The position numbers and the translations under genes were made by a program. From Odiellus spinosus (lineage: Eukaryota > Arthropoda > Arachnida > Opiliones > Phalangiidae): a stretch of DNA of 64,000 nt. Positions 1-64,000 of the stretch are shown here, piece after piece; position 1 is the first letter of the stretch, and each line of letters begins with the position of its first letter. The DNA lies in assembly GCA_963920705.1 (NCBI GenBank), contig OY987225.1, positions 16,323,492 through 16,387,491 of the forward strand. Reading direction: 5' to 3'. The notes beneath the pieces are model-generated. The model did not search any database, was not told the DNA's origin, and worked only from the letters and a program-made list of their open reading frames with translations.

Positions 1-493
1 CTTCGCGGATTTTAACCCAAATCGAGAATTTGAAGCCTAGAATGTAGTAATTTAGTCGCTGTTCCTTTCAATTTAATTATTGTATTTCATTCTATACAGA
101 TTTCGAGAAACTTCATATTTTTATCTTGGCATTATCCGTTCGAATAAACGCGTAATTTGACTATTAATCGAGCTTAAAATTTTATCTCCGTATAATTCGT
201 ATCAATTTGATACAAGTCTGTTTAAATAATTTGTGGTTTTATATTAATACGCAATTTATCTGAGATTAAAATATCTGAAAAAAAAGCCTAATTATTAACG
301 GATATCCTAAGTTATTCATTATCCGATTTCGAGCTCTTCAGAACAAAGATTTGAAACTCTGATATATTTAAGTATAATTGTTCATCAATTTGGTTTAAAC
401 TGGTGAAAAAATTTCAAACAAACACAGAAATATCTGCAAATTTCATATGTCCAACATTTTTAAATATTAATTTTTCCGTTGATTCGTGTTCCA
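1..493. other. AT-rich intergenic, nothing recognised
   Basis: No open frame, RNA or repeat boundary could be supported here. The sequence is AT-rich with scattered TTTAAATAT-like stretches. Confidence 0.5.
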
Positions 494-1391
494 TATTTTA
501 AAGGGAGATTTTTAGTTGGAAATTGCATACCCTTTTTAATTTTATCCCTGATTCCTTGTAATTAAATATATCCTGCTTAATGATTTCACATTAAAAAATA
601 CTTCGATTATAATTAATTATTTAAAACTTGGTTAGGTTTAGCTATGTGTTGAACTTTTTCAATGTTGCCAAGCGACCAATCAGAGCTCTATCGAAGGAAG
701 ATTGTAGAGCACTTGACGACATCTAGGTGATAATATAGAAATCTTAGTTTAAATTTACGATTTGTTTTACAAAAGATGCCAATAAATCTTTTATAAACCA
801 AATTTCTAATAAAATTAAATCTTAAATTTAAACCAAGGTATTTTCGTTATCCTTTGAAGTCTATTACTCCCGGGTCTTGTCTACCCCTCTCTGTATGGGT
901 TAGTTTCAAAAAGCGCGATTCGTACGCCTCCTAACGGTAGATATTTTCGGAGCTGGAGTTCGTCGAGCGAATACCTCTAGGCTCTAGCAGCCTTGGAGTT
1001 CGTCAAAAAAACGTCGTCGTTTGTGGAGAGAGAGAATTTCCAATTTTCCGTAGACAGGGGGGTATGAAGTAGAACCCCTCCGATCTCGTAAAATTGGGAA
1101 TTTTACCCATACAGAGAGGAGCGCTATATGGAACATTAGAGTAGTAGACTTCAAAGGAGGGTTTCATCGGCTTCTGTTATCACCTAGATGTCGCCAGAGG
1201 CTCTACGATTTTATTTTTAGAACCTCGTGGGATGGGTGCTTGGCTCTGATTGGCTAGATGGCGATGGTAGAGAAATTCAAATGCATGTTTTAGATTTAAA
1301 AATTTTAAAATCTTTTCTAATAGTATTTGTACCTGAAATAATATGAAAATATTCAGTGGAGCATACTTTTTCATAAGGAATCAGAAAAACA
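494..1391. repeat. Dispersed palindromic element, copy 1
   Basis: This stretch matches 14168-14722 in the same orientation: both carry CCTTGTAATTAAATATATCC near the left end, GACCAATCAGAGC next, and CATAAGGAATCA at the right end. The core is an inverted repeat: CCAATCAGAGC at about 678 answers GCTCTGATTGG at about 1243, and GACATCTAGGTGATAA at about 718 answers TTATCACCTAGATGTC at about 1177. There is no coding frame. It is a non-autonomous dispersed element, interrupted here by a second element at 851-1176 that the other copy lacks. Confidence 0.7.
851..1176. mobile_element. Inverted-repeat MITE nested in palindromic element (copy 1)
   Basis: The ends read CCTTTGAAGTCTATTACTC and GAGTAGTAGACTTCAAAGG, an inverted repeat, followed on the right by AGGGTTTCATCGGCTTCTG. 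A reverse-oriented copy lies at 5779-6120. The sister palindromic element at 14.55 kb gives the empty site (TATGTTATCACCTAG), so this copy inserted with a short TSD, TTAT or GTTAT. The left terminus is shorter than in copy 2. No protein is encoded. Confidence 0.75.
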
Positions 1392-1863
1392 AAATCGGCT
1401 TATAGTAAACAATACTCATATTGATAGTTTCAAATGAATATCGGATTCATTTTACCATAAATATTTAAAATAGTTGGACGTTTGAAATTTACCCATTATT
1501 CGAGTGCGTGGAATTTTTTCGCCCTAATTAAACCAAACGGCAAATGGTTTTTATGTCTTTTTTAATTAAGTTATTTAGTTATTTTTTGCTCAGATTTGGT
1601 GTTTTATATTTAGGTAGGAATGCCCAAGTCTTAAGTTCGAAACATGCTAGAAAAAAAACCATGGCCAAGACTTTTGAAATATACCAATTAGTATATGGTA
1701 TATTTTAAAAACCCTTATAATGGGCTCAATTCAATAGGAGAGTTAAAAACATTTTTCTGGATTTTTAGTCTTCAAATTATCCGAAATAGATGATTACATC
1801 AGTGAGTTTAGTGTAAACAAGATTTTCAAGCCCATAGAAATAGCCATACATCTCATGTTGAAG
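1392..1863. other. Intergenic, nothing recognised
   Basis: AT-rich sequence without a supported gene or repeat. Its right end (about 1850-1880) carries one diverged unit of the 26-bp minisatellite that resumes at 3268. Confidence 0.45.
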
Positions 1864-1880
1864 TTTGTCATCTTCCGTGT

Positions 1881-3267
1881 TTTTTTTTTTTTTTTGTTCC
1901 ATTGTATTGTAAAGAGCTAGGGGTCTGCGAACCTTACAGCTCTTGTTACCTACTAATATAGGTGAACAAATAATAGACTAGTGAACAAATAATAGGCTAG
2001 TGAAAAAATAATAGGCTAGTGAACAAATAATAGGCTAGTGAACAAATAATAGGCTAGTGAACAAATAATAGGCTAGTGAACAAATAATAGGCTAGTGAAC
2101 AAATAATAGGCTAGTGAACAAATAATAGGCTAGTGAACAAATAATAGGCTAGTGAACAAATAATAGGCTAGTGAACAAATAATAGGCTAGTGAACAAATA
2201 ATAGGCTAGTGAACAAATAATAGGCTAGTGAACAAATAATAGGCTAGTGAACAAATAATAGGCTAGTGAACAAATAATAGGCTAGTGAACAAATAATAGG
2301 CTAGTGAACAAATAATAGGCTAGTGAACAAATAATAGGCTAGTGAACAAATAATAGGCTAGTGAACAAATAATAGGCTAGTGAACAAATAATAGGCTAGT
2401 GAACAAATAATAGGCTAGTGAACAAATAATAGGCTAGTGAACAATTAGGCTAGTGAACAAATAATAGGTTAGTGAACAAATAATAGTCTAGAATATATAT
2501 GTACATATAGATTTAAGTAATTAAAACAAAGTAAAATTATGGGCAATAAATTAGTTGTATTGTTAGTGAATAAATGAAGCACTCAGACACCCATGAACTC
2601 ACGTAATATCATCTTAAACGTGGGAAAACTTGAGAGGGAAACAATGTCATTAGGGAGAGAATTCCACTTAACGACAGTTCGACGAAAAAAGGAGAACTTA
2701 GAGGCATCGGTGCGTGAGTGCTCCAGACGTAACTTTCTAGAATTACCACGTGTAACAGGGCCCGAAGAGACATATTTAAAAAAGGACTGATCAGGTGACT
2801 GTAAAATTTTATACATTTGCAATAAATCGAGATAAGTACGTCGCGTTTGTGGGGAAACCCAGCAGAGTTCCTGGGTGCGTTCGATATAGGGTAAGCTACG
2901 TAAAGGGAAGATAATTTTCGAGGCCTTTCTTTGAATATTGTCGAAAATGGTAACATCCCCACCAAAATGAGGATTCCAGATATTACTGCCATATTCCAAG
3001 ATGGGTCTAACGAAACTGTTAAATAATTTAGTGATAATTTTAGGGGAAACATTGGAAAAATGTGAACGTAAAGTGGCTATCAACCCATTGGCCCTACTAC
3101 AGACTGAATTAATGTGAGATCGCGACTTAAGGTCGTGAGAAATCACGACACCTAAGTCGCGATAATCCAACCCCCCCCCCCTAATATTAACACCAAACAG
3201 GAAATACGGAGAGGGAAGGGATAAGCTATAGGGTTGCCGCTGAATCGATAGTACCACTTTATTTAAG
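1881..3267 (-). mobile_element. 5'-truncated LINE (non-LTR retrotransposon), minus strand
   Basis: The element reads right to left: a reverse-transcriptase C-terminal region (2583-3267), a 3' untranslated part with an expanded 19-bp repeat, then a poly(A) tail seen as the T-run 1881-1895. The flanks GTTTGTCATCTTCCGTG (left) and GTTCGTCATCCTCTATG (right) look like a diverged TSD and are also units of the 26-bp minisatellite. Short length, an A-tail and loss of the 5' end fit target-primed reverse transcription. The clade (Jockey/CR1/RTE-like) is not settled. Confidence 0.75.
1962..2492. repeat. 19-bp minisatellite (about 28 copies)
   Basis: The unit GAACAAATAATAGGCTAGT repeats almost perfectly. 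The first units have GACTAG instead of GGCTAG, one unit has a G to A change (GAAAAAATAATAGG), and one near 2441 is shortened. It lies within the 3' untranslated part of the LINE, so it expanded in or with that element. Confidence 0.95.
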
Positions 3268-3275
3268 TTCGTCAT
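2583..3275 (-). pseudogene. LINE reverse-transcriptase C-terminal fragment
   Basis: The 230-codon frame shows the pattern seen at the C-terminal end of non-LTR retrotransposon reverse transcriptases: a DLGVVISHDLKSRSHI segment, then FVRPILEYGSNIWNPHF, then the IQRKASKIIF segment. In full elements this thumb-side region follows the YADD catalytic core, which is absent here, as are the endonuclease and any ORF1. The apparent first ATG lies in the flanking repeat, not in the element, so the start is not genuine. A run of about eleven C near 3170 could hide a frameshift. It cannot be an active enzyme. It is oriented away from the glycine-rich frame downstream. Confidence 0.8.
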
Positions 3276-4632
3276 CCTCTATGTTTAATGAAGTTTGGCA
3301 TCCTCCATATTTATTGAAGTTTGTTGTCCTACATGTGTTTTTTTAGATTTGCATCCTCCATGCGTTGTTAAGATTTGCATCGTCCATGTGTTGTTAAGAT
3401 TTGCATCGTCCATGTGTTGTTAAGATTTGCCATCCTCCATGTTTATTGAAGTTTGTCATCCTCCATGTTTATTGAAGTTTGTCAGCCTCCATGTTTATTG
3501 AAGTTTGTCATCCTCCATGTTTATTGAAGTTTGTCATCCTCCATGTTTATTGAAGTTTGTCATCCTCCATGTGTTTTTAAGATTGTCATCCTCCATGTGT
3601 TTTTAAGATTGATTCCTCCATGTGTTTTTAAGATTGATTCCTCCATGTGTTTTTAAGATTGATCCCTCCATGTGTTTTTAAGATTTGCATCTTCCATGTT
3701 TATTGAAGTTTGGCATCCTCCATGTTTATTGAAGTTTGCCATCCTCCACGTTTATTGAAGTTTGCCATCCTCCATGTTTATTGAAGTTTATCATCCTCTA
3801 TGTTTATTGAAGTTTATCATCCTCCATGTTTATTGAAGTTTGTCATCCTCCATGTTTATTGAAGTTTGTCATCCTCCATGTTTATTGAAGTTTGTCATCC
3901 TCCATGTTTATTGAAGTTTGGCATCCTCCATGTTTATTGAAGTTTGCCATCGTCCATGTTTATTGAAGTTTGCCATCCTCCACGTTTATTGAAGTTTGCC
4001 ATCCTCCATGTTTATTGAAGTTTATCATCCTCTATGTTTATTGAAGTTTATCATCCTCCATGTTTATTGAAGTTTGTCATCCTCCATGTGTTTTTAAGAT
4101 TGATCCCTCCATGTGTTTTTAAGATTTGCATCTTCCATGTTTATTGAAGTTTGCCATCGTCCATGTTTATTGAAGTTTGCCATCCTCCACGTTTATTGAA
4201 GTTTGCCATCCTCCATGTTTATTGAAGTTTGTCATCCTCCATGTTTATTGAAGTTTGTCATCCTCCATGTTTATTGAAGTTTGGCATCCTCCATGTTTAT
4301 TGAAGTTTGCCATCCTCCACGTTTATTGAAGTTTGCCATCCTCCATGTTTATTGAAGTTTGTCATCCTCCATGTTTATTGAAGTTTGTCATCCTCCATGT
4401 TTATTGAAGTTTGTCATCCTCCATGTGTTTTTAAGATTGATTCCTCCATGTGTTTTTAAGATTGATCCCTCCATGTGTTTTTTAAGATTTGCAACTTCCA
4501 TGTTTATTGAAGTTTGGCATCCTCCATGTTTATTGAAGTTTGTCATCCTCCACGTTTATTGAAGTTTGTCATCCTCCACGTTTATTGAAGTTTGCCATCC
4601 TCCATGTTTATTTAAGTTTGACATCCTCTTAG
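3268..4632. repeat. 26-bp minisatellite (about 50 copies)
   Basis: The unit is approximately CATCCTCCATGTTTATTGAA plus GTTTGT. Variant units with GTGTTTTTAAGATTGAT recur in blocks near 3580-3690, 4080-4125 and 4420-4500, giving a loose higher-order order. Small open frames across it are by-products of the repeat. Confidence 0.93.
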
Positions 4633-4711
4633 AGAAAGATTTAAACTAATGTTCCAAACGTAAATATAATTTGTATAAAATTTATATCAAATTTAAAGAT
4701 TCAAAAAGCTT

Positions 4712-5563
4712 ATGGAAAGGAACTTTATATTCGCAGATGAAAATTTTGAAGGGGCAGCATCTCTCTATTCGTGGAAAAATATATCAATAAGGATCAAGCG
4801 CCAAAATTCAAGTCCTATGGATCAACATATTAAAGCCTGGCAACGAATTTACCTTTTCACTTTGAAAGCGTCAATGGCTTTCGGAAATAACGCCTTGTTA
4901 TTCGCTCTTAACGAAATAATATCAAACATGGTGGGAAATATCTCCAGATCATATACTTATGGATATAGAAGAGGCTGCGGAGGTGGTGCTTACGGCAGAT
5001 ATGGATACGGTGGGAGCTACGGATATGGGGGGTATGGCGGTCTCGGGGCGATGAGTTACGCGATGCAACCAGTGTATTACTACGTTCCAGTGACTACTGG
5101 CGGTGGAACTATTCAACAAGAAGTGTTTCCGATTGACGGTATTAACGGGTTTACGGGTAGTTTCGGAACAACATTAAGCAATACTGACCTGCTGGAACAG
5201 CTAATAGCGATTATACAAGAAACTATTGATCAAACCGCTACCTATTACTCTAGCGGTGGTGGTGGTGGAGGCGCTAGTGGTGGAGGTACTGGTGGTGGAG
5301 GCGCTGACGGAGGTGGAGGTGCTGGTACAGGAGGCGGAGGTGATGGTACAGGAGGTGGAGGTGGGGAAACCGTCCCAGCTGACGGTGCTGGAGGTGAGGC
5401 AGCGCCGGAAGGTGGTGCTGCTTTAAAAGAAGGAAATAAAGAAACTAGGGTCCAGGAAAGCCTCAGTGACAAGCTTGAGACTACAACGGTCGATGTCGAA
5501 AAAGGTGAAAGTTTAGCGCAGATCAAAGAAATAGTCACCTCATCGGAAAAACCAAACTCATAA
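4712..5563 (+). CDS. Glycine/tyrosine-rich protein, unknown function
   Basis: I do not recognise this protein. The frame of 283 codons has a basic N-terminal part (residues 1-80) with an RIKRQ dibasic site near residue 28, a Gly/Tyr block (about 84-114, GYGGSYGYGGYGG), a non-repetitive middle (about 115-180, with YYYVPV and a LLEQLIAIIQETI stretch), a second block of Gly runs broken by Ala, Thr and Asp (about 182-225), and a charged Glu/Lys tail. Gly/Tyr composition recalls secreted structural or matrix proteins, which is inference. ATTCGCAG just before position 4737 resembles a splice acceptor, so the true product may start in an upstream exon and join in phase 1; no such exon was found, the region upstream being minisatellite. 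A candidate AATAAA lies at 5753. Codon use inside the Gly blocks is varied (GGT, GGA, GGC), which favours a real gene. Confidence 0.6.
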   Translation: MERNFIFADENFEGAASLYSWKNISIRIKRQNSSPMDQHIKAWQRIYLFTLKASMAFGNNALLFALNEIISNMVGNISRSYTYGYRRGCGGGAYGRYGYGGSYGYGGYGGLGAMSYAMQPVYYYVPVTTGGGTIQQEVFPIDGINGFTGSFGTTLSNTDLLEQLIAIIQETIDQTATYYSSGGGGGGASGGGTGGGGADGGGGAGTGGGGDGTGGGGGETVPADGAGGEAAPEGGAALKEGNKETRVQESLSDKLETTTVDVEKGESLAQIKEIVTSSEKPNS

Positions 5564-5752
5564 GAATATTTTCTTCCCGCTATCCTTCATTTTTACGTTT
5601 GTTTGTACGGATTTTTAAACATTATTTAATCTTTGTGATAATTAGTTTTACTCGATTACTATTAAAGGATCAACATCATGAGAATATTTTGGTCTAGAAA
5701 ATTGTTAACTGTCTTAAGTATGTGCAAAGGAGTCTTTTGCTGAGAAAATCCC

Positions 5753-5758
5753 AATAAA
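5753..5758 (+). terminator. Candidate polyadenylation signal
   Basis: AATAAA about 190 bases after the glycine-rich frame's stop codon. No downstream GT-rich element was verified. Confidence 0.35.
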
Positions 5759-5778
5759 ATATTGTGTTTAATTAAACT

Positions 5779-6120
5779 ACAGCAGATGTAGATGAAACCC
5801 TCCTTTGAAGTCTACTACTCTAATGTTCGATATAGCGCTCCTCTCTGTATGGGTAAAATTCACAATTTTACGAGATCGGAGGGGTTCTACTTCATACCCC
5901 CCTGTCTACGGAAAATTGGAAATTCTCTCTCTCCACAAACGACGACGTTTTTTTGACGAACTCCAAGGCTGCTAGAGATATTCGCTCGACGAACTCCTGC
6001 TCCGAAAATATCTACCGTTAGGAGGCGTACGAATCGCGTTTTTTGAAACTAACCCATACAGAGAGGGGTAGACAAGACCAGAGAGTAATAGACTTCAAAG
6101 GAGGGTTTCATCGGCTTCTG
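5779..6120. mobile_element. Inverted-repeat MITE, copy 2
   Basis: The ends are inverted: GATGAAACCCTCCTTTGAAG (5791 on) and CTTCAAAGGAGGGTTTCATC (ending 6112). The element extends outward to CAGATGTA on the left and CGGCTTCTG on the right. ACTAC flanks both sides, and the paralogous segment at 18.2 kb is the uninterrupted site. This copy is reversed relative to 851-1176. Confidence 0.8.
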
Positions 6121-6479
6121 ACTACACTTAATTCCCCAAGTTTCAAGTTCATCCCCTTGATGATGCCGCCCCCTATTACCAACGCCATCTATATATCGAG
6201 AACGTATAAATTCAGAATTGTACAACGAGACTGGAAAAACGAAAATGCTATAACTTTTTCAGACTCACGATTTGGGTGTTATCTAGTTTATTTCCCTAAG
6301 AAAGAAGATATTTTAAAGACATTGGTCACGGTTAATAAAGTTTGACTCATACGTGAACGTGATATATCGAATAATTTATAACTTTTTAGGCCTTAGCAGA
6401 GTTGTAAGCCTATTCGTCTACTGGGCGCGGAACGGCACGATAACACCAAGACAAATAGCGTCTATGCTATATTAACCAG

Positions 6480-7136
6480 AGATTTTATACGCTGCGCTTT
6501 GAGAGATGTGCCTCTTACCATATCCTCTATAGTGTTGGAAAACCGCAGTATGATTGTAGCGCCATCTATGAGTCGGGGAAAATACGTAGCTTTGACAGCA
6601 CCAGAGAGATGTTCATTATGACTTTCGTAAGTACTAAATAAACAAATTAAACTTTTTTTCTTAAATTAGGAAGCCCAAGCTTTATTAAGAAATTTCTATG
6701 TCCTGAAACGCTTTTTATATTTAAATTTCTACATAAACCAGTCCCTACTATCTAGAAGGAAGCGATAAATGAGGCATGGGCGTATGAATCTTCGGAGGAG
6801 TTACTTACGTCTAAAAATGACGTCAACGCTCTAACGATATAATTCAGGGACTACCTTAAATTTGTAAACAAAAAACGTTTTATAGCTTCGAAAGTAGTTT
6901 AAAACAAAGATTGGGCATCCTAATTTACGAAACTACGTTCAGTTTGTTCATTTAGTCATTTGTAACACCATAATTAACCAATGAAAACAGTGGCAAGCGA
7001 CGATAAGGCTTCAGTGATTACATATGCACTACCGGCTGAACTTTCCCCAACTCGCAAATGGCGCCAGCCGTCTTGCGACTTCACTTTTCTCCTAAGACTC
7101 AAGAGATATATCTCTAAAGCGCAGCGTATAAGATCT
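6480..7136. mobile_element. Long-armed palindromic element (about 657 bp)
   Basis: The left end AGATTTTATACGCTGCGCTT is answered by AGCGCAGCGTATAAGATCT at the right end. Pairing continues inward over about 300 bases per arm with mismatches: AGCGCCATCTATGAGTCGGG answers CCCAACTCGCAAATGGCGCC, and AGGAAGCCCAAGCTTT answers AAAGATTGGGCATCCT. There is no coding capacity. It resembles a foldback-type MITE. Confidence 0.7.
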
Positions 7137-7737
7137 ATGACTTCAACTGAACTAGGGTGGTAAGCCGGATTATGTAACCGATATATTTTTACGGAAAATA
7201 TTCCGTATTTTTCCGCTACCGAATATCCAGTTTAGTCCTGTTTTTTTTCGAAATTATTTTATAAAGTTTGGTGGACTCCAACACGCTAGTGTATTTCTTT
7301 TAGGGTCATTTAAAATCACAGTAAAAGCGAGGGTGGGTAGTAGGCCTAGTGAATTTCGAGGAACCACATTCCCTTGGTTCACTCTTCTCATTTGAATGGA
7401 CTTAGAAACAGTTTTTAGATTTACTTTTACTTTAGGCTAACGTTAGATCGTGGGAAAGGAAACGACGTCATTCGGGTGATTCGGCGCTTCTCGTGTGCCT
7501 CTTTTAGCACGAAGTTCCATGAAATCTAACAAACGCTCGTACTGTAAGGTTCTACAACAGAAGTTGAAGTTGAATCGATAGCGAATTACATTAAATTAAA
7601 TTCTAAAGTGCAAAGTCTGAAACTGATTTCTATTGTTCTACAATTAACAATTTAATTTTAGTTTTGAGAAATATGAAAACAGGTGCTAATTCGGGTGCTA
7701 ATCCACCAAAGAAAATAGATACAGAATAGAAACGTGA
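7137..7737. other. Intergenic, nothing recognised
   Basis: No gene or repeat boundary supported. Short stretches around 7310-7500 are less AT-rich than the surroundings. Confidence 0.4.
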
Positions 7738-8202
7738 TAAAGATGCGTGCGTTTCCTTGTAAAAGTTCAAACTAAATTCATCGCCATGTGAAGTCACCAA
7801 AGTGTAGGTCTGTAGGAGAAGGGAAAGAGTAAGAGACCCTAAGGTTTTGGTAGTGGTGCCAGGTGACAATAGTAAACGCGGGTATGGGTTTGTTGGTGAA
7901 ACCCCACGGTGAAAAATGTTTAACTCGTCCTTGAGCTCCCGGTAAACCACCTTATATAAGATATAATTTTCCACTCCAAGAACTAAACATTTGAAAACAG
8001 CGGGCTGGAACTATTTGATATTATGGTATTGTACCGTTCCGCGAAGAGTTGGCTTACAACTTTTTTTTTTTTTGTTTTTTTGTTACTGTGAAGAGTTGCC
8101 AGTTGGGCTGTTTCCCGTTCAAATTGGGGCTTCTTTTCGACCCATTGTGGGGGTGGGTGAACATTTGGGCTGGATTCTGCGTTGAATTTGTAACTGATGG
8201 CT
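7738..8202. repeat. Dispersed repeat family, copy near 7.9 kb
   Basis: Phrases here recur elsewhere: CGGGCTGGAACTATTTG with AGAGTTGGCTT matches CGGGCAGGAACTATTTG with ATAGTTGGCTT at 28.24 kb. TGAAGTCACCAAAGTGTAG and TAGGAGAAG match 13.50-13.55 kb, and the reverse complement of the same region lies at about 35.05-35.38 kb inside the right palindrome arm. The open frames on both strands are not consistent with a gene. Confidence 0.6.
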
Positions 8203-8220
8203 AACTGCCGCTTTTGTCGG

Positions 8221-8475
8221 GAGTGGTGGCGCACTCCTGTAAACTGGCGTCTCAGTGGCAAGGTCTGGGTGTTGTCCTGCTCGAATCGCAGGTCCCTTGG
8301 CCATTGGGAGTGTTGCGAATGGTCCTCGACGGAACGGTCCTTCATCTTCCCCATTCCCATCTCCTTCCGTCGCGTGGGCAAATCCCAGTCCTCATCCCTG
8401 CGTAGTTACTTACCATAACTGAGCTCAAGGGCCCATTAGGGCGCCGCTGTAGCCAAAAAAAAAAAAAAAAAAAAA
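8221..8475 (+). mobile_element. SINE with A-tail and long TSD
   Basis: The body starts GAGTGGTGGCGCACTCCTGT, ends GCCGCTGTAGCC, and is followed by an A-run (8455-8475). Both flanks carry AACTGCCGCTTTT(G)TCGG, a TSD of about 17 bases, at 8203-8220 and 8474-8490. GCTCGAATCGC at about 8279 resembles a pol III B box (GGTTCGANTCC). The start recalls the GGTGGCKCACNCCTGTAA of 7SL-derived SINEs, but that is a resemblance only; a tRNA origin is also possible. The body is more GC-rich than its surroundings. Confidence 0.75.
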
Positions 8476-8512
8476 CTGCCGCTTTTTCGGCTTGTGGTTA
8501 TTATTAAAGAAC

Positions 8513-9297
8513 CATGGATTAATCAGTAGCTTCGCTAGGGATACTTTACTCCTCGCCTTTCTCATGTATTTCTAGCGCGAGATACATGTTTCTAATTTTT
8601 CCTTGATTCCCCTCTTTTTTCCCCAAATTTTATCGGACCAACCGGATATAGAACTAGCGCCACCTCTTAATCAAAATAAATGTTTCGGGGATTTTAAAAA
8701 TGGCGGCGCCACCTCTTAATCAAAATAAATGTTTCGGGGATTTTAAAAATGGCGGCGCCCAATTTAGGTTGGATGTATGAAGTGGAAGTTCCAGACTTGT
8801 TATGATTATTTTATGATGAAAATGAATTATTAACAAGTGATTAAACATAAACAGTGAGTACAAATTAACATCATCATTATTCAACTTTATTTCAGAAAAT
8901 ACGAACATAGCTAACAATCAGTGGACGTTGTTACTCTGAGTTTGAATATATAATTAATTATTAATCCATGATTTAGCAATATTAGTAAATTTGAGACTGT
9001 GAATCTTAACTAATTACGCATTTAGCCTCATTGCAGTTTTACAGTGCTTAGAATGAGAAAGAAACTGTGTGTGTATAATGGTTGTAAAAGCAATTCGCTT
9101 CATAAAATTTTGAACTTTCGAGATGTGACGTCAGAGGTCACGTGATAGTTGGTCCGATTTTCTAATGGTTTCCTGTTAGGGACGGTAGCTGACGCTAAGG
9201 CGCGATGGGAACAGGCAACCTTTACCTTTTGGGACGAGCAACCTTTACCTTTTGGGACGAGTAAAGTATCCCTAGCGAAGCTACTGATTAATCCATG
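8513..9297. mobile_element. 785-bp terminal-inverted-repeat element
   Basis: The termini CATGGATTAATCAGTAGCTT and AAGCTACTGATTAATCCATG are perfect inverses and extend inward to GGGATACTTTACTC, about 39 bases in all. A 7-bp TSD, AAAGAAC, flanks both ends (8506-8512 and 9298-9304). No transposase frame is present. Internally it holds the tandem duplication at about 8658-8758 and a doubled CAACCTTTACCTTTTGGGAC unit near the right end. Confidence 0.88.
8658..8758. repeat. Exact tandem duplication, about 48 bp unit
   Basis: GCGCCACCTCTTAATCAAAA through ATTTTAAAAATGGCG occurs twice in direct succession. Confidence 0.85.
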
Positions 9298-9540
9298 AAA
9301 GAACTAGGCATAGTTAGACTAAATTTGTTCCCCCATTTTTATTTTTTACTCGCTGCCCCTTGGTAACCTGTCTATAGATAAGGATGCTATTCGAACATTG
9401 TGGTTTTCAAGGGTTTAACCCTTCTACGCGGGTGTCTGAATTTGTGAAACAGGAAAGGGAGAATTGCCTTTCAACATCCCTAAAATAGCTTATGGCGGGT
9501 CCTCGGGAAGGAGTCATTGTTAAAAAGACATTGTTAAATA

Positions 9541-9669
9541 CCCTCTTCAGACGAGGCGTAATTAGCCGTGGTTTAATTAGATTTAACAGATGTTAACATA
9601 GTCTTCTCAGTTCCATGAACATCGGTTAAATCTGATTAAATCGGCAAGTTACGCCTCGTGTGAAAGTGG
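9541..9669. mobile_element. 129-bp mariner-like MITE
   Basis: The termini CCCTCTTCAGACGAGGCGTA and the inverse of TACGCCTCGTGTGAAAGTGG match with few mismatches, and pairing continues through TTAATTAGATTTAAC. Both ends are flanked by TA, the target of Tc1/mariner transposases. It is too short to encode anything. Confidence 0.75.
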
Positions 9670-9930
9670 TATAACGGACTTTGTCTTGGGCAGTTTGCTG
9701 AAAAGCAAATTTTTGTTTATGATCCTTTAGGGGGGTATAGATTCAACCGAATCGCAGTGGACCGAATCCCATTCATCCCAAAAATAGATAAAATATTAAA
9801 AATCTAGCCCAACGGCGGGTTTCGATTGAATGCGAATTTTATCCCATTCGATTGAAATTTTTTTTTTACTTTATATACGTAGCATTAATTTACAAGCTGA
9901 AACAAATATGAGATATTTCGATGGGTTTTT

Positions 9931-9995
9931 AGTCTCACCGTGGTGAAAGCGTCGGGCTATCACGTAGAAAATCTTGGTTCGAGTTCCAGTCGGGA
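9931..9995 (+). other. tRNA-like pol III box pair (SINE fragment or tRNA pseudogene)
   Basis: TGGTGAAAGCGTCGGGC at 9941 resembles an A box and GGTTCGAGTTCC at 9976 a B box, at tRNA-like spacing (about 35 bases). A clean acceptor stem and cloverleaf could not be drawn, so a functional tRNA is not supported. Confidence 0.35.
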
Positions 9996-10234
9996 AAGGT
10001 AAATTTCCGATATATAATTTAAATTTTGTTCGTAAACCAACCGCATTAAATCGTTATTATTATCATACAGTTGCGCTATAGAGATTTTAAAATTTGGGAA
10101 AGCGTGAAATCTAGAGACGGGAACAAAGCACTAGACACGTGATCACTGAAACCTTAGCGTCGTCTTGTTTTTTTTGTTTAATAGAACTTTGTTTTGATTA
10201 ATAGAACTTTTGATATAACATTCATATTTTTTTC

Positions 10235-10920
10235 AGTTCGCAGAAAATTAGACGTACCCGAGCAAATGATAACGTTAAAGGGGTTTTAATTTGATTAATT
10301 CAAAATAATTTTTATTAAGGATTTTTTCTGAAATATAATTTTTAAAGTTAGGTTAGGTTATGTTAGATTAGGTTAGTTTTGTTCAGTTTAGGTTACGTTA
10401 GTTATTTTTAACATTGGAATGATTGAAATAATAGCTCGTTAAGTAATGTTATAATTAAACTATTAGTTTTCTTTTAATTCGCAGAAAAATAGACCCGAGC
10501 AATTTTTTCCTTCAAGTGGTTTTTATTTGTTTAATTTAAAATAATTTTTATTAAGGTTTTTTCTTAAATAATTTTTATTAAGGTTTTTTCTTAAATAATT
10601 TTATTAAGGTTTTTTCTTAAATAATTTTTATTATGGTTTTTTCTTAAATAATTTTTATTAAGGTTTTTTCTTAAATATATTTTATATAATTATTAAAGTT
10701 AGGTTAGTTTAGATTAGTTTGTCTTTAGTTAGGTTAGTTTATGTAAGCTTTGGTTATGATAGGTTATTTTAGTTTAGATTAGGTTGCAATTGGTTTATTT
10801 TAAACCGTGAATGGAATAAAATTATAACTCTTTCAGTAATGCTTGGTTTGTTTTGATTAATAAAAATTTTGATATTACATTCATTGTTTTCTTTTAATTA
10901 GCAGAAAAATAGACGTACTC
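10235..10920. repeat. Degenerate tandem repeats with TTAGG-like runs
   Basis: CGCAGAAAATTAGACGTACC, CGCAGAAAAATAGACCCGAG and AGCAGAAAAATAGACGTACT begin three successive degenerate units. Inside, TTTTTATTAAGGTTTTTTCTTAAATAA-like short units repeat five or six times, and AAGTTAGGTTAGGTTA-like runs occur near 10345 and 10697. Confidence 0.65.
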
Positions 10921-11720
10921 GAGCAAATGCATCGAAATAAAAAAAAACGCACAATTTGGCTGGAAAGGTCGAATGGGACAATTCGGTCCAACTGGACTCG
11001 GTCGAATGGTGGCATGGTGCAGAGCCTGGTTTACATTTGGGTTTTGGCGATATCTTCAAAACCAATGGACAGACACTCGGTGTACAAAATTTTTGAACTC
11101 TTTGAACTATCAAAGCTGAACTACAATGCACCGTCAAAGCTGTACAGCGATTTCAAGAGTGTCTGACCCCTTGTTCAAAACTCATCTGGCTACTCTCTTA
11201 TTGTGTTTAATTTTTCCTTTATTTATTAGAGAGACTGGATTTTAGACAACAACTATGTTTGCGTATACATTAGTCGTCGACATTAAGATTAAATCTTACG
11301 TGTTGCTTTACATTATGAGATGTACATGTACATACATAGTAATGCAATTGTTAGAATTAAAATTAAACCCAAATTTTAAATGTGAATTTAACTATTTATT
11401 ACGAGTTTTAAATTATGTGTAAGATATATAAAATTTGTTATCTTTTCAAGTAAGGAAATGAACCTATGATCAGTCAAAACTTCAAAAGTCCAACTTGGCC
11501 TTATCAGAAAGTAAATAATAGACTAGTTGTTAATAATGGAACATAAATGTAGCAGTCAAGAGTCAACAGAAGTTGAAGATCACCAGATTAAAATGGTCAG
11601 AATAGTTTTATTCGCTTTTTCTTAACTAACAACTTAGAAAGACTACAATTCTGTTGACATAAAGGGAGGGTAAAGAGGAAAATAAAGTTATTTTTTTTTA
11701 TCGAATCTTCGACTAATTAC
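10921..11720. other. Intergenic; short frames only
   Basis: A 79-codon frame on each strand near 10900-11166 overlaps a less AT-rich patch, but neither resembles a known protein, and both share the same DNA. Nothing else could be supported. Confidence 0.4.
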
Positions 11721-12083
11721 AGGATTTATCCGCGTAGTTAATCATTCGGGAAATAGATTTAAAATTTAAAAAATTTATTAAAATTGACCCGCTCCAACCA
11801 ATCGCGTAACGCCCTGTCATCCAGCGGACAAAATACTCGTGGCACGCGCTATGTCGAGCGCTCGTTGTCACATCGCGCGCATTATTTAGTACATCTTGCA
11901 GTATAATCACGCTCGGCATAGTACGTTTCACGAATATTTTTACCGCTATGAGGTAAGTCGTTACGCGATTGGTTGGAGGGAGGTTCAATTTTAAAGAATA
12001 AAGAACAGTGAAATCTGGATCTATTTTGATTTTTAAAATCATTGGGATATACTTCTTGGATGATTAACTACGCGGACAAATCT
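11721..12083. mobile_element. 363-bp palindromic MITE
   Basis: AGGATTTATCCGCGTAGTTA at the left is answered by TAACTACGCGGACAAATCT at the right. Inward, CCAACCAATCGCGTAACG answers CGTTACGCGATTGGTTGG. A TSD was not resolved. The 109-codon minus frame across it is incidental. Confidence 0.75.
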
Positions 12084-12607
12084 TATAACTAGTAGAAGAA
12101 TCGATAGAAAATCACTTGATTTTCCTCTTCAACCTCCCTTTAATGAGAATACACAATGCTTAACCTCTTAGAGTAGAAAATTATGAAAATAATTCTGTGG
12201 TAACTTCATTTGAAAACGAATGTAACTCGACTTTATACTGGGAACTTGGGAAGATGCTCATGGCCAATGATCAGCACTTATCCCACTATCCCGCCTTGAG
12301 CCACCCGCTGGTCTCTATAGAGCACCTGTTAAATTTTATTTCCAAAATGGATGCTTATTGAAACCAGCCCCCTACTCTTTGTAAGCATATATTACTCTGC
12401 AAATAAAGTGGTTAAAGTGTTTTTGACGTCGACATTAGCCAGTATTGAAAACTAAAAGCTCCCGAAAAAAATTCAACAGCTTTTTAAGTCGAACGTGAAG
12501 TCCATGATTGTGTGTTTCTGTAAAGGCGGCTAAACCCCAATTTAAAGTATAATTTAATTTATACAAAACTGTAAGTACCATTTTTACTATTATATATTTA
12601 TTATCTC
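12084..12607. other. Intergenic, nothing recognised
   Basis: No gene found. ATCGATAGAAAATCACTTGATT at about 12100 resembles ATCGATAAAAATCACTTGTT near 16204, so a small dispersed repeat may end here. Confidence 0.4.
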
Positions 12608-12978
12608 TTAAGCCCCGTTTTCAATCAAGATTTTTTGACCAAAAAAGATTTTTTTTCGTCTTAACCATTGAAATTTACGTTAGTTATGACCAAAAATTGA
12701 TTTTTTGCCAAAAAACAACCTGATTGAAAACTCGCCTTTAAAGAGTGTACGAACGAATTAAACAATTTGATTGTATTTGAGTAATGGCTATATTTCAAAA
12801 GATTTTCAACGGGAGGAATATTTTTTCCGCCAGAGATAGAATTTTTTGTCGGAAATATTTAAATATAGCTTAGTGGATTATTTGTTTCATTTGGTTTTTC
12901 GCTCCAAAAGTAACTTTTTCGTCATAACCAAAGTAAATTTCTGTACATTATCTTAATCTTGATTGAAAGCCCCTTTAG
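12608..12978. mobile_element. Inverted-repeat element (about 370 bp)
   Basis: CCGTTTTCAATCAAGATT at the left is answered by AATCTTGATTGAAAG at the right, flanked by GCCCC-like bases on both. An internal CTGATTGAAAACTCGCC at about 12720 is a further copy of the motif. No TSD was resolved. Confidence 0.5.
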
Positions 12979-14167
12979 GCTCCATAAAATTTCAGGCTGT
13001 AGCAAAATGTCAGAATATGATGATGCATGTAAGTTGGTTTTTAAAATAACGCGCGAAGGTCGTGAATCAAAGGAGATGTTTGTTAGTTTAACTGGTTTAT
13101 GCGCCATTTTTTATTCGATATTTCATTGGCATCAGAATTTTATCCTAAATTTTTTCAAAAAGGATTTAGGCTTAGCGAAATTACGGCGAATTCTTTGGTT
13201 TGTTCCTAATTTATTGTTATTACGCATATTTAAGGTTAGAATAGATAAAAAATTACCACCATAGTTCCGTTATACGTACAGATTCCAAGCCATTGTATGG
13301 GAAAAATTTAACGGGAAAAAAAACGGTTTTTAAGAAAGTTTTATCCCTTAAAATTCTATATATCCCCCAGTCAATGCAATTGACGACAACCCCCTCCCCC
13401 CCTCATAGAGGGTAAGCAATTAAAATCTAGTCTTGAAGTCGAGTTTGATGAAAACGTAAAAAGAAGAGGCGTATGTTTTAAAACTGAAAAATAAATCCAT
13501 CGTCACGTGATGTCACCAGAGTGTAGTTCTCTAGGAGAAGTAAAAGAGTGAGAGTCCGCTAGACTTAAGTTGCGGTGTCAAGTGACAATAACGCGCGAGT
13601 ATAGGTTTGTTATGGTAAAACCCCATGGTGTAAAATGTCCTCGACCCCCCGGAAAACCCCCGGTTTTGGTTGCTTTGGTGTTTATCCCGATTTTTGATTT
13701 AATTTTCTCCCTGAGTTTTATTATAATTGTGGGTTGATATTCAAAGTTTGCCTTGATTGAAAATAGTAAAACACTCCTTTGAAAAAATCAAGTAAAAATG
13801 TGTCATTTTGCTCAAAGATTATGAAATAAATTTAATTAAAATGGACGGTTTAATAAAGGAATTGCAATAATAATACATTGACATGCATCTTGGTGTTTTG
13901 AAAGCAACCCTCTATATTTATCCATTTTTTATTTTTCTGGCAAGGCAAAATGAGAAATCAAGCCCAAAACATCGTGATTTTTTTCAGTTAATATTTATTC
14001 TCGGTAATCCTTTATTGTTAAATGTATGTGGCATCGGGAAATAAATTAAAAAAAAAAAAATCCCCTCAAGTTTCGCTCGAAAACCACTATTATTTAAATA
14101 ATAATATAGTTAACTATGAAAACAGTAACTTTTAGTAGAAATAGCTACTTTAGTATCAGCCCTGCAA
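12979..14167. other. Intergenic with one dispersed-repeat copy
   Basis: A 101-codon plus frame at 12959-13264 shows no recognisable domain and overlaps the end of the inverted-repeat element, so it is not called. About 13450-13650 is a diverged copy of the repeat at 7738-8060 (shared GATGTCACCAGAGTGTAG and GGTAAAACCCCATGGTG). Nothing else was recognised. Confidence 0.5.
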
Positions 14168-14722
14168 TATCTTTTAACGGAAGATTATTAGGTGAAAATT
14201 TTACACCCATTTTAATATTTTCTCTGAATCCTTGTAATTAAATATATCCTGCTGAATTTTTTCACATTTTTTAAAAATATATTTTGATAAGAATTATTTA
14301 AAACTTAGGCTTAGCTATGTGTTTGATTTTTTTCACTGTTGCCAAAGGACCAATCAGAGCTAAGAGCCAATTACACGAGGCTCTATCGAAGTAAGATAGT
14401 AGAACTCTTAGCGACATCTAGGTGATGATATAAATATGGAGGTTTAAATTTAAGATTTTATTTAGAAATGTTTACTAATTTTATAAACCTAATTTTCCAA
14501 AAAAAAAAAAAAAAAAAAAAATCAAATTTAAACCAAGATTTCTATGTTATCACCTAGATGTCACTAGGGGCTCTATGATTTTATTTTAGTACTTCGAGGA
14601 ATGGGCCTTTGGTTCTGATAACTCAAATGCATGTTTAGGATATAAACTTTTGTAATAGTATTTGTACTTCAAAAGTTATGAAAAAATTGAGGGCAGCATA
14701 TTTTTACATAAGGAATCAAAAA
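14168..14722. repeat. Dispersed palindromic element, copy 2 (empty site for the MITE)
   Basis: This copy has the same landmarks as 494-1391 but without the 851-1176 insertion: the arms with GACATCTAGGTGATGATA and TTATCACCTAGATGTC lie directly around a short loop. A-runs at about 14499-14520 and 14709-14728 are expanded here. Confidence 0.7.
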
Positions 14723-14728
14723 AAAAAA

Positions 14729-15430
14729 AAAAAAAAAAACAAAACAAAAAAAACATTTCAGCTAATGGTATCCCTTTAACTAAAAACGTCAATTGAAGCG
14801 ATACTTACAATTCTACCAAACACTTAGGTTTAAAGTTACATATCTCAAGCCAATTTCTTTCGTCTTCGAAACCACATTTGATTTGGGGTGAATAATTCAT
14901 ATACGACCTTTTTCACGATCTTTCATTGGGGCTGGGAAGTCGGTAAAAGTAGAGTTAAATGGCAGTAGTTTCAAACAAAATAGTAGGAAGTCTTATAAAC
15001 ATATTCATAAATTACATACAGAGAATCATGAGCGAAGGGGCACCACATCCCATCTTAAGTCAACAGGTAATTCCAGGTGGAGATAGCTTCAAATAACTAG
15101 AGGTGTAGGACACCACCTGGAGTTGCCTATTGACATTTATAATTTTTATTCTTATCTTGTCCCTTACATCCATGACTCTCTGTGAATTTATGAATCCGCT
15201 TGATTTTTTTTTTTTTTTTTTTTTTTTTGCGATTATGTTTCAACGGATTGAAAAGTGACTAATACGTTCACAAACTTTCACAAAAATATATATCCCATTT
15301 TTTAATTTTGATTCCAAAATTGAAGTTTTATGTTCATCCCAAACTCTATTGTAAGTCGATAAAACGGCGTGAGCAATAGGGGACCAAAAGCTTCAACCAT
15401 AAATAAATTATAACTTCTAAGTAGCCCAAT
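14729..15430. other. Intergenic, nothing recognised
   Basis: It contains a T-run of about 23 bases near 15206-15228. A mild inverted pairing (CAGGTAATTCCAGGTGG near 15064 with CCACCTGGAGTTGCCT near 15112) was seen. No gene supported. Confidence 0.4.
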
Positions 15431-15620
15431 TTAAATGGGGGTGCATTTACGCGCAACTAGTTTGGCGCATGTCGTCGTGTATAGGTAAGAGTTGAGAATT
15501 TGTGGTCACGTGATGCGCGTGAGGGCCTCTCCCAACCCGAAACTTGAGCTTCTAGAGAAGGCCGTCCATTCCCCCTTATCCCTATATCCTCCTAGGTAGA
15601 TGAATCCCGCTCCATAAGCA
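15431..15620. repeat. Dispersed repeat shared with 41.43-41.66 kb (inverted)
   Basis: AACTAGTTTGGCGCATGTCG, GAGTTGAGAATT, GTGGTCACG and CCTAGGT-type landmarks recur in reverse complement near 41430-41660. A shorter related end (CCCTATATCC, CCTAGGTA) is at about 60627-60645. Confidence 0.6.
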
Positions 15621-15956
15621 TGTTGCTTCCAAAAATTGATAAGCAGGACTCCGGCTAGCTTATATAATGAGAACCGGAAGCTTCACAGTACTGCGCATTA
15701 ATATACCTAAGCTTAAATATAGAACAAGTTTTGCCCTATTTTCAACTCCTCCCCATCTACTCTCTATGTATGAATGCGCCATTTGGCTACTTAAAGGTTT
15801 GCATTTATGGTTAAAATGCATAACATAACGAGAAGCTAATTTTAAAACCAAATTCATAAAGGGAGTTTGTAATTTATTACGCCGCCTACACTTGAAAATA
15901 TCACTTACAGTTAAGATATATCTTATATTTTTCGACGCCTTTCAGGTTTGCGTAGG

Positions 15957-16014
15957 ATGAAGATGACAGGATGGATAAGACCGGTTTTAATCGTCCTCAT
16001 ACTTGGAAATTTTG
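15957..16014 (+). CDS. Exon 1 (signal peptide) of defensin-like gene
   Basis: It encodes 19 codons plus one base. Reading on through the donor gives a 71-codon frame without the cysteine domain; that read-through is not favoured, because splicing restores the exact phase of the Cys-rich exon. Confidence 0.7.
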
Positions 16015-17542
16015 GTACGTTGATTTTTTATAATTTAGCTGGATTCATGGAGATCTTGAACGTCCCACAGAAGGACTATCGACCAATGACATTGGTCTAT
16101 GGTCCTTGTATGGGAAGCTCAGGATTGCCACGAATTAAAGTTTTAAATTTATTTCTAGTTTAATATTTGTTTGTAAAGGTTAGGTCTATTTAAAAGATAA
16201 GGAATCGATAAAAATCACTTGTTGTTAGGTTTCATTCTCCCTTTAAAAATATTCTTGAAGCAAAAACATAGAATAGCCTTTAAATTTATTTTCGTAATCT
16301 CCATGCCAAAAAACGTACTTACAAAACAATTTTAGACACGTTTTTGGTGTTAAAAATAACTTCAAAAGCTTGAATGTAAGAATAAATTCGGGCCAATCAT
16401 ATTATTTCAAGCTTCAGCAGCGCTTGTAATATCCTAACATTAAAAGAATAGGTCGGCAAGGTCTTGGGCATCAAACGCCGGGCTTTTATCTTAATGTTAG
16501 GACATTACATATTGAAGGCTGAAATAATATGTTTGGCCCGAAATTATATCTACATTCAAACTTTTGAAATTAAATCAAACACCAAATTGTTTGAAAATTC
16601 TCGATTACGTTTTTTATTTTTATTTTTTTTTCGAATGGTGAATCCGAAAATAAATTCAAAGGCTGTTCCATTTTTAGCTCCAAGTTTTCCTTTAAAGCAT
16701 GCATCGACTACAATCAGATTAAAGATTATTCATTTTTCTCTTTAGTTCTAGAAGTCTCCTGTCTCTGGAAAGGTTGTCCCATAGTTAATTACAAATGCGC
16801 CCAAACTTGTATGAAGAAGCTCCACACAAAAGGAAGATGCGTCGGTCTTCGATGCGAATGCCTCGACCCAGCGGTAGCTTGGAATGGCCCTCCGAAATAT
16901 TTGCCAATACCAATTCCTTTTCCTCAATTCCCTGGAGGTCCTCCTTTCATGGGATTATCACCGGGAATGTTAGCTGGCGCGGCATTATTCAAGAAAGCCA
17001 AAGCCAAGAAACTGAAGGGAGCAGCTAAAATTTTGGGTGGTAAGGCATTGAAAGCCCACGCGTCGCAATCCAACAGCCGACCAGCAATTCCTCCTCCACC
17101 ACCTCCGCCAATACCGCCGCCACCACAACCTTCTAATCCTGTGCCTCCGCCACCGCAACCACGACCTCGACCTCAAATTTTCAGAAGGCCTCCTCCACCA
17201 CCAAAACAAATGATATACGCCCCACCACCAAAACAAGTTGTCTACTCTCATCCACAATACCAACAGCAAAGTTACACCAAAACTGCGCATTCTCCAGTCG
17301 AAATATACCAGCCACCGCAACTAGGTTACTCAAAAAGACCTTCACAAACTATGACACTCTATTCGAGACCAGACAATACGAGAAACAGAGAGTACAATCC
17401 GGATGTAGATGGCGATAACAGACCGGACGTATTCGAGCATCAAGAAGACGCCGAAGAACGGCATCTGGAATATGAAGATGAAACATCGGACTACTCGTAC
17501 GAGGGTGACTACTATTATTACGAAGATGATGATGAACAATGA
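15957..17542 (+). CDS. Secreted defensin-like (CS-alpha-beta) and proline-rich mosaic protein, two exons
   Basis: Coding exons 15957-16014 and 16746-17542 join in phase 1 through a TTTTG|GTACGT donor and a CTCTTTAG acceptor, giving 284 residues. Residues 1-24 form a signal peptide (hydrophobic VLIVLILGNF core). Cysteines lie at 25, 30, 37, 41, 51, 56 and 58; C37-x3-C41, C51 and C56-x-C58, with C30 as the first, fit the six-cysteine pattern of insect defensins and related peptides (known for the family). Residue 25 is probably near the cleavage site. Then follow a Pro/Gly linker, a Lys/Ala-rich cationic stretch (about 94-125), a proline-rich region (about 132-178) with PPPPP runs, and a tail rich in Asp, Glu and Tyr (about 236-284). 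A secreted, possibly antimicrobial or matrix role is inference. AATAAA signals lie at 17668 and 17684. CCTTTCAG before 15946 suggests an upstream untranslated exon. The second ATG at 15963 is an alternative start. Confidence 0.75.
16746..17542 (+). CDS. Exon 2 of defensin-like gene
   Basis: It begins with two bases completing codon 20 and carries all the cysteines, the cationic, proline-rich and acidic regions, and the TGA stop. A first ATG at 16811 lies inside the cysteine domain and would destroy it, so it is unlikely to be the start. Confidence 0.78.
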
Positions 17543-17667
17543 TGCTTTAAAAAAAACCTTGGTACTTTGTATCTAGTACATATGATTTTCATGTAGGCTC
17601 TCTACAATGGCTTAATTCCGGTTATTTCTAATTTCACAAGTGCTTTTCATAACTTCGCTAAAGCGAA

Positions 17668-17689
17668 AATAAATAATTTTTGCAATAAA
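17668..17689 (+). terminator. Tandem polyadenylation signals
   Basis: Two AATAAA hexamers (17668 and 17684) lie 125-145 bases after the stop codon of the defensin-like gene. Confidence 0.55.
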
Positions 17690-17699
17690 TAAGCTCGTT

Positions 17700-18094
17700 C
17701 AATTTTTTTGAGACGATGGTGGCTTTTCCACCTCGACTTGGAAGCACGTACAAAGCTACACTTTCACATAATTTAATAAATAAAGAAATGGTACACGAAA
17801 AATTTGAAAATGACCAGCAATAGCTTTCGTAGAGAATGGAGGAATCTTTACCTGTTGCCAAATTTATGTACTGGAATCTTATTTATAAAAACCACGGTAT
17901 ACTTTTCGTTCTTTTTGATAACCAGGATTGTCCAATCCATCATAAAAGTCACACCGGACACACCCCGAGAGACCATAACGTTAAGCATATCCCAATATTC
18001 ATAAAAAAAAAAAACGCTAAGCCTGTTCAAGAGTTCCCTTTATATAAGAATATTTACTAATGCCGGCATATTTTTCGGGATGCATTCTCCCTTT
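17700..18094. other. Intergenic with short overlapping frames
   Basis: Frames of 60-74 codons occur in both directions at 17658-18060. None shows a recognisable domain or a signal peptide with cysteine pattern, so none is called. Confidence 0.4.
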
Positions 18095-18485
18095 AATGGA
18101 GGACCTTCATGAGCATTTTTTGGTCTACAAAACTTGTTAAACGTGTTAAGTATGTGCAAAGAGGCCCCGCTGAAAAATACCAATCAAATACTTTGGTTAA
18201 TTAAACTACAATTAATTCCTTAATCTTCAATTTTACCCCCTTAACGATGCCGCTGCGTCCCCTATCCTTAAACTCGAGAAACACAAATTTCTTTGCCTAT
18301 TACTAACGAAATCTATATTTCGCGAACGTGAAAATTCAGAATTGCACAACGAGACTAGTAAAACCAAAAAGTTATAACCTTTTTCAGACTCCCGATTTGG
18401 AAGTTATCTTGAATTTTTTTCTCAAGAAAGAAGACATTTCAAAGAAATTGATTACTATTAATAAAGTTTTACTTATATAGTACAG
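18095..18485. repeat. Segment shared with 5640-6345 (uninterrupted copy)
   Basis: Same landmarks and order as the upstream copy, without the MITE. TTAATTAAACTACAATTAAT is the empty site. Confidence 0.65.
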
Positions 18486-18511
18486 ACGCGAGGCTCGAAT
18501 AATTTATCATA

Positions 18512-19097
<586 letters not shown>

Positions 19098-19239
19098 ATT
19101 TCTGTCCCTTTTTTCACCAGAAATATACACCTTTTCCTCATTTCACTATTTTGCTTTATAGGTATATATTGAACCTTAATTCTTACTAATGATGAATAAA
19201 TATTATAGCGTTTAATTGAGGCTTCAACCTATTCGTAAT

Positions 19240-19540
19240 TGAGACCCTAGAACAAATCTTGAAAGACAGAGATTAACTAACCTAACCTTACCTAAAGTAG
19301 TAAAAAAGGGATGGGCTAATTCAAGGGATTAACTAACCTAACCAAATATTACGTAAGTGGAACGGGTTAGCCTGAGCTAGGGATTACCTAGTTGGAGGGA
19401 TGGGCAATTTCCAGGAATTAATTAACATATTCAAGAGAACATAATTCAGAAGACCAGAATTATGTGGCCGTATATTTAACTCGCCGACATCAATTTCCGT
19501 TTCGCCCATCATATTTAACATTCTAAATCTTCATTTTTTA
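19240..19540. repeat. CCTAA-bearing tandem units, short array
   Basis: Units containing GATTAACTAACCTAACC and GGGATTACCTAGTTGGAGGG repeat imperfectly and end with an approximately 110-base tail (CGCCGACATCAATTTCCGTT). The same order, with more units, follows the second AT-cored palindrome at 26.6-27.28 kb. Confidence 0.7.
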
Positions 19541-19990
19541 ATATACTTAAGTTAGATTTGCTTTAGATCCAGACTTTAATAATTGGCCAACTACTTAAAA
19601 GCAATGTCATTACGTAGTAGTAATGACGGTGCTTAAAAAAAATAAAGTAGAGATTGAGAACGTTAAAATTTAAATTTCGTGTGTAATTGAGCACTTCGCA
19701 GGATATGTAGTCCAACTCAAGTGATATTTAACCTTTAGACCTTTCATTGTGAAATGTTGTTAAAGATTTAAATTCAATCGAATCGGTTTATTCGAGTATT
19801 CTACCCAAAAGATCTGGAGAAAGAAGTCTCTTATCACCTTCTTATATGGGCCGAGAAGAGATATATTTTTAAAGTTAAAAATCAAATGATAAGAAAATCT
19901 TGCCAACTTTTTAATCACGGTGAATTAGGGTAAATTTAATGGGATACTCATGATATAATATAATAGTCAAAATTAGACGGCTAAAGAGGG
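19541..19990. other. Intergenic, nothing recognised
   Basis: No supported gene or repeat. Confidence 0.4.
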
Positions 19991-20059
19991 CTACCCTAGT
20001 AGAAGAACCCAGTGGATGCAATTTTCAGTTAACGTTAAAAAATGCCATTAAAAAAGCTT

Positions 20060-20500
20060 ATCTACTGTTTAATAAATTAAATTTTTGTTTATATATTTAA
20101 AGCCAATTAAAAAAGCTCGGCTAGTTATATGCTTTACCCTTTTCGTCACCCATACAGGCATCTGTCTCTCTATTAACTCGAATTCGATGGATATTCATTA
20201 TCATTTTACTGTTTATGAAATGAAATTTTGTTTACCATTTTGAAGCAATTAATAAAGCTCGGCTAAGCTTATGATTTCACCCTTTTGTAACCCGTTCAGG
20301 CACCTTACTTTTATTAACTCGAATTCGTTGGATATTCCTTATCATTCTACTGTTTAAGAAATAAAATTTTTGTTTATCATTTTGAAGCAATTAGTAAAGC
20401 TCGGCTAAGCTTAAGATTTCACCCTTTTGTAACCCATTCAGGCACCTTACTTTCTATTACTTCATATACTTAATAATCAACATTTCATTATTGAAATCTG
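20060..20500. repeat. Three tandem units of about 141 bp
   Basis: AAAGCTCGGCTA, TTCACCCTTTTGTAACCC, TTCAGGCACCTTACTTT and TTAACTCGAATTCG recur in order; CTGTTTATGAAA (about 20209) and CTGTTTAAGAAA (about 20350) mark one period. Confidence 0.8.
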
Positions 20501-21934
20501 TGTTTAACTAGGGCTTAGTACCATTGGATCGAAATTCATTTGATCGACACAGGGTCCATTAGATCGAAATTCAATGGATCGACATGCAGAACCAAATGAT
20601 CGACACTTAAAAAAAGAAGACTCAAATGATCGACAGGTAAAAAAGATTGAATGTAATAGACATGCAGTACCATTGGATCGAAATTCATTTGATCGACACA
20701 GGGTCCATTAGATCGAAATTCAGTGGATCGACATGCAGAACCAAATGATCGAAACTTACAAAAAGAAGATTCAAATGATCGACAGTTAAAAAAGATTGAG
20801 TGGAATAGATATGAAGTACCATTGGATCGACATGCAGAACCAAATGATCGAAAATATCAAATACAAGTTGGAAAACCAAAATATAACCTCCCCGACCCCG
20901 ACGTTAAGGTAACATAACCTAACCTAACCTAACCTTACCTAAAATAAAAGATGAAAAGAAATGTGGAGTATTGGAAGAGTAGAAGAAACCGTGCATTTCA
21001 ATCACACTTCTCTATTTCCCCATCTAGGTTACGGAGTATAAGTTTTTCCCTTAACCTCAAGGATTCAGAGAATGCAAAAGTGTGTCCAGCGTTACCCATA
21101 ATTATATGCGCCAGTCGTAGACTTTTTAATACACACACCAAATGAAATGTCCTGCGTTACCCATAATTATATGCGGCAGGGCATAGATTTCTTAATAGAC
21201 ACACCAAATGAAATGTTTATTTTATAAGTAAAAATGTAAAATACAAGTTCTTGTAATATTAATTAACACTTGAGTATAGGCTGTACTGTGTGATTATCTT
21301 TGATAATCCACTGATTTGATAAAGACGAAGAATTTAGTCTGGGATGGCAAGGAAGACAAGGAATGAAAACGACGAAGATATGGTAGCAAGTTCCTCTTGG
21401 ACAAACCAAGGAATATTGTAGACTGAATGTTCCATTTACAACCCATTGTCGGTAGATGATTGGTAATTACTTCCGGTACAATTTTCGTCTGAAATTCTTG
21501 ATTTGACGTGCTAACAGTGGACCATAACTGATATTTTCATCATACAAGTGATCCCAGTCATTGGAAGAATCCAAGGATTGAGCTGGTTGAGAGGTTATTC
21601 TCCAAACCGGTTACAAGACGTTAGCTTCCACTCCTATGATAAAAAAATTTCTTAAAAGACTGAAAGTAGACTAATTTCCATACCGTTAGAATAGCTCCTT
21701 TTATGTTTACAATTACGAGGCCGTATGAAGAACTGCCGAGCTTTTACTGACTGTAGGTATCTCATATGTCGAGTCCGAAAACACTAACTGCTTGCACGTT
21801 TCAATTCTTCGTAGCCGGGCCGTCTCTTTCTTGTGATAAATGAAAGCCGTGTCGCTGCTCTGTTGACTTCAAATGGTGATAACATTCTGCGCTGGTTGAT
21901 TATCTCCCTTAAGTCATTATAGCTCTCTTTCGTC

Positions 21935-21976
21935 TGGTCTGGCCTCGTCTCGTCTCGTCTCGTCTCGTCTCGTCTC
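21935..21976. repeat. (GTCTC)n microsatellite
   Basis: TCGTCTCGTCTCGTCTCGTC and continuation, about seven units. Confidence 0.9.
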
Positions 21977-22559
21977 GAAGATCACTGTACACGGCTTATT
22001 TCGATTAAGAAAAAAATCGGAAATGTTTCTTGGTTTTATAGTGGAGAAAACTGAAGCCTATTTTTTTTTCCAACATCAGATGTCCATTTTTTCTTCAAAA
22101 TTGTTGTTTTTTAAACACGGGAAACCTACTGTACTTTTGTTCAAGGAGAGTTTTCACCACTATCATTTTTCTTAAGAGGTTTAACATTTTGTATCAATCC
22201 GCCTCAGCTTTAAATCTTATATCATTTCTATCTTGGATGCCCGTGTAAACGTACCTTTATTTAGATTCTTCAATCCACCCCAAGTTTGCAGAAAGCCTTA
22301 GCCTATACTGCCCAGTATACCTTTGCTTTTAGGACTAAATGATATATGGAAAACAGCTTAGCGCGTGTTGCCAACTCAAGCTGATATTAAACGGTCAAAT
22401 TTCACTAAATATTTGGACAATTTCTTAAATATCTTCTAAACTATCTCGAATTTTAAATTGATTTTTCAACTGAATTATTAATTAGATTAAGTTTAACCAT
22501 TTTGATATTTTTAATTATAAAATAAATTAATATTGCGTTTCATATCCCTAAACGATATC

Positions 22560-23225
22560 ACACCATAAGGCTCATTTGCATTCACTCCAAAAAGGTAGTA
22601 TATAAACCGTTCGAAGGCCTTTATGAATCGAGTGATGAGGCCATGAAGTTGGGAGGAACACCCCCTCCCTTCAAAGTCTAGACGTTTATCGTAACCCTAG
22701 GCACTTGGTAGGCAACGCTAATTTACCCATTGGTGGGGCGATGTTTGGAGAGTGGAAGATTGATGTGGACCATATTAGTGAGGGACGCCTCGCTAATATG
22801 GCCCGCTGAAATCAGACACTAGAGGTTGGACCTTGATGTGGGGATGGTCGGAGGTGATTATAACAGTGGGAGACGTCCCATTGCGTATAATCGCCTTCAA
22901 CTGTCCAGCATCGAGGTTTGACCGTAAAGTGGATGGTGAAAGGCGATAATATGCAATTGGAGACGTCCTGTTGCATATAATTGCACGACACCTGACACTC
23001 AATGTGGCAGCCACGCTTAAAGGAGGTAATTCCCGTTAAACGGAATTGAACGATAAGCTGGCATGATTACGTCTCTAGACTTTTGGCTCCACGAGCTAGG
23101 TCACGTGATTTCCGCTTACACAGGATATCCGCTTACACAGGAAGTGACACACAGACACACAGACAGACAGACAGACACGACCAGTGTAAAACCTCCCCCT
23201 GAACTAAAGTTCAGTCGGGGAGGTA
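22560..23225. repeat. Composite repeat ending in a GC hairpin
   Basis: Two related sub-blocks contain GGAGACGTCC-type words (GGGAGACGTCCCATTGCGTA and GGAGACGTCCTGTTGCATAT). A (CAGA)n run follows at about 23155-23176. The end folds as ACCTCCCCCTGAAC-TAAA-GTTCAGTCGGGGAGGT (23191-23224). It lies inside the 3.27-kb element, so it is either cargo or a nested insertion; the class is not known. Confidence 0.55.
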
Positions 23226-23982
23226 AAAATTCAAAAAGACTTGATACTGCACAGATTTAAAAATCGATTAGTTAATTTAAAACCTATCGATGTTTAAATC
23301 CATGCAATATTAAGTATTTTTAAAATTAATTTAATAACCTAACCTAACCTAACCTAACCCTACAAAACGCAATAATTTTATATATTAACCAAATAATTTC
23401 GATTATTTAACACACCATTTTCACGATGAGGATTCAAACTCAGTATATTTTTACAATCCATGCTGGCTACCCTTTCGGGCAACGGGTCACGGCATCTCAA
23501 TTAAAACGAGAGAGACTGTCGATCAAATAAATTTCAATCAAATGGGGCTATTCCGTCGATCAAATGAGACACACTGTCGATCAGATAAATTTCGATACAA
23601 TGGACCCTTTGTCGATCGAATGAATTTCTATCTATTGGTAAAAAACGAGAGAGACTGTCGGTCAAATAAATTTCGATCAAATGGGGCTATCCCGTCGATC
23701 AAATGAGACACACTGTCGATCAGATAAATTTCGATCCAAAGGACCCTTTGTCGATCGGATGAATTTCTATCTATTGGTAATATCCCTTTAACTAGAGATA
23801 CTCTTGTACCCGAACGAAGTCTTATCAAATTTTTTCAAAAGTACCTTTGTCTGTATTAATTCGAATTCAGTGGACGGTGGGAAGAGGGAAACGACGACGA
23901 CGATTTCAATTATCAAGCGCCGCGGGTCCATTGGAAAAGACATTACGGTTTCTGATGAAATTCGAGTTTAGATAAAGGGATA

Positions 23983-24077
23983 AACACAAACGTGTTTATC
24001 CTAATAAACACAAACGTGTTTATCCTAATAAACACAAACGTGTTTATCCTAATAAACACAAACGTGTTTATCCTAAT
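23983..24077. repeat. 24-bp repeat, four copies, each a hairpin
   Basis: The unit contains ATAAACACAAACGTGTTTAT, which folds on itself. The duplicate region at 36.52 kb has a single copy. Confidence 0.92.
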
Positions 24078-24079
24078 TT

Positions 24080-24780
24080 TCAAATTCTGTTGTTCTGATC
24101 GAGTTTCCTCTACCCCCCCCCCCCTTCGTTGACGTTGTAACTAGGAGAGTTTTTTTGAAAAGGGGTCGCGCAATTTAGTTTAATCTAATTAATTGTGGAT
24201 CGGATATTTATTTGATTTTTACAAAATATATATCATTTAAAAGAGAAAAGATTATGACTGTAATCCTTTAAGTATATATAATACTGCCAATATCTATTAA
24301 ACCAAATTCTGAAAGATAAGTGCAAAGCCCTGTACGCCAAAACACTACATTCGCGCAAAACCTTGGCGTGGCGGCGCCAGGGGGTAGGCTTATAGGCTAT
24401 AAATTTCAAATGGGCCCCAAAAACCATTCAAAATGGGCCTTTAATTACAGTCGAACAAAAAAGTCGGCTACGACGAAAATAGAGGTCTCTAAAAGTTATA
24501 CGCATTAAAAAATTCTGGTTCAAACTCGCCAAAAGTCTCGTGGTGATTTGCAGTTAAGTATCACAATTGGGATAATAGGGTAGAAGAAAAATTCAAACAA
24601 AAGTTGCTTCAATAGAAATATTATATCTTCGTAGACAAATTTTCGCGAAGTAGAAGGAACCCCACAAATTATTTCATATTACACTCAAGCAATAATTTTT
24701 TTAATTAATATATCCTAAATAGCCACAATAAAACTAAAATCTCCAAAAAAAAAAATAAATAAAAAAAAATAAACCAACAA
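24080..24780. other. Intergenic, nothing recognised
   Basis: It contains a C-run (about 24113-24124). No gene supported. Confidence 0.4.
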
Positions 24781-24814
24781 CAACACAAACATGGATTTTA
24801 TAAGAAGAACTTAC

Positions 24815-25000
24815 CAGTTCGAAGGTCTACGATGAATGTTGTTCGAGTTTATTCTATCCAAAAGAACGCATAAGTCATGGATGTTCACACTTCACGCGAT
24901 TCGAAACAAAACACGCACGCAGAACGCGAAAGTTTAACAAACGCGAACTAACACACTCGTCAGGCCTTGCAAGGTACTAGAGCTCGTTGGCAACCTTTGT
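24815..25000 (-). other. Possible 5' untranslated first exon, minus strand
   Basis: On the minus strand CGAACTG|GTAAGTTC is a near-consensus splice donor (exon edge 24815). Upstream lies GTGTTAGTTCGCGTTTGTTA and other CG-rich, low-repeat sequence reminiscent of insect 5' leaders. No downstream exon was recognised to the left, and no start codon with a long frame is present, so this is tentative. Confidence 0.3.
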
Positions 25001-25970
25001 CTTAATTTCAGATTATTGTAGGGTTTGAATATTTGTACGCGAATGGTCTTTCATACGCGTAACCGTTTCAGATTGCTCTATCGACGTCGATGACTCAGCA
25101 TTATTTCACCGTTCTTGCCAAATTCAATTTTACACTTTGTAAAACATAAATAGGCATATTTCTGATAATATGTATACAAACAATTGTTTAGAAAAAGGTA
25201 TCAAGCTCCATCCCAATTAAATACTCCCTACGCCCGCGGACAAATTGATCCTAGATTCATTTTCTAACTTTCTCTTACTGTATTAGGCCTTGGTGGAAAA
25301 CAAAACACGCGAACGTCCTTCTCACACACCGCACACCCAGCAAATGTTTTTTGGGACTATATAAAAGGATTATATTAACAAATACTCAAAATTACCTAAT
25401 GACTTGAAGAATGAATCATTGTCGCAATTGAAAACGCAATCCTCAAATAAACCATTCCGTCACAATTAGACCATAAATATGGATTGCATGATCTTGTACC
25501 AAGGACAAATTGAAGTTGTATATTCATTACGTTATCCTTCAATGACAATTACTGTCACAATCCCTCGCTATTACCTAGGTTTACTTTACGAAAACTAAAA
25601 TACGACACAAATGGAAGCTCCCAACGACAACCATTTACTGTGTCTCGCAATATGGCAGCAACTAACGTACCCTGTATATTTCCTAAATCGTCCTGTGGAC
25701 TCGCAACAGTACTTTTATCTATAGTTGATTTCTGAGTCTCTCTTTAAAATTTATCATTTACAATTCAGCAACGCATACCGAAAATACCGCCTCCTTAGGA
25801 ATTACATTAAGCACTTCGGTATGAGTCAATCGTTTCCCAATACATTTTCGTATCTTTTGGGGCTCGGCCGACACAATTTTCAATTATTTTGTCTGCAACG
25901 TCAAGGTATTTAAAAGGGATACTACATTGTAGAAATTAGCTTTTTAAAGCAATTCGGACAATAAAAATAG
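25001..25970. other. Intergenic, nothing recognised
   Basis: If the minus-strand exon at 24815-25000 is real, this would hold its promoter. No core promoter motif could be assigned with confidence. Confidence 0.35.
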
Positions 25971-26177
25971 TATACAAAAAAGAGGTTGCTTCGCACCCTT
26001 AAAAAAACTCTTTATCTAACTCGAATCAAACCCGTGAAGGGACAGAAATTATTTGTTAGAGAAAGTGCAATTTTAAATCTTTAAAATTATAGTTAGTAGA
26101 TTTAGTCTACTACTTCAAAGATTTTATTACTGTTATATATTTTCCAAAAAACGGATAAAGACGACCTAGGACTAATG

Positions 26178-26245
<68 letters not shown>

Positions 26246-26488
26246 GGATACTGATAGAATTTAAAATTAACATCAATGGGAGAGGAAGGTTAACTAGGTC
26301 GTCTTTATCCGTTTTTTGGAAAATATATAATAGTAATAAAATCTTTGAAGTAGTAGACTAAATCTACTAACTATAATTTTAAAGATATGAAATTGCACTT
26401 TCTCTAACAAATAATTTCTGTGCCTTCACGGGTTTGATTCGAGTTAGATAAAGAGTTTTTTTAAGGGTGCGAAGCAACCTCTTTTTTG
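25971..26488. mobile_element. AT-cored palindromic element, copy 2
   Basis: Same ends and arms as 18512-19097, with (TA)n at 26181-26241. The right terminus reads CCTCTTTTTTGACTAATT, so the terminal TATA is lost. Confidence 0.85.
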
Positions 26489-26559
26489 ACTAATTTCTGT
26501 CCTTTTTTCACCAAAAATATACACCTTTTCCACATTTCACTATTTTGCATTATAGGTTT

Positions 26560-27280
26560 ATTGATTTTTAATTCTTACTAATGCTGAATAAAAATTAAAG
26601 CGTTTAATTGAGGCTTCAATCTATTCGTAATTGAGACCCTGGTACAAATCTCGAAAAGCAGAGATTAACTAATCTAACCTTACCTAAGTTGTAAAACAGG
26701 GATGGGCTAGTTCAATTGATTATCTAACCTAAACTAATCTTACCTAAAATACTACAAGAGGAACGGGTTAGCTCGAGTTATAGGGATTACCTAGTTGGAG
26801 GGATGGACTATTTCCAGGGTTTAATTAACCTAATTTAACCTTAAAGATTACTTGATGGAATGGGCAACCCGAGGGATTAAATAGTTGTAACGATGGGCTA
26901 ATTCGAGGAATTAACTAACCTAACCTAGCCTTACCTAAAATATTACAAATAGCCCGAGCTAAGGATTAACTAGTTGGAGGGATTGTCTAATTAGAGGGAT
27001 TAACTAACCTAACCTCACCTTAAAGATTACCAGATGGACGGGGGAGGTCGAGGGATTAACTAACCTAGCCTTACCTCAAATATTACAAGAGCGACGGGCT
27101 AGACCGAGCTAGAGATTAAATTTATAATATTGAATCGCATCGACCAAAAATGAGCATGGAAAGCGAAACAATTCTTTAAAGCAAGAGAACATAATTCAGG
27201 AGACCAGAAGTATGTGGCCGTTTATTTAACTCGCCGACATCAATTTCCGTTTCGTATATCCTATTTAACATTCTAAATCA
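26560..27280. repeat. CCTAA-bearing tandem units, expanded array
   Basis: It parallels 19150-19540 in order and orientation but with roughly twice as many GATTAACTAACCTAACC and GAACGGGTTAGC units. Single units also occur in both arms of the large palindrome (about 30915-31045 and 32630-32745). Confidence 0.75.
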
Positions 27281-27779
27281 TTATTAAAACCGGGCCGTTG
27301 CCGGCCAGGTTTATTTATAGGTCTCTCACAATTTCATCAGAAACGTCTATGGAGATTACCCTTATGAGGTGGTAATTTTTTTCGTCTTGATAACTGGAAT
27401 CTTCGTCTCCTTCGTCTCCCGACCGCGAGCCGTTTCATTGAGAGTTTGCATTCGAGAGAGAACAATATGTTAGGATCATTGGGGTACTCTTATATTTTTC
27501 TATACGTTTCGGATGAATACTAAGACTGAGATAACAAAAGCTTTATAGATAACTTTGAAACACCGTGAAAGACGGCGTTTCACTGGGAGTTTGCATTCGA
27601 AAGAGATAAATGTGTTAGATTTACAAGGGTGTTCTATTATACTTTTATTATACTTTTATTTTGTTGAATACTAAGACTGAATAACAGTAGCTTTGATAAC
27701 ATTAGAAAGAAAGACGGAAAAAATGATAACGTTGGTGTATGAAGTTGAATAAAAAACTTGTGTCTAATTAAATATAAAT
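27281..27779. repeat. Inverted copy of the palindrome spacer
   Basis: It is the reverse complement of 31569-32098: AGGTTTATTTATAGG matches CCTATAAATAAAAC, CGTGAAAGACGGCGTTTCA matches TGAAACGCCGTCTTTCACG, and TGTCTAATTAAATATAAA matches TTTATATTTAATTAGACA. It directly abuts the left arm. Confidence 0.85.
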
Positions 27780-28702
27780 TATACAAAAACGTTGTTTTGC
27801 TTCGCACTTCAAAAAAGTGCATTTATAGGTAAGAATTTCAAACCCGTGAAGGGACAGAAATTATAAATTCACAGTGAAAGAAATATGAAAGTCACAGTCT
27901 AAGAAATCATAAAGCTATAATTATTATACGAAAACGTTGTTTTGCTTCGTACTTCAAAAATGTGCATTTAAAGGTTAGAATTTCAAACCCGTGAAGGGAC
28001 AGAAATTATAAATTCACAGTGAAAGAAATATGAAAGTCACAGTCTAAGAAATCATAAAGCTATAATTATAATAATTAATATGAATAAAAAATTTACAAAA
28101 AAATGACGTATAAATTCGGCCTATCGAAACTTTTACTTATGTAGATTTAATGATTAGAAACTTTATAAAGAGGCGAATGTTTCCTTTTACTAACTGAAAA
28201 CTGCAACCATCCATCCTAACAACTAAACATTTTAAAAACGCGGGCAGGAACTATTTGGTATTATGCTATTCTACCTTTCCACGCATAGTTGGCTTTTAGT
28301 TACCCTTACCAAGAGTGAATTCTACAACAGAATGATTTCTGCATAATTAAAAGTTTCGATAGGCCGAATTTATACGTCATTTTTTTGTAAATTTTTTATT
28401 CATATTAATTATTATAATTATAGCTTTATGATTTCTTAGACTGTGACTTTCATATTTCTTTCACTGTGAATTTATAATTTCTGTCCCTTCACGGGTTTGA
28501 AATTCTAACCTTTAAATGCACATTTTTGAAGTACGAAGCAAAACAACGTTTTCGTATAATAATTATAGCTTTATGATTTCTTAGACTGTGACTTTCATAT
28601 TTCTTTCACTGTGAATTTATAATTTCTGTCCCTTCACGGGTTTGAAATTCTTACCTATAAATGCACTTTTTTGAAGTGCGAAGCAAAACAACGTTTTTGT
28701 AT
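27780..28702. mobile_element. Palindromic element with doubled arms at outer end of left arm
   Basis: The ends are TATACAAAAACGTTGTTTTG and its inverse. Each side holds two tandem units of about 160 bases (CGTGAAGGGACAGAAATTAT recurs four times, twice per orientation) around a centre that includes a fragment of the 7738-8060 repeat. It is related to the AT-cored palindromes by its termini and the GTGAAGGGACAG motif. Confidence 0.85.
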
Positions 28703-31568
28703 AATTTGTGTTTGCTTTTGGAAAAATTAAACACTTGTAAATCAATTAACCCATTTTTTTTAATTTAGTGGTAGGAATTAAAATTGCAAATTTACAAGTT
28801 TAAATTGAAATGATTTAATATATATGATTATTTTATATTGTACAAACTTTATAATCGGTTATTGTTGTTTTAAATTATGGGGCCCTATAACTGTGGTTTA
28901 AGATTAAATATCCTATGGTGCACGCGACATCTTTTTTAATCTCGATCGCAGCACGTTATTCGATCTTTTTAAAAGTAAATTGATTAAGTTCTTGTTTTTG
29001 CCATATTCAAAAATATTCCCTCGAGCTCCCGCAGAACGAACACGTCAATACTCTCAGCATAAAACTATAGTTCTTAAATTTCATTTCACACAGTTTAATT
29101 CAGAAGTGCTTTCGATTTAGATGAATATTAACATCGCTTAAGCCGTTGTTTTCATTTTGATGGTTTATACCGTTTAATTTTCATTTTTCACTTAGATTTA
29201 AAATGAAACCATTCAGTTTATTTGCCGGTTAATGAAAATTATTAACAACACTTAATAAATACTGGTCTGCCATGGTGCACCTCATGGGCTATTAGATTAA
29301 TAGTTTTGACCTAATTAATTGGTACCCTTTTAAAATAGCTTTGAACTCACTCGTTTTCCTGTGAGGACGCGTTACACGACGCGCACAAATAATGGTGGAC
29401 TGACGCGCACAATTAAAGATTGAAATGTATACAGAATACTGGTCGCTGACGTCTCGTCATCGCGTGATTTCGAATCATCTGATTGCCCGGTTAGATTTTA
29501 TTTTGTACATGGCGATCAAGCCTTTTTCTTACTCCGTATATTTAAACTCAATTTAAAAATTATGACCTCTCGCTTTTAAGTCTCCAGTCCAACCTCAGGA
29601 TACCAGTAAGTAGGAAAATATATAATTGTTACCATGACGCGGCATACGCGTGCATGGCAACTAAAAGGAATTAAAAGTTTTCTTAAAATAGAGTACACAT
29701 GGGACCGATTTATAAAAAAAAGGAAGTCCATTTGCAAGAAGAACCATTACAACTCTAACCTCCGACCTCGCGCTAGCTAGATACGCGTATCGGAAGACCT
29801 AAAAGAAAAAACACCCTACGACTGTAATTGTTCTGGGGGGAGGGGGGCGGAATCTCTGCCGTTTACAAATAAAAGTATTTACGAATTAAAGGGTAGGAGT
29901 CAAAGATTTTAGAGGTTATATAATAAAATATAAATAAAGTCCGAATTTGCCGTTACATATAATATGATGACTCTTTCTTTGTTTCCATCCATGTATTCAT
30001 CCACTACGCTTAGTTTAGAATAAGAACGACGAAAGCGGCATAACGATGTTATACCTCAATCGCGCCATGGCTCTGGAAGATTCGCTTCAATTCCGAACTC
30101 GTCAATTATAAGAGAGAAGGGTGATACCAATGGATTACTAGCTAAACGGATATTGGCTAATTCGAATGATAAAATATACTAGCCTGACGTGACCTTACTA
30201 GCGTTGTTTTAATCTGCTAACTTAAAGATAACGAAAAGTGATTACCATGAACATCCACTAAGATACTAAAATATCTACTCGAGAATTAACGAGACGATCG
30301 AGACCAGAATAAACATTAAACTTTATTATTACAAGTATAATTCTCATAAATTCAAAGAGCCCTGCAAAAAAAAGCAAACGAAGTCGTAAAAACAACATCG
30401 CGTTAAAGAACATATTTGCAAAAAACTATGCCAAGTCCTCCGCACTGTTCCTAAAGAAACGTAAGTCTTCCTTTACTCTGCTGTCCAAGAGATGTACAGG
30501 ATGATGGCCCCAGGCATCTATCCACTACTTGTCCTCTACTTGGCCTATCCTAATCCTTGAAGGCTAAGACATTCTAGGCGTCACCACGGAACTTCCACCT
30601 CTGCAGTAGGCTAGAGACGTCAACTTTTTTTTTTTTACACGATGTTGAACGCATGAATGCCAGAGAGAGAATGTGTTCTATCCATAGGCGCAAATGACTT
30701 TTATCTCTCGAAAAACTACGTCGACTTCCCTTAAAAAACGGATTTGGCCTACTGGCGATAGGCCAACTGAAAAACGTATTTACATCCCATTGTAAGAATT
30801 GGACGACGAGTCCGAAAGTTCGTTATGTCGAACACATGATAGTACCGAAAGTTCGAATACTCAAAAGGGGCTGACTTCGCGTCGACTGCAACTAAATCAG
30901 ACTGAGACTGTTGCACTCTACTAACGTAACCTTACCTATAATATTAGAAGAGGAATGGGTTAGAGCAAGTGTTTAACTAGTTGGAGGGATGACGTAGTTC
31001 GAGTGATTAACTAACGTAACCTTACCTAAAATATTACAAGAAGGGCAAGGAAACAAAATGTCCTTTCGAGGTTGTGAACTATCGATAAAGATTCCACTTG
31101 AGATTATGTACATGAAGATTACGGTCTATCATGATTGTGTTGCATCGACATTATGTTCTGTCGAGATTGCGTCCCATCGAGATTATATCCCATCGATATT
31201 GTGTCCTATCGCGCGTGTGTCCAATTTTGTTCTTATATCCGTATCCTTTCTAGACTCCTTTAAATTCTGAAGCATCATTTATATTTCCCGCCAACTTTTA
31301 TAACTAAATCAATTTATTGTACGTCTGTCTCAGAGTCCATTTTCTAAGACATTTCAAAATCTCACCGTTATATACCATTTGGGCTAATGTATAATACCCA
31401 AGTTTATGTACCCTGCGGCTTATAATCATTGATAAAAAAAATTCAATACGCACTATAAACGTTAAAAACACTGTTTTGCATTTGACTCAATACGTAGAAT
31501 TCTAGGCATCGTCCTATATCTTTTAAACCAAAACATATATCGTTTGTATCTCTCGCGTTCTGCTTTAT
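27780..31568. repeat. Large inverted repeat, left arm (about 3.8 kb)
   Basis: It pairs with 32099-35600 over its whole length: GCTTTTGGAAAAATTAAACAC (28712), GATTATAAAG-type words, GGTGCACCTCATGG (opposed at 34230), ACGCGTATC, GCCATGGCGCGATT, and the central GTAGAATTCTAGGCATCGTC. No protein-coding frame is conserved between arms. It carries about 135 bases (30607-30741) that the right arm lacks. Confidence 0.9.
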
Positions 31569-32098
31569 TATTTATATTTAATTAGACACAAGTTTTTTAT
31601 TCAACTGCATACACCAACGTTATCTTTTTATCCGTCTTCCTATCCAACGTAATCAAAGCTACTGTTATTCAGTCTTAGTATTCAACATAATAAAAGTATA
31701 ATAAAAATATAATAGAACACCCTTGTAAATCTAACACATTTCTCTCTTTCTAATGCAAACTCCCAATGAAACGCCGTCTTTCACGGTGTTTCAACCTTAT
31801 CTACAGCTTTTGTTATCTCAGTCTTAGTATTCATCCGAAACGTATAGAAAAATATAGAGTACCCCCACGAGCCTAACAAATTTTTCTCTCTCGAATGCAA
31901 ACACTCAATGAAACGGACTCGCGGTCGAACGAAGAAGAAGAAGAAGAAGAAGAAGAAGAAGAAGAAGAAGAAGGAGAAAACCTCAGTTATCATTGACAAA
32001 AAAGATTCCACCTCATAAGACAAATCTCCATAGACTTTTCTAATGAAATTTTGAGACACCTATAAATAAAACAGGCCAGCTGGCCTTTTTTTAATAAT
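31569..32098. repeat. Spacer of the large inverted repeat
   Basis: It separates the arms and holds a (GAA)n run (31932-31971) and two related sub-blocks (GCAAACTCCCAATGAAACG and GCAAACACTCAATGAAACG). It occurs inverted at 27281-27779. The GAA tract on the minus strand gives a meaningless poly-Phe frame. Confidence 0.88.
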
Positions 32099-35000
32099 AA
32101 AGCAAAACGCGAGAGATACAAACGATATAAGTTTTGGTTTAAAAGATATAGGACGATGCCTAGAATTCTACGTATTGAGTCTAATGCAAAACAGTGTTTT
32201 TAACGTTTATAGTGCGAACTGGATTTTTTTATCAATGATTATAAGCCGCAGGGTAAATAAACTTGGGTATTATACATTAGCCCAAATGGTATATAACGGT
32301 AAGATTTTGAAATGTCTTAGAAAATGGACTCTGAGACAGACGTACAATAAATTGATTTAGTTATAAAAGTTGGCGGGAAATTTAAATTATGCTGCAGAAT
32401 TTAAAGGAGTCTAGAAAGGATACGGATATAAGAACAAAATTGGACACACGCGCGATAGGACACAATAACGATGGGCTATAATCTCGATGGGACGCAATCT
32501 TGACAGAACATAATGTCGATGCGACACAATCTTGATAGACCATAATCTTCAAGTACATAATCTCAAGTGGAATCTTTATCGATAGTTCACAACCTCGAAT
32601 GAACATTTTGTTTCCTTGCCCTTCTTGTAATATTTTAGGTAAGGTTACGTTAGTTAATCACTCGAACTACGTCATCCCTCCAACTAGTTAAACACTCGCT
32701 CTAACCCATCCCTCTTATAATATTATAGGTAAGGTTACGTTAGTAGAGTGCAACAATCTCAGTCTGATTTAGTTGCAGTCGACGCGAAGTCAGCCCCTTT
32801 AGAGTATTCGAACTTTCGGTACTATCACGTGTTCGACATAACGAACTTTCGGACTCGTCGTCCAATTCTTACAATGGGGTGTAAATACGTTTTTCAGTTG
32901 GCCTATCGCCAGTAGGCCAAATCCTGCAGAGGTGGAAGTTCCGTGGTGACGCCTAGAATGTCCTAGCCTTCAAGGATTAGGATAGGCCAAGTAGAGGACA
33001 AGTAGTGGAAAGATGCCAGGGGCCATCATCCAGTGCATCTTTTGGACAGCAGACTAAAGGAAGACTTACGTTTCTTTAGGCATAGTTTATTGCAAATATG
33101 TTCTTTAACGCGATGTTGTTTTTACGACTTCATTTTCTTTTTTTGCAGGGCTCTCTGAATTTATGAGAATTATACTTGTAATAATAAAGTGTAATGTTTA
33201 TTCTGGTCTCGATCGTCTCGTTAATTCTCGAGTAGATATTTTAGTATCTTAGTGGATGTTCATGGTAATCACTTTTAGTTATCTTTAAGTTAGCAGATTA
33301 AAGCAACGCTAGTAAGGTCACGTCAGGCTAGTATATTTTATCCCTCGAATTAGCCAATATCCCTTTAGCTAGTAATCCCTTAGTATCACCCTTCTCTCTT
33401 TTAATTGACGAGTTCGGAGTTGAAGCGAATCTTATAGAGCCATGGCGCGATTGAGGTATAACTTCGTTATGCGCGGATTTTTTACGAGGTGCCGCTTTCG
33501 TCGTTCTTATTCTAAACTAAGCGTAGTGGATGAAGAAATGGATGGAAATAAAGAAAGAGTCATCATATTATATGTAACGGCAAATTCGGACTTTATTTAT
33601 ATTTTCCTATATAACCTTTAAAATCTTTGACTCCTACCCTTTAATTCGTAAATACCTTTATTTTTAAACGGCAGAGACTCACCCAGGACAATTACAGTCG
33701 TAGGGTGTTTTCTCTTTTAGATCTTCCGATACGCGTATCTAGCTAGCGCGAGGTCGGAGGTTAGAATTGTAATGGTTTTTCTTGCACATGGGCTTCCTTT
33801 TTTTACAAATCGGTCCCATGCGTACTCAATATTAAGAAAACTTTAAATTCCTTTTAGTTGCCATGCCCGCGTATGCCGCGGCATGGTACCAATTATATAT
33901 TTTTCTACTTACTGGTATCCTGAGGTTGGACTGGAGACTTAAAAGCGAGAGGTCATAATTTTTAAATTGAGTTTAAATCTACGGAGTAAGAAAAATGCTC
34001 GATCGCCATGTGTAAAATTAAATCTAAAGGGCAATCGGAGGATTCGAAATCACGCAATGACGGGACGTCAGCGACCAGTATTCTGTATACATTTCAACCT
34101 TTAATTGTGCGCGTGCTTTCACGATTATTTGTGCGCGTCGTGTATCGCGTCCTCACAGGAAAACGAGTGAGTTCAAAGCTATTTTAAAAGGGTACCAGTT
34201 AATTAGGAGAAAACTATTAATCTAATAGCCCATGAGGTGCACCATGGCAGATCAGTATTTATTAAGTGTTGTTAATAATTTTCATTAACCGGCAAATAAA
34301 CTGAATGGTTTCATTTTAAATCTAAGTGAAAAATGAAAATTAAACGGTATAAACCATCAAAATGAAAACAACGGCTTAAGCGATGTTAATATTCAACTAA
34401 ATCGAAAGAACTTCTGAATTAAACTGTGTGAAATGAAATTTAAGAACTATAGTTTTATGCTGAGAGTATTGACGTGTTCGTTCTGCGGGAGCTCGAGGGA
34501 ATATTTTTGAATATGGCAAAAACAAGAACTTAATCAATTTACTTTTAAAAAGATCAAATAACGTGCTGCGATCGAGATTAAAAAAGATGTCGCGTGCACC
34601 ATAGGATATTTAATCTTAAACCACAGTTATAGGGCCCCATAATTTAGAACAACAATAACCGATTATAAAGTTTGTACAATATAAAATAATCATATATATT
34701 AAATCATTTCAATTTAAACTTGTAAATTTGCATTTTTAATTACCTACCACTAAATAAAAAAAATGGGTTAATATATTTACTAGTGTTTAATTTTTCCAAA
34801 AGCAAACACTAATTATACAAAAACGTTGTTTTGCTTCGCTCTTCAAAAAAGTGCATTTATAGGTAAGAATATCAAACCCGTGAAGGGACAGAAATTATAA
34901 ATTATCGTTGAAAGAAATATGAATGTCACAGTCTAAGAAATCAGAAAGCTATAATGAAATAATTAATATGAATAAAAAAATTACTTATAAATTCGGCCTA

Positions 35001-35600
35001 TCGAAACTTTAAATTATGTAGAAGTCATTCGTAGAAATCACTCTTGGAAAGGGTAACTTAAAGCCTACTATGTGTTTAATGGTAGAATTGCGTAATACCA
35101 ATTAGTTTAAGCTGGCGCTTTTGAAATGTTTAGTTTTTAGGGTGAAGAATTATAGTTCCTTAAGAGGGGTTGCCGTTTGGATGCCACTCGAGATTTTGAG
35201 CATGTTTCACCACGGGGTATACTCTAACAAACCTTTACTTGTGCCTTATCGTCACCTGACACCTCTGCCAAAGTTTAGTTGATTCTTACTTTTTCCGTTC
35301 TCCTAGACTTTGGTGATATCTTATGGTGATGGTTGCAGTTTCCAGCTTGTAAAAGCAAACACTCGGTTTTTTAGAACCTTTACATTCTTTAACTCTACAT
35401 AATTTAAAGTTTCGATTGGCCGAATTTATATGTTTTTTTTATTCATATTAATTATTTCATTTTAGCTTTCTGATTTCTTAGACTGTGACATTCATATTTC
35501 TTTCAACGATAATTTATAATTTCTGTCCCTTCACGGGTTTGATATTCTTACCTATAAATGCACTTTTTTGAAGTGCGAAGCAAAACAACGTTTTTGTATA
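32099..35600. repeat. Large inverted repeat, right arm (about 3.5 kb)
   Basis: Reverse complement of 27780-31568 with scattered substitutions and indels, including an extra GCGGATTTTTTACGAGGT near 33473 that the left arm lacks. Confidence 0.9.
34814..35600. mobile_element. Palindromic element at outer end of right arm
   Basis: Ends TATACAAAAACGTTGTTTTG and inverse; one arm unit per side rather than two. The centre contains an inverted fragment of the 7738-8060 family. It occupies the same junction as 27780-28702. Confidence 0.85.
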
Positions 35601-35786
35601 TTTACTTCGTGTACTTAATCAACATTTCATTATTGAAATCTGTGTTTAACTAGAGATACTCTTGTACCCGAACGAAGTCTTATCAAATTTTTTCAAAAGT
35701 ACCTTTGTCTGTATTAATTCGAATTCAGTGGACGGTGGGAAGAGGGAAACGACGACGATTTCAGTTATCAAGCGCCGCGGGTCCAT
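35601..35786. repeat. Segment shared with 20465-20511 plus 23796-23940
   Basis: TTAATCAACATTTCATTATT, GTTTAACTAGAGATACTCTT and AGCGCCGCGGGTCCATTGGA occur here without the 3.27-kb insertion. The match resumes at 36477-36554. Confidence 0.9.
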
Positions 35787-35794
35787 TGGAAAAG

Positions 35795-36476
35795 CGAGGT
35801 TTACCAAAACGGCACACATTCCCAAAAAAAAATAACCTAAAACGGCACATTTTTTAAAACCTAAAACGGCACACGTTTTACATGTACATTTTGGCGACTC
35901 CCTTTTTTAGCATAGACCAAAACGGCACAAATAAAAAAATGAAAAATATTTAAATATTAAATTCATTTCATTTCATACATCGTTACAGTCAGTTAGTTTG
36001 ATGGATTTCAAAATTGTGCCTAGCAACAAGGGGGCCGAAAGTTTAACTACAAATGAATTTCTCAACGGCTTGAATTACGCGCTAAATGCAAAAGGATAGC
36101 AACTGACGACCTTTGTCTTAAGCCATTGAAGGTTATAAGAAAAGAACTACAAACGAGTGATAACAAAAGTGAGTTGGTTTCCAGTGACTTGTTGAACGTG
36201 ACGAGAGCGATGTATAGAGAACGACGAAAAGTTTTACCTGCACTTCCTAAATCATTATCCGAAGCTTTGGGTGCCATTAGAAAATTGGATTAACAAGAGG
36301 CGAAATTGACATTTTAAAATACATTACTCTTTTAGGACACAGATTTAAAGGTTTTAAACTGTAATAATAAAGCTTAATAAAAGTGTGCTGTCTTGATACA
36401 TGGAAAAATGTGCCGTTTCGGGTTATTACTTTTTTGGGGGTAAAAACCAAAAAATGTGCCGTTTTCGATGACCTCC
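35795..36476 (+). mobile_element. 682-bp element with FLYWCH-like remnant
   Basis: TSD TGGAAAAG flanks both ends (35787-35794 and 36477-36484), and 23.94 kb (CATTGGAAAAGACATTACGG) is the empty site. The termini pair: CGAGGTTTACCAAAACGGCA against the inverse of GTGCCGTTTTCGATGACCTC. Further AAAACGGCAC motifs lie just inside both ends. It holds a decayed frame at 36001-36293. Confidence 0.85.
36001..36293 (+). pseudogene. Decayed FLYWCH-type protein of a Mutator-like element
   Basis: A frame opens MDFKIVPSNKG and runs about 32 codons to a TAG. After a frame change, a second piece reads IRKELQTSDN, then MYRERRKVLPALPKSLSEAL, to a TAA. Opening phrases like FKIVPSNKG and RxRRKxLPxLP phrases are typical of FLYWCH zinc-finger proteins carried by MULE-type transposons (family knowledge). 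The Cys/His zinc ligands are mostly absent, so the centre of the domain is deleted and no function is expected. Confidence 0.5.
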
Positions 36477-36484
36477 TGGAAAAG

Positions 36485-36806
36485 ACATTACGGTTTCTGA
36501 TGAAATTCGAGTTTAGATAAAGGGATAAACACGAACGTGTTTATCCTAATGTGTAAAAACTTGTTCTAAGTCCAGTGGCCGCGCTTGGGGTAGGTTGATT
36601 AGGCTCTCAAAGAGGGCTTCTAATTACAGTGGATATTACTCTGAACGCGCTGACGTTTTTAATAGATGTCCGATTGCTCGATATTTTTGAAATTCTAGTT
36701 GAGATTAGAAAAGGCAGATTGCTTGTCTTTCTACGATAGTTCTAATGGAGATATTTTGAAAACTATCTATGCCTATAAAATTATGCTCCAAAAAGTTGAG
36801 GATTAC
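36485..36806. other. Intergenic, nothing recognised
   Basis: It begins with the last part of the shared segment (one ATAAACACGAACGTGTTTAT hairpin at about 36525). Nothing else supported. Confidence 0.4.
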
Positions 36807-37104
36807 CCACGGACCGTGTATATACCGGACACGAAATGCACGTCTGCGTCCGTACACCGACTCTCGATAGAGCCCAGAAACTAATCGTACAAGGTCATTT
36901 TTTAAATTCAAAATGGCGCGTGTCTTTAAGTCGATAGGATAGCCGTTTTGAAATTTCGCTCTCACGTGATACAAGAGTCACGAGAAAAAAAAACGACCTT
37001 GTACCACTATTTTATCTCTCGCTTCGGAGCCCAATGCTCGGGAAGGTTTTTTTTGTACTGTGGAAGGCTGGCGAATTCTCGTCCGGTATATACACGGTCC
37101 GTGG
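36807..37104. mobile_element. 298-bp MITE with ATTAC TSD
   Basis: CCACGGACCGTGTATATACC at the left and GGTATATACACGGTCCGTGG at the right are perfect inverses, extended by GGAC. ATTAC flanks both sides (36802-36806 and 37105-37109). An inner pair (GTACAAGGTCATTTTT with AAACGACCTTGTAC) is also inverted. Confidence 0.92.
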
Positions 37105-37119
37105 ATTACCTTGGTTGAG

Positions 37120-37158
37120 CTAGGAATATAATACTTCGTAGAAGTATTATATTCCTAG
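37120..37158. other. Perfect 18-bp stem hairpin
   Basis: CTAGGAATATAATACTTC, loop GTA, then GAAGTATTATATTCCTAG. It lies 15 bases after the MITE's right end. It has no T-run, and its role is unknown. Confidence 0.9.
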
Positions 37159-37277
37159 GGTTGAGAACGTTTTCAAGATTTTAGCCACAAAGACTCAAAG
37201 AGCCAAGGCTTAGATAATTACTTCTCCCGCCATTTTTTGCCCAGCTCAAAAAGGTAAAGAAGAGGGCTTGTAATTCG

Positions 37278-37382
37278 CGACTGAAACGTCGTCTACTGAG
37301 GTGTTATACCCATGGGGAAAACAAATACATCATACTGCATTTTTCTTTAAAGATAACACCATAGCAGACGGCGTTTCGGTCG
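37278..37382. repeat. Small inverted repeat (105 bp)
   Basis: CGACTGAAACGTCGTCTACT with GAGGTGTTAT at the left pairs with ATAACACC and AGCAGACGGCGTTTCGGTCG at the right. Probably a small MITE. Confidence 0.65.
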
Positions 37383-37447
37383 TTAAATTTTTATTGTTTC
37401 GCGCTTATTTTTGTCGCCCTGTGGCCAGCCACTCTTCTTGCTCAAAC

Positions 37448-37824
37448 CAGGGTGGGAAAGAACGATTTTTTTTTTTAAAGTGGACAAGTGACCACTGACC
37501 TCCGACCCCCTGGTCTATAAATAAATAAAGTGGTCCATGAGGAGTCACAGGCATAACTCACAGTCACAAAGACTTGTAAATTTGCTTTAAATGACTCGGA
37601 CCTACAGGTATAACATATTTACTACTAATTTTGTAGTAAAAAAACTACCAAAGTCCAAACAAACTTCCAAATATTCTAGATTCAAGAAACGTTTTCAAAA
37701 AAATCCTTGAATTTTCTTAGTGGTCACGTTGACCACTAAACACCCTCCGATTTAATTTTTAAAGTGGTCCAGGCAATTTTTAAAGTGGTCATTTAAACTC
37801 TGGTACGCCTTATTTCCCACGCTG
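37448..37824. mobile_element. 377-bp hAT-type MITE
   Basis: The termini CAGGGTGGGAAAG and the inverse of TTTCCCACGCTG fit hAT ends. An exact 8-bp TSD, GCTCAAAC, flanks it (37440-37447 and 37825-37832). AAAGTGGTC words recur inside both ends. It is non-coding. Confidence 0.88.
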
Positions 37825-37832
37825 GCTCAAAC

Positions 37833-38760
37833 TCAAATTTCGATTTGCATTAATTCGTCTGCTTTCAAGCTTCAAACTTTCCAATTTCCCAGTGTCGGTC
37901 AGTATTATAACTACTTTATTAGCAGTTTTGTCTAGATTCATCTCTAAGAAGGTTCTTGGGTAATTATCACGTCAAAACTTACGATTTCTTTATACCATAA
38001 GCCTATTAAGTCACCCGGGTGAAGAATTAGTAGGCTTATGTTAATACTTACAGTATTTAAGATCATTACCGTTTTAAACTGTATATCTTGAAAGTAAACA
38101 TGTGACATCTTTTGTTTTAATTCAAAATCGCTGAAGTCATAAAGGTTCAATGCATGTGGTATGTTCACTTTGAAAGATTTTTATAAATACCAGCTGCACT
38201 TGATGTCGATTAGTTGAGTTGGCGTAGAAAATTTCAGTCTACTAATAAAAATTAATTGGAATACATGACTCTGCACAGTTTTGCGTCGTGCTAATAATAC
38301 ATTATCTTAGTCACGTTTTGTATGGGAATTTCAGCGCTTTAAAACAAAACGCTTGACTCTATAATCAAAGAGTTGAGATAGATTGTCAGAGGCTAAGGAA
38401 GGAGTTTATTTCAAGACCATTCTAAAGGATAGAATGATAGATGTATTCTTCATTCTTTAGGAGCTAGTAATAGGTTGGTCAGATATTGGGGCATTGTTAA
38501 CTGTGCTTCATTAGTATCAGTTTGGATCCTATGTAATGCTTAGTCCACTCGTCAAGTTTTTGCCTGCTTATTTGGTAGATGAGGGTGGTTATTGATTTCT
38601 TATTGACATCCTCCCTCATATCAAGACAGGACAGGAGTTCCACTGGGAATTCTAAAGGGTCACAGGATAGCCTTGTTCAATTTCGGATTGCGGTAGCTTC
38701 CAAACGTTTTGAAACATCATTTAGTGACAATAATAAGAATAAAAATAATATAAATAAATT
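37833..38760. other. Intergenic, nothing recognised
   Basis: A short hairpin occurs at about 37995-38041 (CATAAGCCTATTAAGTCACC with TAGTAGGCTTATG). The 93-codon plus frame at 38579-38860 runs into a MITE and is not called. Confidence 0.4.
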
Positions 38761-38942
38761 TTTTTACAGAGAAAATGACATATTATTTTTAGATAAACTT
38801 TATTTACGAGATGTTTCTAGCCGATGCCCTTTTTCAGTCATTTGCGAAGTAAAACTATAGAAAAAGTCAAGAAAAGCCTCAGCTTGAAACATGTCTTAAA
38901 TAAAGTTTCTTTATAAATACCATGTTGTGTTCTCTGTAAAAA
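38761..38942. mobile_element. 182-bp MITE
   Basis: TTTTTACAGAGAA at the left is the inverse of TTCTCTGTAAAAA at the right. Inward, ATAAACTTTATTTACGAGATG pairs with CATGTCTTAAATAAAGTTTC. TSD not resolved. Confidence 0.65.
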
Positions 38943-39149
38943 CATAATTTCAACTACTATATGTTAACCATGGTATTGTTATTTTTAAGAAAGGGGTGGC
39001 AGGATAAATCTTGTTGCGCACTTCGACTAATAGTCCATTGCACAACTCCAGACAGTTCATGACCCAAAAAGTTTGATTTCTGTGATGAAGGGAAGAATTT
39101 GCATCACTGGGATATCAGAAAACTCATGAAATAGTTTCCTTTTGATGTG

Positions 39150-39657
39150 TACCAAGATGGTCAAACCTCTGGGCAGAGTAGTTCGCTCAGCTACGCAGAA
39201 CGTGAGAGGAGGTATCCTCCTCAGCAATCCCCAATACCAAACAAGGGGAGGTGCCTGTTAAGTGCCCAGTTAGTAGACCACTGACTAACCTAATACTGGG
39301 CCTAGAGAGAGCTGTAAAGCCCTTGCTCTCTGCTTAGATGGACCAAGGATAAACTCTTTGTTTTGTCTTTGACCATCCATCTCAAGCCAGAGCTTTAGCT
39401 GGAGATCAATCATGAATTTCAAAGTTGGTTCTGCACCATGCCAGTCGGTATAGGGACACTGGGCTCGACAAGGATATTGGCCTCCTCATTGCCACGTTAG
39501 CCTTGATGTCTTGGCGCTTTTTTATAGCCTTAAGAGTAGCTTGCCTATCACACAAAATCTGAATAATCTTGCCATGATAGTTCTTATTAAATAAAAAGTT
39601 TAATTTATAAATAACAATATTTATTTCGCAACAAGTTACAGTGAACCACTTAGGCAT
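39150..39657 (-). pseudogene. Decayed LINE RNase H region
   Basis: On the minus strand, one frame reads IIQILCDRQATLKAIKK, like the (I/V)LSDSQAALKAL segment of RNase H domains in insect non-LTR elements. A second frame reads GNEEANILVE, matching the GNExADxLAR segment, and further on SGLLTGHLTG, then EEDTSSHVL, which match the LLTGH and EExxxHxL words of the same C-terminal region. The words appear in the right order but in different frames with stops, so this is a pseudogene of an I/Jockey-type element. No reverse transcriptase was found upstream. Confidence 0.65.
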
Positions 39658-39691
39658 ACTGGTTGCCTAAACTATACAGAATACCCATAAA

Positions 39692-39830
39692 TTAGGGATC
39701 ATACAGGGACAATGACCCTGTTAGTCGGGGATCCCCGGTTTTCATCCCAGGATCGGGATGGCCGATTTTTCAGTTGTTTTTCAAGAAAATTAGATTTTCG
39801 AAAAATATTTAATATACCCTATACCGATCC

Positions 39831-39871
<41 letters not shown>

Positions 39872-39927
39872 CTTTCCCCGTCACGGACCAGGGCTTCGAC
39901 TAAAATCTCACCCCGTTCGATCCCTAA
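39692..39927. mobile_element. 236-bp MITE with T-run
   Basis: TTAGGGATC at the left and GATCCCTAA at the right are inverses, and CATAAA flanks both (39686-39691 and 39928-39933). A T-run of about 35 lies inside. Confidence 0.65.
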
Positions 39928-40129
39928 CATAAATTAACAAATATAAATTGATTTAATTAATTTAAGAAACGAACAATGGAAGGATGTGAAGGAAGTTGGC
40001 ATTGAGAAAAAGATAAATTTTTAAACTTGGTTTGTAACCGATTCATGGAAAAGTGGATCTAACTGATGCCTAGACTAGATTTTCATTTTAATGAAACACA
40101 AAAATCCCTTACCCAAAAAAGTTAGTTTT

Positions 40130-40290
40130 ATTTGACGAGGTCTTCAAGAACACCACAAAAGAGTTGGGGACATCTTTAAGACTTCCAAAAGACTTATTGG
40201 CATAATAAAAGACTTCCCCAAGACCTCTTAAGACTACATAAGACACCCGAAAGATTTCCCCAAGAGTAACCTTTTTTGATAGGGGTGTAA
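40130..40290. repeat. Dispersed repeat shared (inverted) with 60290-60415
   Basis: GACTTCCCCAAGACCTCTTAAG-type words here answer GGGGAAGTCTT and TTAAGAGGTCTC words at 60.3 kb. Confidence 0.55.
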
Positions 40291-40329
40291 CCGTCTTCCG
40301 TAATTCCCCCCAAAATTCCTGAAGGTTAG

Positions 40330-41430
40330 CCACAATTATAATTTTCTGCCAAGTCTTTTACTCCTAGACGTAACCTTCCCAGGTTCTGCCCACTTCCTTC
40401 TTTCTGGTATGATCACTCCAATACTCAGGACCCTTTTTTTTCTTTTAGAATAACTAACTGACTGATTATTAATTGCTTTTATTCGGGGTTCACTTAATTA
40501 TGTACAAATATGCTTGAGAATGTTTTAAGGATGTCGGTCTAACAACCGCGGGACTTAGCGAGTTAGTCCATGATCACACTTAAATGTTGAAAAAGGTGTC
40601 TTCCCTTATCACCTCAGATGGAAGGTGGTAGATAAGGGCCACGAGAAAATAAGACTATTTATAGGTTTAACCTTACCCCTTTTGGCGCTTGACATGAGTC
40701 AAACCCACTAGGCAGGGTACAGTTTTTCAGGTACCTTTACAAGCCAACCAAAGTGTGGATTAAATCCAAAATTTCCACATTTTTCAAGGTCCATTTTCTC
40801 GGGTCCCTTTCGGGGGATAACATGTATAATACAAATGCCATGAACGCAAATGGTAGAGCTGACTTATGATAATGAAATAGGAAGAACAGTGAACAGGGTT
40901 ATACTTATTAGGGTGAGTTTCTAATGAACATGGAGATAAGGTGGTAAATTACAGGTCTTAATAATTTATACCTTACCAGATACTAAAGAGCCATGCTTGC
41001 TAATTCAAATGAACTCAATGAACCCCAGTGTGAGTGACATGAGCCCCTCTTAGCAACGTCTAACTAGTAATCTAGGCTACGGGGAAACTACAAAAAGCAA
41101 AGGCTTAGAAAATTACCTTTCCCGCCAATTTCTTTCCCAGCTCAATAAGGTAGAGAATAAAGCAGCTTTGGAAATAACGCTCGTCTTACTTGATTCTGCT
41201 ATGCCAGGGATTTCTGGGCCCACCCCCTAGATTATATGACATCAGACGGCAAATCTTTGAGATCAGTCAATCTCATGAGACTCTTCTATTAAAACTGATT
41301 TTAATTTACTCACTACCATGGAGGATAAAAGGTTAGTAGTATGAAAATATTGTAGAGAATACTATGGAATTTATAAATTAACATAAATGTGAGATATGCT
41401 GAAGCTCCATGGGTAACGTTACTAAAAGGA
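40330..41430. other. Intergenic, nothing recognised
   Basis: A short copy of the 37.2-kb sequence (AAAGGCTTAGAAAATTACCT) occurs near 41099. No gene supported. Confidence 0.4.
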
Positions 41431-41660
41431 AAGGTCAAAGGAACACTTCTGTTGCACATAAAACCTAGGAAGATATGGTGATAAGGAGAGATGGATTTGT
41501 GCCTGTTCTTAGATCTCAAGTTTTGGGCTGAGAGAGGTGCACATGCGCATCTAGTTACCTTGGCTACGTTCATATACATCTCGTGACCACGAATTCTCAA
41601 CTCTAACCTGTAGACGACAAGTTGACGACATGCGCCAAACTAGTTGCGGGTAAATGCAGC
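41430..41660. repeat. Inverted copy of the 15.43-15.62 kb repeat
   Basis: See the shared words GACATGCGCCAAACTAGTTG and CTCGTGACCAC. It lies about 400 bases before the APC1 start codon. Confidence 0.55.
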
Positions 41661-42072
41661 CACAGACAAAGTGTAAAACAGGGGGAGGCTTGTACTTAGT
41701 GGCTGGTAAGTCGTAAGATACTGTCCCTAATGTTATTGAGGTCCATTTTCGTTGTAGGCAGTATTATCAATGCAATTTCCACATCAGAAATTCAGAATAC
41801 ATCTTTAACAAGCATTATAGCTTTATATTATAAAATATTTTTGTTACTTTTTTCTTCCTCTACCGCCAAGTTGAAATATTTTGACTCATCTCTGTGAAAT
41901 TTATTCGACTCTGGTAGTAGCCAATATATCGATCCATACTTCAAAAACATTTTAGCGTAACTGTAGGCTGCACCATAAATAACAAAATAAACATAGTTTT
42001 TTATTTTACTTGCAGGAAATGAAATAAAAAGGTTAATTGATCGTTTCAAATCTGGATGGGCAATACGAGACG

Positions 42073-42294
42073 ATGATAGCGGCGGGAGAACCCCGAGAGT
42101 TTAGCCCTTTCGGGAGGGAGCACATAAGAAGTTACCATCCTGGCAAGGGATGCTCCTCCGCTGCGCCAACCTGCGCTGACAAATCGGCGCTTAAAGACCC
42201 CCATCTGCACAAGATAGAGATCTCTGCCACTGATAGTTGGGCAAATACTACTACTAAAGGCGGTTGTGTCCCAATGCGAGGAACCTCTTTCCAG
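42073..42294 (+). CDS. shtd (ANAPC1): APC1 exon 1 (start exon)
   Basis: It has 74 codons and ends in phase 0 at TTCCAG|GTACGT. It encodes the EFSPFGREH motif near the start and a less conserved Thr/Ser/Lys-rich remainder. Confidence 0.9.
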
Positions 42295-45200
42295 GTACGT
42301 TTGCTCCAGGATTTGAAAGAACCAGACAGACTAGTTTTTTACAAGCTGGTTTTATCCATTTTAAGCCATCAAGAAAAAACCATGGTTATAACTTTTTTGG
42401 TTTCGTTATAAAAAATGAATTTTAATGAATATAGGTAGCAAACATTTAGATACTACATCACTGAGGGTCACTCTAGCTCCATTTCTCTTTAAAATATTAA
42501 AAGTATTTTAATGAAACATTTTCAGCTTAAGTGTCCTTGATATTGGGTAGTGTAAATAAATAATACGTAGATTAGGACAGTGAAAAAGTGCAGCAGTTTT
42601 CGTATTATAGCTTGTAAAAGTGTGCATTCATCAAATAGTGAGGAAGCTAGCAATCTTAAATGGGTCAAATGATTAAGCCTTGGTCCATCTGTAGTTGTGT
42701 ACTTTTCGATAATGAATTGTTTTTCAAATGGTTTAGGAAAATGAAACGTGGCATTTAAAAGAAGGAAAAGATGGGTCTGAGGAAGAGCTCTACGTTTTCG
42801 GTCATGTGGTGGTCTGGAGCAAAAACAATGGGTGTGGCATGTTCAAGATGCAGAAAACTTTTACAATGGATACGCCTGTCAAACAAGTCAGTTGCTTTTA
42901 TATTTACTTTCCACAAAAAAAAAAATATGACTAAATGAGTACTGTAACCAATTCCTTCTTGAACCTTCTATCCTTAACCCCAAATCAGTCGCAGCCAAAT
43001 AATTTATCCCATTTTGAACTGTTTTTAATTATGTTTAACCTAAGATTATTAATTTAATTCTTCAGATTCATTGCTTGATTAGCTGGCATGGGTATGATTA
43101 ATGCTGATAAATTCTAAGTTGGTTTAATTTTCAAATAAAGGTAGTTCACCAGCCCTAAATTCGAGGGTATGCGAGCCATGGTTTTCTGGTTTCGAGCTAA
43201 GTATTAGGTAGTTCTCCACCTTCATTTTTATCAACATAAATACAATTCATGCTCATGCTTGTTGATAGGCAGGAAACAAATAAAAAAATCAACATTTAAA
43301 AAAACCTAATCTTAAAGAATTAGTAAAATATTTCTATATAAGTTTTAAAAATTTAAGAGAGAATATGTTTGGTGGAATTTAAAGGTGTCATAAAAGAGGG
43401 GTGGGCCAAACATATAGAAACCGTTACAATATTTTTATTAATTTTCTTTCTTGCCCCAGAGAATTATTTTTAATTTCCATTTAATTGGCCTTCTAGGCAT
43501 TGTGGTGCGATACTTTACGCAATACAAGCGTATCTAATCGGAAAGACATTGAATGTGGTACGTACCATTAAACATATACCTATACTTGTTGAAATTAATA
43601 CTGACTTACTTTGTTTCTTAGGAGCACCATTAGGACCTAGTATTTGCATTCTTGACACTTCTACCATTCACGTTATTAATGAAGGTGGTCATATCTTCTC
43701 AACGCCATTGCCTTTCCAGGTACCCTTTTCATACCCCGATGCATTTTATTTCCAGCCCTGGAAAGTTTTCTTTCCAGCCCTGGAGAATTGATGATAATAT
43801 AAAATAACTTAGTCCCAACCTTGAAAAACTGGTATTCCTCAGAGACAGGTTCTATTTAAGGGCAATTTTTGTTGGTTCCAAAGTTAAGGAAGTCCTATAC
43901 TTTGTCCGAACCTTGAAAAACTGGTACATTTCCCAACAAAACAGGTTCTACCAAGAATAGATTTAACACAAGAATATGGAAGAGCTATACCTTTGTCTGC
44001 GCGCTAGTCACAATCGGGCGGAGCCTATGGGGGTCTTACGCCGCGCCTCATGTCATGTGCACAGGAAGCGGTTGGCGGTTTTCTACGATAAGTGCCGGGG
44101 GATATCAGGCTGCGGGGATAGGCGCTGGCGGCAGAGTTAGCTGACTGTCGCGGACCTCGAAAGCTCGTGATAGGGTGAAAATGATAACGCATATAAGATC
44201 AAATCTAGTAAGCTCCTCCCGTTCGAAACTAGCGTTATACCAGAGGTATATCGTACGGTTCGATATTCTTGTGTTGAATCTATTCTTGGTTCTACTTAAC
44301 AGCGATTTTTGTTGCTTCCAAAGTTGAGGAAAAGTATATGATTTCCCATTTTATAAAAAAACCTAATCTTAAAGAATTAGTAAAATATTCCGATATAAGT
44401 TTTAAAAATTTAAGAGAGAATATGTTTGGTGGAATTTAAAGGTGTCATAAAAGAAGGGTGGGCCAAACATATAGGAACCGTTACAATATTTTTATTAATT
44501 TATTTTCTTTCTTGCCCCAGAGAATTATTTTTAATTTCCATTTAATTGGCCTTCTAGGTAAATCGTTCACATTTGGTATAAGATGATGCTTTTTTGGAAC
44601 TTACCTTTTAGTCAGTTGACTAAAATTTAGTTTAGATAAAATTTTAATTAGTAAGGGGTGATTATTGACCTTCAATGCTTAAACAATTACCTTAGTATAT
44701 ATTTATTAGCATATATTTTAAATGATCTAATAACATTTGCATTTAAAAACCCAGCTGTTTCTCACTTAAATTTGTTTTTATTTCATTGTAACTGTAGGTG
44801 TCTCGGATTTGGAATAGTCAGTTTGGAATAATTATAGAAAGGAAACCGGTTGTACCTGAAGATGGAATTTTGCAAAGGTAACATTATCTTCTTAAATTTA
44901 ACCTTTTTTAACACAGACAATGTCGTAGCAGCGCAATAAAAAACCTGTTAATTTATTATTTCCAAACATTATAATGAGTTCATTACTATGTGAAAAAATA
45001 TGAAACTAAAGTGTCTGATTTTAACAAGTGTATTTCCCTGATCACTCTGTATGAGAATATGTCTATAGTATATTTCCAAACAAGTTTATTTTTAACTTAA
45101 TACATTTTTTCATAACTAGTTTAAGTAGACCTGACTCGATTGGGGCCGTATCAAATTGATCTCATTCCAAGCTCGCTAATTTAATCTGAAGGAATTGTGA

Positions 45201-48200
45201 GCGTGATGTCAGTTTTATTTTTCATTTCAATAGAATAACCGAAGAATTTGGCAACCCAATACAAAAAAAAAAAATAATAATTTGGCGAAATGTGATCATT
45301 TGATCAAATTCTGTTGGGATTTTGGAATTTTAACCTTTTGTCACCTAATTTTTTTTTCCTGATTGGGTAAGCAGATTTATTTCGTTACTGTACAGGAGCA
45401 CATCAAAACTAAAAGTAAAACTAACGTCAAACTCTTCAGTAAAAACATCCTTTCTTAATATTAAATTGGGTGCTTGGTGCAAGATCAATTTGACAAGGCA
45501 CGAATAGTCATCTACTTTGATTAATCCCAACTATATGGTCTTCACAATTAAAAATATAGCAAGGGCATCGCCATGAGAAATATGGCAATGGCAAACTTTC
45601 GCGAACAAAACCAAGTACCTTTTTTGATTTTATTAACTTTATGATATGAACCATGAACAAAGGAAATTCTAAATGCGTTTGGCATTATCACATTATGGCC
45701 TTGGGGAAATTGTGCAAAATTTAGAAACACCGTGAAGACAGAAGATAACTTCCGCAAGATAGGTGGTGACATTTTTAATTGAACCTTCTGGAATTTTCCA
45801 AGCTGGACTCCCCGCTGATAATTGATTTGAAGAGAGATAACATCTGCATTCTCAAAGAGAAAAGTTTAAAAATAAATAAAAGACCGGGTTAACGCTTAGA
45901 ATAAGTTATAGTACATGAACCAAAGTGAACTGAGGGAATAGCGCCGCTCTTTGATCAGAATTTATGCACATGAGATTTACTCTATCAGAAACTATGAAAA
46001 GTTGTAATTGGTAATAAATTTTATCCATTACAATGAAAGATCCATAGCTAACCCAACTTAGGTTCTAAGAAGCATGCACTTTAATAAGAAATGACGTAAC
46101 TTACAACCCCTGAGGAAACCTCTGTTAGAGGGCGTAACTGGAGACTGCTATGCCATATAGATTCATGATCATTCCTGGCAAATGTTACGTGACTTCCTGG
46201 GAGAGCTTCCGTATAAGGGAGGGAGAGCTTCCGTGTAAGGGAGGGAGAGCTTCCGTATAAGGGAGGGAGAGCTTCCGTATAAGGGAGGGAGAGCTTCCGT
46301 ATAAGGGAGGGAGAGCTTCCGTATAAGGGAGGGAGAGCTTCCGTATAAGGGAGGGAGAGCTTCCGTATAAGGGAGGGAGAGCTTCCGTATAAGGGAGGGA
46401 GAGCTTCCGTATAAGGGAGGGAGAGCTTCCGTATAAGGGAGGGAGAGCTTCCGTATAAGGGAGGGAGAGCTTCCGTATAAGGGAGCGAGAGCTTCCGTAT
46501 AAGGGAGCGAGAGCTTCCGTATAAGGGAGGGAGAGCTTCCGTATAAGGGAGGGAGAGCTTCCGTATAAGGGAGGGAGAGCTTCCGTATAAGGGAGGGAGA
46601 GCTTACGTATAAGGGAGGGAGAGCTTCCGTATAAGGGAGGGAGAGCTTCCGTATAAGGGAGGGAGAGCTTCCGTATAAGGGAGGGAGGGAGGGCTTCCGT
46701 ATAAGGGAGGGAGGGCTTCCGTATAAGGGAGGGAGAGCTTCCGTTTAAGGGAGGGAGAGCTTCCGTATAAGGGAGGGAGAGCTTCCGTATAAGGGAGGGA
46801 GAGCTTCCGTATAAGGGAGGGAGAGCTTCCGTATAAGGGAGGGAGAGCTTCCGTATAAGGGAGGGAGAGCTTCCGTATAAGGGAGGGAGAGCTTCCGTAT
46901 AAGGGAGGGAGAGCTTCCGTATAAGGGAGGGAGAGCTTCCGTATAAGGGAGGGAGAGCTTCCGTATAAGGGAGGGAGAGCTTCCGTATAAGGGAGGGAGA
47001 GCTTCCGTATAAGGGAGGGAGAGCTTCCGTATAAGGGAGGGAGAGCTTCCGTATAAGGGAGGGAGAGCTTCCGTATAAGGGAGGGAGAGCTTCCGTATAA
47101 GGGAGGGAGAGCTTCCGCATGAGGGAGGGAGAGCTTCCGCATGAGGGAGGGAGAGCTTCCGCATGAGGGAGGGAGAGCTTCCGCATGAGGGAGGGAGAGC
47201 TTCCGCATGAGGGAGGGAGAGCTTCCGCATGAGGGAGGGAGAGCTTCCGCATGAGGGAGGGAGAGCTTCCGCATGAGGGAGGGAGAGCTCCCGCATGAGG
47301 GAGGGAGAGCTCCCGTATGAGGGAGGGAGAGCTCCCGTATGAGGGAGGGAGAGCTCCCGTATGAGGGAGGGAGAGCTCCCGTATGAGGGAGGGAGAGCTC
47401 CCGTATGAGGGAGGGAGAGCTCCCGTATGAGGGAGGGAGAGCTCCCGTATGAGGGAGGGAGAGCTCCCGTATGAGGGAGGGAGAGCTCCCGTATGAGGGA
47501 GGGAGAGCTCCCGTATGAGGGAGGGAGAGCTCCCGTATGAGGGAGGGAGAGCTCCCGTATGAGGGAGGGAGAGCTCCCGTATGAGGGAGGGAGAGCTCCC
47601 GTATGAGGGAGGGAGAGCTCCCGTATGAGGGAGGGAGAGCTCCCGTATGAGGGAGGGAGAGCTTCCGTATGAGGGAGGGAGAGCTTCCGTATGAGGGAGG
47701 GAGAGCTTCCGTATGAGGGAGGGAGAGCTTCCGTATGAGGGAGGGAGAGCTTCCGTATGAGGGAGGGAGAGCTTCCGTATGAGGGAGGGAGAGCTTCCGT
47801 ATGAGGGAGGGAGAGCTTCCGTATGAGGGAGGGAGAGCTTCCGTATGAGGGAGGGAGAGCTTCCGTATGAGGGAGGGAGAGCTTCCGTATGAGGGAGGGA
47901 GAGCTTCCGTATGAGGGAGGGAGAGCTTCCGTATGAGGGAGGGAGAGCTTCCGTATGAGGGAGGGAGAGCTTCCGTATGAGGGAGGGAGAGCTTCCGTAT
48001 GAGGGAGGGAGAGCTTCCGTATGAGGGAGGGAGAGCTTCCGTATGAGGGAGGGAGAGCTTCCGTATGAGGGAGGGAGAGCTTCCGTATGAGGGAGGGAGA
48101 GCTTCCGTATGAGGGAGGGAGAGCTTCCGTATGAGGGAGGGAGAGCTTCCGTATGAGGGAGGGAGAGCTTCCGTATGAGGGAGGGAGAGCTTCCGTATGA

Positions 48201-51200
48201 GGGAGGGAGAGCTTCCGTATGAGGGAGGGAGAGCTTCCGTATGAGGGAGGGAGAGCTTCCGTATGAGGGAGGGAGAGCTTCCGTATGAGGGAGGGAGAGC
48301 TTCCGTATGAGGGAGGGAGAGCTTCCGTATGAGGGAGGGAGAGCTTCCGTATGAGGGAGGGAGAGCTTCCGTATGAGGGAGGGAGAGCTTCCGTATGAGG
48401 GAGGGAGAGCTTCCGTATGAGGGAGGGAGAGCTTCCGTATGAGGGAGGGAGAGCTTCCGTATGAGGGAGGGAGAGCTTCCGTATGAGGGAGGGAGAGCTT
48501 CCGTATGAGGGAGGGAGAGCTTCCGTATGAGGGAGGGAGAGCTTCCGTATGAGGGAGGGAGAGCTTCCGTATGAGGGAGGGAGAGCTTCCGTATGAGGGA
48601 GGGAGAGCTTCCGTATGAGGGAGGGAGAGCTTCCGTATGAGGGAGGGAGAGCTTCCGTATGAGGGAGGGAGAGCTTCCGTATGAGGGAGGGAGAGCTTCC
48701 GTATGAGGGAGGGAGAGCTACAGACCGGGGCAGATCGTATCTAGTGGATGACCAGGAATAGTAAATCCAAAAAGTTCTGTTTAAATTAACCTTATATATT
48801 TGTATATTACTTCAGGATCTGGATATGTATGTAATTAAGTTTTATATGGTAAATACTACCTACATTCGTATATTTATACAAAAACTCAAAAAGTTACAAT
48901 GTTATATAGCCAGAATAATAAGCGTAACCAAACAGCCCCATTTAGCAGGACAAACATTCAGATAAATATAGCGTGTGAATGATATTTAACCTCCTATCAC
49001 AGTTTTAAAACTGTCTTTAGGAAAATGTTACATCAGCGAAGATGAAACCCCTCTCGATTGCGGAATACGAATGACAAAGAAGAGAAGCTGACTATAAAGA
49101 AAGTTTAAACAACAAGTCCAAGTCGCAGGATTATCGTCAGAGAATAAATCACACGGAAGATTTAACAATTCAACAACATTATAACCAAGGACAATTATCA
49201 AGTGATTCAAAGTATCAGAATAATTCTTCCCATGTAAGAGATTCAAGGTCGCAAGTCAATGATTCAAAACAAACTGAAAGTTAAACCGTCATTTTATACA
49301 TCCGCAATGATATCAGAGAGTATTAAAGAAGCGTGAATTTTTGATTGCGCCGCAATGCTTCTTTTCTGTTTCAACAAAGCATGATTTTTAACTTGAGGGA
49401 GAATGCAATGTCAGTTAACACGCCCGATAGAATTTCTAAAGCAGTTTGTTAAGGCGATATGGCTATTATAGTTAATAATGAAGAATATGGGCAGATGTGT
49501 AGTATTAACCAAATTATAATTGAAACCTACTTTAAGCACGATTGATTGATCGATGTGGATTTTAAAATGTAATTTCAAATGGAACTGAATATTTACGACA
49601 GAAAGATAAATTTATGCGTCTATGTCTCTTACGGATGAAAGTAGTCTTTTAATGCATACATAATGACGAATATAAAAATAATTCTATCCAAAGAGCAGTC
49701 AAGAAATTCTCTAAGCAGATCATACGCTAATACATGTCTTAATGTAAAGCAACTTGGGCAACCTAAGCCTTCATATAATCAAAGAATCATCCAGATATAA
49801 TATGAACAAGGAATTTCCTGAAGGAGAAATGGATGCATATAAGCAGTATCAAAATCAACGAAAACCCCATCGCATGTTATTGAAGAAATAAAAACTAGAG
49901 CCCCTCTTGAACTAGTCCATATGAGGACCTTCCTCAGTAATGAGCTAAAGAATAGTTAGAGTTTTTATTCGCTTCATCGATGATTTTACGAGAAAAATAA
50001 CTATATACATTTATTATGACAAAGCTAGCTAGTACCCTATATATGTTACAATTATCACCACCCAATATTCATTTGTTAAAGGCAAGGTAACTCAAACTGA
50101 TCTTTACCAAAGTTGTGTAGTGACACCAACTATCATGACTATCAAACATCTATCAATTGTGTGTTTAATTTACACCTGTGACCCAACATATTTTTCACGG
50201 GTAGTGAAAATTGTAATACCAATATTTGATGAAAACCCAAAATTAAGCATTCCAAAGTTTCAAGAATGCAAAGCCAAGACTAGTTGGAAACTTAAAAGGT
50301 TGTAGACTGATATTGAAATGGAACATTGCGAATGATAGTTTTGAAAATCATGCCAGAAGAGGAGTACAAGTTGAGTGAACTAATACGTACACAACCCAAA
50401 TGAATCGTACTGGCGAACGATTTAATGGAACAGCACTCAAATGCGTCAGAACCCTATTAGAAGAATGCAAGTTACCACGAATCTTCTGCCTTATATACAT
50501 TTATCCACCTCTAAAATAAGACCTTCCTATTTGGAACTTTTTGCAAAAACTTATACGGGAATCAAATAAATTAAAACTGAGATTTTACCCTGAACTACAG
50601 CGTGTAAATTCTTTATTTAAAAGGAATTAAAAACGATTAGCTTCCCAAATCATTCGGGCGTCATCAAGTCTGATGATGCGCCCCTCCCCTGAATGGGCTG
50701 CCGAACTATTCTCAAAAGTCATACATGAAGAGAAACTCTCAGTATTGAAATGGAAAAGATTTCTCTCATTTGATTTGATTTTTTGCCAATATTTCATTTC
50801 CAGGAATGACTGGGACAATTTCCCCCTGGTTTTTAATCTTCTTTATCCTCACGATGACATTACACCGATTGTCATGAGCCGTGGGAAACTTTCCTACTTC
50901 TTGGACGCTAAAGAAAAGATAATTTTTTCGTCAAAATCGCCATCTGTTCTCGTCACTCACAACAAAGCTTCCAAATGTCACAATGTCTGGAAAGTCAGGT
51001 CAACCACCAAAGAGGTAACCCTGTTTTGATATATGTAGATATGATACTTAAAAGGGAGAACGCAACCCAACGACAATTACAATCTTCAAATAATAGGAAA
51101 ATCAAAGCCAATATTCAGGTCGAAATTGATTGTTTAACTTACTCCAAGCGTAGGATTAATACCTGATCTTTGCACATCATTTGATATCTCGCTGTTAAAG

Positions 51201-54200
51201 ATTTTCTGGCAAACTTAAAGGTACCAGAAAATCTGGATTTGAGAATTTAGAATTATACTAAAGAAGATTGCCTAACCTAACCCCTAGGTTAAATGGTTAG
51301 CTAACAAATGACAAGAGTTTTGGTCAAAAGGTAGATCTAAGCCTTTTGACTAGACTTCAAACTTTGGGGAAATGGCAAAATCCAAACTCGCGATCTAAGG
51401 CAGAAGGTGGCCAACCTTTTCAGCTCAAGAGCCAAATTTAAAATTCAAACTAGGTCTTGGGCCGCAAGTTTAAATGAAATACAACGTTCATCTCTAATCT
51501 TTCTTTTTCGGGATGAAGAAACCATTTCTTAGATCCACGCCCGGCTTCCTTCAATTAACGATGTACCAAAATGTGGATAGATACTGCATATCATTTTTAC
51601 CATATGAAGAGAAGCAGACAACGCGAGGCAAATGAAAATGGCAGGGAAAAAGCTTTAAATGTGGGTTGCAATACCATTAACCACAGATTACGTTTGCGTG
51701 CCGCAGTAAAAAAAGACAGTGGGCTGCATGTGTGATACATGTTGGCCACCCCTGATCTAAGGTCAAACATTTATTCCTTAAGGGAGCATCAGCTAAGGGT
51801 ATTTTAACCATCCGCCACATTTGGATGAAGGGGTGGTAGATAGCAACAGTCTTTCAATAAGCGTGTACGTTATTTTGTTAGCTAGTACAGTAATATTACT
51901 GAGATTAAATTATGTGAAGAGAATAATAAATATAAAACTAAGCATTTAATGAAATGATGAACCACTGCAATTGCCATTGAATTGCTCTAAAAATTTAAAT
52001 AGTTTTGAGATTTGTTTTCATTGATATTTTGAGCTCGGTAAATTTTGATATTTTGAACTAACATACATTTGGTTTTAAATGAAGAATTTAAAATTTTTAC
52101 TGTATGAATAAAACGTGCTTTCTCTCATATGATTGGCCAGAGTCTTGTTTTTGACGAGGAATTAAACTCTGGACTCCCGTTAAACCTACTTTACGAGCAA
52201 GTTAAATATCAATCTCTAATATTGGTTTGCATTTTATGTTCCTTATCTAAACAATTGGGAATCAAATTCGAAAATCACAATTGTTGTCGCCTCGCATTCT
52301 GCCTTTAGAAAACTTTTAAGCTCTGTGAATTAAATATGTTAATTTGAGTAGGAGCAAGATTTGACTGGCGATCGGGTAACGAACGCGTCTCAGTTCCGCA
52401 CTTCGTCAATTTTACTAGAAGTCTCGCCTATATCATACCTGACTGGATCTAATTCTTCTAAAACATCTTCTGAAAGCAGCTCTCGTTCAAAGTTTTCCCA
52501 TTTGACGTTCACACCGACTCAAAGCTTTGCTGGTTCGCCCAAGCACTTAAAAATGATTGGTAGAACGCCATCCTACGGCGAACATTCGTCACCCACGTCT
52601 AAAGTGTGTAGTCCTCTTGTGTCAAGTCTCACTCATATGGCTACTTTAAGGTTTGTGGAACAAATATACATTATCGTTGATAATGTGCTCTCTAATATTA
52701 AATTTAAAATTATTACAATACCAAATCAATCAAGTCAATGCCCCAAAACAGGGAAATTATTTTTAAATCAGTCAAATCAATACCAAATCAGTCAAAACAA
52801 TACCAAATCAGTCAAATCTATACCAAATCAGTCAAATCTATACCAAATCAGTCAAATCAATACCAAATCAGTCAAATCAATACCAAATCAGTCAAATCAA
52901 TACCAAATCAGTCAAATCAATACCAAATCAGTCAAATCAATACCAAATCAGTCAAATCAATACCAAATCAGTCAAATCAATACCAAATCAGTCAAATCAA
53001 TACCAAATCAGTCAAATCAATACCAAATCAGTCAAATCAATACCAAATCAGTCAAATCAATACCAAATCAGTCAAATCAATACCAAATCAGTCAAATCAA
53101 TACCAAATCAGTCAAATCAATACCAAATCAGTCAAATCAATACCAAATCAGTCAAATCAATACCAAATCAGTCAAATCAATACCAAATCAGTCAAATCAA
53201 TACCAAATCAGTCAAATCAATACCAAATCAGTCAAATCAATACCAAATCAGTCAAATCAATACCAAATCAGTCAATTCAATACCAAATCAGTCAATTCAA
53301 TACCAAATCAGTCAATTCAATACCAAATCAGTCAATTCACTTCTAAATCAGTCAATTCACTTCTAAATCAGTCAATTCACTTCTAAATCAGTCAATTCAC
53401 CTCTAAATCAGTCTAATCAATACCAAATCTCTAAATGTTTTATAAATTAATATTGAATCAATGATGTCACTAACAAATCGTTGTAATCAGTCAAATTGAT
53501 TTGCACGCTCCGAAAAGTAATGACAGCTTCCTCTATTATAGCACTCAGTGAAAATATGTTTTCCACTAAATTTAACAATAACACAATGGCAAGTGTCTTA
53601 TAGTAGCGGGACATATATCGGACGACTTTTGATCAGTTTTTCTCACTTTTGGCGCTTTACAGTCCGAAGTGACGCTTGAATTGTCAACAGTTTTTAATTG
53701 TTAGTTGATGTCTATATACTGAAGTTAGATGTTAGCTGGATTTGTGGCTGCTAGTTAAAGTGAACTTTGGAATTTAGATTCTTCCGTCATATGACAGAGC
53801 TACGCACTTCATCCCTGAACCTCTAGCAGACCATAGCAGAAGTTTGACAAAGCAGAGAAAGGTCAGATAGCATCATAGCAGATTAATTAGATTATTAGTT
53901 CTTCTTTATTTTAAATACTTGTTAATTTGGAAATGACACATACACTCTCTTCCTCTCAGAATTATTAAATCTATTTAAAGTGAGTTTCTTATGAGTTATG
54001 GATAAGCCATAATACTACCTTACATGAACCAAAGGCTAGAAACGACCCTAGAATAATAACAGCCAACCAAGTATCAAAGTTTTAAAGAGTTCTTTCTAAT
54101 TAAACAGTAGTGATTAACAAAACCCAGTGGCAAAGTTTTGTTCAAATTTTGTTATCCGTTTTTTTTTTTTTTGTTCAATGAACAAAAGTACGCACATAGT

Positions 54201-57200
54201 TAAGTAACGTTATTACTTGAGTATTATTCTAAATATTTATCAATAAATGTAGTTAAACGGTTATTGACAGAACTAGGGCATTGAAAACCCTAAAGATAAT
54301 ATCTGCAATTTTCCAATCTTTAAAGTCGCCTTCTTTTCTAGCTTAGCAGACCACGTTGTACAAAATAAATAGTACAGTCAAAGCTAGGCTGCGTGCATAA
54401 GGGAAGAGCATTTGAAAGGGGCAAGTTTCAGAGCAGATAGAGCCTTTAAACATTACTGAGCTACCTTTCACGTATCTTGCTAGAGTTTATTTGAGAGCGG
54501 GCGACAGTATTTAGAAAACCTCAAGAGATCATCGGTCACACTATATAAATTCCCTATTTCTTACATCTAGATAACCTAGATTACCATGGGATGATGCTTG
54601 CCATTATTCTGAGGATTATTCTTGGCTATTATTGTTTCGCAGCTTCCTACGAACCAAAATTATGAATTTACATTTGGCCTACACCTATAGTGTAAAAGTA
54701 TAGAATAATTTAGGCTTCCCATAATTCTAGATAAAATTAGTTTAAAATAAATTACATGTTTAATATTCTTTTGGTATAATTTAATATTTGTCCTATCTAT
54801 CCACCATATTACAGTGTTTCAATGAGTAACTTTATTATCCTTGACCTTCACCTATAAGTGGAAGAGTATTTAAATAATATCCTTAGCTCAGGAAATAATT
54901 TTTTAGTGTCTACACGAACGCTATAATACCACCTTATAGTACCTGTGTTTGAGTTTAGATAAGAATAGGCGTAGAATCGGTAGTATAGCCATTAGACTTC
55001 GATCTATATTTTGTCCAGATCTTAACTTAGTGTTAGTTACTAGTTAACCATTTAGCCTTGTATTATGTTAGGCGTTCCTACGCGTCGGTCTCGTGCTCCA
55101 ATGCTGTGGTCATTGAACGAGTACTCCTAAGTTTGGATATTTACTCTACAACATCTGGTAAGCTAATTGATAGTCCCTTGATTCGCATATTTTAGTTGAA
55201 ACTCCCCAGTCATACTTACCTTAATTATTGTTTGTACTGGCATATTTCGTATGGCGCATTTGTATACATTAACCCTCATTAGCATTAGGATTATTATTTT
55301 TAATTTTCTAATGTGTTTATTTTTTCATTAAAAATTAAAGATTATTCATTTGTTATCTTTGAATATTTCATACTTTGCACTGGTAGGCCCACTCTCCTAG
55401 AAATCAGTTACAAGCTTGATAATTTTTTAATCATTTTTTTCAGTCGATCGCAGTCTCCTTCAATTAGCGGGGCTTCTTCAGCCACTCACCATAGATTGAA
55501 CTTCGCTTCGCCTTTGGGTTCCAATCGACCTGGCATGGCCTTTAGTCCCAGGGCGTCTCAACACCTATCGAGTCAATTTTCTGAATCATTACTGTACGAA
55601 GTTGGAGTTCCCATCATCCCTGATTTGTGCTTCGAACATGTTTGGACTGACAGATATCTGTAAGTAACTTTCAATGTATATATCTCTCTTGCGGATTATG
55701 ATTATACTAAAATGTTTTGTATTTTATGTTAATTCTAGGTCACCGAATCAAAGTGAAAAGATTTTTTTCACGAGTGACATTTCCGGACAAAACTTTCTAT
55801 GCCTTTTCCTAAAAGAAGAAAAATTACTCAGGTAAGCGGCGTTTATAAATAAACGCGATAGTTGTTCAACTAGTTAAATTTAAGTTTTATTTACAAACAC
55901 TGCATGGCTAGAACCATTAAATAGTTAAATTTAAGTTTTATTTATAAACAATGCATGGTTACAACCATTAATTGAGAAAGCTTTAAATTTTAACAAAATA
56001 AATTTTGACAAACTTAAAATCATTCTAAATTTGTCAAAATTGGAACAAGTATTCTAAATATGGCAAAATTGGAACGAGTATTCTCAATTTGGCAAAATTG
56101 GAACGAGTATTCTCAATTTGGCAAAATTGGAACGAGTATTCTCAATTTGGCAAAATTGGAACAAGTATTCTAAATATGGCAAAATTGGAACGAGTATTCT
56201 CAATTTGGCAAAATTGGAACGAGTATTCTCAATTTGGCAAAATTGGAACGAGTATTCTCAATTTGGCAAAATTGGAACGAGTATTCTCAATTTGGCAAAA
56301 TTGGAACGAGTATTCTCAATTTGGCAAAATTGGAACGAGTATTCTCAATTTGGCAAAATTGGAACGAGTATTCTCAATTTGGCAAAATTGGAACGAGTAT
56401 TCTCAATTTGGCAAAATTGGAACGAGTATTCTCAATTTGGCAAAATTGGAACGAGTATTCTCAATTCGGCAAAATTGGAACGAATATTCTCAATTCGGCA
56501 AAATTGGAACGAATATTCTCAATTCGGCAAAATTGGAACGAGTATTCTCAATTTGGCAAAATTGGAACGAGTATTCTCAATTTGGCAAAATTGGAACGAG
56601 TATTCTCAATTTGGCAAAATTGGAACGAGTATTCTCAATTTGGCAAAATTGGAACGAGTATTCTCAATTTGGCAAAATTGGAACGAGTATTCTCAATTTG
56701 GCAAAATTGGAACGAGTATTCTCAATTTGGCAAAATTGGAACGAGTATTCTCAATTTGGCAAAATTGGAACGAGTATTCTCAATTTGGCAAAATTGGAAC
56801 GAGTATTCTCAATTTGGCAAAATTGGAACGAGTATTCTCAATTTGGCAAAATTGGAACGAGTATTCTCAATTTGGCAAAATTGGAACGAGTATTCTCAAT
56901 TTGGCAAAATTGGAACGAGTATTCTCAATTTGGCAAAATTGGAACGAGTATTCTCAATTTGGCAAAATTGGAACGAGTATTCTCAATTTGGCAAAATTGG
57001 AACGAGTATTCTCAATTTGGCAAAATTGGAACGAGTATTCTCAATTTGGCAAAATTGGAACGAGTATTCTCAATTTGGCAAAATTGGAACGAGTATTCTC
57101 AATTTGGCAAAATTGGAACGAGTATTCTCAATTTGGCAAAATTGGAACGAGTATTCTCAATTTGGCAAAATTGGAACGAGTATTCTCAATTTGGCAAAAT

Positions 57201-60200
57201 TGGAACGAGTATTCTCAATTTGGCAAAATTGGAACGAGTATTCTCAATTTGGCAAAATTGGAACGAGTATTCTCAATTTGGCAAAATTGGAACGAGTATT
57301 CTCAATTTGGCAAAATTGGAACGAGTATTCTCAATTTGGCAAAATTGGAACGAGTATTCTCAATTTGGCAAAATTGGAACGAGTATTCTCAATTTGGCAA
57401 AATTGGAACGAGTATTCTCAATTTGGCAAAATTGGAACGAGTATTCTCAATTTGGCAAAATTGGAACGAGTATTCTCAATTTGGCAAAATTGGAACGAGT
57501 ATTCTCAATTTGGCAAAATTGGAACGAGTATTCTCAATTTGGCAAAATTGGAACGAGTATTCTCAATTTGGCAAAATTGGAACGAGTATTCTCAATTTGG
57601 CAAAATTGGAACGAGTATTCTCAATTTGGCAAAATTGGAACGAGTATTCTCAATTTGGCAAAATTGGAACGAGTATTCTCAATTTGGCAAAATTGGAACG
57701 AGTATTCTCAATTTGGCAAAATTGGAACGAGTATTCTCAATTTGGCAAAATTGGAACGAGTATTCTCAATTTGGCAAAATTGGAACGAGTATTCTCAATT
57801 TGGCAAAATTGGAACGAGTATTCTCAATTTGGCAAAATTGGAACGAGTATTCTCAATTTGGCAAAATTGGAACGAGTATTCTCAATTTGGCAAATTTGGA
57901 ACGAGTATTCTCAATTTGGCAAAATTGGAACGAGTATTCTCAATTTGGCAAAATTGGAACGAGTATTCTCAATTTGGCAAAATTGGAACGAGTATTCTCA
58001 ATTCGGCAAAATTGGAACGAGTATTCTCAATTCGGCAAAATTGGAACGAGTATTCTCAATTTGGCAAAATTGGAACGAGTATTCTCAATTCGGCAAAATT
58101 GGAACGAGTATTCTCAATTCGGCAAAATTCGAACGAGTATTCTCAATTCGGCAAAATTGGAACGAGTATTCTCAATTCGGTAAAATTGGAACGAGTATTC
58201 TGAATTCGGCAAAATTGGAACGAGTATTCTGAATTCGGCAAAATTGGAACGAGTATTCTGAATTCGGCAAAATTGGAACGAGTATTCTCAATTCGGCAAA
58301 ATTGGAACGAGTATTCTCAATTCGGCAAAATTGGAACGAGTATTCTCAATTCGGCAAAATTGGAACGAGTATTCTCAATTTGGCAAAAATGGAACGAGTA
58401 TTCTCAATTTGGCAAAAATGGAACGAGTATTCTCAATTTGGCAAAATTGGAACGAGTATTCTCAATTTGGCAAAATTGGAACGAGTATTCTCAATTTGGC
58501 AAAATTGGAACGAGTATTCTCAATTTGGCAAAATTGAGCGTAATTTCTAGAAATTTTTGAATTAATAATTGTAAATCCCACTTTTTATTAAAGATTTATA
58601 AAAATTGAAGAAAGCAACAATATGGAGAAACTTATTTTTGGTTCAGTTTCCGTTATATCAGCTAGAGATGTTGAACCAGTCAAAGCTCTAAACATGTTAT
58701 TTATTCTTGATGAGATGTCAACATATTCTCTGTATACTGGCCCTATAAAAGTAAGACAATTCAATTCATAAAAAATAGACAAAATGGAGTTGGTTTGAAA
58801 ATATTACGTTTTTCATATGGGTTTTTATTTATATTTTTGTAATTATAACTTGGTGACACGCAGCTAAATCCAAAAGATTTTTCCTCAAAAGATCGAGCAG
58901 AAAAAGTCAATATATAAAAATATAGTTTTGGCACAAACATTTTTTTGCCCTCAAAATGACAAAGACAAATAAAATTCCGTGAAATTATAAGAGGGGTGTA
59001 TTTCAAATAGACACCCACAATTAGCACGATCTCTTGGGAAAAAATTTGATCTATTGTGAAAATTGGTGCTCGTTTCAGAGACTGAAATAAGAAAATTTTC
59101 CTCTTCACAAATTCAAAGTTATCAGACATTTAAAAAATTTATCAGACATTGCTAGATTTCCTGTACCTGTAAGTTATTTTTCTTATTGGACAAATGTCCA
59201 ATGACCCCTTCTCAAAAATAAAAAGTAATGGGTCATTTGAAAAAATTATTAGACAATGTGACTTTGCTTATTTCCGTCCCTGGCTCGGTTTCCTAAAAGT
59301 GATTGTCACATGCCAAAGATAGATCTACGAATCCTGCGCCAGATACAAATGCTACAAAAATTTGGTCATTCCTTTTTTTCTGAAAATTTAAATTACTCTC
59401 CTTAAAAACTCAGTCCTGATAGGAATTTCAAAACCTTGTCGAATATTGTTGAGGAAATTATGTATAGACTCTTTTGAGATTGTACTCACCATTTCAATAG
59501 GTTTGGACAGACTTTATTTGGTTGCGGATCTTTCTTTAAGAAGAAAATAAAAATTACTTTTGGAATTAAAAGACCAGCATCAAAATTAATTTCAAATTTT
59601 TATGCATGTTATTTTTGTAAAGGTGTGCAAGGTGCACATTCCAGGAACATTAGGCATGGTAGACGTTTTACCTAGTGTCAGCCAATGGAGAGATTCGTTG
59701 CTGTCTGGAACTCCCAGGAGAAGCAGCTTAGCGGCAGTAGCCAAAACTCAAAATGCTCTCGAAGTCAAATTTCAAGAAAAAGTTAGTTGTGCCTTTTCAA
59801 TGTCAGTTATCATTAGCCTTTCTATTAAGTGGTTCACAGTCATATCCAAAATAAACTATTTCCTTTTACTGTGGGTTGCTGCATAGAAAAACGATTTCTT
59901 CTGGATGCGACTGTGCCTTTTTAAAAATAATATAACTATAATATGGATAAAATTTTACCCATTGATAAGGTGGTTCAAAAAATAAAATTAATTAAGAAGT
60001 AACAATCGGACCTCAGTTTTGATAAAAACATGACCATTTTCAATGATTTTTAAGTCTACAAATTATATTATTTGAATTAATATAATCACATTTTCCATAA
60101 TTTAAAATTTTAAAATAATACAACTTAAATTTAAATTATTATCTTCAAATAATCGCTTTTTCTGGATAATTTCCAGAGCCATAAGAGTGTGTTCTAGTAA

Positions 60201-62033
60201 ATTAAAAAAACCTTTGAATTATTTTAACGGTACAATAGTATTATAAAAGAACTTGTGGGTGCAACATCTTGTCCGAATGTTGCCCTTACCAAAAATAGTT
60301 ATTCTTAAGAGGTCTCGTGGAAATCTTCCGGGGGTCTTATATAGTCTTGGGGAAGTCTTCCATTATGTCAAGAAGTCTTGGGGAAGTCTTAAAGACTTCC
60401 TCACAACTTTCAGGTGGCATTAAGCTTATACAGGGCAGCTATTTCCATTTTCATAAAACGCTAGGGGCTATTTCTGAATCGGATATAGGAAAAATAAAAT
60501 TAAGAAATGCTCTGTGTTCCCGAGTGCTATGAGCTTTACAAGGTATTACATAGCTGATGACGTCGAAGCTTAGCGGTAAGCTTCAAGCGCGTTTGATTGG
60601 GAAAACAGGCAGTCCATCTCCTTCACCCCTATATCCCCCTAGGTAACATAATAGTCTTGGATACAGTGTAATTATTTGTAATTTTTTTGCCTCAGATATT
60701 AACTATGATTAATTAAATAATTATCTTCATGGAACTTGGTAAATAAATACTCCACTTAAATAACCATCTTACCTCTAAGCTTATTTTAAACTCCATTTGA
60801 ATTATTTTACAGTAGCTGTACATTCCTGGCCCCCTTAATTTGTTTTTCAGAAAATAATTCGTCTTGGTACTCTTCTGACTTGGGACCGTCACTTGACAAC
60901 CTTTATTTTTGAAACCTTTTTCTTTCCACTTATACAGATACATATATTTTTTATTTTTCAGTTTCAAATGTTATCTCCAGTTGCGGCCCATACGGAAACA
61001 TCAGCAAATGAATATTCGTTTCTAGAAGAAAGTTTTAGTTCTAACATCTCTCAACTCAGAGACGGAACTAATTACAGTATTACCATGGTAAAATCCTATT
61101 CGTTTTACCATTAGTGAATCATATACGCTCCCTATAAGTTTCCAACGCCTAATTGAACTAATGTGTCCAACATTTTCTTCCAAGTCTGGCACGCCGAGGG
61201 AGGGGTGGAGGGGAAGGGTGGTAAGTATGACTGAAGAGTCGCCGTCTTGCGGCGAAGAATAATTTCGTCCCCTTAAAGTTGTAGGCGCACACAGCCTATT
61301 AAACGTATCGATTATTTTAAGTCATGGCTTTGGTTTCTATTTTGCGTAGAAAAAGTGTTTAAAATAATCTTCGCCATTACTGAGCTTCCCGCGGGACTCC
61401 CACCTTCGCCTATCCGGTATCGCGTGTCTCGCGATCCTCGTTCACGACCTTAAACTACGAACGGGCGATGATTTCATTCACCGCGGAGCGGCGGAGAGAT
61501 ATTTCCGCGAACCGTATTTAGTATTCAACGTCGATTTTTAACAAATCTGAAGATATTAAGGTCAAACTTACTTTAAATAAAATTTAGTTTATCTATCGCG
61601 AGAGATTTAGTCTGATTAGTCAGTTATTAAAAATGTATCGGTAAACAGTTTGAAATTCCAACCTCCCTCTTAGGAAGAGAGGAAAAACCTAATCTCCGCC
61701 CAGGCTCGAAAACTATGTACTAAAAAATACGTTTTATTGGCTCGTAGCAACTTCCGAAGCTTCTACCGGATATATGTCATCGGCGATAGTAGTTTCACCT
61801 CTCGTCCGCTATGGTTCGCGTATACCTGACGGAGGGGGGGGGGACAGGAAAAAAATGGTGTTCCAACAAATTGTATTACCTTGATAACTTATAGGGAGCG
61901 TATATGATTCACTCATTTTTTACGTATAATGATCAGCGAATATTGATGGAGTCTTTGTCGTTTAATTACTAGAAAACCAGCGGTAACGAATACTTCAAGA
62001 TAACTCTTCCAAAATTATCAAGCTCAGATATAG
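42073..62033 (+). CDS. shtd (ANAPC1): Anaphase-promoting complex subunit 1, 5' part (13 exons, partial)
   Basis: APC1 is the large scaffold subunit of the APC/C ubiquitin ligase, which drives cyclin and securin destruction in mitosis. Exons: 42073-42294, 42737-42886, 43497-43557, 43622-43719, 44798-44877, 50804-51014, 52352-52650, 55444-55659, 55739-55831, 58594-58750, 59623-59781, 60962-61087, 61973-62033. All junctions are GT/AG and keep one frame for 644 codons. APC1-specific words occur in order: MIAAGEPREFSPFGREH at the start, EEELYVFGHVVVWSK, STPLPFQ, IIIERK, LYPHDDITPIVMS, IPDLCFEHVWTD, IFFTSDISGQNFLCLF, KLIFGSVSVI, VHIPG, FKITLPK. They form the N-terminal WD40-like propeller and its phospho-loop (exons 7-8). 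The TPR and PC-repeat parts lie beyond the window. The ATG at 42073 is chosen because an in-frame TAA lies upstream and family members begin TMIAA there. TTGCAG before 42016 suggests an upstream untranslated exon. The long introns are full of repeats. Confidence 0.96.
42737..42886 (+). CDS. shtd (ANAPC1): APC1 exon 2
   Basis: It has 50 codons, phase 0 to 0, acceptor GGTTTAG and donor CAA|GTCAGT. ETWHLKEG and EEELYVFGHVVVWSK match the first propeller strands. Confidence 0.95.
43297..43496. repeat. Intron-end duplication, copy 1 (with real acceptor)
   Basis: About 200 bases from AAAACCTAATCTTAAAGAAT to TTAATTGGCCTTCTAG. The terminal AG is the acceptor of APC1 exon 3. Confidence 0.93.
43497..43557 (+). 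CDS. shtd (ANAPC1): APC1 exon 3
   Basis: It has 61 bases, begins ALWCDTL, and ends in phase 1 at TGTG|GTACGT. Its acceptor region (43297-43496) is duplicated at 44354-44557. Confidence 0.92.
43622..43719 (+). CDS. shtd (ANAPC1): APC1 exon 4
   Basis: It follows a 64-base intron. It encodes SICILDTSTIHVI and ends STPLPFQ at CAG|GTACCC, phase 0. Confidence 0.94.
43819..44340. repeat. 92-bp tandem duplication split by a MITE
   Basis: CCTTGAAAAACTGGTA, ACAGGTTCTA and TTTTTGTTG-TTCCAAAGTT words occur twice. The second unit is interrupted at 43951-44289. Confidence 0.8.
43951..44289. mobile_element. 339-bp MITE in APC1 intron 4
   Basis: CCAAGAATAGATTTAACACA (continuing AGAATAT) and its inverse at the right end (one mismatch) form 27-base termini. 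TTCTA flanks both sides (43946-43950 and 44290-44294). The interior is markedly GC-rich for the window. Confidence 0.92.
44354..44557. repeat. Intron-end duplication, copy 2 (decoy acceptor)
   Basis: Near-identical to 43297-43496, including GGCCTTCTAG, but no exon follows; it lies in intron 4. Confidence 0.93.
44798..44877 (+). CDS. shtd (ANAPC1): APC1 exon 5
   Basis: VSRIWNSQFGIIIERK matches the strand after LPFQ in the family. It ends in phase 2 at CAAAG|GTAAC, before a 5.9-kb intron. Confidence 0.94.
44878..46198. other. APC1 intron 5, left part
   Basis: AT-rich intron with no element boundary recognised before the 22-bp array. Confidence 0.5.
46199..48719. repeat. 22-bp minisatellite, about 115 copies, in APC1 intron 5
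   Basis: The unit is GGGAGGGAGAGCTTCCGTAT plus two bases. Four blocks follow: CTTCCGTATAA (to about 47110), CTTCCGCATGA (47111-47286), CTCCCGTATGA (47287-47660) and CTTCCGTATGA (47661 on). A single hybrid CTCCCGCATGA unit lies at the second junction. One strand is strongly purine-rich. The long minus-strand frames are artefacts. Confidence 0.98.
49880..50500 (+). pseudogene. Ty1/copia integrase remnant in APC1 intron 5
   Basis: Three ordered words fit a copia-type integrase: KTRAPLELVH (49891), RFIDDFTRKITIY (about 49969) and GERFNGTALKCVRTLLEECK (about 50412), corresponding to the RPLELIHxD, FIDDYSR and ERxNRTLxExxRxxL stretches of the family. They lie in more than one frame with stops, and the HxD aspartate is lost. 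A possible upstream part extends back to about 49000, but the protease and reverse transcriptase were not found. Confidence 0.6.
50804..51014 (+). CDS. shtd (ANAPC1): APC1 exon 6
   Basis: It completes an AGG codon and encodes LYPHDDITPIVMS, the KIIF strand and HNVWKVR. It ends in phase 0 at AAAGAG|GTAACC. Confidence 0.96.
51401..51754. mobile_element. 354-bp hAT-type MITE in APC1 intron 6
   Basis: The ends CAGAAGGTGGCCAACCTTTT and the inverse of ATGTTGGCCACCCCTG are typical of hAT elements, with CTCAAGAGCCAAATT beyond. An exact 8-bp TSD, ATCTAAGG, flanks it (51393-51400 and 51755-51762). Confidence 0.93.
52352..52650 (+). CDS. shtd (ANAPC1): APC1 exon 7 (Ser/Thr-Pro loop, first part)
   Basis: It starts EQDLTGD after GAGTAG and ends in phase 2 at TTTAAG|GTTTGT, after HMATL. 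It is Ser-rich with six SP/TP sites. The frame stays open into the downstream 20-bp array, but the splice fits the next exon exactly. Confidence 0.9.
52718..53430. repeat. 20-bp minisatellite, about 35 copies, in APC1 intron 7
   Basis: The unit is TACCAAATCAGTCAAATCAA. Units near the right end drift to AATTCAA and CTTCTAAATCAG. It starts about 67 bases after the exon 7 donor. Confidence 0.98.
53431..55443. other. APC1 intron 7, remainder
   Basis: No element or gene recognised; ordinary AT-rich intron. Confidence 0.5.
55444..55659 (+). CDS. shtd (ANAPC1): APC1 exon 8 (loop, second part)
   Basis: It opens RSQSPSIS, adds three more SP sites and returns to the propeller with VPIIPDLCFEHVWTD. 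Donor ATCT|GTAAGT, phase 2. Confidence 0.95.
55739..55831 (+). CDS. shtd (ANAPC1): APC1 exon 9
   Basis: It follows a 79-base intron and encodes KIFFTSDISGQNFLCLFL. It ends in phase 2 at CTCAG|GTAAGC. Confidence 0.96.
55870..55975. repeat. Tandem duplication of about 51 bp
   Basis: TAGTTAAATTTAAGTTTTAT, TGCATGG and ACCATTAA recur in two successive units just before the 29-bp array. Confidence 0.85.
56030..58535. repeat. 29-bp minisatellite, about 86 copies, in APC1 intron 9
   Basis: The unit is CAAAATTGGAACGAGTATTC plus TCAATTTGG. CAATTCGG variants cluster at about 56465-56530 and 57995-58380, and CTGAATTCGG near 58200-58265. It fills about 90 percent of the intron. The unit has no stop on this strand, so 649-704 codon frames are artefacts. 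Confidence 0.98.
58594..58750 (+). CDS. shtd (ANAPC1): APC1 exon 10
   Basis: It encodes FIKIEESN, EKLIFGSVSVI, EPVKALNMLFIL and YSLYTGPIK, a near-continuous family match. It lies 58 bases after the 29-bp array. Confidence 0.96.
58751..59622. other. APC1 intron 10
   Basis: AT-rich. A possible solo hAT-like end (TTTCCGTCCCTGG near 59272) was seen without a matching partner. Confidence 0.4.
59623..59781 (+). CDS. shtd (ANAPC1): APC1 exon 11
   Basis: It encodes VCKVHIPGTLG, then a Ser-rich SGTPRRSSLA segment. Phase 0 to 0; donor GAAAAA|GTTAGT. Confidence 0.9.
59782..60961. other. APC1 intron 11 with dispersed-repeat pieces
   Basis: It contains an inverted copy of the 40.13-kb repeat (about 60290-60415) and a piece related to the 15.43-kb repeat (about 60540-60650). 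No gene on either strand. Confidence 0.5.
60962..61087 (+). CDS. shtd (ANAPC1): APC1 exon 12
   Basis: FQMLSPVA corresponds to the VVLLSPVPELR region. It ends SITM at ATG|GTAAAA, phase 0. Confidence 0.88.
61113..61913. mobile_element. 801-bp inverted-repeat element in APC1 intron 12
   Basis: AGTGAATCATATACGCTCCC (then TATAAGTT) and its inverse form the ends. CATT flanks both sides (61109-61112 and 61914-61917). The interior is GC-rich with CGCGG words, unlike the surrounding intron, and has no transposase frame. Confidence 0.88.
61973..62033 (+). CDS. shtd (ANAPC1): APC1 exon 13 (last in window)
   Basis: EYFKITLPKLSSSDI corresponds to MVRITIPEIATSEL in the family. It ends in phase 1 at ATAG|GTAATG. 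The gene continues beyond the window. Confidence 0.87.
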
Positions 62034-62046
62034 GTAATGAATTATG

Positions 62047-62052
62047 AAAAAA

Positions 62053-62086
<34 letters not shown>
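62047..62086. repeat. A-run followed by (TA)n
   Basis: About 23 A then eight TA, directly before a TACAGGGTG terminus, 14 bases into APC1 intron 13. Confidence 0.9.
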
Positions 62087-62182
62087 TACAGGGTGGAAAA
62101 GATCAGACCAACACCTACCTTTGTGGACGTCCCCTAATAATGCCGTCGGATGACGTCACTATACTATAATGTAGACCTCGTA

Positions 62183-63439
62183 TACAGGGTGTAAGTAAAT
62201 AAGTGCAATTGTAACCAAATGTGATTTTTCTATGGGTTTAATAAGGTAAAATGCCTGATGGCTAGAAACATTGCAGTTGCACAGATCAAGCGTTGTGATT
62301 AACTAGATAACTTAACTCTGAGACAATTTATTTAACGACTTTAATAATAAAATAATAATTGAATTGAATCGCCAAAGTTGAATCTGTATGGTAAGCAAAT
62401 CAGCCTAAATGTTCAATGTGTCTGCCATCGTGGTGTAGGTACTCTTCGAGGCGACTTTCCAGTTCTTGCAATGCACTTGTAATCATTTGAGGAATGATAC
62501 CATTGATTGCGGCTCGAATACGGTCCTTTAAGTCTTCTGGACCCATCGGTTCTGTTTCGTAAAGGACGCCCTTAACATACCCCACAGGAAGAAATCAAGC
62601 GGGGTAAGGTCATGAGACTGTCCACCTCTACCTATCCAACGGTTGGGAAAGTTGCCGTCCAGCCATTGACGAACATTGACCGCCCAATGTGGTGGGGCTC
62701 CATCCTGTTGAAACCACATGTTGCGAACCACTGCTAACGGCAAAGCGTCTATCGCGTCACTAAACTCGTGACGCAAGAAGTCAAAGTACAGTTCTCCAGT
62801 ATTCGCATCGAAGTAAAAGGGACCGATAATTCAGTTCCCGAGAATGCCAACCCAGACATTTACCTTCCATTGAATTTGATGGTAATGGTGACGTAATAAT
62901 TAGGGATTCTGATGGGTCCAGTAATGCATGTTTACCGTACCATCCCTAAGAGATGTAGCCTCGTTCGAAAACAGCACCTTTTGCAAAAATAGTTGATCGG
63001 GTGAAATTAGGTCACGCATGGTAAGATAAAGGTCTTGCCGTCTTAGGTAATCGTCATCTGTTAAGGCTTGATGGAGGTGGATATGATAGGGCCGGTAGTG
63101 GTGGCGATGTAAAATGGCAAGAACAGTAGCATGGCTTAGTCGAACCTCGCGTGCAACCGATCTACTACTGGTATGAGGATTGGCTTCAAAACGGGCTACA
63201 ATATCCACTTCTCAGTCTTCATTACTGACTACACGGTCTTGCCTACGCTCACGGTCCTGCACGACGAATCCACCGAACTCCAGAAGGTTGTCTCTTATGT
63301 CGGTGAAAGTGCTTCGAACAGGATGGCGTCGATGGGGGCAGCGTTCTGCATAAAGCAGTGGCGTTCGACGTACGTTACCTTGACATTCACCCAAAATAAA
63401 CCTTACGTCCAATTTTTCCTGGTTGGAATAGGCTGGCAT
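62183..63439 (-). mobile_element. Tc1/mariner-superfamily element, minus strand, decayed
   Basis: The left terminus after TA reads TACAGGGTGTAAGTAAATAA, typical of mariner-like ends. A second, separate terminus TACAGGGTGGAAAAGATCAG begins at 62087, so another element may be nested outside. The element contains the transposase remnant described next; its right end is replaced by an inverted second copy. Confidence 0.75.
62400..63439 (-). pseudogene. Transposase, DUF4817 plus DDE_3 type, minus strand
   Basis: The N-terminal part (from 63439, MPAYSNQEKLDVRFILGE) is the DUF4817 helix-turn-helix type; then come HATVLAILHRHHYRPYH, VLFSNEATSLRDG (where the first catalytic Asp appears changed to Asn), MWFQQDGAPPHW (second Asp) and DLTPLDFFLWG (third acidic). 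It is broken by at least two CGA-to-TGA stops, seen by comparison with the other copy, and by frameshifts. The segment between the second and third acidic residues looks shortened. It is inactive. Confidence 0.9.
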
Positions 63440-63465
63440 TCGACTACAACACTGGTCTTTCTACG

Positions 63466-64000
63466 ATAAGAGACAACCTTCTGGAGTTCGGTGGGTTCGT
63501 CTTGCAGGACCGTGAACGTAGGCGAGACCGTGTAGTTGATAATGAAGACCGAGAAGTGGATATTGTAGCCCGTTTTGAAGCCAATCCTCATACCAGTAGT
63601 AGATGGGTCGCACACGAGGTTGGACTAAGCCACGCTACAGTTCTTGCCATTTTACATCGCCACCACTACTGGCCCTATCATATCCACCTCCATCAAGCCT
63701 TAACAGATGACGATTACCTAAGACGGCAAAACCTTATCTTACTATGCGTCACCTAATTGCAGCCGAACCACTATTTTTGCACAAGGTGCTGTTTTCGGAC
63801 GATGCTACATTTCATAGGGATGGTACGGTAAACTGTCATAACATGCACTACTGGACTCATCAGAATCCCTATTGGTTACGTCACCATTACCATCAAATTC
63901 GAAGGAAGGTAAATGTCTGGGTTGGCATTCTTGGGAACCGAATTATCGGTCCCTTTTTCTTCGATGCGAATATTACTGGAGAACTGTACTTGGACTCTGT
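63466..64000 (+). pseudogene. Transposase copy 2, plus strand, head to head, 5'-truncated and cut by window edge
   Basis: It starts at the IRDNLLEFGGFV segment, so about 48 N-terminal codons are missing. The CGA codons that are stops in the other copy are intact here (EDREVDIV, GNRIIGPFFF). A frameshift lies near 63733. The first catalytic segment reads FSDDATFHRDG, with the Asp kept. It ends at the window edge before the second catalytic Asp. Confidence 0.88.

Follow-up and report, generated by a model that had tools for sequence, protein, structure and literature searches.

Arthropod defensins are usually short free peptides, the C-terminal extension of royalisin-type defensins is likewise short, and the gamma-thionin heads of plants carry eight cysteines. 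In scorpion defensin genes the mature peptide lies unsplit in exon 2, behind a single phase-I intron, and the same arrangement is described for other arthropods and for molluscs (PMC6435467, partial text). Several described proteins join a domain of this general kind to something longer. Art v 1 of mugwort is a secreted chain in which an N-terminal defensin-like head is followed by a C-terminal Pro-rich region (PMC6723817, partial text), the penaeidins, stylicins and arasins of crustaceans are antimicrobial chains that combine a Pro-rich with a disulfide-rich part (PMC11678341, partial text), and royalisin-type hymenopteran defensin 1 is an arthropod defensin that bears a C-terminal extension (PMC2853521, partial text). 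No criteria unify the "invertebrate defensins" as a class, according to the portion of PMC5116183 consulted.

How does the locus described here compare? It lies in a window of 64,000 nucleotides (the whole stretch of DNA analysed, G000:C1:16323492-16387491) of a 443,074,358-base genome assembly in 286 contigs. Like the defensin genes of arthropods, such as scorpion BmKDfsin, it has a predicted signal exon, one phase-1 intron and a mature domain in exon 2 with a six-Cys array. Unlike the ancient-type arthropod defensins, it has a predicted mature chain of 259 aa rather than ~37-45, carries a 224-aa tail and goes unrecognised by the Pfam model PF01097. It shares with Art v 1 the order of head and Pro-rich region in a secreted chain; the plant defensin-polyproline proteins differ in carrying Hyp-linked glycans, and neither a Lys/Ala block nor an acidic end is described for them in the partial text of PMC6723817. 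The likeness to these plant proteins is presumably convergent, and the gene can be regarded as their animal counterpart. It resembles the penaeidins, stylicins and arasins in its combination of parts, whereas in those peptides the Pro-rich part comes first, the Cys patterns are different and the lengths run from 37 to ~117 aa (PMC11678341, partial text). Similarly, it resembles royalisin-type defensin 1 in being extended at the C-terminus, but that extension is lineage-specific to bee and wasp defensin 1 and is not described as Pro-rich or acidic in the available part of PMC2853521. In open-access PMC text, searches turned up no CS-alpha-beta protein of an animal whose tail combines Lys/Ala, Pro-rich and acidic parts; this is weak evidence that none has been described. 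With the ancestral exon pair kept and a 224-residue, charge-segregated, predicted disordered tail encoded in the same exon as the head, the gene shows a possible route to a large tethered or self-neutralised defensin without exon shuffling.

Gene structure

A two-exon gene for a secreted protein is very probably real. The coding part of exon 1 (15957..16014, + strand) comprises codons 1-19 and the first base of codon 20; its product is a hydrophobic leader, most of the predicted signal peptide, and it ends at the donor TTG/GTACGT. The intron (16015..16745, +) is 731 nt long, of the GT-AG type and in phase 1, with a pyrimidine-rich stretch ahead of its acceptor AG at 16744-16745. Exon 2, including the stop codon (16746..17542, +), encodes the end of the signal peptide, the CS-alpha-beta head and the entire tail. 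An earlier note on this DNA had predicted an in-phase splice of 16014 to 16746, and the donor, the acceptor AG and a joined product of 284 aa that is free of internal stops are all confirmed in the sequence.

The reading frame of exon 2 runs for 265 codons to its stop with no earlier stop, and the two other forward frames contain 11 stops apiece; a single one of 5000 Markov-2 sequences of equal composition was also open. Two AATAAA polyadenylation signals (17668..17689, +), at 17668 and 17684, follow ~130-140 bases 3' of the stop. When both strands of the window were searched for a leader followed by a donor, three candidates emerged: two are the nested ATGs of exon 1, in phase 1, and the third is in phase 2. 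The tandem-repeat scan reported no repeat in 16746-17542, and in the genome the exon-2 DNA matched itself only. Exon 2 contains two donor-like sites, at 16874 (score 5/7) and 17040 (6/7). No kappaB-like motif was found within 1 kb upstream on either strand, an absence that is uninformative because the motif is too short to say much either way. Finally, we note an acceptor-like CAG at 15943-15945, 11 bases 5' of the first ATG, in a frame that is open back to 15915, so an additional 5' exon is possible.

The cysteine array and its predicted fold

Cysteines occupy residues 25, 30, 37, 41, 51, 56 and 58 of the joined protein. Alignment with the paralogues described below suggests that the leader is cleaved after about residue 25. 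Because Cys25 falls at this presumed end of the signal peptide, the mature head (residues 26-60; 16763..16867, +; net charge +5) probably has six cysteines, at residues 30, 37, 41, 51, 56 and 58. An eight-Cys or extra-disulfide design employing the seventh cysteine was considered and is less likely, since residue 25 aligns with the place of signal cleavage in the paralogues. Translation of the window in six frames contains a single copy of the array C-x6-C-x3-C-x9-C-x4-C-x-C, at 16775; in 100 Markov-2 sequences of window length, a loose form of the pattern averaged 0.00 matches and its core 0.02.

A model of 41 residues, computed without an alignment, places a helix at residues 32-45, across both cysteines of the CxxxC motif, and strands at 49-52 (with Cys51) and 55-58 (with Cys56 and Cys58); its mean pLDDT is 72.2 and its pTM 0.44. 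A second model, of 103 residues with part of the tail, has a mean pLDDT of 55.5. The helix and sheet anticipated by the earlier note appear in the shorter model; the longer one keeps the helix and loses the strands. Among the 38 matches that Foldseek returned for the head against solved structures, ranks 1-26 are scorpion toxins, toxin-based mimics or defensins, the best being tamapin, a scorpion potassium-channel toxin; none has an E-value of 0.001 or below. On this modelling a CS-alpha-beta fold is likely.

Defensin-like paralogues and the placement of the head

Does the head belong to a family within its own genome? A genome search with PF01097, the arthropod-defensin model, gave 13 matches, seven of them above the cut-off. 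We kept the 11 that have a full or near-full cysteine array and set aside L021, whose match contains fewer than 3 Cys whichever strand is read, and L023, whose array is partial. The corresponding search with the gamma-thionin model PF00304 found seven places, all below its cut-off: six of the retained exons, and the window gene itself. L011 and L012 are standard ancient-type defensins that form a tandem pair (C5:20864276, 20867475), the former matching scorpion BmKDfsin3 (6.4e-13) and micasin (4.4e-15). L017 and L019 (C8:18267511, 18287909) form a pair ~20 kb apart that shares with L022 and the window gene the short last loop C-x4-C-x-C, and the near-identical L015 and L016 (C7:940743, 1627927) stand ~0.69 Mb apart. 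The open frames of the paralogues measure only 45-66 aa. Stretches of their sequence found no match in open-access PMC text, and three pattern stretches on viral contigs include no relative.

The gene structure recurs in these paralogues. In every one of the 11, an in-frame AG in phase 1 lies 23 to 35 nt ahead of the first domain cysteine, and in seven it stands 29 nt before that cysteine, as it does in the window gene; most have several in-frame AGs, some in other phases, and the AG nearest the expected place was counted, so the acceptor count left some room for choice. For five paralogues (L012, L013, L018, L020 and L022) a leader exon with a phase-1 donor was located; for the other six no leader exon passed within the 3-6 kb examined; near L017 there is a strong leader with donors in phases 0 and 2 only.

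A Pfam scan of the head as 44 residues gave PF14866, a long-chain scorpion-toxin model, as the best match (1.7e-4), followed by PF00304 (2.3e-4); both are CS-alpha-beta models and both matches fall below their cut-offs, PF00304 with 21.8 bits against 25.1. PF01097 did not report the head at E 10, either in the direct Pfam scan or in the genome search. With phmmer against solved structures, the best E-value was 0.069, to 2RU0, which is the bacterial actinomycesin (PMC8819291, partial text). A profile of the 11 same-genome exons, hand-trimmed to their predicted exon starts and built with the window gene left out, scores the head at 30.3 bits. None of 2000 shuffles with the cysteines fixed reached this score (highest 21.1), nor did any of the 1995 full shuffles that were scored (highest 17.8), and across 2113 ORFs of the window the profile gave the gene an E-value of 1.7e-6 and the next ORF 2.2. 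The paralogues themselves score 31.0-69.5 bits when each is left out in turn from a profile that includes the window gene. Outside the cysteines, the head is identical to the paralogues at 3-7 of 23-24 positions, L013 being closest, and such low identity suggests an old or fast-changing paralogue. A genome search with head, linker and Lys/Ala block returned the gene itself and one further match, at E 1.45, which is L013 and a true defensin-like exon.

Given the profile score and the phase-1 acceptor present in 11 of 11 paralogues, the head and the gene structure are, as judged by sequence comparison, those of an arthropod-defensin paralogue. A spliced signal peptide in front of a domain of the cystine-stabilised helix/sheet type had been predicted in the earlier note, and the paralogous exons with their phase-1 acceptors, the profile and the helix-strand-strand model of moderate confidence all support it. 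We therefore file the gene as a defensin paralogue within the CS-alpha-beta superfamily and not as a standard arthropod defensin, because the cut-off of PF01097 is missed and because the predicted mature product, at 259 aa, is not short.

A segmented, charge-separated tail

The tail comprises residues 61-284, which is 224 residues and six times the length of the head. It begins with a hydrophobic Pro/Gly linker (residues 61-93; 16868..16966, +) that has 11 Pro among 33 residues and a net charge of +1, continues with an Ala/Lys block (residues 94-125; 16967..17062, +) of 10 Ala and 9 Lys in 32 residues, net +9, and then with a Pro-rich block (residues 130-230; 17075..17377, +) in which 35 of 101 residues (35%) are Pro and 7 are Arg, also net +9. 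It ends in an acidic Tyr-rich segment (residues 231-284; 17378..17539, +) with 22 Asp/Glu and 8 Tyr in 54 residues, net -18. The Lys/Ala, Pro and acidic blocks named in the earlier note are thus borne out as a description, with charges of +9, +9 and -18. Over its whole length the tail has a net charge of +1, which the head (+5) raises to +6 for the mature chain of 259 residues, in which there are 17 Tyr and 49 Pro. The acidic block is a real segmentation: 22 of the 24 Asp/Glu of the tail lie in the last 54 residues, and none of 5000 shuffles matched that count in any 54-residue window. Pro codons are mixed (21 CCA, 17 CCT, 10 CCG), unlike a fresh repeat expansion.

The Lys/Ala block had been likened to an antimicrobial peptide in its own right, and this is weakened as far as a separate helix is concerned: 2285 of 5000 shuffles of the block reach its helical hydrophobic moment, and the 103-residue model gives it low confidence and no helix. 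The acidic end had been proposed to neutralise the cationic part as a propiece. Its charge (-18 against +18) fits neutralisation, but a removable propiece is made less probable, since the protein contains no furin motif R-x-K/R-R and its dibasic places (residues 43, 102, 107, 166 and 216, the last two followed by Pro) do not fall close to where the acidic block begins. Nor does the protein contain an N-glycosylation sequon. When the tail (226 aa, residues 59-284) was used as a query against the genome at E 0.1, it found itself only, in a search whose low-complexity filtering may hide weak matches; as far as searched, such a tail is not found on other defensin-like genes of the genome.

Proposed function and alternatives

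We propose that the gene encodes a defensin-derived host-defence protein with built-in retention and a neutralising tail, and we hold this reading at slightly less than even confidence, since the head can be identified with far more certainty than the tail can be given a role. The protein would be secreted, lose its leader by cleavage near residue 25 and persist as an undivided product of 259 aa. Like related defensins, the CS-alpha-beta head (+5) would attach to anionic surfaces, microbial or otherwise. The tail would be a disordered polyampholyte in which the Lys/Ala and Pro-rich part (+18) is set against the acidic Tyr-rich end (-18). As a charge buffer it could partly neutralise the cationic parts during storage or secretion, and as a tether it could retain the head on a secretion, cuticle or similar matrix, so that the head would not diffuse as a free peptide. 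We infer that tether and charge buffer are the most likely roles of the tail. The short paralogues of the same genome offer natural controls for its function.

Alternatively, the product might be a structural or gland protein, belonging to cuticle, egg coat, silk or glue, with the head serving only as a stable knob and the Pro/Tyr tail working by cross-linking or charge association. We consider this not very likely. The 17 Tyr and 49 Pro of the mature chain, the 8 Tyr in the acidic 54 residues and a tail six times the head's length point towards it, and so, weakly, does the lack of a kappaB-like motif in 1 kb upstream. Yet the six cysteines and the helix spacing are preserved in the head, as is a net charge of +5, its 30.3 bits are close to the score of the weakest paralogues (31.0), and the scan of 16746-17542 reports no tandem-repeat array. 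Were the product a gland or cuticle protein, a defensin fold would have been recruited to a structural role.

An unlikely reading is that of a precursor of several antimicrobial pieces (the defensin head, a Lys/Ala helix and a Pro-rich peptide) that stays inactive until the acidic propiece is cut off. It is consistent with block charges that nearly cancel, with the existence of crustacean antimicrobial chimeras of Pro-rich and Cys-rich parts (PMC11678341, partial text) and with the acidic propeptides of hymenopteran antimicrobial peptides (PMC2853521, partial text). Against it stand the missing R-x-K/R-R and the presence of just five dibasic places, 166 and 216 followed by Pro, as well as a Lys/Ala block whose amphipathicity does not exceed that of its shuffles and in which no helix is modelled.

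It is quite improbable that the head sits on a self-associating polyampholyte, in which the oppositely charged Pro/Tyr-rich tails of neighbouring molecules would attract one another and a secretion or surface layer, in which the protein is condensed or cross-linked, would display the heads. If true, this would amount to an immobilised antimicrobial coating made from one gene.

We regard as very unlikely that the tail lies outside the normal product, with splicing inside exon 2 yielding a short defensin and most of the long frame being non-coding. The donor-like sites at 16874 and 17040 and the 45-66 aa frames of the paralogues would agree with this, but the frame runs on for 265 open codons to a stop and two polyadenylation signals, openness of this kind arose in one of 5000 Markov-2 sequences while each other forward frame has 11 stops, and the Pro codons are mixed and not copies of one repeated unit. 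Finally, a channel-acting or venom-type CS-alpha-beta protein, to which tamapin as the top Foldseek match, the long-chain scorpion-toxin model as the top Pfam match and the short C-x4-C-x-C loop might point, is the least likely reading, since the toxin scores are all below cut-off or insignificant, the short loop is common to paralogues L017, L019 and L022, and we know of no channel or venom CS-alpha-beta toxin that features a low-complexity tail of 224 aa.

Mitochondrial gene order

The earlier note had assumed an insect source. Contig C286 (16,074 bases) is the mitochondrion, and on it (L037, L038) COX1 directly abuts COX2 with no trnL2 between them, while trnL2 (taa) adjoins ND1. In the partial text of PMC2194727 the order cox1-L2-cox2 is a pancrustacean mark, and L1-L2 by nad1 is usual in chelicerates and myriapods. 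The abutting COX1 and COX2 and the trnL2 beside ND1 correspond to the chelicerate/myriapod order of that source, and the DNA is probably not from an insect; a derived insect in which trnL2 has been relocated is a less probable source. On C286, trnL1 and trnL2 are ~870 bases apart, and trnQ and trnI lie beside trnL1 on the minority strand; the order departs from the plain ground pattern and no named order was matched. Two more short trnL(taa) calls, at 6637-6690 and 9672-9725, look spurious. Separately, nuclear contig C17 contains several partial COX1 copies with TGA and TAG stops, which probably represent mitochondrial insertions clustered in the nuclear genome.

The remainder of the window

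The window holds 191 ORFs of at least 58 aa outside its satellites, and 117 of these were given to Pfam; besides the head, they gave weak transposase and helix-turn-helix matches and one match to ANAPC1 at 0.0034. Rfam and ARAGORN found nothing in the window. Long satellites occupy 46199-48719 (22 bp unit), 52716-53429 (20), 56022-58536 (29), 3258-4628 (26) and 1962-2491 (19). Since 22, 20 and 29 are not divisible by three, the satellites with these units have long open reading frames in all three frames of one strand. Transposase pieces, with weak helix-turn-helix and transposase Pfam matches, lie on both strands at ~62403-63998; from the look of the protein, we take them to be Mariner/Tc-like. 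At 4697-5563 (+), 11 kb upstream of the defensin-like gene, an open frame of 288 aa with Gly/Tyr-rich and Gly-rich parts has no notable Pfam match and may be an exon from a further secreted protein of low complexity.
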